From a bacterium (GTDB lineage Bacteria; Zhuqueibacterota; QNDG01; DTFT01), in assembly GCA_030372965.1 (NCBI GenBank), contig JAUCQC010000170.1:1-58029 (forward strand): a DNA stretch of 58,029 nucleotides, given 5' to 3'. A program made the translations under genes and the position numbers. Positions 1 through 58,029 of this stretch are shown here, piece after piece (the first letter of the stretch is position 1; the number at the start of each line of letters is the position of its first letter). The notes below the pieces were generated by a model. That model saw only the letters and a list, made by a program, of their open reading frames with translations, was not told the DNA's origin and made no database searches.

Positions 1-2
1 GC

Positions 3-947
3 AAGCCACGCAGCACAAAAGCGACGGTTCTCGCGATCAAAACCATCCCTCCGGCGGCGGGCCGGCGGGCCGCGGTCCTTCTTCTCTGCGCCGCGGTCCT
101 TCTGTCTGGCGGCGGGCTGATGCGCAAAGGCATGGACGCCGCGGGGCTGGGCCGGCTGAAGGCGTCGAACGACGCCTACCTGTCGGCTTCGTTCCAGAAG
201 GCGCTGAAGACTTTCGCCGTGCTCTCGGCCGTGAAGGTCGGCCTGGCCGTGGTGCAGGGGTCGGACGTGGGAATCGGCTTCAACCTGGAGGTCGGGGACG
301 TGGTCCAGTCGGCCTACGACTATGTGGACATCGCCTGGCGCGTGGTGCTCGCCTGCTCCGCGGTGCTCCTCGGCACCCGTTACCTGCTCCAGGCGGCCGA
401 CCTGCTGTCGTCCTGGTTTCTGGCCGCGACATTCGCCGCGGTGCTGCTCGGCCTCGTCGTCGCGTGGACGCTGCCCCGGCTCCGTTTCCTCCGGACCGTT
501 CTCCGCGATGCCGCGTGGATGGCCGGACTCGTGACCGTCGCGCTGACGCTCGTGGTCCCCTTTTCGATCGCGGGCGGCCACTGGCTCTCGAGCCGCATCA
601 CCCGGCCGTCGGTTGAACAGGCCCATGACGGATTTCAGGGCATCCGCGCGGAGCTGGAGGGGCCGAGGGACGGAAAGCCGGGCCTGTGGGGGAAGATCAC
701 CGAGGGCAGGGAAAAGATCGAGCGCGTCGCGGCCGTGGTGGCCCGCCGGACCGGCGAGCTGACCGAATGGGTGCTCAAGCTCATTGCGGGGTTTGTGTTC
801 GACTGCATCGTGTTTCCGGCCGCGGTTTTTCTCGCCCTGTACGCGGCGGTTCGCAGGGGGGGCGGCGTCATCCGGGACCACCGAAAGCGCCGCGAGTTCC
901 GCTCGGATCTCGAGGAGGCCCTGCGGCCCGTCCGGCCGGGGAAATGA
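3..947 (+). CDS. Membrane protein of unknown function, probably 5'-partial
   Basis: Frame is open from base 3 to the ATG at 120, adding a hydrophobic segment (RAAVLLLCAAVLLSGGGL); several TM-like segments; ends TGA at 947. Confidence 0.65.
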   Translation, partial: KPRSTKATVLAIKTIPPAAGRRAAVLLLCAAVLLSGGGLMRKGMDAAGLGRLKASNDAYLSASFQKALKTFAVLSAVKVGLAVVQGSDVGIGFNLEVGDVVQSAYDYVDIAWRVVLACSAVLLGTRYLLQAADLLSSWFLAATFAAVLLGLVVAWTLPRLRFLRTVLRDAAWMAGLVTVALTLVVPFSIAGGHWLSSRITRPSVEQAHDGFQGIRAELEGPRDGKPGLWGKITEGREKIERVAAVVARRTGELTEWVLKLIAGFVFDCIVFPAAVFLALYAAVRRGGGVIRDHRKRREFRSDLEEALRPVRPGK

Positions 948-993
948 GCCCGGTCCGCTTGACGGCCGGTCCAACAGCGCAACCAGACAGGAG

Positions 994-2583
994 ATGAACA
1001 TGCGACGATTCACGACAGGTTCCGTTTTTGCCGTCCTGGTCATTCTGGCCGCGGCGGCTTTCGGCCAGGCGACGTCGATCCGGACCGAATCCGATTACAA
1101 CGGTTGGGGCTGGAACGCGGTGGTCCTGTCCAACAGCCTGGTGACGGCGGCTGTCGTCCCGGACATCGGCGCCCGGGTGATGCAGTACGACCTGGGCGGT
1201 TACGCGACTTTCTACGTCGCGTCCGACCTCCTCGGCCAGACGCATGTGCCCGCGAGGGGCGGCCTGTACCAGTACGGCGGATTCAAGAACTGGCCCTCGC
1301 CCCAGTCGAAATGGAACTGGCCGCCGCCGCCCACCCTGGACTACGGCAAGTACACCGCCGCGGTCGTCTCGGACACGCCGGATTCGGTCGCGGTGTTCGT
1401 GTCCAGCCCGGTTGAGCAGTGGCTGGCCCCGAACATCCGGTTCGAGCGGCGGACCACGGTATACCGGGGCACGAGCCGGGTGCGCATGGAACAGACCATG
1501 ATCAACGAGGGAACCGCTTCCGCGGAATGGGGCGTGTGGGACATCACCCAGATGATCGTCCACCACCCGGGCGAGCGGGATTATGAAAATTTCTGGGTTT
1601 ACTTTCCGATCAACCCCGCCAGCGTGTTCGGGCCGGACGGCGTCCGGTGGGACAAGTCCTCGGCCGCCTGGAAGGGCGAGGTGGCGGACGGCGTGTACGG
1701 CGTGCAGTTCATGCCCGAGGGGAAAAAGATTTTCGCGGATTCGCACAAGGGGTGGATCGCCTACGCGAACCGCAGGGATTCGGTCGTGTCCGTCAAGACA
1801 TTCGACCTGTACGAGGGCAATTACCCGGACGAGGGCGCGCATGTCGAGGCGTGGATCAATTCCAACCCCGCGTACGTGGAGGTCGAGGTCGTGAGCCCGG
1901 TGGTCCGGCTGTCGAATGCCGCGTCGGGCGCAAACCGGTACACGTTCACCGAGAACTGGTGGCTGACCCGCATGGCGTCGCCGGTGCTGGACGTCGCGCC
2001 CGTGGGCGCGGTGGCCGAGCACATGGTCTACGATCCGGTCGGGCAGAGGCTGATGGGCCGGTACGGTGTTTTTTACGAGGGCACCGCGAAGGCCGCTTTT
2101 TACGACGAGGGAGCGCTGATCGCGGAAGGCGCTGCGCATCCGGTCACCCCGCTCCAGCCTTTCACGCTCGAGGAGACCGTGGCCCTTCCGGCCGGGGCGG
2201 ACAGCGTGGCGCTCCGGATCTTCGACGGAAACGGCGACCTTCTCGGCGTGCTCGACGACCGGACCCGATTCGAGCTGACGCGCGTCGGGGACCGCGGCCG
2301 TCCGGACGGGGCCGGCGCCGCCGGGTTCGGGATCGGGCCCAATTATCCCAATCCCTTCAACGGCGAAACCGTCATCCCCTTCGACATCCCGGCCCCCGCG
2401 GAGGCGTCGCTCCGCATTCTCACGACCGGGGGCCGCGAGGTCGCGCGGCTCGTCGACGGCCGGCTCGAGGCCGGGACGCACCGCTGTGTCTGGCGGCCGG
2501 CGGACTCGGCCAGCGGATTGTTCGTGGCGGTGCTGGACGCGGGCGGGGCCCGACGGACCCGGAAACTGCTTCTCGTCAACTGA
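994..2583 (+). CDS. Secreted DUF4380/aldose-epimerase-like protein with C-terminal FlgD/T9SS-type domain
   Basis: ATG 994 after AGGAG; signal peptide MNMRRFTTGSVFAVLVILAAAAFGQA; 'VVPDIGARVMQYDLGG'; C-terminus NYPNPFNGETVIPF...RKLLLVN. Confidence 0.75.
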   Translation: MNMRRFTTGSVFAVLVILAAAAFGQATSIRTESDYNGWGWNAVVLSNSLVTAAVVPDIGARVMQYDLGGYATFYVASDLLGQTHVPARGGLYQYGGFKNWPSPQSKWNWPPPPTLDYGKYTAAVVSDTPDSVAVFVSSPVEQWLAPNIRFERRTTVYRGTSRVRMEQTMINEGTASAEWGVWDITQMIVHHPGERDYENFWVYFPINPASVFGPDGVRWDKSSAAWKGEVADGVYGVQFMPEGKKIFADSHKGWIAYANRRDSVVSVKTFDLYEGNYPDEGAHVEAWINSNPAYVEVEVVSPVVRLSNAASGANRYTFTENWWLTRMASPVLDVAPVGAVAEHMVYDPVGQRLMGRYGVFYEGTAKAAFYDEGALIAEGAAHPVTPLQPFTLEETVALPAGADSVALRIFDGNGDLLGVLDDRTRFELTRVGDRGRPDGAGAAGFGIGPNYPNPFNGETVIPFDIPAPAEASLRILTTGGREVARLVDGRLEAGTHRCVWRPADSASGLFVAVLDAGGARRTRKLLLVN

Positions 2584-2670
2584 CAACCGGCGCCGCGCGG
2601 AACCGGGACGGATTCCGGTCCGGCCGCGGCGGAAGGCGATTCCCCGCCGGGGGAGGAAGGAGAAGGTGGG

Positions 2671-2973
2671 ATGAAAAAGCAATACCTCAAGACCAAAAAC
2701 GCCTGCAAGGTCACCTTCACCCTGCCGAAGGAGGCGGTGAAGGGCGCGGAGACCGTGCACCTGGCGGGCGAGTTCAACGGCTGGGATCCGCAGGCCACGC
2801 CCATGAAGCGAATGGCCAACGGGTCCTTTCAGGTCGCGCTCACGCTCGAGTCCGGCCGGTCCTATCAGTTCAGGTACCTGATCGACGGACGCACCTGGGA
2901 GAACGACTGGTCGGCCGACCGGTACGTGCCGTCCTCGTTCGGGGCGGACGAAAATTCCGTGGTGGACGTGTAA
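2671..2973 (+). CDS. Stand-alone CBM48/isoamylase-N (glycogen-binding) domain protein
   Basis: 100 aa; 'VHLAGEFNGWDPQATPMKRMANGSFQVALTLESGRSYQFRYLIDG' is typical of this domain. Confidence 0.85.
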   Translation: MKKQYLKTKNACKVTFTLPKEAVKGAETVHLAGEFNGWDPQATPMKRMANGSFQVALTLESGRSYQFRYLIDGRTWENDWSADRYVPSSFGADENSVVDV

Positions 2974-2998
2974 GCCGGCATCGGCCGGACGGGGCGAT

Positions 2999-3913
2999 AT
3001 GCTGAAGCACTATCGGATCGAGGGCGGCCGGGTCGTCGCGGGCGGGAACGGCAGGGGCGGCATTCTGGTGTTCGTGAATCCCGACGAAGCCGAGCGGGTC
3101 ATGCTCACGCAGAAGCTGCGCATCGACGAGCACACGCTGAACTCCGCGCTGGACCCGAACGAGCTGAGCCGCATCGAGTTCGAGCCCAGGCACGCGGCCA
3201 TCATCACCAAACGGCCCAAACGGTACAGCGCGGAGGACAATTTTCTGTTCAATGTGTCCTCCGTGGGCATGTTCCTGTTCAGCGGCCGGCTCGTCATCGT
3301 CCTGAACGAGGACATTCCCCTGTTCGAAGGGAAGATGTTCGGCCGCGTGAAATCCCTCCAGGAGCTGGCCCTCAAGATCATTTACCGGTCCATCTTTCAT
3401 TTCGAGGAGCACCTTCGCGTCATCAACATGTGCAGCGAGGACCTCGAGCACGAAATCAACAGGGCCATGGAAAACCGGACCCTGCTCAATCTTTTCACCC
3501 TGGAGAAGAGCCTGGTGTACTACCTGAACGCCATCGGATCGAACGGCCGCGTCATCGACCGGCTCAAGTCGTGCGCCGGCAAGCTACGCCTGACCCCCGA
3601 AAGCGTCGATCTGCTCGAGGATCTTTCAATCGAAAACACCCAGTGCCTGGAGCAGGCCCGCATCTACTCGGAGGTGCTGGCAGGCCTCATGGACGCCCGG
3701 GTCTCCGTCGTTTCGAACAACCTGAACGTGCTGATGAAGACGCTCAATATCGTGATGATCGGCCTGATGGTGCCGACCTTTCTTGTCAGCCTGTTCTCCA
3801 TGAACGTCCCGATTCCCCTCTCGGAGAGGCCGGTGACCTTCTGGATCGTTCTGGCCGCCTCAGGGCTCCTGAGCCTCGGGGTGATTCTGCTCAGCAAGCT
3901 CAAACGCTGGTGA
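2999..3913 (+). CDS. CorA-family divalent cation transporter-like protein
   Basis: 304 aa; two C-terminal TM helices with 'VPTFLVSLFSMNVPIPL' at the GMN position. Confidence 0.8.
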   Translation: MLKHYRIEGGRVVAGGNGRGGILVFVNPDEAERVMLTQKLRIDEHTLNSALDPNELSRIEFEPRHAAIITKRPKRYSAEDNFLFNVSSVGMFLFSGRLVIVLNEDIPLFEGKMFGRVKSLQELALKIIYRSIFHFEEHLRVINMCSEDLEHEINRAMENRTLLNLFTLEKSLVYYLNAIGSNGRVIDRLKSCAGKLRLTPESVDLLEDLSIENTQCLEQARIYSEVLAGLMDARVSVVSNNLNVLMKTLNIVMIGLMVPTFLVSLFSMNVPIPLSERPVTFWIVLAASGLLSLGVILLSKLKRW

Positions 3914-3968
3914 CCCGCCCGAAGCCGGCCGCCGGCGAGGCCGGCGCGCGTCCGCGGACCCCCCTCTC

Positions 3969-5264
3969 ATGACCGAATCCCACAATCGCATCGTCGTCGC
4001 AGGCGGCGGCCCCGCGGGCCTGCTCGCGGCGGGCACGGCCGCGGAACACGGCGCCTCCGTCCTTCTGCTCGAGAAGATGCCCCGGCCCGGCATGAAGCTC
4101 GGCCTGACGGGCAAGGGCCGTTGCAATCTCACCAACATCGCCCCGCTCGAGGAATTCATCGGGCATTTTCAGCCGGACGGCCGTTTCCTCCGCCAGGCCT
4201 TCCACCGGTTTTTCTCGGACGACCTGCTCCGCTTTCTCGAAACCCGCGGCGTCGCCACGGTCACGGAGCGGGGCGGCCGCGTTTTTCCGGAATCCCAAGA
4301 CGCCGGCACAATCGTGTCCGCCTTGGTCCGGTGGGCCGAAGGCGCGGGCGTCCGCATCCGGACCGGTTCCCGAGCGCAGGACCCCGTGTGTGAGGGCGGG
4401 CGCGTCACGGGAGTGCGGTGGACGGCCGCGGACGGCGTCCAGAGGACGGAAACGGCGCGGGCGCTGATCGTGGCCACGGGCGGGCTGTCCTACCCGGGCA
4501 CCGGATCGACCGGGGACGGGTATGGATTCGCGAAAACGGCCGGGCACACGGTCGAGGACACCCGTCCCGCGCTGGTGCCGCTGGTCACGGCCGGCGGCAT
4601 CGCGGCCCGCATGCAGGGGCTCCCGCTGAAGAACGTGAGGCTCACGGTGATCGTGGACGGCAGGCCCGCGGTTTCCGGTTTCGGCGAAATGCTGTTCACG
4701 CATTTCGGGCTGTCCGGACCCATCGTGCTCACGGCGAGCCTTGCGGCCGTGGACGCGCTCCGGCGGAAGAAGTCCGTGGAGGCGAGCATCGACCTGAAGC
4801 CCGCACTCGACGCGGACAGGCTCGACCAGAGGCTTCAGCGGGATCTTCGGGAGCACGGGCGCATGGAAGCCGCCAATGTGCTGAAACTGCTTCTGCCGCG
4901 GACAATGATCCCGGTCTGCCTCGAACAGTGCCGGATCGATCCGGCCAGGCCCGGACATCAGGTCACGGCGGAGGAGCGGAAGCGTCTGCGGACGTGGCTC
5001 AAGGATTTCCGCCTGACCGTGACCGGACACAGGCCCGTCTCGGAGGCCATCGTCACGGCCGGCGGCGTCCGGCTCTCCGAAGTCGATCCGCGGACCATGG
5101 AATCGCGCCTCGTCCGGGGGCTGTATTTCTGCGGCGAGGTGCTCGATCTGCAGGCGGACACCGGCGGTTACAACCTGCAGGCCGCGTTTTCCACCGGCCG
5201 GCTGGCGGGGGAGGCGGCGGCGCGCTCTGTTCTTGAATCAATGGGACACGGATTGAGCGGATGA
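3969..5264 (+). CDS. NAD(P)/FAD-dependent oxidoreductase, HI0933/YhiN family
   Basis: N-terminal GGGPAGLLAAGTAAEHGASVLLLEK; 'GLTGKGRCNLTN'; C-terminal 'GLYFCGEVLDLQADTGGYNLQAAFSTG'. Confidence 0.9.
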   Translation: MTESHNRIVVAGGGPAGLLAAGTAAEHGASVLLLEKMPRPGMKLGLTGKGRCNLTNIAPLEEFIGHFQPDGRFLRQAFHRFFSDDLLRFLETRGVATVTERGGRVFPESQDAGTIVSALVRWAEGAGVRIRTGSRAQDPVCEGGRVTGVRWTAADGVQRTETARALIVATGGLSYPGTGSTGDGYGFAKTAGHTVEDTRPALVPLVTAGGIAARMQGLPLKNVRLTVIVDGRPAVSGFGEMLFTHFGLSGPIVLTASLAAVDALRRKKSVEASIDLKPALDADRLDQRLQRDLREHGRMEAANVLKLLLPRTMIPVCLEQCRIDPARPGHQVTAEERKRLRTWLKDFRLTVTGHRPVSEAIVTAGGVRLSEVDPRTMESRLVRGLYFCGEVLDLQADTGGYNLQAAFSTGRLAGEAAARSVLESMGHGLSG

Positions 5265-5322
5265 AAAGGATTTACACGGATCGGGTTTGATGGGGTAATT
5301 CTTTGAGCCGGATCGCATGTAG

Positions 5323-5358
5323 TCCCCGGTGGAATGGAAGGTAGCGCCGGGATTTTTT
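5323..5358 (+). terminator. Likely Rho-independent terminator downstream of HI0933-family gene
   Basis: TCCCCGG ... CCGGGA followed by TTTTTT. Confidence 0.5.
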
Positions 5359-5373
5359 AAACGTTGAAAATAT

Positions 5374-5402
5374 TTGACTTTTTTCCTTCCTTTTGATAAG
5401 TT
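5374..5402 (+). promoter_or_regulatory. Putative promoter for gcvPA
   Basis: TTGACT-N17-TAAGTT(TA); AT-rich; 52 nt before the ATG. Confidence 0.45.
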
Positions 5403-5453
5403 TAAGAGAATCCAAAACTTCGGACCGTTTTCCCTCACCTGCCAGGAGCGCAT

Positions 5454-6977
5454 ATGGCCTTCATCCCCACCACGGAAAAGAACCGGCGCGAAATGCTCAA
5501 AGTCATCGGCGTCGCGTCCATCGATGAACTGCTGGCCGCGAATGTGCCGGAAGACCTGATGTTCAAGGGCGAACTGGACATCCCGGCTCCGCTTTCCGAG
5601 ATGGAAGTCGAAAAACTGCTGAGGGAAATCGCGGGTCAGAACGAGCACGCCGGCACCCATGTCTGCTTTCTGGGCGGCGGCGCCTACGACCATTTCATCC
5701 CCTCGGCAGTGAAGCACGTGGTGTCTCGGCCCGAATTCTACACGTCCTACACGCCCTATCAGCCCGAAGTGGCCCAGGGCAACCTGCAGGCCATGTACGA
5801 ATACCAGAGCCTCATCTGCGAACTGACCGGAATGGACGCGGCGAACGCGTCCATGTACGACGGGGCCTCGGCCCTGGCCGAGGCGGCCCTGATGGCCCAG
5901 GCCCACACCGGCCGCACGGAAATACTGGTCCCCCTGTCGGTGCATCCCTGGTACCGCCGGGTGATCCGCACGTACTGCGGCAGAAGCGGAATCAAAGTGA
6001 GGGAAATCCCGGTCCGGGAGGGGACCGTGGATCCGGCCGCCCTGGCCGCGGCCTGCGGCCCGGACACGGCGGCCGTGCTGGTGCAGCACCCCAATTTCTT
6101 CGGCCTGCTGGAACCCGTGACGGATATCGAGCCTGTGGCGCACGGCGCCGGAGCGCTGTTCGTCACTTCGTCCGACCCGATCAGCCTCGGCCTGCTCGAG
6201 CCGCCGGGAGCCTTCGGCGCGGACGTGGCCACCGGAGAGGGCCAGGCTCTTGGGAATCCCCTGAATTTCGGCGGGCCGTACCTCGGTCTCTTCGCGGTCA
6301 AGCAGGACCTGATCCGCCGCATGCCGGGCCGGCTCGTGGGCGCGACACAGGACAAGCACGGAAGGCGCGGTTTCGTGCTCACGCTCCAGACGCGCGAACA
6401 GCACATCCGGCGTGAGAAGGCCGCCTCGTCGATCTGCACCAACCAGCAGCTCTGCGCCCTGGCCGCGACGGTTTACCTCTCCCTCATGGGCAAAGCCGGA
6501 CTTCCCAAAGCGGCGGAACTGTGCCTGCAGAAAGCACACTATCTCGCGGAGCGGCTTTCCGCGATTCCGGGCTTCAGCCTGAAGTATCCGGGCCCGTTCT
6601 TCAAGGAATTCGTGCTCCAGACGCCCGTGCCCCCGGCCCGCATCATCCGCGCGATGCAGGAGGATGGCATATTCGCGGGCGTGGATCTTTCCCGTTTCGA
6701 TTACGGCATATCCAACGGCCTGCTGATCGCGGTGACGGAAAAGCGGACGCGCGAGGAAATGGACCGCTTCAGCCGCCTGATGGCGAAGCATTTCGCGGTG
6801 CGGCGGCCCGCGCCCACGGTCCGGAAGAAGAAAACCGCGGGGAAACCGGCCGTCCGAAGACAGGCGGTCCGAACGTCCACGGTCGCCGGGGCTTCTCTGA
6901 AAGGCCGCCGAGGTCCCGCGGGCAAGGCGAAAACGGGCAGGGCCGTTCAATCAGGGAAAAGCGCGAGGAAGAAATGA
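5454..6977 (+). CDS. gcvPA: Glycine dehydrogenase (decarboxylating) subunit 1 with basic C-terminal tail
   Basis: 'MAFIPTTEKNRREMLKVIGVASIDELL', 'YTPYQPEVAQGNLQAMYEYQSLICELTGMDAANASMYDGASA'; last ~60 aa rich in K/R/A/G. Confidence 0.93.
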   Translation: MAFIPTTEKNRREMLKVIGVASIDELLAANVPEDLMFKGELDIPAPLSEMEVEKLLREIAGQNEHAGTHVCFLGGGAYDHFIPSAVKHVVSRPEFYTSYTPYQPEVAQGNLQAMYEYQSLICELTGMDAANASMYDGASALAEAALMAQAHTGRTEILVPLSVHPWYRRVIRTYCGRSGIKVREIPVREGTVDPAALAAACGPDTAAVLVQHPNFFGLLEPVTDIEPVAHGAGALFVTSSDPISLGLLEPPGAFGADVATGEGQALGNPLNFGGPYLGLFAVKQDLIRRMPGRLVGATQDKHGRRGFVLTLQTREQHIRREKAASSICTNQQLCALAATVYLSLMGKAGLPKAAELCLQKAHYLAERLSAIPGFSLKYPGPFFKEFVLQTPVPPARIIRAMQEDGIFAGVDLSRFDYGISNGLLIAVTEKRTREEMDRFSRLMAKHFAVRRPAPTVRKKKTAGKPAVRRQAVRTSTVAGASLKGRRGPAGKAKTGRAVQSGKSARKK

Positions 6978-8488
6978 AACCGGCGCGTCTTTCGAAAACC
7001 GCGGCCGCTGGATTGATTCTGCTTGCGGCGGCATGCGGTCCAAAGAAGGAACCGGCCGAAGGCTTCAGGACCGCGACCGAGGAGTCGCCGGCCGCCGCGG
7101 TTTCCGTCCCGGCGCCGCGATGGACGAAGACGATCGCTCTGAACCGCCAGGAGACCGGCTCCGATGCGGAACGGGCGCTCTTCGACGAATTCGGGTCATC
7201 GGTCGCGGACCGCCTCAGGGGCTTCCGTGTCCCGCGATGGAGCCGGGGAATGCGTGCCGGGGCCGCGGATGTGAAGGCGGATCTTCTTCTGGACTGCGGC
7301 GTGCGGATATCCGGAGACACGGCCATCTGGAATCTGAATCTTGTGGATCCCGCGTCAAGGCGTTCGGTCTGGAACGAATCCTTGCGGATTCCGGTCGAGG
7401 AATTCGAACGTGCGGCAGGTACAGCAGCGGAACGCGCCGCCGCCCTTGCGGGAGACAGCGGAGACGTTCCGGACAGAGAGGCTGTGTCCGGTTTCACCGA
7501 CAAGTCCCTTTTCCTGGTTTATCTCCGGGCCCGGACGGCCGGGGCATCCGGCACGCGGCAGGGGATCGATTCGGCGGTGCGGGATTATAAAGCCGTGCTC
7601 AGGCAGGATTCGACATTCTCACCGGCCTGGCGCGGGCTTGGCCGGGCTTATCTCGACATCACGCGGTTCGGACTGGACCGGAACCGGGTCTGGCCGGAGC
7701 TCGCGAAGGACGCGGCTTTGCGGGCGCTCCGGATTGATTCGACGGACGGCCGGGCGAGGACTCTGCTCTGCCGCATCGAGGCGGAGAGAGGCGATTTCAG
7801 GGCCGCGGTACGGGAGGCGAAGCGGGCCGTTGCCGACAAGCCGAACGATTCCGAAGCCTGGATCCTTCTCGGCCAGGTCGAAGGACAGGGGCTGGCTGTC
7901 TACTCGCCTGCCATCGACGCGTTCCGCCGCGGCCTTGAACTCGATCCGGGTTCGGTCGAGGCGGCGTCCGGTCTGGCCGTTCTGCTGACCGGCTCAGGCC
8001 GGGCAAAGGAAGCAACCGATGTTCTGAAGCGCGGGCTGGTTCTGGCGCCCGAATCACCGATGCTGCGGACGGTTTTTTCCCTGACCCGGCTGTACGCGGG
8101 TGAACTCGACGAAGCCCGGGCGGAGATCGGAAAGGCGCTGTCTTCCGCCGGGGAGGATCCTTTTGTCCGCGTGATACACGCCATGCTCCTGGCCCGGTCC
8201 GGGGAAAAGGACGCGGCGCTCGGGGAGGTGACGCTCCGGGTCGAGCCGTACGCGGGGAACATGGCCTCCCTGCACGTTTCGATCGCGGCCGTGTACGCGC
8301 TTCTGGGGCGCAACGGAACGGCAGTGGAGTCGCTTGAAAAGGCGCTGAGTTTCGGATATATCGATTATCCGTGGCTGTCCTTCGATCCGCATTTCGACGG
8401 ATTGCGCGGCGACAGCCGCTTCATCGACTGCATGAAGCGGCTGAAGACGGCGTGGGAGGAAGTGTCCCGTCCCGAAAATCAGACCTGA
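6974..8488 (+). CDS. TPR-repeat lipoprotein
   Basis: ATG overlaps gcvPA stop (ATGA); lipobox LAAAC; repeated TPR-like helices. Confidence 0.8.
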   Translation: MKPARLSKTAAAGLILLAAACGPKKEPAEGFRTATEESPAAAVSVPAPRWTKTIALNRQETGSDAERALFDEFGSSVADRLRGFRVPRWSRGMRAGAADVKADLLLDCGVRISGDTAIWNLNLVDPASRRSVWNESLRIPVEEFERAAGTAAERAAALAGDSGDVPDREAVSGFTDKSLFLVYLRARTAGASGTRQGIDSAVRDYKAVLRQDSTFSPAWRGLGRAYLDITRFGLDRNRVWPELAKDAALRALRIDSTDGRARTLLCRIEAERGDFRAAVREAKRAVADKPNDSEAWILLGQVEGQGLAVYSPAIDAFRRGLELDPGSVEAASGLAVLLTGSGRAKEATDVLKRGLVLAPESPMLRTVFSLTRLYAGELDEARAEIGKALSSAGEDPFVRVIHAMLLARSGEKDAALGEVTLRVEPYAGNMASLHVSIAAVYALLGRNGTAVESLEKALSFGYIDYPWLSFDPHFDGLRGDSRFIDCMKRLKTAWEEVSRPENQT

Positions 8489-8513
8489 AGGGTCGGTAAG
8501 ACCTTTCAGGTCT
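8481..8513. repeat. Inverted repeat spanning the stop codon of the TPR lipoprotein
   Basis: AGACCTGAAGGGTC-GGTAA-GACCTTTCAGGTCT, 13/14 complementary. Confidence 0.8.
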
Positions 8514-8534
8514 TTCTCAAACAGGAGCCTTCGC

Positions 8535-9680
8535 ATGCCCTCATCGGATCCGGATCGTTCCACGGGCAGAAAAATAATGGTCGTGGTCGGTACCCGGCCC
8601 GAAGCCATCAAGCTGGCGCCCGTCATCCTCGAGCTGAAAAAGCGGCCCGCTTTCAAGACTTTTGTCGTGGCCACTGCCCAGCACCGCGAAATGCTCGACC
8701 AGGTCCTGGAGATCTTCCGCATCAAACCGGACGCGGACCTCGATCTGATGACGCCCAACCAGACCCTGTTCGATGTGACCGGACGCGCGGTGAAGGCCTT
8801 CGAGGCGGTGCTGAACGAGGTCCGGCCCGACTGCGTGCTCGTTCAGGGCGACACGACCACGGCCTTTGTCGGCGCGCTTGCCGCGTTCTATCACAAGGCG
8901 GCTGTCGGCCACGTCGAAGCCGGCCTCCGGACCGGGAACAAGTATTTCCCGTTCCCCGAGGAGGTCAACCGCAAAATGGTCACGGCCATCGCGGATTATC
9001 ATTTCGCGCCGACCGAATCGAACCGCCGCAATCTGCTGGCCGAGGGCGTGCCGGACGCCGCGATCACGGTGACCGGGAACACGGTGATCGACGCCCTGCT
9101 CATGACCGTGGAGCCGGATTTCTCGCCCAAGGGATTCACTTTGCCCAGGCACCAGGGTCTGATTCTCGTCACGGCGCACCGCAGGGAGAATTTCGGCGAG
9201 CCGCTGGAAGCCGTCTTGCACGCCGTCCGCGACCTGGCCGGCCTGTATCCGCATCATTTGTTCGTGTATCCTGTGCACATGAACCGGAACGTGCAGAAGC
9301 CCGCGAACGCCATTCTCTCCAAAATCGACAATGTGATGCTCCTGCCGCCCCTCGATTACCGGACCTTCTCCAATCTCATGGCCATGTCCACGATCGTGCT
9401 GACCGATTCCGGCGGCATTCAGGAGGAGGCGCCGTCCCTCGGAAAGCCCGTGCTGGTGCTGAGGAACGAGACGGAGCGGCCCGAGGCCGTGGAAGCCGGA
9501 ACCGTCATGCTGGTCGGGCCGGACCGGGAGCGCATTGTCCGGGAGGTGCGGCGCCTGCTGGACGACCGGGACGCCTACGACCGGATGGCGCGCGCGGTGA
9601 ACCCCTACGGCGACGGCAAGGCGTCCGTGCGCATCGCGGATTTTCTGGAAAAGAGAATGGAACAGGGATTGAACGCATGA
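8535..9680 (+). CDS. wecB: UDP-N-acetylglucosamine 2-epimerase (non-hydrolysing)
   Basis: 'MVVVGTRPEAIKLAPVI', 'VQGDTTTAFVGALAAFYHKAAVGHVEAGLRTGN', 'DSGGIQEEAPSLGKPVLVLRNETERPE'. Confidence 0.95.
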   Translation: MPSSDPDRSTGRKIMVVVGTRPEAIKLAPVILELKKRPAFKTFVVATAQHREMLDQVLEIFRIKPDADLDLMTPNQTLFDVTGRAVKAFEAVLNEVRPDCVLVQGDTTTAFVGALAAFYHKAAVGHVEAGLRTGNKYFPFPEEVNRKMVTAIADYHFAPTESNRRNLLAEGVPDAAITVTGNTVIDALLMTVEPDFSPKGFTLPRHQGLILVTAHRRENFGEPLEAVLHAVRDLAGLYPHHLFVYPVHMNRNVQKPANAILSKIDNVMLLPPLDYRTFSNLMAMSTIVLTDSGGIQEEAPSLGKPVLVLRNETERPEAVEAGTVMLVGPDRERIVREVRRLLDDRDAYDRMARAVNPYGDGKASVRIADFLEKRMEQGLNA

Positions 9681-9766
9681 AGAAAGAGCGGAACACGGAT
9701 TGAACGGATGAAACGGATCTGCGCGGATAAAGATGGATGAATAGGGTAATGCACTGATTTTAAGGC

Positions 9767-11089
9767 GTGTCATCCCCGCGAACGCGGGGACCCAGGGGAT
9801 GGGGGAAGTGCTTGTCATCCAATTCAGGATATGCGAAGAGCTTAAACCTCGTTTTTCTTTCTCTCATGTCTCTGTCGTCGACTCCTCTTTTGTCTCAGGA
9901 ACGATCAACTTCCTTTATTCCAATCCGCAATTTCGTCTATCAACTGCAGGATGTGGATTTCTCGGCCATGGGACAGGCCGGATTCAATCTGGCGATTATC
10001 GATTATTCAGCGGATGGAACGGATCAAGCGGCTTTTTCCCGGGGTCGGGTCGATTCACTCAGAAGCGCCCCTGCGGGTCCGTCCATCGTTCTTGCCTACC
10101 TCAGCATAGGTGAGGCCGAGGACTACCGTTTCTACTGGCAGGCCGGATGGACACCCGGAAATCCGTCCTGGCTGGGCCGCGAGAACCCGGACTGGGAGGG
10201 GAATTACCGCGTCGCGTACTGGGATTCCGGCTGGCGGGACATCGTCCTGCGGTATCTGGAGAAAATACAGGACGCCGGGTTCGACGGCGTGTACTGCGAT
10301 CTGGTCGATCAGTACGAATACTTCATGGAAAGGGGAAGATCCACGGCAGCGGAGGAAATGGCGGATCTGGTCGCGGCCATACGGGAGGCCGGCAGGATCC
10401 GCGATCCCGATTTCCTGGTTTTCGTGCAGAACGCGTCCGAATTACCGGGCCTGGTCCCTTCGTATCTCGAGACCGTGGACGGCATAGGCCAGGAGGACAT
10501 CTATTACGGGTATGAGAGGGATGGAGTCGCGACGCCGTCCGAAGTGACGTCCCGGCTGGAAGCCAGCCTGGCCGTTTTCCGGGACGCCGGAAAGACAGTG
10601 TTGACCGTGGATTACCCGTTTTCTCTCAGTGAAAACCGGCCCCACTTCGATTCATCCACGCGGTTGAAAATCGACCGGGCTTACGAGCGCTCCGCCTCCA
10701 ATGGATTCATCCCCTACTGCACGGTCCGAGAACTGAACTACATGACCGTGAATCCGGGGCATGAGCCGTCCGCGGTCCGGAATCCGGAAGCGTCCGTTTC
10801 TCCGCGTCCGGAGAGTCCAGCCCTGTTTCCCAATTTTCCAAATCCATTCAACGGCGGCACCGTCATCCCGGTTTCCTTGTCCCGGCCCGTTCGCGCGACC
10901 CTGTCCGTGTTTGACGTCCGCGGAGCAGAGACGGTCCGGATTCACCAAGGAACGGTCCGTGCCGGCCGAACGGAATTCCTTTGGGACGGGAACGGCGCTG
11001 ACGGCGGGCCCGCGTCGAGCGGTGTGTATTTCGCGGTGCTGGAAACGGCGGGGAATAGGGAGACGGTCAAATTGCTGCTGGTACGGTGA
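9767..11089 (+). CDS. Secreted TM1410-like (endo-alpha-1,4-polygalactosaminidase-type/GH114-like) protein with FlgD/T9SS C-terminus
   Basis: 'LAYLSIGEAEDYRFYW...NPDWEGNYRVAYWDSGWRDIVLRYLEKIQDAGFDGVYCDLVDQYEY'; C-terminus NFPNPFNGGTVIPVSL...VKLLLVR. Start uncertain; the 5'-most start lies in a REP-like sequence. Confidence 0.8.
   Translation: MSSPRTRGPRGWGKCLSSNSGYAKSLNLVFLSLMSLSSTPLLSQERSTSFIPIRNFVYQLQDVDFSAMGQAGFNLAIIDYSADGTDQAAFSRGRVDSLRSAPAGPSIVLAYLSIGEAEDYRFYWQAGWTPGNPSWLGRENPDWEGNYRVAYWDSGWRDIVLRYLEKIQDAGFDGVYCDLVDQYEYFMERGRSTAAEEMADLVAAIREAGRIRDPDFLVFVQNASELPGLVPSYLETVDGIGQEDIYYGYERDGVATPSEVTSRLEASLAVFRDAGKTVLTVDYPFSLSENRPHFDSSTRLKIDRAYERSASNGFIPYCTVRELNYMTVNPGHEPSAVRNPEASVSPRPESPALFPNFPNPFNGGTVIPVSLSRPVRATLSVFDVRGAETVRIHQGTVRAGRTEFLWDGNGADGGPASSGVYFAVLETAGNRETVKLLLVR
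9771..9800. repeat. REP-like palindrome (CATCCCCGCGAACGCGGGGACCCAGGGGATG)
   Basis: CCCCGCG-AA-CGCGGGG stem followed by CCCAGGGGATGGGG. Confidence 0.6.
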
Positions 11090-11102
11090 AAATCCCCCTG
11101 TA

Positions 11103-11125
11103 GTCCCCCTTTTTCAAAGGGGGAC
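11103..11125. repeat. REP-like/terminator hairpin
   Basis: GTCCCCCTTT-TTC-AAAGGGGGAC perfect 10-bp stem, followed by CCCCCCTGACCCCCC. Confidence 0.65.
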
Positions 11126-11212
11126 AGGAGAAATCCCCCCTGACCCCCCTTCTTCGAAGCCTTCAATAATTCGGGAATCCATTCGCTTGGTCCCGCTCCG
11201 CGGGAGGGGGAA

Positions 11213-13165
11213 TTATTTTATAAGCACCATTCTTCGGTTAGCGACGCGGCCGGCGCTTTCGATGCGGCAGATGTAAATGCCGGATGGAAGGGGCACTCCG
11301 TCCCGGCCGCGGCCGTTCCACTCCATTTTCTGAATTCCGGGCGCTTTAATCATGCGTTCCATCCGGAACAGCTCCGTGCCCCGAAGGTCGAAAACGAGGA
11401 CGGTCACGGGGCCGGGCCTGTCCGTGCGGAAGGAGAGAGTCGTCGAGGGGTTGAAGGGATTGGGATAATTGGGAAGCAGTCCAAAACGCCCCGGAACATC
11501 CCCCGCCACGCGCACCGCATTCGCGTCCGGATCCGAAATGCGGATGTCGTCCAGATCCAGCTGGACCCCCTCCAGCGGTCCGTGTTCCGCGACAATGGCC
11601 AGCCGGTCCACGGCCGTCCAGTCGAAAAGCCCCTCCGGATTGTACCACCGATCATTGTCCCACGAGCCGTGCTCCGTGAAATCCCGGAGCGCCACCCGGA
11701 TGTTCTGCCAGTCGCCGGTCCAGTCCAGATCGGGAGGGCCGAGCGTGGTCCGGATGCGCCAGGGGTGGTCGTCCGGGTCTCCGGTTTTCGTGTCCTCGAA
11801 ACGCGCGTCTACGCGTGTGTCCGGGTCGCTGCACCTCGCCCACAGGTTCAGCTCGAAGCCCCGCTCGACCAGTACGGACAGGTCCCGGGCTCCGGAAAAA
11901 CGGAAGGCGACGTTCCCGTAACGGTCGAAATCCGAGATCGTCAGGCAGAAGGACCCCGCGCGCGGGCTGTCTTCGCTGTACCAGTCCGCGGTTCCCGCGC
12001 TGTGCCAGCCCGCGTCGAGCAGCCCGCTGCCGATGAAATCGTCGTAGAGCGTGAAACCGACGGTGTCCGGAGACAGGGACGGTTCCCGCTGGGGAGGAGG
12101 CGTGAGGCCCAGGGCCGCGGCCATGGCCGTGTCCACGTCCGTCTCCACGTTTCCCGGTGTGCCGGGCTCGAACATGCCGAATCCGCCGTTGTAATCCCAC
12201 AGGCTCCAGGCGATACCTTTCTCCTCCAGGTATCCCCGGACCACCGCATGCCACCGGGCGCGGTCCGCGGACGTCGAATGGATCTGGTAGGCGCCGAACT
12301 CGCCGCACCACAGCGGCACATTCCGCTGGTTTTTAAAGCGGACCGCGATGTCGATCAGGGAACGGACATGGGCCGCGTTTCCCTGCCGCGGGTAGTCGTT
12401 GTAGGTGTCCTGCCACCACGTGCCAATCAGGGACGCGGGCAGGCCAGGCATGCGCGATGCATCATAGGGATAGGGAATGCCCGCGATGTCCGCGCCCGAC
12501 GGATCCGTCCAGGACGCGCCCTGGTGCGTGAACAGGAAGGGATCATAGAAGTGGAAGGTATAAATCAGGTTCGTGTCCGCGTACGCGGGGATGAGGCTGA
12601 GATTGTTGTAGCCGTTCCATCCCGCCCCGCCGACCACGATGGTGTGGAGCGGATCCTCCAGCCGGATGGCGTCAATGACCCTGCCCTGCATGGCGTTCCA
12701 CACCGCGTCCGATATCCCGTGCGGCTCGTTCTGCACTTCGTAATGCACGAGGCCGGAGCGGTTCCGGAAGTGACGGGCGACCTGCGTCCAGGACGCGAGC
12801 AGGACCGGCTCAATGGCGGGGTCGGTGTCCACGGCCGGGTCGAAGGTGTGGTTGTCGATGATGAGGTTCAGGCCCGCGGCCTCGGCCCGGTCGACGGCCA
12901 TGTCGAGGAACCGGAGAAAGAGGGGGTCTAGTTCGTAAGCGGGGGCGGATCCCGCCATGTTCAGCAGATCGACCGGCAGGCGCACGTGGTCGCATCCCAG
13001 GTTCCGGATGGCGTTGAAGTCGTCCTGCGTGAAGCGGTTGACGTGGATCTCGCTCGCGGAGGACCGCTGGAACCAGTCCGCGAGATTCACGCCCCGGCGG
13101 AAGGGAAGGTCCCGGCCGGAGGCCGAGGCCGCGGCGAGGAACAGCAGCAGGATCGTCTTTTTCAT
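11213..13165 (-). CDS. Secreted glycoside hydrolase family 5 (cellulase-like) with FlgD/T9SS C-terminus
   Basis: Signal peptide; 'RGVNLADWF', 'HVRLPVD', 'VHYEVQNEPHG', 'PLWCGEFGAYQ'; C-terminus NYPNPFNPSTTLSFRT...RRMVLIK. Confidence 0.9.
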   Translation of the reverse strand: MKKTILLLFLAAASASGRDLPFRRGVNLADWFQRSSASEIHVNRFTQDDFNAIRNLGCDHVRLPVDLLNMAGSAPAYELDPLFLRFLDMAVDRAEAAGLNLIIDNHTFDPAVDTDPAIEPVLLASWTQVARHFRNRSGLVHYEVQNEPHGISDAVWNAMQGRVIDAIRLEDPLHTIVVGGAGWNGYNNLSLIPAYADTNLIYTFHFYDPFLFTHQGASWTDPSGADIAGIPYPYDASRMPGLPASLIGTWWQDTYNDYPRQGNAAHVRSLIDIAVRFKNQRNVPLWCGEFGAYQIHSTSADRARWHAVVRGYLEEKGIAWSLWDYNGGFGMFEPGTPGNVETDVDTAMAAALGLTPPPQREPSLSPDTVGFTLYDDFIGSGLLDAGWHSAGTADWYSEDSPRAGSFCLTISDFDRYGNVAFRFSGARDLSVLVERGFELNLWARCSDPDTRVDARFEDTKTGDPDDHPWRIRTTLGPPDLDWTGDWQNIRVALRDFTEHGSWDNDRWYNPEGLFDWTAVDRLAIVAEHGPLEGVQLDLDDIRISDPDANAVRVAGDVPGRFGLLPNYPNPFNPSTTLSFRTDRPGPVTVLVFDLRGTELFRMERMIKAPGIQKMEWNGRGRDGVPLPSGIYICRIESAGRVANRRMVLIK

Positions 13166-13220
13166 GACGGCTCCTTTGCCGGATTGAAGTAATTATTCTG
13201 CGATGGACAGCTGATATCAA

Positions 13221-13256
13221 TCGTTCGAACGTTGACACGTTTGCACGTTCCAACGT
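13221..13256. repeat. 8-bp-periodic CGT array
   Basis: NCGT at 13221, 13229, 13237, 13245 and 13253 (exact 8-bp steps). Confidence 0.8.
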
Positions 13257-13305
13257 CCCTTCCCCCCGAAACCCGGGATGCCGTCCGAATACCGGTGCTT
13301 TTTAA

Positions 13306-13341
13306 ACGTGCATGCGTTCATGCGTGTGGACGTGCAACCGT
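13306..13341. repeat. 8-bp-periodic CGT array
   Basis: NCGT at 13306, 13314, 13322, 13330 and 13338 (exact 8-bp steps). Confidence 0.75.
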
Positions 13342-13343
13342 GT

Positions 13344-15065
13344 CTATTGTTTCCCCTCCTTCCCCTTCCCGTGACGCTTGCCCGTGTACAGGAACCGCTT
13401 GATCTTATGGGTCGGCGTTTTCTCGAAAGGCTCGGGGTGTTCGACGATGCGCGTGATCCTGGAGAACTTGGACACGCTCGCGTTGACCCTGTGGCGCATC
13501 GCCTCCAGCCTCTCGCGCACGGCGTGGCCGATCTGCTCCTTCGTCAGGCCGAGGGCCTCGAGTTCGCGGTGCAGGAACTCGTAGTTCGGGTGCACGGCCG
13601 CGACCAGCTTCCCCTCCTCCTCGTAGACCAGGGACTCCGTGACCTCTTCCGACCGGTTCAGAACGGACTCGATTTCCTCGGGGTAGATGTTCTCGCCGTT
13701 GGGCCCGATGATCGTGTTTTTCGCGCGGCCCATGATGTACAGATACCCGTCCTTGTCCAATTTGCCCAGGTCCCCGGTCCGGAACCAGCCGTCCGGAGAC
13801 AGCACTTCGGCCGTGCGCGCGGGGTCGCGGTAATAGCCGGCCATGACATTGTCGCCGCGGACGTAGATCTCGCCCTCGCCGGTTTCCGGGTCCTGGTGTT
13901 CGAGGCGGATCTCCACGCCGGGGATGACGGGGCCGGTGGAGCGGAAACGGGTCAGCCGCGGCGTGCACCCGGCGACCATGGGCGACGTCTCGGTGAGGCC
14001 GTAGCCGATGGCGTAGGGGAATCCGCCCTCGCGCAGGAAGCGTTCCGTGTCCTCCGACACCTTGGCGCCGCCGATGCCGTAGAAATGCAGTTTTCCCCCG
14101 AACGTCCGGTACACTTTTTTGGCGGCCGCGCGGTGGAGGATGCGGCGCGTAAACGGCACCTTCATCAGGCCCCGCATCAGGCCGTTGGCCGACAGCTTGG
14201 GAAGAACGCTGTTCTTGTACACCTTCTCCATGATCAGGGGAACCGTGAGCATGACCGTGGGCCGGACGGTTTCGAGCGCCGGCATCAGGACGCGCGCCAC
14301 GGGCGGTTTGTCGAGATAATGCACGCAGGCGCCCTTGGCCAGCGGGATCAGGAACCCGATGGTGAATTCGTAGCAGTGGGAGAGGGGCAGGATGGAGAGG
14401 AACCGGTCCTCCTCCGTGACGCGCTGGATCTCGAGCGTGGCCAGCGTGTCGAAGACGAAGTTGCGGTGCGTCAGCACCACGCCCTTCGAGTGGCCCGTGG
14501 TGCCGGACGTGTAGATGATTGCGGCCGTGTCCTCCTCCCGGACCGGACGGGAAGCCCAGCTCAGGTCGTCCCGGGCGCCGTCCGGCGTCCGGTCCAGCCC
14601 GTCCGAACCGGGCAGGGCCGCCACCGCCTCGGCGGTCGATCCGTCCGGGATCCGCACGAATCCCTCCATGCGGACGCGTATCGGGCAGGACAAACCGCCG
14701 TCGCCCTCCGCCTTGGCGAACTGTTTCTGCGAGACGATCAGAACCCGGGCCTCGGAATGCGCCAGGATGGTCCGTATCTCGTCGGTGTGAAAATCGGGAA
14801 GGATGGGGACCGCGATCGCGCCGAGCGAAGTGACCGCGAAATGCGCGATGCCCCATTCGGGCCTGTTCTCCGAAAGGATGGCGACGCGGTCTCCGGCGGA
14901 CACGCCCAGGGCCGAGAGCCCGGCCGAGAGGGCGCCGACGCGGCCGCCGAATTCACGGTAGGTGACCGGTGTCCCCCCGACCCAGCAGACCGCGGGTCTT
15001 TCACCGTAAGTCTCGATGGTCCGCCGGAGCAGGGCCGGGAGCGTTTTCTTTTCAATCGGCTTCAA
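13344..15065 (-). CDS. AMP-forming long-chain acyl-CoA synthetase
   Basis: 'AAIIYTSGTTGHSKGVVLTHRNF', 'GYGLTETSPMVAG', 'DGWFRTGDLGKLDKDGYLYIMGRAKNTII'. TTG start after AGAGGAG preferred over the longer ORF. Confidence 0.9.
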   Translation of the reverse strand: MKPIEKKTLPALLRRTIETYGERPAVCWVGGTPVTYREFGGRVGALSAGLSALGVSAGDRVAILSENRPEWGIAHFAVTSLGAIAVPILPDFHTDEIRTILAHSEARVLIVSQKQFAKAEGDGGLSCPIRVRMEGFVRIPDGSTAEAVAALPGSDGLDRTPDGARDDLSWASRPVREEDTAAIIYTSGTTGHSKGVVLTHRNFVFDTLATLEIQRVTEEDRFLSILPLSHCYEFTIGFLIPLAKGACVHYLDKPPVARVLMPALETVRPTVMLTVPLIMEKVYKNSVLPKLSANGLMRGLMKVPFTRRILHRAAAKKVYRTFGGKLHFYGIGGAKVSEDTERFLREGGFPYAIGYGLTETSPMVAGCTPRLTRFRSTGPVIPGVEIRLEHQDPETGEGEIYVRGDNVMAGYYRDPARTAEVLSPDGWFRTGDLGKLDKDGYLYIMGRAKNTIIGPNGENIYPEEIESVLNRSEEVTESLVYEEEGKLVAAVHPNYEFLHRELEALGLTKEQIGHAVRERLEAMRHRVNASVSKFSRITRIVEHPEPFEKTPTHKIKRFLYTGKRHGKGKEGKQ

Positions 15066-15180
15066 TGAAGTCTCCTCTCTTGTCAGTCCGGCGGCGCCCG
15101 GCCGCGTTTTCAGCCGCCCTGTCCCACGGTCCGGCCGCCTCCCGTCCGCCGGCGCGGATGAAAAAACACGCGCGCGGGAT

Positions 15181-15801
15181 TCATTCGAAATCCGCGGGAT
15201 CGCCCTCTCCGCGGCGGAGCACACGATAGGGAAATTCCATGAGGTTCACGACCGTGGTGGGCCGCGACCCGGTCCAACCGCCGTCGACGATCAGGTCCAC
15301 CCGGCCGTTGAGACGCCGGAGGATTTCGTCCGGATCCGCGAGCGGATCCTCGTCCGGCGGCAGGATGAGCGTGGTCGTCAGCATGGGCTCGTTGAGCGCC
15401 GCGAGAATGGCGCGCGCGATGCGGTGGGTGGGCACGCGGAGGCCGATGGTTTTCCGCTTGGGGTGGACGCACCGGCGGGGCACTTCGCGGGTGGCCTGCA
15501 GGATGAACGTGTACTGCCCCGGGGTATGGGCCTTGAGCAGGCGGTACACGGGCGTGTCGAACACGGCATACAGAGAAACCTCGGACAGGTCGCGGCACAG
15601 GAGCGTGAAGTTGTGATGGGCGTCCACCTGGCGGATCTGGCAGATCCGGTCATGGGCCGATTTGTCCCCGAGGTGACAGCCCAGCGCGTATCCCGAGTCC
15701 GTCGGATACGCCACGACGCCGCCTTCGCGGATCGCGTCGACGCACCGGGTGATCAGCCGACTCTGGGGGTTCTCCGGATGAATTTGGATGACGTCGGTCA
15801 T
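15181..15801 (-). CDS. L-threonylcarbamoyladenylate synthase family (YrdC/YciO/Sua5)
   Basis: 'GGVVAYPTDSGYALGC', 'YTFILQATREVPRRCVHPKRKTIGLRVP'. Confidence 0.92.
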   Translation of the reverse strand: MTDVIQIHPENPQSRLITRCVDAIREGGVVAYPTDSGYALGCHLGDKSAHDRICQIRQVDAHHNFTLLCRDLSEVSLYAVFDTPVYRLLKAHTPGQYTFILQATREVPRRCVHPKRKTIGLRVPTHRIARAILAALNEPMLTTTLILPPDEDPLADPDEILRRLNGRVDLIVDGGWTGSRPTTVVNLMEFPYRVLRRGEGDPADFE

Positions 15802-16026
15802 GGTTCGCGGAAATACGCCGTTTCCGGACGGTCGCCTCCCCTCCGGCGGATCGCCCGGCGAAACGCGACCTCCTCGCGCGATCGGTGCCGGAGAAAGCGG
15901 GGTTCTCCGGATCTCCGCGGCCGCGGTGAGCGCCGCCGGAGCCCCCGCCGGCGAAAGGGGATTCCCGGTTTCGCGCGGCGGCGGGGGGGCGGAACGGCCC
16001 GTGCCAGATGCCCCGGGCCGGAACGG

Positions 16027-16404
16027 TCAGCCGATCAGCTTCCTGTAATCCGCGGCCTGCATGAGGCCGTCCCACTGGCCCTTGTCGGACAGCCGGATTT
16101 TAAGGATCCAGCCCTTTCCGTACGGATCCTGGTTCACGGTCTGGGGCGCGCTTTCGAGCGCCTTGTTCACCTCGACCACTTCGCCGGAAAGCGGGGCGAA
16201 CAGGTCCGAAACCGCCTTGACCGCCTCGATGGACGCGCACGATTTCCCCTGCTCGGTCTTCTTGCCGGGGGCCGGCATTTCGACGAAGACAATGTCCCCG
16301 AGCTCGGATTGGGCGTAGTCGGTGATGCCGACCACGGCGTCGCCGCCCTCAAGGCGGGCCCACTCGTGTTCCTTGGTGTAGCGGAGGTCTTCAGGTACGT
16401 TCAT
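16027..16404 (-). CDS. gcvH: Glycine cleavage system H protein
   Basis: 'MNVPEDLRYTKEHEWAR', lipoyl-site region 'CASIEAVKAVSDLFAPLSGEVVEVN'. Confidence 0.95.
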   Translation of the reverse strand: MNVPEDLRYTKEHEWARLEGGDAVVGITDYAQSELGDIVFVEMPAPGKKTEQGKSCASIEAVKAVSDLFAPLSGEVVEVNKALESAPQTVNQDPYGKGWILKIRLSDKGQWDGLMQAADYRKLIG

Positions 16405-16459
16405 GGGATCGTCCTTCGATAATGGGGTCATGCCGGCTGGACGGGCGGCCGCCGCGTCT

Positions 16460-17824
<1,365 letters not shown>

Positions 17825-17835
17825 GGCCGGGGGCC

Positions 17836-18327
<492 letters not shown>

Positions 18328-18350
18328 GATCGTTCCCCCGGAAGTCAGGG

Positions 18351-18911
18351 TTATTTCACCCGTTCCACGTAAATGCCGGTGCGGGTGTCGACTTTGATGA
18401 CCGTCCCCTCCGAAAGGAAGAGCGGAACCTGAACCACGGCGCCCGATTCGACGGTGGCCGGCTTGGTGGCGCCGGAAACCGTGTCGCCCTTGAGGCCGGG
18501 GTCGGTTTTCACGATCTTGAGATCCACGAAATTGGGGATGTTCACGCCGATGGGCGTGTCGCCGTGGTACACGATTTCGACTTCAAGGTTTTCCTTCATG
18601 TAGATGTGGCCGTCCCCGACCACGTCCTCGGTGAGCGTGACCTGATCGTAGGTGACGGAGTCCATGAAGGTGTAGTCCCGGTCGCTTTTATAGAGGAACT
18701 GGAAGGTCCTCGTCTCGAGACGGACGTCCTCGACCTTGTCGCCCGACCGGAAGGTCTTGTCGAGCACGCGGCCGGTTTTGACGTTCTTGATGCGCGTCCG
18801 GACAAAGGCCCCGCCCTTGCCGGGTTTGACGTGCTGGAACTCGACGATGCTGTAGAGATCGCCCTCCAGGAGCATGACCAGACCGTTACGGAATTCGGAA
18901 GTGGAGACCAT
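18351..18911 (-). CDS. efp: Translation elongation factor P
   Basis: '[47 protein letters not shown]'. Confidence 0.97.
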
Positions 18912-18956
18912 ATTTTCCTTTCGTCAGAGAAATAACCCTCAGGGAACAGACCAGCC

Positions 18957-18985
18957 AATATAAAGGATAAACAGTGAAATGTCAA
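18957..18985 (-). promoter_or_regulatory. Putative efp promoter
   Basis: On the minus strand: TTGACA-N17-TATATT, upstream of the efp ATG. Confidence 0.75.
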
Positions 18986-19297
18986 TGAAAAGGTGGGTTT
19001 TTACACTAGTTTTACATAAAAACGAGGGTTTTCAGCGAAATATTGAGGCTATTTTTTCATGATTATCGTGGGAAATTGAATGTGTCCTTTTTTTTGCGCC
19101 TAGGCGTGTAAGTGCATATATTTTTTGGATTAATTGTGTTTTTTCCCGAAGGTTTACGTTTTCGACCGCTTATGGGGAAATTCTTAAACCCATCATTCAG
19201 CCCCGTCAGGCCAAAATACAGGCCGGGCTTTCGGAAAACCGAACAGTTTCCGGCTCCCTTGATATATCACCGGAATGCGGGCCCCCAGATAAACCAT

Positions 19298-19326
19298 TTG
19301 ACTTTTTTACGGATTGTTGACATATT
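19298..19326 (+). promoter_or_regulatory. Putative promoter for DUF2085 gene operon
   Basis: TTGACT-N17-CATATT; -10 ends 7 nt before the ATG at 19334. Confidence 0.5.
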
Positions 19327-19333
19327 ACAAACC

Positions 19334-19840
19334 ATGGAGAAAAGAGGACTTTTCGCGGTTATCGCGTGGGCCGCGGCTTTGGCCGGACTGCTGTTCCCCC
19401 TGGTCCCGGCCGTTTGGAATGGCTTGGGCATGGGTCCCGATTTCATCCCGGCCTGTATCCGGTTCGGATACTCGTACGCCTGCCATCAGATACCGGAACG
19501 GTCCATTTTCCTTTTCGGCGAACCCATGGCCGTATGCGCCCGGTGTTACGGGGTTTACGCCGGATACGCGGCAGGCACGGCCGTCTGGTTTCTTCTCCGC
19601 AAGCGCCTGAAAGCGAAATCGCCCAAACCGGCCCTTTTTCCGGCCTGCCTGGCGCCCGCGGCCCTGGATTTCATCATGGGCCACCTGGGCCTCTTTGAAT
19701 CGCCCAACAGCCTGAGAATGCTCACCGGATTCGCGGCCGGAGCCGCGGTTCCCTTCTATCTTCTGCCCGCGGTGTTCGATCTCGTCACCGGAGTCCCGCA
19801 CCTGAGAGGAGTGACATGCAAGAAAAGCCCGGCAAACTGA
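19334..19840 (+). CDS. DUF2085-type membrane protein
   Basis: 'YSYACHQIPERSIFLFGEPMAVCARCYGVYAGY' conserved Cys motif; several TM segments. Confidence 0.8.
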   Translation: MEKRGLFAVIAWAAALAGLLFPLVPAVWNGLGMGPDFIPACIRFGYSYACHQIPERSIFLFGEPMAVCARCYGVYAGYAAGTAVWFLLRKRLKAKSPKPALFPACLAPAALDFIMGHLGLFESPNSLRMLTGFAAGAAVPFYLLPAVFDLVTGVPHLRGVTCKKSPAN

Positions 19841-20322
19841 TTCCGGCCCTGGCCGGCGGCGCGTTCATCGCTTTCTTTTCGCGTACGCCCCTGCTCAATC
19901 TCGGCAATTGCCTGTGCTGTCTCTGGGTCGTGGCCGGCGGGTTTCTCGCGGCCTGGATGCACAGGCGGTCGCTTCCCCCGGGCGGGAACCTGACTTCTTC
20001 GGAAGGCGCCATGACCGGGTTTCTGGCCGGCGCTTTCGGCGCCCTGTTCGGCTCATTTCTCCACTACTTTTTCGCGTTCATCGGCCTCGATTTCTCCACG
20101 GCCATTCTGGACGAGATGCTCGGCGGCATGGAGGACATGCCGGAGGAGCTCGCGGAATCCATGGAGGCGATCCGGTCCATGGGCGCTTTTCACCCGGTCA
20201 TGGTCGTGCTCGGGCTGGTGTCGAGCTTCATCGTCAATTCCATTTTCGCCACGGCCGGCGGCCTGATCGCCGCGTCCCTCCTGAAAAAACAATCCGCACC
20301 CTCAGGCCGGAGGAAGCGTTGA
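19816..20322 (+). CDS. Integral membrane protein of unknown function
   Basis: 168 aa with several TM segments; 25-nt overlap with the upstream gene. Confidence 0.7.
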   Translation: MQEKPGKLIPALAGGAFIAFFSRTPLLNLGNCLCCLWVVAGGFLAAWMHRRSLPPGGNLTSSEGAMTGFLAGAFGALFGSFLHYFFAFIGLDFSTAILDEMLGGMEDMPEELAESMEAIRSMGAFHPVMVVLGLVSSFIVNSIFATAGGLIAASLLKKQSAPSGRRKR

Positions 20323-20855
20323 GACGCGTCATTCCCCGGCTCCTGTTCCTTCTCGCGGGCCTGGCCGGCCTCTCCTGCTCGGATCACGGCCTGTCTCCGG
20401 CCGCCTATGAGCCGGGTTCGGGTCTGCGGGGCCGCGTCACCTTCACGGGCGCGTGGCCCGACTCGACGAAGGACGTGGTGCTCGTCGTATCCAGGAAGTA
20501 CCCGGAAGGCATCACGGACCGCGACGGACTGATCGCTTTCGTCCTGCAGAATTTTCTCAGCGGCGGCATTCAGCTCTGCGACACCATCCCGAGGAACGCC
20601 GAGGTGTACGATTATCACATCCGGCTCCAGCCCGGCGTCTACGAGTGGGTGTTCGTCATCTGGTTCCCGGACACGCCCGATTACCTGTACGGCGTCAAGG
20701 AGCTGGGCGCCTATTACCGGAACCCGGATCTGCAGACCCGGCCCTCAGCCGTGGAGATCATCGACGGCGTGACCTATGACCGCGTCAACATCTCGGCCGA
20801 TTTCGCGAATGTCGGCAGGGAACTGCCGTTCTTCAGGCGGGGGAGGACGAGATGA
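20319..20855 (+). CDS. Putative lipoprotein partner of TonB-dependent receptor
   Basis: TTG start after AGGAAG overlapping the upstream stop (TTGA); 'RLLFLLAGLAGLSCSD' lipobox-like; overlaps the TBDR start. Confidence 0.6.
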   Translation: MRRVIPRLLFLLAGLAGLSCSDHGLSPAAYEPGSGLRGRVTFTGAWPDSTKDVVLVVSRKYPEGITDRDGLIAFVLQNFLSGGIQLCDTIPRNAEVYDYHIRLQPGVYEWVFVIWFPDTPDYLYGVKELGAYYRNPDLQTRPSAVEIIDGVTYDRVNISADFANVGRELPFFRRGRTR

Positions 20856-23101
20856 GGCGGGGCCCGGCACGGGCGGCGGCCGCGGCCGCCTGTCGGTTGC
20901 TGCTATTCGTCCGCGCGGGCGTTTCAGCCCAGGACCGCGGCCGGCTGGAGGGGCGCGTCGTGGACGAGGCGACCGGGCGGCCGCTGTGGGGCGTCAATGT
21001 CATGGTCAAGGGAACCTGGCTCGGTGCCGTGACGGACGAGGCGGGACGATTCGCGGTGTCGGCCGTGCCCGCCGGCCGCTGCGATGTCGAGGCCTCGCTC
21101 ATGGGCTACGAGAAACGGACCGCGGCCGGCCTGGAGATCGCCGCGGGCGCGGCCACGGAGGTGACGCTCCGGCTGAAGCAGACCCTGATCCGCAGGCCGG
21201 CCGAGATCGTGACGGCCTCGAAGCGGAAGCAGGCCATCGAGGACGCGCCCGTGACCGTGGACGTGGTCGGAGACGCGGAAATACGGTCGCGGAACGCGGT
21301 CACGCTCGACAAGGTGCTGGAGAACACGGCCGGCATGGGCGTGACCGACGGCCAGATCGACCTGCGCGGCTCCACGGGGTTCAATTACGCGGCCGGCAGC
21401 CGCGTGCTCCTGCTGGTCGACGGGCATCCCCTCATCAACGGCGACACCGGCGGCATCAACTGGGACGCGATACCGATCGAGGAAGTGGAGCGCGTGGAGG
21501 TGGTGAAGGGCGCGGGGTCCGCGCTGTACGGCTCGAACGCGCTGGCCGGCATGGTGAATGTCATCACGCGCGACCCGTCGGCCGCGCCGGAAACGCGGGT
21601 GCGGATGACGGCCGGGTTCCACGACACCCCGGCCTACGACGCCTGGCGCTGGACGGACCGGTTTCTGACCTACCGGCTGTTCGACCGCGGGGAACTCGAT
21701 CTTAGGAACCCGCTGGGTTTCGCCGGACTGGACGTCTCGCACAGCCGCGCCGTCGGCCCGGTGGGCCTCTCGGTCACGGCCGGCCGCAAGGGAGGAACCG
21801 GTTATGGCCAGAACGGGTGGGTGGAGCGGTGGAACGCGGGCGTGAAGATGAAGGCGCGCACCTCGGAGCGGGGCACGCTGAACCTCTCGGCCGGCCACAC
21901 GGACAACGACCACGGCGAGGTGACCCAGTGGCTGAGCCAGAGCCGGCCGCTCGAAGTGCCCCCGTCCGAAGCCGGCAACTCCATCCGCTACAGAAAATCG
22001 AACGCGGCCGTCACGTACCGGCACATCCTGAACCCGTCCCTGGCCTACACCCTGAAGGCGAACTGGTACCGAACGCACTGGAAGAACGACTACCAGGACA
22101 ACCGGGACGGGGCGCGGACGGACAAGACCGGCGCGGAGGCGCAGTTCGACGCGCTGTGGGGCAGGCACGCGGCCACCTTCGGGGCGGAAGCGGCGCACAA
22201 CCGCGCGGAATCGGACATTTACGGGAGTCCGGAGACGCTCGATCTCGCGGTGTACGGCGAGGACGGCCTGCGGTTCGCGGAGCGGGCGACGCTGACCGCC
22301 GGCCTGCGCTACGATTTTCACCGGGTGCGGGGTGTGTATTCGGACGGCCAGCTCAGCCCCCGGCTCGGGCTTGTCTTCAGGCCGGACGCGGAGACGTCGC
22401 TGCGCGCGTCCTTCGGCCGGGGGTTCCGGGCGCCGTCCATCGCCGAGGTGTTCGCGGACATCACGGTGTCGGGCTTTCACGTGAGCCCGAACCTCGACCT
22501 GCGCAGGGCCGAGCGGGCCTGGAGCGCCGAGATCGGCGCGGGCCGCACCGTGGACCTGGGCCGGCTGTCACCGGTTTTGGACGGGTCGCATCCCGTGCTC
22601 CTGTTCGACGCCGCGGTCTTCAGGAGCGATTACCGGGACATGATCGAGGTCGGCCTGAAGCCCGGCAGTCAGGACATCCAGTTTCTCAACATCGGAAGCG
22701 CGTTCACGCAGGGATTCGAAGGCCGCGTCCGGGCGTCTCTGTGGGCCGGCCGGCTGTCCGGGCAGGCTGGATACACCTTCGTCGACTCCCGGGACCGCGG
22801 CACCGGCCGTCCCCTGCGGTACCGATCGAAACACAGGCTGAACGCGGGAGCGGAATGGAGGACCGGCCGGCTGACCTTCGGCCTGGACGCCCGCTTCGCG
22901 AGCCGGATCGAGGAGACCCTGCTTTACAACGCGGACGAGCGCGTGCCGGTGAGGGTCTTGGACGGCCGCGTCGGGCTCGACCTGGGCCGGACCGACCTCG
23001 TGATCGAGTGCACCAACATGGGCAATTACATGTACACGCTTCGCGAGCGGATGCTGGAGCCGATCCGCGCCTTCTCCCTGACCCTGAGGACCGCATGGTG
23101 A
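20852..23101 (+). CDS. TonB-dependent receptor with N-terminal carboxypeptidase-regulatory-like domain
   Basis: 'GRLEGRVVDEATGRPLWGVNVMVKGTWLGAVTDEAGRF', plug region 'VEVVKGAGSALYGSNALAGMVNVITR', barrel ending in aromatic W. Confidence 0.93.
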   Translation: MRRGPARAAAAAACRLLLFVRAGVSAQDRGRLEGRVVDEATGRPLWGVNVMVKGTWLGAVTDEAGRFAVSAVPAGRCDVEASLMGYEKRTAAGLEIAAGAATEVTLRLKQTLIRRPAEIVTASKRKQAIEDAPVTVDVVGDAEIRSRNAVTLDKVLENTAGMGVTDGQIDLRGSTGFNYAAGSRVLLLVDGHPLINGDTGGINWDAIPIEEVERVEVVKGAGSALYGSNALAGMVNVITRDPSAAPETRVRMTAGFHDTPAYDAWRWTDRFLTYRLFDRGELDLRNPLGFAGLDVSHSRAVGPVGLSVTAGRKGGTGYGQNGWVERWNAGVKMKARTSERGTLNLSAGHTDNDHGEVTQWLSQSRPLEVPPSEAGNSIRYRKSNAAVTYRHILNPSLAYTLKANWYRTHWKNDYQDNRDGARTDKTGAEAQFDALWGRHAATFGAEAAHNRAESDIYGSPETLDLAVYGEDGLRFAERATLTAGLRYDFHRVRGVYSDGQLSPRLGLVFRPDAETSLRASFGRGFRAPSIAEVFADITVSGFHVSPNLDLRRAERAWSAEIGAGRTVDLGRLSPVLDGSHPVLLFDAAVFRSDYRDMIEVGLKPGSQDIQFLNIGSAFTQGFEGRVRASLWAGRLSGQAGYTFVDSRDRGTGRPLRYRSKHRLNAGAEWRTGRLTFGLDARFASRIEETLLYNADERVPVRVLDGRVGLDLGRTDLVIECTNMGNYMYTLRERMLEPIRAFSLTLRTAW

Positions 23102-24282
23102 AACTCTGGCAGAAAAAATCGAAGACGGATCCGGACCCGGACGTCGAAACCTTCACCGCGGGCGACGACCCCGACCTGGACCTGCGGCTGGCGGCGTACG
23201 ACTGCGCGGCTTCGGCGGGCCACGCCCGGATGCTGGGGAAGATCGGCGTGCTTCAGCCGGACGAGGTGCGCCGTCTCGTGGACGAGCTGGACGCCATCCG
23301 GCGGTCGGCGGAGGAAGGCCGTTTCGAGATTCCCCGCGAGATGGAGGACTGCCACACCGCCATCGAGAACCGGCTCACGGAAAAGCTCGGCGAACTCGGG
23401 AAGAAAATCCACACCGGCCGGTCGCGGAACGACCAGGTGCTGGCGGCCCTGCGCCTGTTCTGCATCGCCGAGGCGGGCCGGATCCGTTCGGCCGCGGAAG
23501 CCCTGACCGCCGGCCTGAAGGGCCTGTCCGGCCGCTCCGGAGGCGTGGCCATACCCGGGTACACGCACACGCGCAAGGCCATGCCCTCGTCGATCGGGTT
23601 GTGGGCCGGCGGATACGCCTTAGCGCTGGAGGAGGACGCCCGGCTCCTCGAATTCATCCGGGGCCGCATGGACCAGTCGCCGCTCGGCACGGGCGCCGGA
23701 TACGGCGTGCCTCTCGACGTGGACCGGGCTTACGCGGCGAAGGAGGCGGGATTCTCGGCCGTGCAGGAGAACCCGATCGCGGTCCAGTTGAGCCGGGGCA
23801 AGTTCGAGTCCACCCTCGTCCACTGCCTCGCGCTGTTCATGCTCGACGCGAACCGGCTGGCGACGGACCTCATTTTCTTCTCCATGCCGGACACGGGATT
23901 CGTCCGCCTGCCCGCGGCTTTCTGCACCGGCAGTTCCATCATGCCGCAGAAGAAAAATCCGGACGTCCTGGAGCTGGTGCGCGCGAAGTACCACGCCGTT
24001 CTCGCCTGCCAGATCCAGCTGCAGACGACCACAGCCGGCCTGATCTCCGGCTACCACCGCGACCTGCAGCTCACGAAGAAACCGCTCATGGAGGCGCTGG
24101 ACGCGGCGGCCGACTCGCTGGCCATTCTGGCGAAGCTGGTGTCCGGCCTGGAGGTGGACGAGGCGGCCTGCGCGAAGGCGCTCACGGAGGAGGTCTTCGC
24201 CACGGAGCGCGTGTACGCGCTCGTGAAGCAGGGCGTGCCGTTCCGCGAGGCGTACCGGAGGGTGGGAAAACAGTACGAGTGA
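23095..24282 (+). CDS. argH: Argininosuccinate lyase
   Basis: 'GKKIHTGRSRNDQVLAALRLF', 'GYTHTRKAMPSSIGLW', 'GSSIMPQKKNPDVLELVRAK'. Confidence 0.95.
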   Translation: MVKLWQKKSKTDPDPDVETFTAGDDPDLDLRLAAYDCAASAGHARMLGKIGVLQPDEVRRLVDELDAIRRSAEEGRFEIPREMEDCHTAIENRLTEKLGELGKKIHTGRSRNDQVLAALRLFCIAEAGRIRSAAEALTAGLKGLSGRSGGVAIPGYTHTRKAMPSSIGLWAGGYALALEEDARLLEFIRGRMDQSPLGTGAGYGVPLDVDRAYAAKEAGFSAVQENPIAVQLSRGKFESTLVHCLALFMLDANRLATDLIFFSMPDTGFVRLPAAFCTGSSIMPQKKNPDVLELVRAKYHAVLACQIQLQTTTAGLISGYHRDLQLTKKPLMEALDAAADSLAILAKLVSGLEVDEAACAKALTEEVFATERVYALVKQGVPFREAYRRVGKQYE

Positions 24283-24411
24283 GCGGCGTTATCCCGGGCT
24301 CTTCCGGCGGAGTCCGGGCCGCGTCCGGCCTGGTTTCGTCCCGCGGCCGTTCCGCGCGCCGTACCGGCCCGCGGCAAGTGAATCATCGAGTAACGAACGA
24401 AAGGAAATTCA

Positions 24412-24957
24412 ATGTCCATATTCACCAGAGAGTCCCCGGCCCCGGTCCCGGACAGGAATGAACACAGGAATGAAAACCGCAATGAAAACCGGAGCGAGAA
24501 CAGAAACGAGAACAGGAACGAACACCGGCACGACCGCAGGCACGACCATCGGCACGACCGCAGGGACGATCACCGGAGCGAATCGCCGGTGCCGGCAGAC
24601 AAACTCACCGATTTCCAGCAATTGAATGTCTGGCAGAAGGCGCACAAGCTCGCGCTGGAAGTGTTCGCGGTCACCCGGAAATTCCCCAAGGAGGAGCGGG
24701 AGGAAATGGCGCGCACCGTCCGCAGGATCGCCACGGTCATTCCCGCGAAAATCGCCGAGGGATTCATGCGCCGGCATCCCCGCGACAAGGAAGCCTCGTA
24801 CCGCATGAGCCAGGACGCCATCGAGGAGCTGAAATACCACCTGATTCTGTCCCGGGATCTCGGCTTTCTGAAGGACGCAGAAGAGATACTGATGGCCGTC
24901 GACGAGGTCGCGCGCATGCTCACCGGACTGGTACGGTCCGCGCGGCACGGCAACTGA
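24412..24957 (+). CDS. Four-helix-bundle (23S rRNA IVS-type) protein with tandem-repeat N-terminal extension
   Basis: 'DFQQLNVWQKAHKLALEVFAVTRKFPKEEREEMARTVRRIATVIPAKIAEGF' typical of the family; N-terminus RNEHRNENRNENRSEN... Confidence 0.88.
   Translation: MSIFTRESPAPVPDRNEHRNENRNENRSENRNENRNEHRHDRRHDHRHDRRDDHRSESPVPADKLTDFQQLNVWQKAHKLALEVFAVTRKFPKEEREEMARTVRRIATVIPAKIAEGFMRRHPRDKEASYRMSQDAIEELKYHLILSRDLGFLKDAEEILMAVDEVARMLTGLVRSARHGN
24454..24582 (+). repeat. Coding 12-bp tandem repeat (R-x-E/D-x units)
   Basis: Ten four-codon units R15-H54 plus a partial RSE. Confidence 0.9.
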
Positions 24958-25054
24958 CCGTCCGAAAACCGGTTGCGGAGTCCGCCAGGCGTCCCGAGCA
25001 GGGGCGCCTGGTCCGTTTTCGGGCAACCCGGAGGGCGGGGGGACGTATAAACTA

Positions 25055-25114
25055 ACGTTGGCACGTTAACACGTTGACACGTTTGAACGTTCAAACGTTC
25101 CAACGTGTCAACGT
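25055..25114. repeat. 8-bp-periodic ACGT array with embedded hairpin and T6
   Basis: ACGT at 25055, 25063, 25071, 25079, 25087, 25095, 25103 and 25111; ACGTTGACACGTT/AACGTGTCAACGT stem then TTTTTT. Confidence 0.9.
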
Positions 25115-25130
25115 TTTTTCCGGAGTCCGC

Positions 25131-26057
25131 ATGCTGAAAATCGAGAATCTTGTCAAATCCTTCAACGGGACGATCGCGGTCGACCGGATTTCCTTCGAGG
25201 TCCGGAAGGGGGAAATCTTCGGGTTTTTGGGACCCAACGGCGCCGGCAAGACGACCACGATCAACATGATCAGCGGCCTGCTGAAGCCGGACGCGGGCGC
25301 CATTCATCTCGACGGACGCGACATGCTTTCCGGCGGCCCGGCGCTCCGGAAAAATCTGGGCGTGGTGCCCCAGGACGTGGCGCTCTACGAGGAGCTGAAC
25401 GCGGTCGAGAATCTCCGGTTCTGGGGCGGGCTGTACGGCCTCAAAGGCGCGCCCCTCAGGCGGCGGATCGACGAACTTCTCGAGGCCACGGGACTCGCGG
25501 ACCGGGCCAAGGAGCGCGTGTCCGGCTATTCGGGCGGAATGAAGCGGCGGCTGAACATGGCCGCGGGCATGGTTCACAAGCCCAAGCTGCTCCTGCTCGA
25601 CGAGCCGACGGTGGGCATCGATCCCCAGGCCCGAAACCACATGCTCGGCCTGGTCCGGGTCTTCGCGAAGCAGGGCACGACCATCCTCTACACCACCCAT
25701 TATCTGGACGAGGCCGAAAGCCTCTGCGGCCGGCTGGCCATCATCGACCACGGCCGCATTCTGGCCTCGGGCACGCAGGACGCGATCAAGCGCATCGTCG
25801 GCGAGAACCGCCTGGTCAGGGTGACGGGCCGGTTTTCCGGAATCGCGGCCGAGCGGCTTCAGAAGAAAATCAAGTCCCTGACCGTCGTTTCAGCGGCCGA
25901 GAACGAGGCCGTGTTCAGCCTGCCGGTGGCGCAGGGCACGGGCCGGTTCCTCGAGGCGCTCATCGCCGGCGGGCTTGAAATCGAGAATGTCGGCATCAAG
26001 GAGCCGAGCCTCGACTCGGTGTTCATCAAGCTCACCGGAAGGGAGCTCCGCGATTGA
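25131..26057 (+). CDS. ABC transporter ATP-binding protein (ABC-2/drug-export type)
   Basis: Walker A 'GPNGAGKTTT', signature 'YSGGMKRRLNMAAG', Walker B 'LLLLDEPTVGIDP'. Confidence 0.97.
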   Translation: MLKIENLVKSFNGTIAVDRISFEVRKGEIFGFLGPNGAGKTTTINMISGLLKPDAGAIHLDGRDMLSGGPALRKNLGVVPQDVALYEELNAVENLRFWGGLYGLKGAPLRRRIDELLEATGLADRAKERVSGYSGGMKRRLNMAAGMVHKPKLLLLDEPTVGIDPQARNHMLGLVRVFAKQGTTILYTTHYLDEAESLCGRLAIIDHGRILASGTQDAIKRIVGENRLVRVTGRFSGIAAERLQKKIKSLTVVSAAENEAVFSLPVAQGTGRFLEALIAGGLEIENVGIKEPSLDSVFIKLTGRELRD

Positions 26058-27307
26058 TCGGCCGGCTGCTTCATAAGGACATGCTCCGGCGGATGCGGAA
26101 TCCTGGCGGATTCATCCTCCTCCTGATCATGCCGCTTCTGTTCGCCATGCTCATCGGTCTCGCGTTCGGGCCGTCCGGGGGCGGGGAGAGGCGGATCCGC
26201 ATCACGCTTCTGTTCGAGGACCGGGACGGAAGCATCGCGTCGAAGATGCTGAAGAGCGCCTTCGGTCAGGGCGAGCTGTCCAGCCTCTTCGACGTCCGGC
26301 CCGTGGGCGCGGACAGCGGCGCCGTTCTCATGAACGCGGGAAAGGCCTCGGCGCTTCTCGTCGTTCCCGCCGGGTTCGGCGACTCCCTTCTGAACCGGCG
26401 GCGAGCCGAACTGTTCCTGGTCAAGAATCCCTCCGAGTCGTTCGGCCCGAAAATCGCGGAGGAGACCGTCCGCCTGTTCGCGGAGGCCGGGGACCGCTTC
26501 GTGCGGATCGCCGGGGCTCCCCTGGAGAACATCCGCGTCCAGTCGGAGCGGAAGGAAAGCCCTTCGGACTGGGAGGTGGCGGCCGTGGCCGTGCAGTTCA
26601 GCCGGCTCGTGGACCGGGTTTCGGCGTATCTCATTCCTCCGAAAATCGATCTGACGATCCGATCCGCGGCGCCCGGCAAGGCCGCGTCCGATTCCTACAA
26701 TCTCTACGCGGACATTCTGTCCGGCCTGTCGGTCATGTGCCTTCTGTTCATACTCGACGTGCTGTCCCGGGACATCCATGAGGAGCGGCAGAAGAAGACC
26801 CTGCTTCGTCTCCGCGCCGGTCCCGCTTCCGTCTCCTCGCTGGTCGCGGCCAAGATCCTGTTCGTCTTCTTGAGCGGGCTGGCGGCCCACGGCCTGGTGT
26901 GGGGCGGCGCAGCCGCGCTGTTCGGCGTCCGCATGGACGCGAGACAGCTCCTTCTGTTTCTTCCCTTCTCCATGGTGCTGGTGGCGGCACTCACCGGCGT
27001 TGTCTTCATGGTGCAGGGCCTGAGCCGGACGCTGTCGCAGGCCCAGGCGATCTCCCCGGCGGTCATCATCACCTTCAGCATGCTGGGCGGGTCCATGCTG
27101 CCGGTCCGCAACCTGCCCGGTTTCCTCCAGAAGGCGGCCGCGTTGTCCCCGGTGACCTGGGGCGTCAGGGGCCTGCAGGGGATTCTGCTGGAGCACGCGG
27201 GTCCGGCCGGGCTCCTCAAGCCGGCCCTTATCCTCTCCCTGCTCGCCTGGTGTTTCCTGGTCCTGTCCTTCTTCCTGCTCCGGAGAAAGGCGGCCGCATG
27301 GGCGTGA
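26054..27307 (+). CDS. ABC-2 type permease
   Basis: N-terminal TM, large extracytoplasmic domain, C-terminal TM cluster; overlaps ATPase and second permease. Confidence 0.88.
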   Translation: MIGRLLHKDMLRRMRNPGGFILLLIMPLLFAMLIGLAFGPSGGGERRIRITLLFEDRDGSIASKMLKSAFGQGELSSLFDVRPVGADSGAVLMNAGKASALLVVPAGFGDSLLNRRRAELFLVKNPSESFGPKIAEETVRLFAEAGDRFVRIAGAPLENIRVQSERKESPSDWEVAAVAVQFSRLVDRVSAYLIPPKIDLTIRSAAPGKAASDSYNLYADILSGLSVMCLLFILDVLSRDIHEERQKKTLLRLRAGPASVSSLVAAKILFVFLSGLAAHGLVWGGAAALFGVRMDARQLLLFLPFSMVLVAALTGVVFMVQGLSRTLSQAQAISPAVIITFSMLGGSMLPVRNLPGFLQKAAALSPVTWGVRGLQGILLEHAGPAGLLKPALILSLLAWCFLVLSFFLLRRKAAAWA

Positions 27308-28488
27308 CGGGCCATCTCATCCGGCAGTTCTGGATCGTCTGCTTCAGGGAAAAATCCACGCTGTTCTGGATGTTCATCATGCCGGTCGTTTACATCTTCA
27401 TCTTCGGAAGCGCGTTCCGCGGCGGAAACGACCCGAGCCGGTCGTGGGCCGGTCTTGCGGTGGAAAACCGGGACGACGGGTTTCTTTCACAGAGACTGAT
27501 CGCGTCCATCGGCTCTGAAAACGTGATCCTCGATTCCCTGAACAGCGTGTTCAGTCCCGTTTCCGGAATCAGCGGGGGCGATTCCGCCTCGGGCCGCCCC
27601 GGGTCTGAACCGGTCCGCACGCTGATCATCCCCGCCGGGTTCACGGACAGCCTGCTTCGCGGGGAAAAGGTCCACCTGGCGCTCCGCAAACGCCACGATT
27701 CCAATCTCGAAGCCGAGCAGACCGCGGTCATGGCCGTGCGCAAGGCGTCTTTCCGCCTGCTCGCGGACGCGGCCGAGGCCGCGGCGTCCGGCAAAAAGGT
27801 GACGCCCGGGGTTCTGTCCGGCCTGGACGGCCGGAGCCCCCGGGTCACGGTTCAGACATCCTATGCCGGGCGGCACCGGGTCGTGCCGTCCGGGTTCAAC
27901 CGGCAGGTGCCGGCCAATATCGTCCAGTTCGGCATGATTTTTCTGTTCGTGTACGCCGGGTCCTTCATCCACGAGGAGCGCAGAAAAGGCGTGCTGAAGC
28001 GGATACGGACCGCGCCCGTGGGATTCCGCCAGCTCTTTCTCTCCAAGCTCGCGGGCGCCTCGACGCTCGGGATGCTTCAGGCCGGGCTCCTGCTCCTCAT
28101 CGGCCGTTTCGCCTTCGGCGTGTATTACGGCGCCTCGCTCCCCGGCCTGGTCCTGCTCGTCGCGGCGTACTGCGTCTGCGTCGCGGCCATGGGGCTCTGT
28201 CTCGGGTTCGCGGTGGAAGACCACGACAAGCTGATCGGCGTCGCGATCGTCTCCGGCCTGTTCATGGCGGCCGTCTCGGGGTGCTGGTGGCCCCTTGAGA
28301 TCGCGCCGGCCTGGATGCAGAAGGCGGCCCTGGCCCTGCCCTCGGGCATCGCGCTCCGCGGCCTGCACCTGCTGATTTCCTACGGCCGGGGCTTCGGGGA
28401 CGTGGTGCCGCACATCGCGGGGCTTGCGGGTTTCGGGGCGGGGTGCGCCTTTCTTCTCTCACGGTTGCTGAATAAAAAAACGGATTGA
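27298..28488 (+). CDS. ABC-2 type permease (second)
   Basis: Same topology; 'LFWMFIMPVVYIFIFGSAF'; 10-nt overlap with the upstream permease. Confidence 0.88.
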   Translation: MGVTGHLIRQFWIVCFREKSTLFWMFIMPVVYIFIFGSAFRGGNDPSRSWAGLAVENRDDGFLSQRLIASIGSENVILDSLNSVFSPVSGISGGDSASGRPGSEPVRTLIIPAGFTDSLLRGEKVHLALRKRHDSNLEAEQTAVMAVRKASFRLLADAAEAAASGKKVTPGVLSGLDGRSPRVTVQTSYAGRHRVVPSGFNRQVPANIVQFGMIFLFVYAGSFIHEERRKGVLKRIRTAPVGFRQLFLSKLAGASTLGMLQAGLLLLIGRFAFGVYYGASLPGLVLLVAAYCVCVAAMGLCLGFAVEDHDKLIGVAIVSGLFMAAVSGCWWPLEIAPAWMQKAALALPSGIALRGLHLLISYGRGFGDVVPHIAGLAGFGAGCAFLLSRLLNKKTD

Positions 28489-28627
28489 CCGGTTTCCGTC
28501 GCCGAACCGCCCGCCTGAAACAACATCCTATCCGGCGGCAGGATGGTTCCTTCTCATATCCTTATTGCCAAAGTCCAAAATTAATATTACATTAAGACCG
28601 AAAACCCACCATTCAGGGATGGAATGC

Positions 28628-29995
28628 ATGCCCAAACCCGTCATGATCAGCGTCTCCGGCATCCGCGGCATTGTCGGAGACGGTCTCACGCCCGAACTGC
28701 TCGTCCGCTACACGGCCGCGGCCGGAACCCTGTACGGCCCGGGCAAGGTGATGGTCGGCCGGGATTCGCGCGTCACGGGCGAGATGGTCCGGGGCGCGGT
28801 GTTCTCGGCGCTCATGTCCGTGGGGTGCGATCCCGTGGACCTGGGCATCGTGCCCACGCCCACGGTTCAGCTCGCCACGGAGCGTCACGGCGCTGTTGGC
28901 GGCATTGTCATCACGGCCAGCCACAACCCGGCGGAATGGAACGCGCTCAAGCTTCTCGACAGGACCGGCATGTTCCTCGATGAGGCGCAGGGCCTGGAGG
29001 TCAAGCGGATCGCGGAATCCGGCGCGTTCGCCTACAAGCCCTGGGACAGGATCGGCCGGGCGTCGTCCCGGACGGACGCGGTGCGGGATCACATCGAAGC
29101 CGTGCTGGCAATCCCGTTCGTGGACGTCGAACGGATCCGAAAAAGGAAATTCAGGGTGGCGTTCGATTCCGTGAACGGCGCGGGCGGCGTCATTCTGCCC
29201 GACCTGCTCTCGGCTTTCGGGTGCGAGATCGCGGCCCTGAACGCGGAGCCGCACGGCCGGTTCAGCCACACGCCCGAACCCCTCGCCCAGAACCTCACCG
29301 GCCTGTCCGATTTCGTCCGCTCGACGAAATCGGACGTGGGCTTCGCCGTGGACCCGGACGTGGACCGGTGCGCGATCGTGTCCGAAAAAGGCGAGTTCAT
29401 CGGGGAGGAATACACGGTGACGCTCGCGTCCCGGTTCGTGCTCGCGAAGAAGAAGGGAACCGTGGTGGTGAACGTGTCCACCACTCGGGCCGTGGACGAT
29501 GTCGCCGCGCAGGCGGGGGCGTCCGTGGTGCGCACCAAGGTCGGCGAGATCCACGTGGCCAAGAAGATGAAGGAAATCGGCGCGGCTGTGGGCGGAGAGG
29601 GGAACGGCGGCGTGATTCTGCCCGAGGTGCACCTCGGCCGGGACGCGCCCGTGGCCGTGGCCCTGACCCTGCAGGCCATGGCCGAGTCCGGCAAAACCGT
29701 GTCCGGCCTGCGGGAAGAACTGCCGCGTTATTTCATGGCCAAAAAGAAGCTGGAAATCGGAGGCGCTGATCCCGACGATATATTGAAAAAGATGGGAGAA
29801 AAGTACGCTTCCGAAACGTGTAACTGGATGGACGGCCTGAAGATCGAGAGGCCGGATTCCTGGATTCAGATCCGAAAATCGAACACCGAGCCCATCATCC
29901 GCGTCATGACCGAGGCGAAAACCGCGGAGGAAGCGAGCCGTCTGGCGGACGGTTTCGTCCGCGAGGCGGAAGTGTTTGCCGGCGGACGCGGATAG
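28628..29995 (+). CDS. Phosphoglucomutase/phosphomannomutase/phosphoglucosamine mutase family
   Basis: 'SGIRGIVGDGLTPELL', 'GGIVITASHNPAEWNALK', 'AVDPDVDRCAIV', 'EGNGGVILPEVHLGRD'. Confidence 0.93.
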   Translation: MPKPVMISVSGIRGIVGDGLTPELLVRYTAAAGTLYGPGKVMVGRDSRVTGEMVRGAVFSALMSVGCDPVDLGIVPTPTVQLATERHGAVGGIVITASHNPAEWNALKLLDRTGMFLDEAQGLEVKRIAESGAFAYKPWDRIGRASSRTDAVRDHIEAVLAIPFVDVERIRKRKFRVAFDSVNGAGGVILPDLLSAFGCEIAALNAEPHGRFSHTPEPLAQNLTGLSDFVRSTKSDVGFAVDPDVDRCAIVSEKGEFIGEEYTVTLASRFVLAKKKGTVVVNVSTTRAVDDVAAQAGASVVRTKVGEIHVAKKMKEIGAAVGGEGNGGVILPEVHLGRDAPVAVALTLQAMAESGKTVSGLREELPRYFMAKKKLEIGGADPDDILKKMGEKYASETCNWMDGLKIERPDSWIQIRKSNTEPIIRVMTEAKTAEEASRLADGFVREAEVFAGGRG

Positions 29996-30167
29996 AGGCC
30001 GGCCGGAACGGGCATCGGGGAGTCCGGCCGCTGGCCGGTTTTAATCCAGAGTCCGGTCGTCGCCCAGGACCGGCCGGGAGAAACGTGGCCGCGGCGATCC
30101 GAAAATCAGAAGGCGTGCCCGTCCGTCTTTTCGAATGGACATTCCGGGAAAAAAGGAGGTTTTCCAT

Positions 30168-31355
30168 ATGAAAATCAAAACGCATTTTTTGGGAATCCGC
30201 GGGGGGCTTCTCGCTCTTGCCGTTTTCGGAGCGTCCGGCCTCGCGGCCGCGGCAGTCACGATCCAGCTCGGGGATTACCCGGACGTCGGAACGCGCAACC
30301 GCATGGACACGGACACCACGGGCCACGCGTCCGTGGTCATCGGCCCGGCCGGGGAGAACCGGACGTGGGACTTCACCCAGGCCATTCACGGCAGGCAGAT
30401 CGGAATGGACTATGTTCTCCCTTCCGAGACGCTGTACGGCGCATCCGTTCCCGGAGCGGAGCGGGCGATCAAAACCTGGCAATGGCTGTCCGTTGACCCC
30501 GTTCCCATCGTTTTCCCGTCCGGCCTGGAAGGATTCTTTGAAGTGTATTACTATCAGAAGGCGCTTTCCACGGACGGCGTTCTTCAGGGGAACGGGATGG
30601 GCGCCGTGTCGCCCATTTATTCGGGCGGCTTCGCCTTCACCCAGCCTTGCGTTGAACTGTCCTTCCCCCTGGCTGTCGGGAAGACGTGGCTCAAGAAGTA
30701 CGAATTTTCCGCGCCCGCCACGATCGGAGCGCTGACGACCACACTGGTCACGAAGGACAGCTCCGTCATGGAAGTGGACGCCGACGGCCGCCTGACGATT
30801 CCGCTCGGCGCCTTTGACTGCGTGCGGGTGAAAGCCGTTCGGCATTTGACGCTCAAGGCGCAGTTGTTCGGCAATTACCTGACGCTGAGCGTGGACACGC
30901 TCATCGTGTACGACTGGTACGCGAAGGATGTCGGACTCATTCTCGAAGCGGCCAGCCATTCGAGTGAAAAGAATCCCCAGTTCACGGACGCGGGTTTCCT
31001 CATGCGGCTCGCCTCGACAAACGTGCCGAGCGGGGTCGAAGACGGCCGGGCCGTTCTTTTCCCGGAGCGTTGCGAGCTGAGCCAGAACCACCCGAATCCA
31101 TTCAACCCCTCCACGGCCATTCATTACCGGCTTGCCTCGGCGGGCGACGTGACCCTGACGGTGTTCGACATTCTCGGGAAACCCGTTTCCGTTCTGGAGT
31201 CGGGATTCCGGGCCGCCGGCAGTCACCGGTCGGTCTGGAACGGCACGGATGGGTCAGGCAGACGCATGCCCAGCGGCGTGTATTTCTGCAGGCTTGAAGT
31301 ACGGTCCGTGGACGGGGCGTTCACCAAGACCCGTAAAATGATACTGACCGACTGA
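30168..31355 (+). CDS. Secreted protein of unknown function with FlgD/T9SS-type C-terminus
   Basis: Signal peptide; C-terminus 'NHPNPFNPSTAIHYRLASAGDVTLTVFDILGKPV...TRKMILTD'. Confidence 0.82.
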   Translation: MKIKTHFLGIRGGLLALAVFGASGLAAAAVTIQLGDYPDVGTRNRMDTDTTGHASVVIGPAGENRTWDFTQAIHGRQIGMDYVLPSETLYGASVPGAERAIKTWQWLSVDPVPIVFPSGLEGFFEVYYYQKALSTDGVLQGNGMGAVSPIYSGGFAFTQPCVELSFPLAVGKTWLKKYEFSAPATIGALTTTLVTKDSSVMEVDADGRLTIPLGAFDCVRVKAVRHLTLKAQLFGNYLTLSVDTLIVYDWYAKDVGLILEAASHSSEKNPQFTDAGFLMRLASTNVPSGVEDGRAVLFPERCELSQNHPNPFNPSTAIHYRLASAGDVTLTVFDILGKPVSVLESGFRAAGSHRSVWNGTDGSGRRMPSGVYFCRLEVRSVDGAFTKTRKMILTD

Positions 31356-31378
31356 CCTTGCCCGGTTCCGCAGGAGAG

Positions 31379-32116
31379 ATGGCCGCGGTTCGTCTGGGGC
31401 CGGTCCCGATAGTGTGGGCGCGGCCCCGGTTCTTCCGCGGTCCGGTCCGCAATCTGCGGCCGGCCGCGCTGGCCTGCCTGCTGCTCCTGGCCGGCCGGAC
31501 GGACGCCGCGCAGTGCCGGTTCGACAGCGTCGCCGTGTCAGGGGACTCGGTGATCGTCGGGTTCGAGATGTCCGGGCTCTTCGACCGCGAGACCTTCCGC
31601 TCGCTCAGAAAGGGCATGACCGCGGGCCTGGAATACCAGATTCAGGTGTGGGGGGACCGCGACGGATGGTTCGACGCGGTCGTCGACGAGAAGGTCCTCC
31701 GGATGAAGCTCGGATACGACAATTGGGAAAGATGCTACACGGTGATGCGTCCCGGCGGAACGGCCCGGTTTCAGGAGGATACGGCCGCTGAACGGAACTG
31801 CTGCCGAATCCGCGGAATCGGCCTTGTCCGGCGCGACCGGCTGAAACCGGGGCGCACCTATCACATTCTCGTCCGCATGGTTTTCGAGCCCATGTCCGTG
31901 GAGAGCCTCCACGAGATCGGCCGCTGGCTTTCCGGGGAGGTGGACGACCTGAACGCCAAGTCGCTCAGTCGCAAGCGGTCGCCGGTCAAATCAGCCGGGG
32001 ACTGGCTTCTCGGATTCGTGGTGAACCTGTCCGGGTTCGGGGACCGCGAATTTACGGCGGAAAGCCCTCCGCTGATCGTGGAAAACGGGAACGTCCGTTT
32101 CAGTGCCGTGGAGTGA
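31379..32116 (+). CDS. Secreted protein, DUF4390-like
   Basis: Signal-like 'LRPAALACLLLLAGRTDAAQ'; beta-rich domain; family call tentative, start uncertain. Confidence 0.55.
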   Translation: MAAVRLGPVPIVWARPRFFRGPVRNLRPAALACLLLLAGRTDAAQCRFDSVAVSGDSVIVGFEMSGLFDRETFRSLRKGMTAGLEYQIQVWGDRDGWFDAVVDEKVLRMKLGYDNWERCYTVMRPGGTARFQEDTAAERNCCRIRGIGLVRRDRLKPGRTYHILVRMVFEPMSVESLHEIGRWLSGEVDDLNAKSLSRKRSPVKSAGDWLLGFVVNLSGFGDREFTAESPPLIVENGNVRFSAVE

Positions 32117-32120
32117 TTCC

Positions 32121-33107
32121 GTGACACCCGAATCCGCCGGTTTAAGCCCATCGCCGCGAAACGGCCCGGTCGCGGTCATCGACATCGGAACGAATTCCGC
32201 GCTTTTCCTGCTCGCGGAAAGGGACGGAACCGTTGTCCGGCCGATCCGGCAGGAGATCCGGACCACGCGGCTCGGCCGCGGTCTTGCATCCTCCGGCCGG
32301 ATCGGGGAGGAGGACATCGGGAGGACCGCCGCGGTTCTGATCGAGTGGAAGGAGCTGGCCCGCGCGATCGGAGCGGGATCGCCGGTGTGCACGGGCACGC
32401 AGGTGTTCAGGGCCGCGGAGAACCGCCGTGAGGCGCTGGCCGTCCTGTTCAGGGAAACGGGCCTTCAAATCGAGGTCATCCCGGAACAGGAAGAGGCGGT
32501 CTGGAGTTACATGGGTGTGGTGCACGGCCTGGCTGAACCGGGACGGGCAGTCGTCATGGACATCGGGGGCGGGAGCACGGAATGGGCGCAGGGTGACGGT
32601 CCGGCCCTCCGGCGGAGCCGCAGTGTGCCCATCGGAGCGTTGACCCTGACGGAAAAGCACCTCAGGAGCGATCCGCCCGGGCCGGACGAGCTGGACGCCA
32701 TGACGGACGAAATCCGTTCCGCGTTCGCGCCGGACATCCCGATGCAGGATCCGTCCGTTCCCTTCATCTGCGTGGGAGGAACGGCGACGACTCTGGCCGG
32801 CCTGGAGCTCGGTCTCGAACGCTACGATGCCGCGGTTGTGGACGGGACGGAACTGGCCGTGCGGATCGTGCGGAACTGGGCGGAGAAACTGGCCGGACAG
32901 TCGAGGGCCGAACGCCGCTGGACCGTGCGGGCCTTCGGTCCGGACCGGGCGGACATTCTTCCGGCCGGACTCTTCATCCTTCTGTCCTGGATGGAATCGG
33001 CCGGAATTCCGACGGTGCGGGTGAGCGACCGCGGCCTGCGTTTCGGAATCGCGGCCAGGGAACTGGGCCTGGCGCGGCCGGCCGCTTTCCCGTCCGGGAA
33101 CGGCTGA
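32121..33107 (+). CDS. Ppx/GppA family exopolyphosphatase/phosphatase
   Basis: 'VAVIDIGTNSALFLLAERDG', 'AVVMDIGGGSTEWAQ', 'FICVGGTATTLAGLELG'. GTG start (32121 or 32103). Confidence 0.92.
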   Translation: MTPESAGLSPSPRNGPVAVIDIGTNSALFLLAERDGTVVRPIRQEIRTTRLGRGLASSGRIGEEDIGRTAAVLIEWKELARAIGAGSPVCTGTQVFRAAENRREALAVLFRETGLQIEVIPEQEEAVWSYMGVVHGLAEPGRAVVMDIGGGSTEWAQGDGPALRRSRSVPIGALTLTEKHLRSDPPGPDELDAMTDEIRSAFAPDIPMQDPSVPFICVGGTATTLAGLELGLERYDAAVVDGTELAVRIVRNWAEKLAGQSRAERRWTVRAFGPDRADILPAGLFILLSWMESAGIPTVRVSDRGLRFGIAARELGLARPAAFPSGNG

Positions 33108-33179
33108 TCGCGCTCCGCAGGTCCGTCGGGCGCACGCCCGGCGGTTTGAAGCGTCATTCCCCGTCATTGGGAGGTTTTA

Positions 33180-35048
33180 ATGAAAAGCATGATCCGGTTT
33201 GCACTGGTTTTCGCGGCCATAGTCCCTGCCTGCATCGGGGCCGATTCCGGCCGCGAGGCCGCTGGAATCGACGCTCCTCCCCGGCACGGGGAAAACATCG
33301 CCTTCCGGCTGAATCCGGCCCTGATTCCCGACGGTCTGGCCGAGGGCGAGACCCCCATGCTTCAGGTTTTCCCCCGACTGCCCGATCCCCCCTTCGAAAT
33401 CCCCATGACCCGGACCACCGGACTGTGGAGAGCCTGGTACGGCCTGAAGGACACCAGCATCAAGGCGATTTTCTTCGCGTTCGTAACCGTTGATTCGTCC
33501 GGGACACGGACCCGGCCCGACCTCGGGCAGGACCTGTTTGACGCGCCGGTCGTCGACGCGGCGGGCCGTCCCGTTTACGGCGCCTACGAGGCCATCGGCA
33601 TATCCCACACCGGCATCTCGGACCTGAGGCCCGAAAACCTGTCCCTGGCCATCGAGGCGTTTCGCAGGGAACTCCGGTTTCATCCGGACAATTATTCGGG
33701 CCGTCTCCTGCTCGCGTCCGCCCGCCTGAAGAACAGCGACTTCAGCGAGGCGGCACGCCGCAGTGTCGAGGCGGAAATCGATTCCGTGCTGGCTTCGGGA
33801 AAGGACCGCGAGTCCGCGGTGCGTTTTGCCGCCAGCGCCTACCGGATGATGGGCCGGACGGAAAAGGCGGAAGCCCTGGAGAAGTCCCTGGCCGACCGGG
33901 ACCCGAAAGGCGATCTCGCGGCGCGCAAGCGGTTCACGCAGATACTGGGAATCGAGGACAGGGACGAGAGAATCCGGAGCCTGGAGCGGTTTGTCGCAGA
34001 TTTCCCCGGGTCCCCGTTCGTTGAGCCGGCCCTGAGCCAGATCGTTTCGGCGGTCATCGAGACCGGCGACAGCCGGGCCATGGCGGCCGCGGGCGACCGC
34101 CTGCTCCGCGGCGCGTCGACTCTGACCGGGGCCCACGGGCTCGCCGGACTGGCCGGCGTGTTCGCGGACCTCGGAATCGAGCCGGACCGCGCCCTGTCCT
34201 ACGCGGGCCGGGCCATGGAAATTCTGGCCGCGGAAAAAGCCGCCGGAGGGGGATCGGCGGAAGCGGCCGAGGAGCGTGAAGAGGCCGAGTCCAGATTTCG
34301 GGCCGTGCTCGGCTGGGTGCATGTCCAGAGGGGCGAAATCGTTCCGGCCGTCTCCGAACTTCAGGAGGCCGTGAAGGGCCCCCTGCAGGGCAAGGCGTTC
34401 TACCATCTGGGCATCGCGCTGGAAAAGGCCGGCCGTCTGGAGGACGCGCTCGTCCAGTACGGCCGCGCGGCCGCCTTTTCCGGGGACGTCGGAGACGCGG
34501 CTTACGCGGCATTCCGGTCGCTCTGGAAAAACACAGGCCGCGACACGCTGCTGGCGGACGCGTCCCTGGACGAGCAGGCCCGGTGGGTCGAAACCGCCAG
34601 CCGGGAGCGCATACTCGCCAGGCGCTCGGTGCGGCCCGCGCCCGACTTTCTGCTCGAGGACGCGCGGGGCGGACGCGTCCGTCTTTCGGACCAGCAGGGG
34701 AATGTGGTTCTGCTCTGCTTCTGGGCGTCCTGGAGCCAGTCTTCCATGAAACTCATGGAGGAGCTCGACGCGCTGGCCGGCCAGTACGGCCGCAGCATTC
34801 TATTCCTGACCGTGGCCATGGACCGCAATAAAACCGATGTCCGGAGCGCCGTCCGGAAGAACGACATCGTTCTTCCCGTCCTCCTGAACAGCGGCATGGA
34901 GCAGGCGTACCGCCTGTCCGGCGTGCCGGCCGTTTTCCTGATCGATCGGGACGGCCGGATCCATTTCACGCACATGGGTTTCCGCAGGGACATCAATTCC
35001 ATCCTGTCCGTTGAAATCGACGATCTGCTGGGGGCCACGGCCCTATGA
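33180..35048 (+). CDS. TPR protein with C-terminal TlpA/thioredoxin-like domain lacking CxxC
   Basis: Signal peptide, TPR region, 'PAPDFLLEDARGGRVRLSDQQGNVVLLCFWASWSQSSMKLMEEL...GVPAVFLIDRDG'. Confidence 0.85.
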   Translation: MKSMIRFALVFAAIVPACIGADSGREAAGIDAPPRHGENIAFRLNPALIPDGLAEGETPMLQVFPRLPDPPFEIPMTRTTGLWRAWYGLKDTSIKAIFFAFVTVDSSGTRTRPDLGQDLFDAPVVDAAGRPVYGAYEAIGISHTGISDLRPENLSLAIEAFRRELRFHPDNYSGRLLLASARLKNSDFSEAARRSVEAEIDSVLASGKDRESAVRFAASAYRMMGRTEKAEALEKSLADRDPKGDLAARKRFTQILGIEDRDERIRSLERFVADFPGSPFVEPALSQIVSAVIETGDSRAMAAAGDRLLRGASTLTGAHGLAGLAGVFADLGIEPDRALSYAGRAMEILAAEKAAGGGSAEAAEEREEAESRFRAVLGWVHVQRGEIVPAVSELQEAVKGPLQGKAFYHLGIALEKAGRLEDALVQYGRAAAFSGDVGDAAYAAFRSLWKNTGRDTLLADASLDEQARWVETASRERILARRSVRPAPDFLLEDARGGRVRLSDQQGNVVLLCFWASWSQSSMKLMEELDALAGQYGRSILFLTVAMDRNKTDVRSAVRKNDIVLPVLLNSGMEQAYRLSGVPAVFLIDRDGRIHFTHMGFRRDINSILSVEIDDLLGATAL

Positions 35049-35911
35049 CCTGGTGCTATGCCTCTGACCTGCACGGCCGAGAGAGTCTGTACCTGGAGCT
35101 GGCCGGCCTGGCGGAGTCGAGGCATTGCGGCACCGTGATACTGGGGGGCGACCTGCTCCCGAGAAAGGGGCGCGGTCCGGCCGGTCTCGATTCGCAGGCC
35201 GGATTCGCGGCCGCGTTTCTGAAGGATTTCGCGATCCGGATTCGCGACAAAGCCGGCGCCCGCCTGTACGCCATACCGGGCAATGACGACTGGATGGGCG
35301 CGTTGCCGTCCCTCCGCGGCCTGGCGTCCGAGGGCCTGATTCTGCTGCCGGCCGACCGGTCCGTTCCCGCGGACGGCGGTTTCTTCCTGCGCGGTTATTC
35401 CTTCGTTCCTCCGACTCCTTTCCTGCTCAAGGATTTTGAAAAACGGGATCTCTCCTCGGACGCGCCGCCTTCGTCCCCGGGCCGCATCGCCGTGACTGTG
35501 GACGGACGCGTCATGGAAACCGACGCCGCTTCCTTCCTGACGGGACGGACCGCGATCGAAGACGACCTCGCGGCCTGGACATTGGGGGAGGAAAGCCGGA
35601 GAACGGTTTGCGTCATGCATGGGCCGCCGTATGGCACCTCCCTCGACAGACTGGCGGACGGAAGGCCCGCGGGAAGCCGCGCGGTGCGCGATTTTCTGAC
35701 GCGGGAGAATCCCCTGCTGTCCCTGCACGGCCACATCCATGAATCCGCGGACGCGTCAGGCGCGTGGGCGCAATTCATCGGCCGGACCCTGTCCGTCAAC
35801 CCGGGGCAGAACGGGGGCGCCCTGTCCGCGGTGTGGTTCGATCCCGCCGACCCGGCCGGATCCATGACGCACTCCCTGCACGGCCCATTCGGGCCGCGGA
35901 GCCGTTCATGA
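35045..35911 (+). CDS. Metallophosphoesterase
   Basis: 'ASDLHGRESLYLEL', 'VILGGDLLP', 'IPGNDDW', 'CVMHGPPYG', 'LHGHIHES'. Confidence 0.92.
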   Translation: MTWCYASDLHGRESLYLELAGLAESRHCGTVILGGDLLPRKGRGPAGLDSQAGFAAAFLKDFAIRIRDKAGARLYAIPGNDDWMGALPSLRGLASEGLILLPADRSVPADGGFFLRGYSFVPPTPFLLKDFEKRDLSSDAPPSSPGRIAVTVDGRVMETDAASFLTGRTAIEDDLAAWTLGEESRRTVCVMHGPPYGTSLDRLADGRPAGSRAVRDFLTRENPLLSLHGHIHESADASGAWAQFIGRTLSVNPGQNGGALSAVWFDPADPAGSMTHSLHGPFGPRSRS

Positions 35912-37380
35912 AAGTCCCGCCGCGTGGCGCCGCTCTCCTGCTTTTTCTGCTTGCCGTTCCTTCGTCCGGCCGCTCACCGATGTCCTTCCGTTCCGTCGTG
36001 CTTCGGTTCGGCGGTCCCGCGTCTCTTCCGGTGAACGCGGACGCGGACGGGGACGGATGGGCCGACCTGACCGTGGCGTGGCGCGGCCCCGAAGACCCGG
36101 CCGGAACCCTGGCGTTTTTCCGGAACCGGCACGGTTCCTTCGTTTCCACGCCCGATTCATCCATGCTCCTGCCCGCGGACGCGGTTCTTTTCGATCGGGT
36201 CCCCGGGCCCGGGGGCCTCGGATCATCGATCCGGATACTGACTCCGTCCGGTGTCCGTTCCGGCCGCTTTGGGGAATCCGGGCTCTCCGGGTTTTCGACG
36301 GACACGGTTTTCACGGTGCGCGCCGCGTTCCCCGGAACCGCAGCGGACCGGCCCGCGGCATGGCCCTTTGCCTCCGCGCTGTCCGGACCCGGGGATCCGA
36401 TTTTTATCATCCCCGCGGAGGACGGTCTCCGTTTTTTCAGCCCCGGACGGCCCGAATTGGCGGACTCCGGTGCGATCCCGGGCGGTTTCCGACTGTTCCG
36501 CTCCGCGATCCGGTCCGGGGCGCCAGTTTATTCGTTCAGCCTTCCGGTTCCGGCCCCCTGCGACTGGGATGGGGACGGGACAGGAGACGCGGTCCTGACA
36601 CTCGACGGCGACGCCGCGTTGATCTTCCGCGACAGCGCTTCGGTCCGAAGCGACGCAGAGCCCGCGTTCGAGTCCGGATGGGGCGGAGACCCTGCCGGCC
36701 GCCGTCGAAACCGGGATTATGAATTCCGGGATTTCAACGCGGACGGACTCACCGACGTGCTGGTCATCGAAGCCCCGGCCCAGGGGCTCCTCACGCCGCC
36801 GGGGTGGGCGCGCCTGCACCTCAACCGAAAATCCGGATGGGATCCGGCTCCGGATCAGGTTCTGGTGCGGAACCGTTTCTTCGGGGACCGGGCCGTCGCG
36901 GATTTCAACGGCGACGGCCGGCCGGATCTGTGCCTCGTTTCCCTGGAATCGAGCCCCGCGGACATCATCCGGTACGGCATGACGCGGCGCGTGCGGAACC
37001 GTTTTGATTTTCACTTCTGCCCGCCCGACGGCCGGTTTGACCCGAAACCCGACCGGTCCGTGACCGTCGCGTTCAACCGCACCCTGTCCGCGCTTTTTTC
37101 GGAACCGCTCGTCGTCCGGCCGTTTGCCGGAGATTTCGACGGGGACGGAAGGGATGATGTCGGGCTGTGGGCTTCTGAGGACGAATTGCGTCTCATTCCG
37201 GCCGGAGCCAGGGGCCCGATGGACGTCCGGCAAACCGCGCGTCTCCGGTTTCCGAGAACGGATCATGTCCGCATCGGGGACCTGAACCGCGACGGATGTT
37301 CCGATCTCGTGCTGTGCTACCCGGACGGGCCTCCGGAACCGTCCTGCGTGCTGCTTCTCAGCGCGGGCGGGGACAGGTGA
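35908..37380 (+). CDS. Secreted FG-GAP/VCBS-repeat beta-propeller protein
   Basis: Repeated DADGDGWAD, DWDGDGTGD, DFNADGLTD, DFNGDGRPD, DFDGDGRDD, DLNRDGCSD; signal peptide. Confidence 0.85.
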   Translation: MKVPPRGAALLLFLLAVPSSGRSPMSFRSVVLRFGGPASLPVNADADGDGWADLTVAWRGPEDPAGTLAFFRNRHGSFVSTPDSSMLLPADAVLFDRVPGPGGLGSSIRILTPSGVRSGRFGESGLSGFSTDTVFTVRAAFPGTAADRPAAWPFASALSGPGDPIFIIPAEDGLRFFSPGRPELADSGAIPGGFRLFRSAIRSGAPVYSFSLPVPAPCDWDGDGTGDAVLTLDGDAALIFRDSASVRSDAEPAFESGWGGDPAGRRRNRDYEFRDFNADGLTDVLVIEAPAQGLLTPPGWARLHLNRKSGWDPAPDQVLVRNRFFGDRAVADFNGDGRPDLCLVSLESSPADIIRYGMTRRVRNRFDFHFCPPDGRFDPKPDRSVTVAFNRTLSALFSEPLVVRPFAGDFDGDGRDDVGLWASEDELRLIPAGARGPMDVRQTARLRFPRTDHVRIGDLNRDGCSDLVLCYPDGPPEPSCVLLLSAGGDR

Positions 37381-38675
37381 CACGCGCCGAATTTCATTTT
37401 CACCGTTTTACCCCGTTCCGGTCGGGGCTGGTTTTCGCGCTTGGTTGCATGCTTGCGGCTTCGGGCGTTTCACGGGCCTGGGAGGCAGACGGATCCGATC
37501 CATCCCGGCCGGCTGTTTTTCTGTACGGGAACAGCCACACGGCCGGGTTCGTCGTGCTCCGCGAGATGACGGATATCCCTTCCGGTGTTCCGCCCGCGCC
37601 CTGGCTGAAGAGAAAAGCGGACCAGCTGGAACGCATCGGACCCTTCCGGACCGCGGTGGTGGTGGCGGTGCGGGATTCAACGGGCCCGGTCCCGCGTCTG
37701 GCCGTCCTGCTCAGGGAGAAAGGGCGCTGGTCGATCGACCCGGCCCTGTCCTATGACGGCATTTTCGGGTGGACCGCGGGTCTGGCCGCGGTCCGGTCCA
37801 ATCTGTTCGGCCGGAACCAGAGGCTCAGGGCCGGATTCAGGACCGGCGGCCTGGACAAGGCCGGGATTTCCTGGACCGATCCATGGTTCGGCGGCCGTCT
37901 CCGGCTGTTCGCGGAGATGGAAGCCGGCCACGCTTCCTATCCCTACCGGTATCCGGACTACAGGCCTGTTTTCCGCGTGGTCTCGAACTCGGCTTCGGCC
38001 GCGCTGGGCCGCGGTTTCGGCCCCGCGCTCCGCGCGGGCTACCGCCGGACCTGGGAGAACGCGGAAGCAGGCGATCCCGCGGCCCTGGTTTCCGGAGGAG
38101 GGAAAGACCGGTTCGTTTCGGACGAATGGTTTATGCGCTGGGATATCCGCGACAGGCCCGAGTATCCCATGTCCGGCCTGTTCGCGGAAGCGGGCAGGCA
38201 ATGGACGGAGGAAACCGGATCCGGCAGGCGTTTCAGCCGCTCCTATTTCGACTGCCGGGCGTACGCGCCCGCGGCCGCGGGGGCGCGTCTCGCGCTGCAG
38301 GCCTCGGGTCAGTTTCTGGACGGGCGCGTGCCCGTGGTCAAGCGGCTCCACTGGGGCGGGTCGAGCACCCTCCGCGGATACGACAGCGGCATTCTCGCCG
38401 GCGACCGCCTGCTGGCGTTCTGCGCGGAAATGCGCTTCCCCGTTCTGCTGGAGCCCGATGTGCTCGGCGCCCGGAACGCGGGCGTCTTCGGCGTCTTTTT
38501 CGCGGACTGCGCCTCGATCCGCTTCTCGGAGAAATCCCGCAATCCCGCGCCGAACGCCGGCGCGGCCGGAGCCGGCTTTCACTTCGTCTGGGACACCATC
38601 GTTCTCCGGGCGGAGTGGGGCGTGCGCGCGGACGGGGGCCTTTTCGTGACGTCGGCGTCGGGGGTGAAGTTTTGA
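37377..38675 (+). CDS. Omp85/BamA-TamA-like outer-membrane barrel with short POTRA region
   Basis: GTG start overlapping stop; 'GNSHTAGFVVLREMTDIPSGV' POTRA-like; 'WGGSSTLRGYDSG' (VRGF-like loop); terminal Phe. Confidence 0.8.
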   Translation: MTRAEFHFHRFTPFRSGLVFALGCMLAASGVSRAWEADGSDPSRPAVFLYGNSHTAGFVVLREMTDIPSGVPPAPWLKRKADQLERIGPFRTAVVVAVRDSTGPVPRLAVLLREKGRWSIDPALSYDGIFGWTAGLAAVRSNLFGRNQRLRAGFRTGGLDKAGISWTDPWFGGRLRLFAEMEAGHASYPYRYPDYRPVFRVVSNSASAALGRGFGPALRAGYRRTWENAEAGDPAALVSGGGKDRFVSDEWFMRWDIRDRPEYPMSGLFAEAGRQWTEETGSGRRFSRSYFDCRAYAPAAAGARLALQASGQFLDGRVPVVKRLHWGGSSTLRGYDSGILAGDRLLAFCAEMRFPVLLEPDVLGARNAGVFGVFFADCASIRFSEKSRNPAPNAGAAGAGFHFVWDTIVLRAEWGVRADGGLFVTSASGVKF

Positions 38676-38778
38676 CAAAAACAGGATATTCCATCAACGA
38701 TTGAAGATCGGCGATTTCAGAGAGTTCGAATAAACGGAGTCCCGTTGGTTTTCAATCTGAGATCCGCATTCCGCTGAC

Positions 38779-38877
38779 GCGGACTTCCGGCCGGACGGCC
38801 TGCAGTCCGCAATCGTCGGTCTGGGATTCACGCGGAGAAGACCGATCCCGGGTGCGGGATCGCGGATCGTTGATCCG
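38779..38877. repeat. Three consecutive hairpins between the Omp85-like gene and rsmE
   Basis: 38779-38810 (13/15 paired), CGATCCCG-GGTG-CGGGATCG (38843-38862), CGGATC-GTT-GATCCG (38863-38877). Confidence 0.7.
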
Positions 38878-38899
38878 GGTTCCAATCGGAGAAAGCCAT

Positions 38900-39637
38900 A
38901 TGGCGCACATCGAGTTCTTCTATGCCCCCCCGGGGGGGATCGCCGGGGATGAGATCCGCTTTCCTCCGGACGAGTCGAAGCACATCGCCGTGGTCCTGCG
39001 GCATCGGGTTGGGGACACGGTATGGGCCGCGGACGGCGCCGGGACGGCGCATGAAGTCACGCTGGTTTCCGTGGGCCGCAGGGAGGTGAGGGGCCGCATA
39101 CTCCGGTCCGAAAGGGGGGCGGGCGAACCCGCGACCGCGGTCACGCTGGCGGCCGGTGTGCTGAAAGGCGACCGTTTCGACTGGCTCGTCGAAAAAGCGG
39201 TGGAACTCGGGGTTTCCCGCGTCGCTCCATTCCTTTCCCAGGGGTCGGCCGTGGGAAGCCCGTCCTCGGCCAAGACCGAGCGATGGCGGAAGATCGCGCT
39301 CGCGGCCATGAAGCAGAGCGGACGGTGCTTGATGCCCGAGATCGAGGAGGCGGTTCAGCTGGAGACGGTTATCCGGCGCGCGGCGAACCACGAACTCCGC
39401 GTCGCCGCGCACGCGGGTCCGGACTGCGTTTCCCTGCGGGACGCGGTGCGCGTCGTTCCGTCCCCGGTGAGGCGGAGCTTTCTGGTCACAGGGCCCGAGG
39501 GCGGATTCTTTCCGGGCGAAATCGAGGCGCTCAGGCGCGCGGGATTCGCGATCGTGTCGCTGGGGCCCCGCCGCCTGCGGGCCGAGACCGCGGCACTGGC
39601 CCTGCTGGCGCAGACGTTCGCGCTGACCGGGGAATGA
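38900..39637 (+). CDS. rsmE: 16S rRNA m3U1498 methyltransferase
   Basis: 'LAAGVLKGDRFDWLVEKAVELGVSRVAPFLSQ', 'VTGPEGGFFPGEIEALRRAGF', 'SLGPRRLRAETAALALLAQ'. Confidence 0.95.
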   Translation: MAHIEFFYAPPGGIAGDEIRFPPDESKHIAVVLRHRVGDTVWAADGAGTAHEVTLVSVGRREVRGRILRSERGAGEPATAVTLAAGVLKGDRFDWLVEKAVELGVSRVAPFLSQGSAVGSPSSAKTERWRKIALAAMKQSGRCLMPEIEEAVQLETVIRRAANHELRVAAHAGPDCVSLRDAVRVVPSPVRRSFLVTGPEGGFFPGEIEALRRAGFAIVSLGPRRLRAETAALALLAQTFALTGE

Positions 39638-39723
39638 CGCGGGGAGGATCCGCGGCCCGGCCGCTTGGATTCGCGGTGAACCCTGGAGGCGAGTCCCCCG
39701 TTGAATCTGTCAGCGAGCGCATC

Positions 39724-39862
39724 CCCCGCCGCTTGCGGCGGGGTAAGCGAGCGAATATAAAATGATTTCTTCTCTACAGATAGAAGATTCCCCGGCTTCG
39801 CCGGACCAAGCAACAAGATTTTATCGAATTGAAGGCCCGCGGCTTGCCGCGGGGAGCTTCAA
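39724..39862. repeat. Cluster of REP-like palindromes
   Basis: CCCCGCCGC-TT-GCGGCGGGG (39724-39743), CCGGC-TTC-GCCGG (39792-39804), CCCGCGGC-TT-GCCGCGGG (39836-39853) with outer TTGAAG/CTTCAA. Confidence 0.8.
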
Positions 39863-39900
39863 CCGCGCGCTTTGCCGCGTCTGAATTGTTTAAAACCGGC

Positions 39901-39929
39901 TTGATTCCCGAACGCGGATGCGTTATATT
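39901..39929 (+). promoter_or_regulatory. Putative promoter
   Basis: TTGATT-N17-TATATT(TG) upstream of the 83-aa membrane protein. Confidence 0.65.
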
Positions 39930-40016
39930 TGAGCCGGATAGGATCGCGCAGTCCGCGGTCGCTGTCCGGTCGGTTCGCTTCGAAACGAATGTGTCCTGAC
40001 CCAAGAGGAGGAAGAG

Positions 40017-40268
40017 ATGAAAAAGGCGCTCTACGTCATCGGCATCGGACTGCTGGTCGGAGTGGTTGCCCGCATTCTGCTTCCGGGAGTGGATCCCATG
40101 GGGTGGTTCGGCACCCTGATCGTGGGCGTACTGGGATCCCTGCTGGGCGGTTGGATCAGTAAAAAGGTGGGGAAACCGGTCACCCAGGGCAAGCTGGACT
40201 GGAAAAGTTTCGGTTTCATGGTTCTCGGCGCGGTGATTCTGCTCATTGTGATCCGCATGCTCTTTTAG
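40017..40268 (+). CDS. GlsB/YeaQ/YmgE-family small membrane protein
   Basis: 83 aa, glycine-rich TM helices; '[23 protein letters not shown]'; SD AGGAGG upstream. Confidence 0.85.
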
Positions 40269-40384
40269 TTCCGCATATTGGGTTCCATCCGGTCGGTTAT
40301 CGGGGGATCCGGGTCCGGGAATGCTTTCGCGGATCCGGATCCCCTTTGTTGCGTCCTTCGCGCTTCTCCGTCCGGTCTTATTGT

Positions 40385-40412
40385 TTGACAAACCCGTGAA
40401 AGTCCCTATATT
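40385..40412 (+). promoter_or_regulatory. Putative promoter
   Basis: TTGACA-N16-TATATT upstream of the ATG at 40443. Confidence 0.7.
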
Positions 40413-40442
40413 CATTCTTGCTTTCATCCGAAAGGGGATGTC

Positions 40443-41432
40443 ATGAAGGTTCTGTTCGTCGGCGGGACGGGCGTCATCAGCTCGGCCAGCACGGCCCTGG
40501 CCGCGGAACGCGGCATGCGCCTGACCCTTCTCAACCGGGGTCAGACGAGCCGTCCGGTCCCGGCCGGAGTGGAAACGCTGCAGGCGGACATCCGCAACTC
40601 CGCGTCCGTGGAGGCTGTCCTGTCCGGACGGACTTTCGACGCCGTGGTGGACTGGGTCTGCTTCACGCCCGGGCATGCCGAAACCGACCTGCGGCTGTTC
40701 GCCGGAAGGACCGGACAGTTCGTGTTCATCAGCTCCGCCTCCGCGTACCAGACCCCTCCGTCGCATCTGCCGGTGACGGAATCCACGCCCCTGGTCAATC
40801 CGGTCTGGGCCTATTCGCGGAACAAGATCGCGTGCGAGGAAATTTTCATGAAGGCGCACCGGGACGACCGGTTTCCGGTCACCATCGTGCGGCCTTCCCA
40901 CACCTATGACCGCACTCTCCTGCCCACGCACGGCCGGTACACGGACATCGACCGCATGCGCAGGGGAAAGAAGGTCGTGGTCCACGGGGACGGTTCCTCC
41001 CTTTGGACGCTCACGCATCACGCGGATTTCGCGGTCGGCCTGGTCGGCCTGCTGGGCAACCCGCAGGCCCTGGGCGAGGCGTTCCACATCACCTCGGATG
41101 AATCCCTGACTTGGAACCAGATCGTGGGGATTCTCGGCAGGGCGGCCGGCGCGGAGCCGAAAATCACGCACATTCCTTCGGAACTCATCGCCGCGTACTT
41201 TCCGGACTGGGGCGACAGCCTGCTCGGGGACAAGACGCACAGCATGATTTTCGACAATTCGAAGATCCGCCGGCTGGTTCCGGATTTCAATCCCTCGATT
41301 CCGTTCGCGCGTGGAGCGGAGGAGATACTCGCCTGGTACGACGGGGATCCGAAACGGCGGCAGTCGGACCCGGATTACGAACGGACGCTCGACCGCATGA
41401 TCGCGGCGTACGAAGCGGCTTTTCCGAAATAA
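40443..41432 (+). CDS. NAD-dependent epimerase/dehydratase family (extended SDR)
   Basis: 'MKVLFVGGTGVISSASTALAAERG', 'FVFISSASAYQ'. Confidence 0.9.
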   Translation: MKVLFVGGTGVISSASTALAAERGMRLTLLNRGQTSRPVPAGVETLQADIRNSASVEAVLSGRTFDAVVDWVCFTPGHAETDLRLFAGRTGQFVFISSASAYQTPPSHLPVTESTPLVNPVWAYSRNKIACEEIFMKAHRDDRFPVTIVRPSHTYDRTLLPTHGRYTDIDRMRRGKKVVVHGDGSSLWTLTHHADFAVGLVGLLGNPQALGEAFHITSDESLTWNQIVGILGRAAGAEPKITHIPSELIAAYFPDWGDSLLGDKTHSMIFDNSKIRRLVPDFNPSIPFARGAEEILAWYDGDPKRRQSDPDYERTLDRMIAAYEAAFPK

Positions 41433-41436
41433 CCCT

Positions 41437-41516
41437 GTTCCGCGTTCCGGGTTCCGCGTTCCGAGTCATCAAACCCTCTCAACCCGGAACTCGTCACTCC
41501 GAACCCGGAACTTTTT
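41437..41516. repeat. 7-bp GTTCCGN array with inverted GAACCCGGAAC copies
   Basis: GTTCCGC GTTCCGG GTTCCGC GTTCCGA (41437-41464); GAACCCGGAAC at 41501-41511 pairs with GTTCCGGGTTC at 41444-41454, followed by TTTTT. Confidence 0.88.
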
Positions 41517-41528
41517 CAAGGAGGCATT

Positions 41529-42569
41529 GTGAAGCTTGGCATCATCGGCCTGTCGATGTGCGGAAAGAACACGCTGTTCGAGGCGCTGACCAAAACAGCG
41601 TCCCCCGCGGAATCCAGAATGGAGAACCGCATGGCTTCGGTGCGTGTTCCGGACATGCGAATCGACACGCTGAGCGGCATGTACCGGCCGAAGAAAACCA
41701 CCTACGCGGTCATCGATTACTTTCTGCCCGGCCGGGGCGTGTCGCCCGACGAAAAAAACCGCGAGCAGTCCATGTGGAACAAGGTGCGCGATTCAGACGC
41801 GCTGATCCACGTGGTGCGGAATTTCGATGGCGGCGGTTTCGGCCCGCCCGATCCGGCCGCAGACTTCCGCAAGCTCGACGAGGAGCTGATCTTCGCGGAC
41901 CTGGTCGTCGCGGACAAGCGGCTGGAGCGGCTCGACGCGGATCTGAAGAAAAACCGCAAAATCGACGCGGCCGAGCACGGCCTCGTGAAGGAATGCAAGG
42001 CGGTGCTGGATTCGGGACAGCCTCTCCGCAGGCGGCCGGATCTGGCCTCGGCCCCGCTCCTCCGCGGATTCACCTTCCTCTCCGCCAAGCCGGTTCTGGC
42101 GGTTCTGAACTCGGCCGACCAGGGGGACTGCTCGGCCGCGGGTTTCGAGTCCGCGACCGGCGAGCGCGGCCTGATCATACGGGGCAAGGTCGAACGGGAG
42201 CTGATCCAGATGCCCGAGGCGGAGGCGAAGGAATTTCTGGCGGAGTACGGCATCACGGAATCGGCCATGACCGTGGTGATCCGCGAATCCTACGCCCTCC
42301 TGGGCCTCATGTCCTTCTTCACCGTGGGAGAGGACGAGGTGAGGGCCTGGACCATCCGGACCGGCACCAAGGCCGTGGACGCGGCCGAGGCCATCCACTC
42401 GGACATCAAGAAGGGTTTCATCCGCGCCGAAGTCGTTTCGTATGCGGATCTGACGGCCGCCGGTTCGCACGCCGAGGCGAGAAAGAAGGGGCAGGTGCGG
42501 CTGGAGGGCAGGGAGTACGTGATGCAGGACGGGGACATCGTGGAGTTCAGGTTCAATGTGGGGAAATAA
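41529..42569 (+). CDS. YchF/OLA1-like (DUF933/TGS) P-loop protein, divergent
   Basis: N-terminal 'LGIIGLSMCGKNTLFEALTK'; C-terminal 'FFTVGEDEVRAWTIRTGTKAVDAAEAIHSDIKKGFIRAEVV...DGDIVEFRFNV'. Confidence 0.85.
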   Translation: MKLGIIGLSMCGKNTLFEALTKTASPAESRMENRMASVRVPDMRIDTLSGMYRPKKTTYAVIDYFLPGRGVSPDEKNREQSMWNKVRDSDALIHVVRNFDGGGFGPPDPAADFRKLDEELIFADLVVADKRLERLDADLKKNRKIDAAEHGLVKECKAVLDSGQPLRRRPDLASAPLLRGFTFLSAKPVLAVLNSADQGDCSAAGFESATGERGLIIRGKVERELIQMPEAEAKEFLAEYGITESAMTVVIRESYALLGLMSFFTVGEDEVRAWTIRTGTKAVDAAEAIHSDIKKGFIRAEVVSYADLTAAGSHAEARKKGQVRLEGREYVMQDGDIVEFRFNVGK

Positions 42570-42574
42570 TTAGA

Positions 42575-42602
42575 GTTCAAAGTTTAAAGTTCAAAGTTCA
42601 AA
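42575..42602 (+). repeat. 7-bp GTTCAAA array
   Basis: GTTCAAA GTTTAAA GTTCAAA GTTCAAA; inverted copies CTTTGAA at 42791, 42805 and 42812. Confidence 0.85.
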
Positions 42603-42611
42603 GGTAAAACA

Positions 42612-42650
42612 AAAAGACGGGGACCTGACTCGAGAAGGTTCCCGTCTTTT
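42612..42650. terminator. Bidirectional Rho-independent terminator
   Basis: AAAAGACGGGGACC-N11-GGTTCCCGTCTTTT with A and T tracts. Confidence 0.85.
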
Positions 42651-42825
42651 ATTTTGTGTCATCTGTTTTCATGGTAGGTCCGAAATGCCGACCTCGCAGC
42701 CTTCAAAAAAATAATCTGTTGTTTGGTCCCGCACAGCGGGAAGCGAGGCTTTCGGACATTTCCGCGAAAAAGTCCGATAGCCTCGTCCCACTTTGAACCA
42801 TGGACTTTGAACTTTGAACTGATTC

Positions 42826-43722
42826 TCACCTCGTCAGCCTGATCCTCTCCGTCAGATCCAGCGGCACGGTCGCTTTCCCGAATTCCGGAAGCGACGTCCC
42901 CACGTCAAGGGACCCGGTCAGTCCGCAGTCCAGTGTCCGGTCACCCGACAGCAGGCCGGCCACGGTCTGTCCCATCTGCAGGAAATTCAAAGACACCGGG
43001 ATCCGGATGGTCTGCTTTCCCTTGGCCGAAACGGACGCGGTTTCGGACGCGGTTCCCGCGGCCCACGACAGCCCGTTCACCTTGAAGTCATACGCCAGTT
43101 TCTGAAGGCCGAACGAGAAGACGTTCGGGTTGGAAACGTTCAGGCTGAGCTCCAGGTCCGCGCCGGTCAATCCCGTCTTTTTCACCTTCAGGGACTGGAT
43201 TTTCACGGACGGGGCCTTCACCGCGGGCAGCCGGCCGGAGAAGGAGGCCGGAACCCGCACCGGGCCGAGGACCGGCACGTCGAAGGACAGGCCGCAGTCG
43301 ATTTTGTAGGACGCGCTGTCCCTCGATTTCATCGCAGCGGCCGCGTTGTAGAGGTCGCGGAAAATCAGGGTCACGGGAATCTGAACCACGCTGCTGCCGC
43401 CGCCGGCAATGGTCTGCCGCGAGGCCTGGTTCCCCTTGAACAGCGAATGGGTTTCAACCTGAAGGTCATAGTCGAAGCCGGAAAGCGGGACCGCGACCGG
43501 GTTCGGATTGGCGACCGCCACGTCGAGCACCAGGTCCGCGGCATCGAACGACAGCCCCGACATCCGGACTCCCCTGACCGACAGCGTCGGCGCCTGCAGA
43601 TTGGCCATCTGCTGGAGCGTCGCGCAGGAGCAGGCGAAAAGCGCGGCGAGCATCCCCGCCGCCCCGGCCGCGCGGAGGAACCGGGACAAACGGTTTCCGT
43701 CCGTCCTGAAAGCGGCGGTCAT
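42826..43722 (-). CDS. LEA type 2 (LEA14-like) lipoprotein
   Basis: Lipobox-like 'LFACSCATLQ'; two domains with 'LDVAVANPNPVAVPLSGFDYDLQV' and 'LSLNVSNPNVFSFGLQKLAYDFKV'. Confidence 0.85.
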   Translation of the reverse strand: MTAAFRTDGNRLSRFLRAAGAAGMLAALFACSCATLQQMANLQAPTLSVRGVRMSGLSFDAADLVLDVAVANPNPVAVPLSGFDYDLQVETHSLFKGNQASRQTIAGGGSSVVQIPVTLIFRDLYNAAAAMKSRDSASYKIDCGLSFDVPVLGPVRVPASFSGRLPAVKAPSVKIQSLKVKKTGLTGADLELSLNVSNPNVFSFGLQKLAYDFKVNGLSWAAGTASETASVSAKGKQTIRIPVSLNFLQMGQTVAGLLSGDRTLDCGLTGSLDVGTSLPEFGKATVPLDLTERIRLTR

Positions 43723-44633
43723 TTCGAAGCCTTCCGCGCCGGATCGGAGGGTTCCATGTCCCTTTTCAGGGGCAGGACGCCGGCCATTTCGCCGATGACG
43801 TTCACCAGTTCAGACCCGGTCGGGACCACGATTTTCGCGTTGGCCTGGAGCGATTTTTCAACGGTTTCCAGGCGGCGGAGCAGTTGGGCGTTCCCCACGA
43901 AATACTTGTTGGCCGACTCGTTGACCAGACGGATGGCCTCGGCCTCGCCTTCGGCCTGGAGAATGCGGGCCTGCCGGATGCCCTCCGCCTGCTTGATGGA
44001 GGCGCGTTTCTGGCCGTCGGCCACTGTTTCCGCGGCGGTCGCGTAGTCCACGGCCGCGATTTTCTCGTTTTCGGCCTTGACGATCTTGTTCATGGTCTCC
44101 TGAACGTCCTTCGGCGGGTCGATCTGCTTCAGCTCGGTGCGGACGATCTCGATGCCCCAGTTCGTGGTCTCGTTCATCAGCACCTTGTGGAGTTCGTCGT
44201 TGATGCGGCCGCGTTCACTGTTCGCGGACTTGAGCGTCAGGGTGCCGATGATGTTGCGAAGCGTGGTCCGGGCGAGGTTCACGATCTGGTAATTGACGTG
44301 GTTGACGTTGTACTGCGAATTCTTGACACTCTCCTCGTCCTGCTTGACCTTGAAATAGACCTGCGCGTCCACCGCGGCGTTCAGGTTGTCGTTGGTGATG
44401 ATTTCCTGCGGTTCGGCGTCGACCATCTGCTCGGTGATGTTCACCCGGTACATCTTGTCGATGACAGGCACGATCCAGTGAAAGCCGGGATTCGCGAAGC
44501 GCCGGTATTTGCCCAGCCGTTCGATCAGGCCCCGGTGCGTGGGCCGCACGATGCGTATGCCGAGCAGGAAGAAGAACGCGAGAAAGAGAACAACGGGCCA
44601 GAACAGCGGGTGCGAAAGAATTGAACCGTTCAT
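43719..44633 (-). CDS. SPFH/Band-7 membrane protease-regulator-like protein (QmcA/paraslipin type)
   Basis: 'IVRPTHRGLIERLGKYRRFANPGFHWIVPVIDKMYRVNITEQMVD'. Confidence 0.93.
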   Translation of the reverse strand: MNGSILSHPLFWPVVLFLAFFFLLGIRIVRPTHRGLIERLGKYRRFANPGFHWIVPVIDKMYRVNITEQMVDAEPQEIITNDNLNAAVDAQVYFKVKQDEESVKNSQYNVNHVNYQIVNLARTTLRNIIGTLTLKSANSERGRINDELHKVLMNETTNWGIEIVRTELKQIDPPKDVQETMNKIVKAENEKIAAVDYATAAETVADGQKRASIKQAEGIRQARILQAEGEAEAIRLVNESANKYFVGNAQLLRRLETVEKSLQANAKIVVPTGSELVNVIGEMAGVLPLKRDMEPSDPARKASK

Positions 44634-44724
44634 GGGATCCTCCAGTCGGTGTCGATGGATGCGCAATTAACGGAATATAATAAAACCCGCACCATTTTCA
44701 AAGCGGTTCCCCGGGTTTTTCCGC

Positions 44725-44753
44725 TTGAATTTCAGCCGAGATTGTGTTATTAT
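44725..44753 (+). promoter_or_regulatory. Putative promoter for response-regulator gene
   Basis: TTGAAT-N17-TATTAT, ending 10 nt before the ATG at 44763. Confidence 0.55.
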
Positions 44754-44762
44754 AAGAGCGAG

Positions 44763-45158
44763 ATGAAACCCGAAAGCGCCCATACCATACTCGTCGTGGA
44801 CGACGTGGAACCCATTCTGTACGTGTTCGAGCGGTATCTCCGGACGGAGGGGTACCGGGTCCTGACCGCGATGGACGGTATCGAGGGGCTCGCGAAATGG
44901 GAGGCCTCCAGGCCCGACCTGCTCATCAGCGACATCCGGATGCCGGGCATGGACGGATTCGCGCTGGCCGACGCCGTCCGGAAGCGCAATCCGGGCCAGA
45001 AGATCATCCTCATGTCGGGGTTCACCAGCGACATCGAAGCGCTTGAAAAGCAGAAGTCATACGGATATCCCTTCTTCACCAAACCCGTGGACCTGAACGC
45101 GACTTTGGGGCCCGTCGTCCGGCGGGTGCTCGAAGGTTCGTCGGCCGGGGCCGTATAG
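44763..45158 (+). CDS. Stand-alone response-regulator receiver protein
   Basis: 'ILVVDDVEPILYVFERYL', 'LLISDIRMPGMDGFAL', 'PFFTKPVDL'. Confidence 0.93.
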   Translation: MKPESAHTILVVDDVEPILYVFERYLRTEGYRVLTAMDGIEGLAKWEASRPDLLISDIRMPGMDGFALADAVRKRNPGQKIILMSGFTSDIEALEKQKSYGYPFFTKPVDLNATLGPVVRRVLEGSSAGAV

Positions 45159-45205
45159 GCCGTGACGGGCCGATCATCCCTCCCGGTTGACATCCATCGA
45201 AATGA

Positions 45206-45748
45206 TCACCGTGAAGGGGACGGTTCCGAGAAGACCGCTGCGCGGCAGTCCGTCAGGTTCAGCGTCATCAGGCAGACGTCGTCGGTAATCCCGTCCAGGA
45301 TCCTCGCCCCGATTTTTCTTCCCTCCACGACAAATCCCGCCTTCAGGTAAAGCCGGATCGCGGCCTCATTGGACGCGAACACCTCCAATTCGACGCGGCT
45401 CAGCCCGTTTTCCCGCGCGCGGCGGAGCGCCTCGTTCAGGAGCGCGGTCCCGATGCCGCGGCCCCGGAACGGCGCGGCCACGCCCATGCCGAGCCTTCCG
45501 CAATGACCGAACCCGGGCAGGTCCAGCCGCGTTACATCGCACCATCCCGTCAGTTCATCCCCGCTCTTCGCCACGATCTGAACGTCCTTTCTGCCGATCA
45601 GGCCGGTCACGTACCGGTAGACCTCGGCCAGGGCCGGCGCCTCCGTGAAAGCGAGGTGTCGTCTTTCGCGGCACACGGCGTCCAGCAGTTCCCTGAAGGC
45701 GGGCACGTCCGTTCTGCGGATGGGCCGAATGAGAATGCCGTCGGTCAT
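45206..45748 (-). CDS. GNAT-family N-acetyltransferase
   Basis: 'LGMGVAAPFRGRGIGTALLNEALRRARENGLSRVELEVFASNEAAIRLYLKAGF'. Confidence 0.92.
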   Translation of the reverse strand: MTDGILIRPIRRTDVPAFRELLDAVCRERRHLAFTEAPALAEVYRYVTGLIGRKDVQIVAKSGDELTGWCDVTRLDLPGFGHCGRLGMGVAAPFRGRGIGTALLNEALRRARENGLSRVELEVFASNEAAIRLYLKAGFVVEGRKIGARILDGITDDVCLMTLNLTDCRAAVFSEPSPSR

Positions 45749-45889
45749 GGGGACTCCCAGTTGTTGTCCGGGGGTTGCGGAAGCGGGGGAAGAGCGCGGG
45801 GATCCAAACGGTCGGGGCCGTCCCCAGGACCGGTCGCTGAACCGGCGGCCTGCGGACGGCCCCTCTCGATCGGAACCGGCCTGAGCCGG

Positions 45890-46825
45890 TCAGAGTTCGT
45901 TCTGCACGGCCTCTTCAAGGGACGCGAGGTCGACGTTCCGGTCCCCCGGGAACTCGAACGGAACCAGCCACCATTCCTCCTCAAACACCGCGGACTGGCC
46001 GGGGTTCAGCGTTTCCATCGGTCCGATGGGCTCGAGTTCGATCATGCTTCCGTCCGCGGGCATCCAGACCGACACGGTCAGGCCCGCGATTTCATTGTAA
46101 TTGCGATCCGGGTAGGTCGCGTAGCTCTTGAGGAACAGCAGGTTCTGCGGCATCAGGCAGGCGAGCCAGCCCTCGGCCGAATCCATGCCGGTTTTCGGAT
46201 GCTTCGGCGGTCCGAGGATCTCCAGGTATCCGTCGCGTTCGCGCACGTTGGGATCGGACGGATTGAACAGGATGGAGTCGTCCGGGCCGTACATCACGTA
46301 CTTTTTCGGGAACCGGCTGTATTCGCCGAGGGGCATGACGACGATGCCGCCGCCCGTCACCAGGGTCCTTCCCCAATGGCAGAGACGGGCCACGGCGGTC
46401 TTCGATTTGTTCATCATGGTCTGGCGGCAGGACAGCCGGGAGGAGTTCTCGTCGAGCTTGAAATCGCGGATGATCTGAATGCCCGTGTCCGGATCCACGA
46501 CGCTCATCATCCGCCCGGTCCGGGGCCCGGTGGCCGCGGACGACCATTCCCCGATCCACAGGCTGGGATGCGGGGGCATGAGTTTCTCAGGCCCGATGTC
46601 GAACCGGCCGCCCCTCGGATGGTACGGCGGCTCGCCCGTCTTCCAGGTCTTTCCGTTCTGCTCCGGGTCCAGATAGATGACGTTCTGCCCGTTCAGGGCG
46701 TATTCCAGGACGCGGCCTCCCGACTGATGCCCGAGAACCACGCGCGCTTCGGCATTTTCGAGAACCAGACAGTCGGTGTAGCCCGCGGATTCGGTCCGGC
46801 GGGTGCCGGGAAATTCTGAGGCCAT
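45890..46825 (-). CDS. DUF4380-like protein
   Basis: 'LENAEARVVLGHQSGGRVLEYALNGQNVIYLDPEQNGKTW'; related in style to 994-2583. Confidence 0.7.
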   Translation of the reverse strand: MASEFPGTRRTESAGYTDCLVLENAEARVVLGHQSGGRVLEYALNGQNVIYLDPEQNGKTWKTGEPPYHPRGGRFDIGPEKLMPPHPSLWIGEWSSAATGPRTGRMMSVVDPDTGIQIIRDFKLDENSSRLSCRQTMMNKSKTAVARLCHWGRTLVTGGGIVVMPLGEYSRFPKKYVMYGPDDSILFNPSDPNVRERDGYLEILGPPKHPKTGMDSAEGWLACLMPQNLLFLKSYATYPDRNYNEIAGLTVSVWMPADGSMIELEPIGPMETLNPGQSAVFEEEWWLVPFEFPGDRNVDLASLEEAVQNEL

Positions 46826-46945
46826 GGTGCGTGTGACTCCTATTTTGTATTGAATCGTTTCGTCCACGGGGCGATTGAGGGCGCCCCGGACATCGGTTGA
46901 AGGTTCAGTAGACAGCCCTCTGCAACGTGATCCGTCCGATGCGTT

Positions 46946-48166
46946 TCACGCGGGTGTTCCTTGCAGTATCCGGCCCAGGCGTTCCTCCGCCTCCAGGCAC
47001 ATGCGTCCGGAATGATACGGGCACTTCCATTCCGATATCTTGGGCTCGTTCCCGGCCGGATTCCCGTTCCGGTCCACCCGGTAGACCCAGTCTCCGTAGA
47101 CGCGGTCGACCAGGTGCCGGTCGATGAAGTTCCAGGCCCGGCGGGAAGCCTCGAGGTACCGGCTGTCGCCGGACAGGGCATAGGCGTTGAGAAAGCCCAC
47201 GACCGCCTCTGCCTGCACCCAGAAGTGCTTGTCGGAATCGACGACGCCGGAAGGGTCCGCCTCGTACCAGAGGCTGCCGTCCCGGTCGCGGCCGCGGTCA
47301 TACACCGCTTCGGCCATCCGGATCGCGATGGCGCGAATCTCTCCGGACAGGGCCGGGTCGCCCAGCGTGTCGGCGGCTTCGCACAGCAGCCAGCTCGCCT
47401 CGATGTCGTGACCGAACGAGATCAGGCCGGAACGGGGCTCCCAGGTCTCGTTGAAGAAACAGATCATCCGGTTGTTGTCGCGGTCGATGATCCTGTCCCT
47501 GAAGTTGAGGATGAGCTGCCGCAGCCGGCCGGCCAGAAAACCGTCTTTCCAGACCCGGTAGAGGTTGGCGTACGCCTCCATCAGATGGAGGTGGGTGTTC
47601 ATGGACTTGGCCTCGTTGAGGTCCTTTTCGCTCAGCCGAAGGTCCGCGGCGAGCGTCCAGTCCCGCTCGTACGTCTCGAAATATCCCGTGTTCTCGGCGT
47701 CATACCCGTGCCGCTCAACCAGGCCGAACGCCTCCCGGCCGCGTTCCAGGGCCGCGGCGTTCCCGGTGGTCCGGACATACTCGGCCAGGGCGTAGATGAA
47801 AAATGCCTGGCCGTAGATTTTCTTTTTCGCGTCGAAAGGCGAACCGTCCGGATTGAGCATCCAGAAAGCGCCGCCTCTGTCCGCGTCCCAGAAATGGGTC
47901 ATCAGGACGCCCGCCGCGCGGACGGCCATGTCCAGGAACGCGGGATCCGGATGGGCGCGGTGCGCGGCGGAGAAGGTCCAGAGGATGCGCGCGTTGACGA
48001 TCAGCCCGCGGGGCGCCGCGTCGTCCGGCACGAGGTCGTTCGAAACGCGGCCGCGGAAACCGCCCCGGATTGGATCGGGCGCGTGCCGCATCCAGAACGG
48101 CAGGATGTTGCCGAGCAGTTCCCTGCGGACCGCGTCCCGCATGGAAACCAGCGTCTCATTGTCCAT
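46946..48166 (-). CDS. AGE-family epimerase/isomerase (N-acylglucosamine 2-epimerase/cellobiose 2-epimerase-like)
   Basis: 'GGFRGRVSNDLVPDDAAPRGLIVNARILWTFSAA', 'SMNTHLHLMEAYANLYRVW', 'ISFGHDIEASWLLCEAA'. Confidence 0.92.
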   Translation of the reverse strand: MDNETLVSMRDAVRRELLGNILPFWMRHAPDPIRGGFRGRVSNDLVPDDAAPRGLIVNARILWTFSAAHRAHPDPAFLDMAVRAAGVLMTHFWDADRGGAFWMLNPDGSPFDAKKKIYGQAFFIYALAEYVRTTGNAAALERGREAFGLVERHGYDAENTGYFETYERDWTLAADLRLSEKDLNEAKSMNTHLHLMEAYANLYRVWKDGFLAGRLRQLILNFRDRIIDRDNNRMICFFNETWEPRSGLISFGHDIEASWLLCEAADTLGDPALSGEIRAIAIRMAEAVYDRGRDRDGSLWYEADPSGVVDSDKHFWVQAEAVVGFLNAYALSGDSRYLEASRRAWNFIDRHLVDRVYGDWVYRVDRNGNPAGNEPKISEWKCPYHSGRMCLEAEERLGRILQGTPA

Positions 48167-48696
48167 TCCGGTTTTGCGCCCTTTCCCGCCGGTCATTCAA
48201 GAAAAGTCGGATGCAGGACGGATGCGATCGCCGTGTCGGACGCGTATTCATATGATCGACAGCCGTTGTATTCGGATCATTTTGATAAACAGGGTCATTG
48301 AAGGATGTGTAGCGGAACTTCCGGCTGACGGACGCGGCGCTTTCGCGGGAATGCGTGTACAATTGTCCCGGACAGGGCCACGGGGTTTTGACCGGCGAAT
48401 CCTGCAAGGCGAATAGAATCAATGATATATTCTTGTTTTCCATCCTTCAACAACAAATAGTTGTCCCTATTGGGATTAACTTAGAGAATTCCGCTCACAA
48501 AAGCAACCCTTTTTGTTTAATCCCGACAACCCTGAATCGAAGTATAGAAAGGCGTGAAGCAGTCAAATTGGGCCGATCGAATTGATTTTATGCGGATTGT
48601 GCGACGTATTCCGAAACAAGAGCGCCGAAGAGTCACGAAATCGATTTCGCAGGCGTAACTCCTTTGAAAACCCTGTTTTTCAAGGGAACATTTTCC

Positions 48697-48725
48697 TTGA
48701 CAACGTTTTGACGAATGGGTATATT
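48697..48725 (+). promoter_or_regulatory. Putative smc promoter
   Basis: TTGACA-N17-TATATT(TG). Confidence 0.8.
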
Positions 48726-48815
48726 TGTAGGATTTTCCGATCGGACCATCTCCATACCCCCTCTCTCACACCCGCAGGGGGATTTTTATTCTCAACAAGG
48801 AATCGGCTGTTCGTC

Positions 48816-51800
48816 ATGATATTATCGAAGATCGAAATCCTCGGATTCAAATCGTTCGCCCGCAAAACGGAACTGCGCTTCGACGGCCGGATCACCGCAG
48901 TGGTGGGACCGAACGGCTGCGGCAAGACCAATATCGTGGATGCCCTCCGCTGGGGGCTCGGAGAACAGCGCTATTCGGTGCTCCGAGCCGACCGGATGGA
49001 GAACGTCATTTTCGGGGGCGCCCAGTCCTCCAAGCCTCTCGGCATGGCCGAGGTTTCCCTCACTTTCGACAACTCGGCTCACCTGCTCCCCATCGACTAT
49101 AAGGAAGTGATCATCACCCGCCGGCTGTACCGGTCCGGCGAGAGCGAATACCTGCTGAACAAGTCGCAGGTGCGCCTCAAGGACGTGCATGACCTGATCA
49201 TGGACACGGGCATCGGAACGGGCATGTATTCCGTGATCGAGCTCAAGATGGTCGAGGACATCATCAGCGAGAAGGCGGAGGACCGGCGCAAACTCATCGA
49301 GGAGGCCGCCGGGGTCACGAAATACAAGCACCGCCTCAAGGCGGCCATCCGCAAGCTCGAGGCCACCCAGCAGGACCTGCTCCGGGTGAACGACATCATC
49401 GGCGAAATCGACCGGACAGTGCGGTCGCTGGGCCGGCAGGTGCAGAAGGCTCGGCATTATCAGGTGCTCGAGGAGCGGCTGAAGGCGTTCGAGCTGGACC
49501 GCGGCGGATTTCTGCTCCGCCAGTTCCGGAACCGGGAGGAGCCGCTTCGCGCGGCGATCGACGACTGCCAGCGACGCAAGGAGGGCAGCACGACCGAAAT
49601 CTCCCGGGAGGAGGCGGATCTCGAGAGCGTCCGGCTGCAGCTCGCCGAACGGGAGAAGGCTTTTGTCGCGGCCCAGGAAGTCCTGACCGCCCTGACCGAA
49701 ACCATCCATCGCGGGGAGACCGATCTTCGCGTGGGCCGGGAGCGCATCGAAGGATTGAAGGACCGCATCACCCGGTACGGGCAGGAAGTGGAAAACCTCG
49801 TCCAGCGCCGCGAGGAGCAGAAGACCCACCTCGAGAGGGCCGCGGCCGAACGGGAGGCCCTGCAGGTCCGGATCACGAGCACCGGCAGGCTCTTCAACAA
49901 CAAGAAAATGGAACTCGACGTGTTCCAGCAGGGCCTGAACCTCAAGCGGCTGGACCTCAACAAGAAGAAGCAGGAGATCATCGGCTGCCTGGAGGAAGTG
50001 AGCCGCCTCAACAACGAGGAGACCCAGCACCGGGCGCGCATGGACAACAACCGGGGGCGGCTCGAGCGGCTGGACGAGGAGGATGCCGCCTTCCGGAACG
50101 ACCAGACCCGGGTGCAGGAAAGCCACACCGCGGTAGAGACCGATTTCAGCGCGCTGTCCGAACAGCGCGGCCAGATCCGGGCGGCGATGGAACGCGCGGC
50201 CGAGGAAATCGAACGCCACCGAAAGGCGCTCGAGTCGGCCAAGGAGCAGTATTTCCGCGACCAGGGCGAACTCGACAATCTTCAGGGACGGAAGAGCTTC
50301 ATTCAGCACATCCTCGAGAGCCGGGAGGGCATGAGCGACGGGTCCAAGCGCCTGCTCGAGCAGAATCCCGAGGGCCTGGTGGGCGTTCTCGCGGACCTCA
50401 TCGAAACAGCCCCGGAATACAGGCCCGCAGTGGAAATCGGCCTCGGCGAGGCGGCCCGCTACGTGGTGTTCAGCGATTTCGGCAGGGCGGTCTCGGCGCT
50501 TGAGCGGCTGAAGCGGGGCGGCGGCGGACGCGCGGCCCTGGTGTCCCTCGACCGGCTCTCCAAGGCGCCCCCGCCCAGGCCCCATCCGGCGCTTCCGGAA
50601 GGCGCGTCGGCCATCGGATGGGCGGATGAGCTCGTGCGTTTCGACCCCGCGGTCCGGAGCCTGGCCCAGCTGCTCCTGTCCGACCTGCTCATCGTCCGGG
50701 ACCTGGATTCCGCGAAACAGTCGGTCGAGGCCATGGCCGGGCTGGGAATCCGCGCGGCCACGCTCGAGGGGGAGCTGGTCAGCGACTGGGGCGTGATGGA
50801 GAACAATCCGACCACCACGCAGGACACGAGCCTCGTCGGCCGCAGGCAGCGCATCGCCGAGCTCGAGGAGCGCATCGCCGGCATCGTCCGGCAGAACGCC
50901 GAAGCGGAGAGGCGCATGGCCGAGATGGAGTCGCGGATCGGCGAACTCCAGAAGGAGCGCGAACTGGCCGAGCGGTCCGTCCGAGAGCTCGAGACGCGCA
51001 TTCTCGCCGTCGAGAAACAGCGCACCAAGACCCAGGTCGAGGGGGAGAAGGCCCAGGACGGCCTTCGGCGGAACTCGGAGGAGCGCGAAAAGCTGCTGAA
51101 GGAGCTGGAGAAGGGACGCGATCTGCTCGAGAGCCTGCGGCCCCGCGTGCAGTCCCTGCTCGAGGACCGGGAGCGCAACGAGACGCTGGCGGCCCACATC
51201 CAGACCGAAGTGGAGCGGCTGGAGGGCGAGGGCAAGAAGATGGAGGAGGAGGTCCACCGGCTCAACATCGCGGTGGTCCGGCACAACGGAGAGGCCCAGA
51301 ATCTCGATTACGACATCGAGCGGTCGAAGAAACTGCTCGCCGAAATCGAGGCCACCATCACCCAGCGTGGCGTGGAGACCGAACAGGCCGAGGCCGACAT
51401 CCGGCGGCTCACGGAGGAGACGGCCGGCATCGAACAGCGCCTGCTCGAGCAGCTTCAGGAGAAAGAGGACAAGGAAGCCGAGAAGCGGCGGCGTGAGGAG
51501 GAATTCCAGGCGCTGAGGGAGACCCTCGAAACCAAGGAGAAGGAAGTGCGGCAGGTCCGGCGCGACCGCGAGGAGGTGTCGGAGAAGATACACGGCCTGC
51601 AGATGGAAATATCCGAGATCGAGCACCAGGTGCTGACGCTGCGGAACCACCTGTGGGAGAATTTCGGCGTCGAGCTTGAAAAACTGTCGTGCCCCGATCC
51701 GTTCTCGCTCGAAGAGGCCGAAAAGGGCATCGAGGACATGAAGCGGCGCATCAAGAACCTGGGCCCCGTGAACATCGCCGCGCTCCAGGAGTACGAGCAG

Positions 51801-52391
51801 CAGAAAGCCCGGCTCGATTTTCTGCTGCAGCAGAGGGAGGACCTGCTCTCCGCGGAAAACACGCTCAAGGAGACCATCACCAAAATCAACGAGACGGCGC
51901 GCGAGCGGTTCCAGGAGGTCTTCAACCAGGTCCGCGTCAATTTCAGGCAGACGTTCTCCCGTTTCTTCCAGGGCGGCGAGGCGGATCTGCGGATGGCGGA
52001 GGGCGAGGACGTGCTCGAGGCCCAGATCGAGATCCTGGCCCGGCCGGCCGGCAAACAGCTGCGCGCGCTCGACCTGCTGTCCGGGGGCGAAAAGGCGCTG
52101 ACCGCGATCTCGCTCCTGTTCGCCATGTACGAGGTCAAGCCCAGCCCCTTCTGCATCCTGGACGAAATCGACGCCCCGCTCGACGACGCGAACGTGGAGC
52201 GGTTCACCAACGCGCTGGCGGAATACGCCGAGAAGACGCAGTTCGTCATCGTCACGCACAACAAGCGGACCATGCGATGCGCCAAGGCGATGTACGGGGT
52301 GACCATGGAGGAGGAGGGCGTGTCGAAGATCGTGTCCGTGAAGTGGGAGGACGAGGAGGTGCCCCGGCCGGCCCAGGTCGCAGCGGCCTGA
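48816..52391 (+). CDS. smc: Chromosome segregation protein SMC
   Basis: '[39 protein letters not shown]', hinge, '[19 protein letters not shown]', '[16 protein letters not shown]'. Confidence 0.97.
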
Positions 52392-52467
52392 CCGGCTTTC
52401 GCCGGGCTCAGGGTCCGGCCGGACCGGCTGAGATGGAGGAAATTCCGTAAAAAGTCAAATTAAGACT

Positions 52468-52495
52468 TGACTTTCAGGCAAAAAAGCTTATAATG
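52468..52495 (+). promoter_or_regulatory. tRNA promoter
   Basis: TTGACT-N16-TATAAT, 18 nt before the tRNA 5' end. Confidence 0.8.
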
Positions 52496-52513
52496 TATAG
52501 GCTTTACAATGAT

Positions 52514-52586
<73 letters not shown>

Positions 52587-52592
52587 CAAAAT

Positions 52593-52625
52593 AAAAAAGG
52601 ATCAATGACTTATTGATCCTTTTTT
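52593..52625 (+). terminator. Rho-independent terminator of tRNA
   Basis: AAAAAAGGATCAAT-GACTT-ATTGATCCTTTTTT. Confidence 0.9.
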
Positions 52626-52693
52626 TATTTCACTGAACCGGGGGATTGATAACGGATTCATCGAAGAACGGATCGCATCACGCTTCGGGTGAC

Positions 52694-52763
52694 AAGGGTT
52701 CAAATCCTGCCCCCCGCTACAAGTTAAAAAGGATCAATGAGTCATTGACCCTTTTTCTATTTA
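52694..52763 (+). repeat. Second degenerate copy of tRNA 3' end plus terminator
   Basis: GGTTCAAATCCTGCCCCCCGCTACAAGTTAAAAAGGATCAATGAGTCATTGACCCTTTTTCTATTT parallels 52564-52630. Confidence 0.85.
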
Positions 52764-52802
52764 GAACCTCCCGCGGGTTGTTAAAAAACCGCAGGAGGTT
52801 CT
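52763..52802. repeat. Long inverted repeat
   Basis: AGAACCTCCCGCGGGTT...AACCGCAGGAGGTTCT. Confidence 0.8.
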
Positions 52803-52823
52803 TGTGCCGTAGCGAAAAACCGG

Positions 52824-52966
52824 CAGCCCACGGCTGAAGCCGTGGGTCAAGGATTTGCCCAAAAGCAATGCAAACCGATTTTTCGGCTTCCATTCCGTGA
52901 AACCGTTGAAACGGTCTGATACGATTGCTTCTCTTTCGCCATCCCCACGGTTAAAACCGTGGGCTG
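52824..52966. repeat. REP/BIME-like triple hairpin
   Basis: CCCACGGC-TGAA-GCCGTGGG (52827-52846), ACCGT-TGAA-ACGGT (52902-52915), CCCACGGTT-AA-AACCGTGGG (52944-52963); outer CAGCCCACGG/CCGTGGGCTG inverted. Confidence 0.85.
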
Positions 52967-52972
52967 AGAAGG

Positions 52973-55360
52973 TCAGAATGAAACGATCTGTTCGATCCCC
53001 GAATAGGCAACGGTCCTGTCCGGACTTCGCGTGATCTCCACCCCGGTTCCCCGTCTTTCTCCAGCCACTACGACATGAAACGTCCGGTTCTTCAGCATGC
53101 CCGGAAAGCTTCCATTTCTCTTTCCGATCGTCAATCTGCGGGCCTGATCGTCCCATTTCAAATTGATTGTCGAATAAACGCCCTTCTCGTAATTGTAATT
53201 GTCGTTCTCATCCTCATACAGAGTGAAGTCCCCGTTCGCGCCCGGATAGATTCTCAGTTCGATCGGATCCGCGGATTCGGCCGCGTACTGGATGAAAGGC
53301 CCCATGGGCACAATGGATCCGGCCCTCACGAACAGCGGCATTTCATGCAGGGGAGCCGGAACGGGGAAGGTTTGCCCGCCCGAATACCTCTCTCCCGTCC
53401 AGAAATTGTACCAGTCCGCATCCAATGGCAGGTAAACCGCACGATACGTGACACCCGGCCGCGTGACCGGATTCACCAGTATGGACGGACCGAACATGAA
53501 CTGGTCGTCGATTTCGAACACATGCGGATCCTGTCCGAAATCCATGGCGAGGCCCCGCATCATCGTATACCCTTCGTCCGTCACCTTCCACGCAGTCGAA
53601 TAGATGTAGGGCATCAGGCGGTACCTGAGGTTGTCGAATTTCAGGAGCGTGTCATAGGCCCTGGTTCCCGGCTCGCCGAAACGCCAGATTTCCCTGGGGA
53701 AATCGGTGCCGTGGGCCCGGAAGATCGGGCAGAAGGCGCCGTACTGGAACCACCGGACGTACAGCTCTTTGTAACCCTCGTCCGCGATCCCCCCGTCGAA
53801 ACGGCCGTTCCGAAACCATCCGCCCCGGCCCAGCCCGCCCACTCCGGAAGACTGGATGAAGAACGCGCCGATATCCGTGGTCCAGTAGGGAATGCCGGAC
53901 ATGCAGAAGTTCAAACCCGCGGGAATCTGGTTCCGGAAGACGTCCCAGTCCGCGGTGATGTCGCCGGACCAGGTGATGGCCGCGTATTTCTGCTGGCCCG
54001 AAAAAGCCGACCGGGTCAGATTGACGACGCGCTTGTCTGCAGTGACGCGCCGCTGATTCTCGTAAATCCCCTTCGCGTGCATCAGGGAATAGGCGTTCAT
54101 GTAGCGGCTGCCCGATCCGATCGAGGGCTTCATTTTCGTCCGGAAAGCGTCGCAGTTGAGGTCCCACCCGTCCAGCTCGGGCTCAGAGGCGTCGCACCAC
54201 CAGGCGTCGACACCCTTCGAGAACAGGCCCCTGTCGGCCTGCTCCCAGTACAGACTCCTCGCCTCCGGATTGAATGCGTCGTAAAACGGGTCCGAATCGG
54301 AGGGGTAGAGAAAACCGGCATGGGCGGCCATCTCGTTGTGATCGGGTGACCGGGAGGACATTTTCGGCCATATTGAGATCATGAAATGCGCGTTGTGATC
54401 GGTGTGCAGGGTCCGCAGCATGGCTTCCGGATCCGGAAACCGGTCGCGGTTGAAGCTCTTCTGGCCCCACATGCCGTCGTCCCAGTATTGCCAGTCCAGC
54501 ACGACGGCGTCCATCGGGATGCGGCGCTGCCGGTATTCCCGGGCGATGTCCAGAATCTCCTGCTGTGACTGATACCGCTCCTTGGACTGGATGTATCCGT
54601 ACGTCCATTTGGGAAACAGCGGCGCGTCGCCGGTCAGTTTCCGGTAATTCCGGATAACCGCATCCGGTTCCGGGCCGTATATGAAGAAGTAGCTGATCGC
54701 GTCGCCCGCTTCGGACCAGACAAAAGACCCCGCGGACGTGTCGTTGAATTTGGTATAGGAGCAATTGTCCCACAGGATTCCGTACCCGTTCGTGGACAGA
54801 AGAAACGGGACCACGGCTCTCATGTTGTATTGGAACATTTCGACGTAATGGCCCCGCCAGTTGAATGTCCCCTCCTGGTGCTGGCCCAGGCCGTACAAGG
54901 CCTCACCTTGAAGCCATTGAAACGACTGCTGAATATGGTTGACTTTTTCCCCTGCAACCACTGCGGGGATGATCCGTCCGGATCCTTCCCGGAAAATTAA
55001 TCTATCGTTTGAATCCCGAATGGCGGCTTCTCCTGTTCTGGAATCGAGGAGGATAATGAGTTTCCCTGTGAGGAGACGGATTTCGGGACCTCGCTCCTCG
55101 ACCGTGAATTGGCTTCCGGACGGCTTGACGCCCTCGGTGACGAGACTGGACGGGATCGGATCGGAATCCGAAGGGGTTCGGACAATCTGAACGATGTCGT
55201 CCGTGAGGGCCCGGATGATCAGTTTTTTCGCGCCGGTTTCACGGGAATTCCGGGGAAGAATGGAAATGCCGTTCTCCATCCGTTCATAAGACTTTCCCTG
55301 GAGGGTGCCGATCGCAATCAGGGACAGCAGAAAGAGGTGCATTCTCATTGTTATTTTCAC
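52973..55360 (-). CDS. Glycoside hydrolase family 31 (alpha-glucosidase/alpha-xylosidase type), secreted
   Basis: 'LYGLGQHQEGTFNWRG', 'MDAVVLDWQYWDDGMWG', 'DAWWCDASEPELDGW', 'WSGDITADWDVFRNQIPAGLNFCMSGIPYWTTDIG'. Confidence 0.95.
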   Translation of the reverse strand: MKITMRMHLFLLSLIAIGTLQGKSYERMENGISILPRNSRETGAKKLIIRALTDDIVQIVRTPSDSDPIPSSLVTEGVKPSGSQFTVEERGPEIRLLTGKLIILLDSRTGEAAIRDSNDRLIFREGSGRIIPAVVAGEKVNHIQQSFQWLQGEALYGLGQHQEGTFNWRGHYVEMFQYNMRAVVPFLLSTNGYGILWDNCSYTKFNDTSAGSFVWSEAGDAISYFFIYGPEPDAVIRNYRKLTGDAPLFPKWTYGYIQSKERYQSQQEILDIAREYRQRRIPMDAVVLDWQYWDDGMWGQKSFNRDRFPDPEAMLRTLHTDHNAHFMISIWPKMSSRSPDHNEMAAHAGFLYPSDSDPFYDAFNPEARSLYWEQADRGLFSKGVDAWWCDASEPELDGWDLNCDAFRTKMKPSIGSGSRYMNAYSLMHAKGIYENQRRVTADKRVVNLTRSAFSGQQKYAAITWSGDITADWDVFRNQIPAGLNFCMSGIPYWTTDIGAFFIQSSGVGGLGRGGWFRNGRFDGGIADEGYKELYVRWFQYGAFCPIFRAHGTDFPREIWRFGEPGTRAYDTLLKFDNLRYRLMPYIYSTAWKVTDEGYTMMRGLAMDFGQDPHVFEIDDQFMFGPSILVNPVTRPGVTYRAVYLPLDADWYNFWTGERYSGGQTFPVPAPLHEMPLFVRAGSIVPMGPFIQYAAESADPIELRIYPGANGDFTLYEDENDNYNYEKGVYSTINLKWDDQARRLTIGKRNGSFPGMLKNRTFHVVVAGERRGTGVEITRSPDRTVAYSGIEQIVSF

Positions 55361-55578
55361 GGCGGACTCCTGTCCATTCAGTTGATTCGGAGGTACATGA
55401 CGGTCGTATCCCCGGGAACACAGTCTTTACTGTGCAGTCCGCAGGGTGAGGCTGGACGTGAGGATATACGATCCGATAAACAATATAATAATCCGTCAAT
55501 TCACGCGCAAGGCCGTTGAAAATGTTAAGTTAAGTGGCTGCCATTCCTGAAAAGTTCGAACCTGTCTCGATCCAATTC

Positions 55579-55607
55579 TTGATTCATTGCCGGTTCCGTC
55601 CTATATT
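55579..55607 (+). promoter_or_regulatory. Putative promoter for GIY-YIG gene
   Basis: TTGATT-N17-TATATT. Confidence 0.65.
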
Positions 55608-55633
55608 GGTGTGACCATTCCGCCGGGGGCATC

Positions 55634-55948
55634 ATGAACACGGAGAAGACGGCCGCGGACCGGAACAGGAAGGTTCGGGCCGGTGTTGTCAAGAAGAAGC
55701 GGAAAATATTTTCGGTTTACGTCCTCCGCTCCGCCGAAGGCCGCATGTACATCGGATACTCGCAGGACGTGGAAAAGCGCATCCGCCAGCACAACGCCAA
55801 GGCCAACCGGGGATGGACGCGGCGGTTCACGGAGTGGAAGGAAATCTACCGGGAGGAATTCCGCACGCGCAAGCAGGCGATGCAGCGGGAGCGGGAACTG
55901 AAAAAGATCAGAGGAACGAAGAAGTACAAGGAAATGGTGGGGATTTGA
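55634..55948 (+). CDS. GIY-YIG nuclease-domain protein (UPF0213-like)
   Basis: 'FSVYVLRSAEGRMYIGYSQDVEKRIRQHNAKANRGWTRRFTEWKEIYREEFRTRKQAMQRERELKK'. Confidence 0.93.
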   Translation: MNTEKTAADRNRKVRAGVVKKKRKIFSVYVLRSAEGRMYIGYSQDVEKRIRQHNAKANRGWTRRFTEWKEIYREEFRTRKQAMQRERELKKIRGTKKYKEMVGI

Positions 55949-55963
55949 CTGATCCTCAGGGAT

Positions 55964-56036
55964 ATGAAACCCTAAAGGGTGAATTCCGGGATGTCAACGA
56001 TTCCGCAGACTCGGAATTCACCCTTTAGGGTTTCAT
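55964..56036. repeat. Perfect 25-bp inverted repeat with 23-nt loop
   Basis: ATGAAACCCTAAAGGGTGAATTCCG ... CGGAATTCACCCTTTAGGGTTTCAT. Confidence 0.95.
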
Positions 56037-56077
56037 TAAACACATCATTTCCCGTCGATTTGGGCGGACGCGTCCCC

Positions 56078-57376
56078 CTACGATTGTTCCCCGCACGCTT
56101 TAAAGATGTTCTCGAACAACGGCTCGATCTTCTCCGCGGGCACGGCTGAGAACGCGACCCGGATCAGGTTCCCGAGCGCGATCACGCCCGTGTCGTACTT
56201 CGCGAGCAAAGTCTGGCGCACGGCTTCCGCGGAAAGCCCCTCCCGCAGTTCCACGCACATGAAATACCCGGAATTGAAGGGCAGCGGGGTGAACGCGTCC
56301 GCGTACCGCTTCCCGTTCGCGGCCAGCACTTCCTTCACACGCAGGTACCTTTTTTTCAGGATGCCGAATTTTTCCTGTTTGACCGCGTCATAATCCGGAG
56401 CGGAGAACCCCTCGAAAACCAGAGTCTGTGACAGATGCGAGGCGTTGGAGATGTTTCCCCGCAGGGCGCCCGCGGTCTTGTCCTCCAGCGCGGAACACGT
56501 CGCGGCCGTGATGCCCTTCGATCCGTAGGTCACGAAACCCACCCGGAATCCCCAGACGTAGTCTTCCTTGGTCGCGCCGTCGATCTTGACGGCCAGAAGG
56601 TTTTCGTGGGCATCCGCCAGGCGGCTGAAGATCGATTCGGTCGCGACGCCGTTCTCGTACACAAGCCCGAAATACGCGTCGTCCGCGAGCACGAGCACCC
56701 GGTGTCCAGCCTCCGCCTCGGCCGTCAGCAGGCGGACGATGCGGTCCTGTTCCGCGAGGGTCGGCGTGTACCCCGTCGGATTGTTGGGAAAGGTCAACAG
56801 TACGATCTTCTTGGGGCCCATGGCCTTCAGGCCCTTTTCGAAAGCGGCGAGGTCCAGTCCCGGTCCCTCGAATGTGTTGAAGAAGGAGAGTTTCGCGCCG
56901 TACGCCAGCCCGAACAGCAAATCGTAGTTCTCCCAGTACTTGTCCGGAACCAGGATGACGTCGCCGGGATCCACGAACAGGTACCCGGCCAGGCTCAGGC
57001 CGTGCGTGAGCGCGTGGGACACCACGGGAAGGCTGATCGCGCCGGACAGGGACGGGTTCTTGGCGCGGATCATCTCCTGCCACTTTTTCCGCAGTTCCGG
57101 CTTCCCGTAGCTCGACGCGTAGGTGAAGGACTGTTTCGGGTCGACGCGGAGCCGGTCGGCGATGGCGTGAAAGCGCATCGGCGTGCCGTCGTCCTCCACC
57201 GCGATGCCGATGGTGGCGTCGATGGCCTTGCCGCGCGCGTCCGCGGACTGCTTGACGATGCCGAGGTGCGGAAAGTAGACGGCCCTGCCTTTTTCCGAAA
57301 GCAGGTCAAAAACGGCCGGGTTGTCCCGCCGGATCCGGTCGTTGAGCGATTCGGCCTGGGGGTCCAAAGGTTTCAT
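56078..57376 (-). CDS. Class I/II PLP-dependent aminotransferase
   Basis: 'LLTFPNNPTGYTPTLAEQD', 'VLVLADDAYFGLVYE', 'AVKIDGATKEDYVWGFRVGF'. Confidence 0.9.
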   Translation of the reverse strand: MKPLDPQAESLNDRIRRDNPAVFDLLSEKGRAVYFPHLGIVKQSADARGKAIDATIGIAVEDDGTPMRFHAIADRLRVDPKQSFTYASSYGKPELRKKWQEMIRAKNPSLSGAISLPVVSHALTHGLSLAGYLFVDPGDVILVPDKYWENYDLLFGLAYGAKLSFFNTFEGPGLDLAAFEKGLKAMGPKKIVLLTFPNNPTGYTPTLAEQDRIVRLLTAEAEAGHRVLVLADDAYFGLVYENGVATESIFSRLADAHENLLAVKIDGATKEDYVWGFRVGFVTYGSKGITAATCSALEDKTAGALRGNISNASHLSQTLVFEGFSAPDYDAVKQEKFGILKKRYLRVKEVLAANGKRYADAFTPLPFNSGYFMCVELREGLSAEAVRQTLLAKYDTGVIALGNLIRVAFSAVPAEKIEPLFENIFKACGEQS

Positions 57377-57459
57377 GAGACGATTCTCCTGAACGGATGG
57401 TACGGCTTGTGTCGCGCGATTCCAGAAGGTTTTCCGGCCGGATCGCCCGCCGCGGGGGC

Positions 57460-57988
57460 CTAGAACCAGAACACCGGCGCGAGGCAGGCGGCGCAGATGA
57501 GCAGGAATCCCGGGATCAGGGCGCGGCGGAACTCAGGCGATCCGGAGAACCAGCAGGCGCCCATCTTGAAAACGGTGTTGGACAGCGCGGCCAGGGCGAC
57601 GGCGATCGCGGCCGTGGCGGAATCGATGCCGCCCGCCGACTGCTGCAGCCGGCCGGTCGACAGAACGATGGCGTCCACGTCCACCAGCCCGGACAGCACG
57701 GACGTGGCGTAAACGCCCGAATTGCCGAAACGGATCCGGGCCATGTTCGTGGCCAGCAGGACCGCGGCGAAAATCGCGCCGAATTTCAGAGACATGCCCA
57801 GTTCGAACGGGTTGTGGAGCGGCACGCCGCGGTCGGAAGCGGCCGGGCGCGTTTGCCGCCACAGCAGGCCGGCGGCCGCCAGCGCGCAGGCGGCGGAGGC
57901 GGCGAGAAACGGCCAGCACCGGCCCAGCAGGCCCGGGTTGACCACCGCGAGCACCGCCCCGATACGGACGAACATCACGGTCCAGGCC
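57460..57988 (-). CDS. MgtC/SapB-DUF4010-like membrane protein, 5'-truncated at contig end
   Basis: 'NPFELGMSLKFGAIFAAVLLATNMARIRFGNSGVYATSVLSGLVDVDAIVLS'; upstream codons belong to adapter. Confidence 0.75.
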
Positions 57989-58029
57989 CTGTCTCTTATA
58001 CACATCTGACGCTGCCGACGAGTTCCGAA
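57989..58029. other. Illumina Nextera transposase adapter remnant, possibly including an 8-nt index
   Basis: CTGTCTCTTATACACATCT (57989-58007) + GACGCTGCCGACGA (58008-58021) + GTTCCGAA (8 nt). Confidence 0.97.

Follow-up and report, generated by a model that had tools for sequence, protein, structure and literature searches.

A candidate propeller–Omp85 pair at the core of an order-specific envelope operon in uncultured KSB1-type bacteria

A secreted FG-GAP beta-propeller and an Omp85-type barrel (hereafter Omp85a) are the likeliest core of a longer block of envelope genes, since gene overlap, adjacency, single-copy occurrence and co-divergence agree on these two products. On comparative sequence grounds, the block is an envelope operon confined to one order and passed on by vertical descent, and the pair at its core may be an accessory outer-membrane assembly or translocation system, a reading held with slightly less than even confidence. 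The remaining genes of the block are, as judged from their distribution, operon company, among which a metallophosphoesterase (MPE) and a TPR/thioredoxin-like protein (TPR/Trx) appear as looser passengers.

Gene organization and conservation of the block

The locus lies in a 58,029-nucleotide stretch of DNA (the window), which is one contig of a source assembly of 3.3 Mb in 304 contigs. Four same-strand ORFs at 33180-38675 (+) are chained by three −4 nt ATGA/GTGA junctions, with ATG, ATG, ATG and GTG as start codons in ORF order. The first ORF (33180..35048, +) encodes the secreted TPR/Trx, assigned by Pfam, with an N-domain, TPR repeats and a TlpA-like domain reading SxxS, and its stop shares an ATGA (35045..35048, +) with the start of the calcineurin-like MPE (35045..35911, +; PF00149), which has no signal peptide. 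A second ATGA (35908..35911, +) combines the MPE stop with the start of the propeller (35908..37380, +), a secreted protein with an integrin-alpha-like fold, and a GTGA (37377..37380, +), kept in 9/10 genomes, combines the propeller stop with the start of Omp85a (37377..38675, +), which carries a signal peptide, one POTRA, a 16-strand barrel and an RGY motif; the last two products were assigned by Pfam and structural models. The ORFs, their coordinates, the three 4-nt overlaps and the product classes described in an earlier sequence-only reading of this DNA were all reproduced from the window sequence and Pfam. The four-gene arrangement is beyond chance, because it recurs in six families whose proteins share about 20-45% identity. 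A search for sigma-70 promoters gave no match and is uninformative for this taxon.

Comparison of 12 genomes of uncultured KSB1-type bacteria, which belong to a single order and represent 10 genera in 6 families, defined the conserved block as DUF4390–Ppx/GppA–TPR/Trx–(MPE)–FG-GAP–Omp85a–(Omp85b)–RsmE. The unit therefore exceeds the four ORFs, as the syntenic first gene, DUF4390 (31358..32116, +, start uncertain; PF14334, 2.6e-12), and a gene for a cytosolic Ppx/GppA-type exopolyphosphatase (32103..33107, +; PF02541, 2e-45; TIGR03706, 3e-60, below its cut-off) lie directly upstream, overlap each other by 14 nt and are syntenic in relatives. The guess that the upstream ppx/gppA gene belongs to the set was thus borne out at the level of synteny, and the genes neighbour each other in relatives, so that the finding by which the sequence-only reading would have been refuted, a lack of co-localisation, did not materialise. 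The downstream housekeeping boundary is an RsmE-like rRNA methyltransferase gene (38900..39637, +; cluster C1), named by sequence and context, which is a phylum-wide neighbour of 1-POTRA Omp85 genes, and a housekeeping gene of the phosphomannomutase/GlmM type flanks the block upstream. Mobility or recent acquisition of the block was rejected, given the order-wide synteny and the housekeeping neighbours. A GTDB-wide scan of 84,980 species with a TPR/Trx profile detected eight loci of the overlapping genes (the cassette), all of them in this group and in uncultured MAGs. Immediately before the block, positions 30135-31355 of the window encode a secreted protein whose C-terminus carries a type IX sorting domain (TIGR04183, above cut-off).

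The propeller and the barrel

The propeller matches Pfam FG-GAP_3 (3e-18) and contains six D.[DN].DG..D motifs of the Ca type at residues 45, 219, 275, 332, 409 and 458; shuffles of its sequence contained 0.008 such motifs on average and 1 at most. Its model (pLDDT 75, built from few sequences) matches integrin-alpha propellers. Inspection of the N-terminus revealed no lipobox Cys, Pfam and NCBIfam no type IX sorting domain, and neither resource a TPS domain, with FG-GAP repeats as the only Pfam match and a sub-threshold XAC2610 match as the only one in NCBIfam.

Omp85a matches Pfam Omp85 (PF01103, 3e-16). Its AlphaFold model (mean pLDDT 83) comprises one POTRA and 16 barrel strands and finds BamA and TamA as the best solved-structure matches, which identifies the last gene as an Omp85 and bears out the one-POTRA, Omp85-type barrel of the sequence-only reading, including the POTRA count. 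The Pfam POTRA profile gives no score in the window protein and scores above cut-off in three relatives (L039, L043 and L047), and the L6 RG(Y/F) motif is intact, with R333 and G334 nearly invariant. Sequence and model place Omp85a in the Omp85 superfamily as a BamA-like member with putative insertase or translocase activity. BamA itself is encoded elsewhere in the genome with five POTRA stretches (G000:C82), Omp85a being an additional paralogue. In the tree, Omp85a sequences group in a single clade (SH-aLRT 99) that excludes the 1-POTRA Omp85b found phylum-wide; Omp85b adjoins RsmE in most of the phylum's genomes examined, often with a POTRA-less Omp85 as its upstream neighbour. The window genus has no Omp85b, and no remnant of a second Omp85 was found between positions 38676 and 38899 of the window. 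In other orders (L051-L070), a POTRA-less and a 1-POTRA Omp85 stand in tandem, often before RsmE, a pair that recurs across much of the phylum.

FG-GAP and Omp85a are present in one copy each per genome, the full-length FG-GAP gene in 12/12 genomes of the order, and are neighbours in 11/12, the exception being G008 with the pair on different contigs. Their 4-nt overlap (ATGA, GTGA or TTGA) is found in 9/10 junctions at about 25-30% protein identity. In a co-divergence analysis of 8 genomes, the two proteins gave a raw rho of 0.83 and, with RsmE as control, a partial correlation of 0.69 (permutation P 0.001; leave-one-out range 0.49-0.76); RsmE was the single control gene, and it corrects for genome-wide rate differences only in part. 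The partial correlation was 0.08 for TPR/Trx and Omp85a and −0.32 for FG-GAP and TPR/Trx. Omp85b correlates too (0.54), and FG-GAP tracks it less strongly than Omp85a. Over 8 genomes and one control gene, these values are suggestive, not proof, of co-evolution between propeller and barrel. The link between these two products that the sequence-only reading had proposed is thereby strengthened, as the propeller is the product most tightly linked to the barrel by adjacency, overlap and co-divergence.

In three other families, full-length FG-GAP homologues lie among different genes, with no POTRA-Omp85 alongside. These sister-order loci rule out that FG-GAP is obligately tied to an Omp85 and indicate that the propeller can function without Omp85a. 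At one sister-order locus (L136 5770-9945, a single case), a patatin-Omp85 (PlpD-like) gene is located downstream of an FG-GAP homologue.

Proposed role of the pair and alternatives

All characterised Omp85 proteins except PlpD assemble or translocate proteins (PMC11116518). Since characterised Omp85 proteins insert or translocate proteins and BamB sets the precedent of a propeller serving a POTRA-bearing barrel, an assembly or translocation pair is favoured over both an exported propeller and mere co-transcription. For this pair, the dedicated secreted propeller would dock on the POTRA or the barrel loops of Omp85a, and together, much as BamB works with BamA, they would insert or translocate some of the outer-membrane or surface proteins. 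The redox-dead TPR/Trx would have been recruited to the operon and may serve in the periplasm as a scaffold or binding protein, and MPE and Ppx would be cytosolic enzymes on the common transcript, outside the complex. In its fullest form, put forward still more tentatively, the proposal is of an undescribed assembly or translocation machine: Omp85a, with its one POTRA, and the integrin-like propeller that serves it would make up an obligate complex in the outer membrane, assisted by the redox-dead Trx/TPR scaffold.

BamB is an eight-bladed PQQ-like lipoprotein propeller on the five-POTRA BamA. In the BAM complex (BamA-BamB(-BamD)), too, a beta-propeller and, in a loose parallel, a TPR protein accompany an Omp85, but the cassette propeller is of the integrin type without a lipobox, its barrel has one POTRA, and the genes are unlinked to the BamA locus. 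In BAM, where BamB is the propeller serving a POTRA-bearing barrel, the proposed contact is the POTRA2-3 region of BamA (PMC3506653); Omp85a, with its single POTRA, has no such region, which counts against the pair.

An unlikely alternative, modelled on two-partner secretion (type Vb), is that Omp85a acts as a dedicated translocator for the propeller, which as its cargo would reach the cell surface and act there as a lectin- or integrin-like adhesin. The gene order is that of two-partner secretion, with the secreted-partner gene directly upstream of and overlapping the Omp85 gene, and the propeller not only correlates with the barrel but also evolves fastest, at a median identity of 0.24 (Omp85a 0.32, TPR/Trx 0.34), a rate that would suit a surface protein; it also has no type IX sorting domain by which it could be exported otherwise. 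TpsB proteins, however, have two POTRAs and TpsA proteins a TPS domain. Omp85a has one POTRA, and the propeller is a compact fold rather than a beta-helix and carries no TPS domain; moreover, the propeller is limited to one full-length copy per genome and has full-length homologues in sister orders without such a barrel. The precedent of PlpD, whose attached enzyme domain stays periplasmic and is not exported, points the same way (PMC11116518).

Equally unlikely is that the block joins envelope, phosphate and housekeeping genes by co-transcription alone, that its products share no complex and that its synteny reflects vertical operon inheritance. Such a string would accommodate the housekeeping flanks (RsmE and the phosphomannomutase/GlmM-type gene), the breaks that differ between G007 and G008, the coming and going of MPE and TPR/Trx, and the different neighbours of TPR/Trx and FG-GAP in sister orders, but adjacency and overlap of FG-GAP and Omp85a persist across 6 families in which other junctions have come apart, and correlated divergence is seen specifically between propeller and barrels.

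Comparison with other Omp85 architectures

Several Omp85 subfamilies bear propeller or metallophosphoesterase domains, and most of the ten subfamilies have, to our knowledge, no known function. The BamA-like Omp85 subfamily, composed of a barrel with 1-3 POTRAs, always occurs beside a true BamA (PMC4104836). Like that subfamily (Heinz and Lithgow 2014), Omp85a is a POTRA barrel additional to BamA, but its gene overlaps that of an FG-GAP propeller and its clade is confined to one order. WD40-Omp85 and PF00149-Omp85 (Metallo-Omp85) proteins, catalogued in 2014, have the propeller or PF00149 domain at the N-terminus of the barrel protein itself, where it replaces the POTRAs (PMC4104836). Like accessory domains, a beta-propeller and a PF00149 metallophosphoesterase, are thus tied to an Omp85 barrel in both cases; in the cassette and its relatives, however, they are separate ORFs, the barrel keeps its POTRA, the propeller is FG-GAP rather than WD40, and MPE has no signal peptide. 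The Bacteroidota BAM complex shows that an Omp85 can have accessory subunits particular to one lineage; propeller, thioredoxin and TPR go unmentioned in the main text of that paper (PMC12611786).

The literature search found no paper joining FG-GAP with Omp85 or BamA, or KSB1 with Omp85, and the family resources and literature searched contained no description of the gene set. All of the domains are known, and the unfused, overlapping operon of FG-GAP, redox-dead TPR/Trx and POTRA-Omp85 fits no architecture catalogued in PMC4104836. If the proposal is true, the pair would be one more outer-membrane machine particular to its lineage, in a diderm phylum that has been little studied. With POTRA-Omp85, propeller and phosphoesterase as separate, removable genes and with signs of co-evolution between propeller and barrel, the operon offers a testable pair for the acquisition of accessory subunits by Omp85 proteins.

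Looser members of the block

MPE matches Pfam Metallophos (PF00149, 1.5e-5), and D8, H10, D36, N80, H192, H228 and H230 are invariant in an alignment of homologues, every metal ligand of the motifs DxH, GD, GN(D/H), H and GHxH being kept. Its N-terminus is not hydrophobic, and the protein is probably cytosolic; the closest solved structure by profile is the uncharacterised aq_1956. MPE is absent from the cassette in 5/12 genomes (G003, G004, G005, G009 and G010), among which G004, G005 and G009 encode a divergent copy elsewhere, and it is seldom found outside the order. A divergent subgroup of the MPE family with a PPTPF motif adjoins large cluster-C17 ORFs in three genomes (L038, L041 and L048).

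TPR/Trx matches Pfam AhpC-TSA (9e-13) in addition to TPR repeats. Its C-terminal domain shares the fold of the TlpA/ResA thiol-disulfide oxidoreductases, which carry CxxC, whereas the corresponding position reads W518-S519-Q-S-S522 in the window protein and WSxx(S/A), without CxxC, in 11/11 cassette copies, which form one clade. Ten full-length homologues from other orders have CxxC. With CxxC replaced by SxxS/SxxA, no redox chemistry is expected, and the cassette protein is thus expected to be redox-dead. The block of G003 lacks both TPR/Trx and MPE and retains the remaining genes, and the block breaks after MPE in G007 and after FG-GAP in G008.

The single four-protein envelope module of the sequence-only reading is not supported, and one four-protein export complex was rejected as the best reading: MPE has no signal peptide and is missing in 5/12 genomes, TPR/Trx is missing in G003, has another context in sister families and does not co-evolve with the barrel, the two vary independently, and TPR/Trx and FG-GAP homologues occur without Omp85a, the propeller lacking a 1-POTRA Omp85 neighbour in other orders.

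Outside the order, full-length TPR/Trx homologues, which in sister orders have no Omp85a with them, are CxxC enzymes or belong to a second redox-dead clade in an unrelated gene context. SxxS as the cassette's own invention was rejected on account of this second CxxC-less clade, found in two other families of the same phylum (L099 3572-5452; L110, L112-L114 and L117). Its context is mostly DUF2520-PHP-TPR/Trx-dGTPase-CbiO, again with phosphohydrolases alongside.
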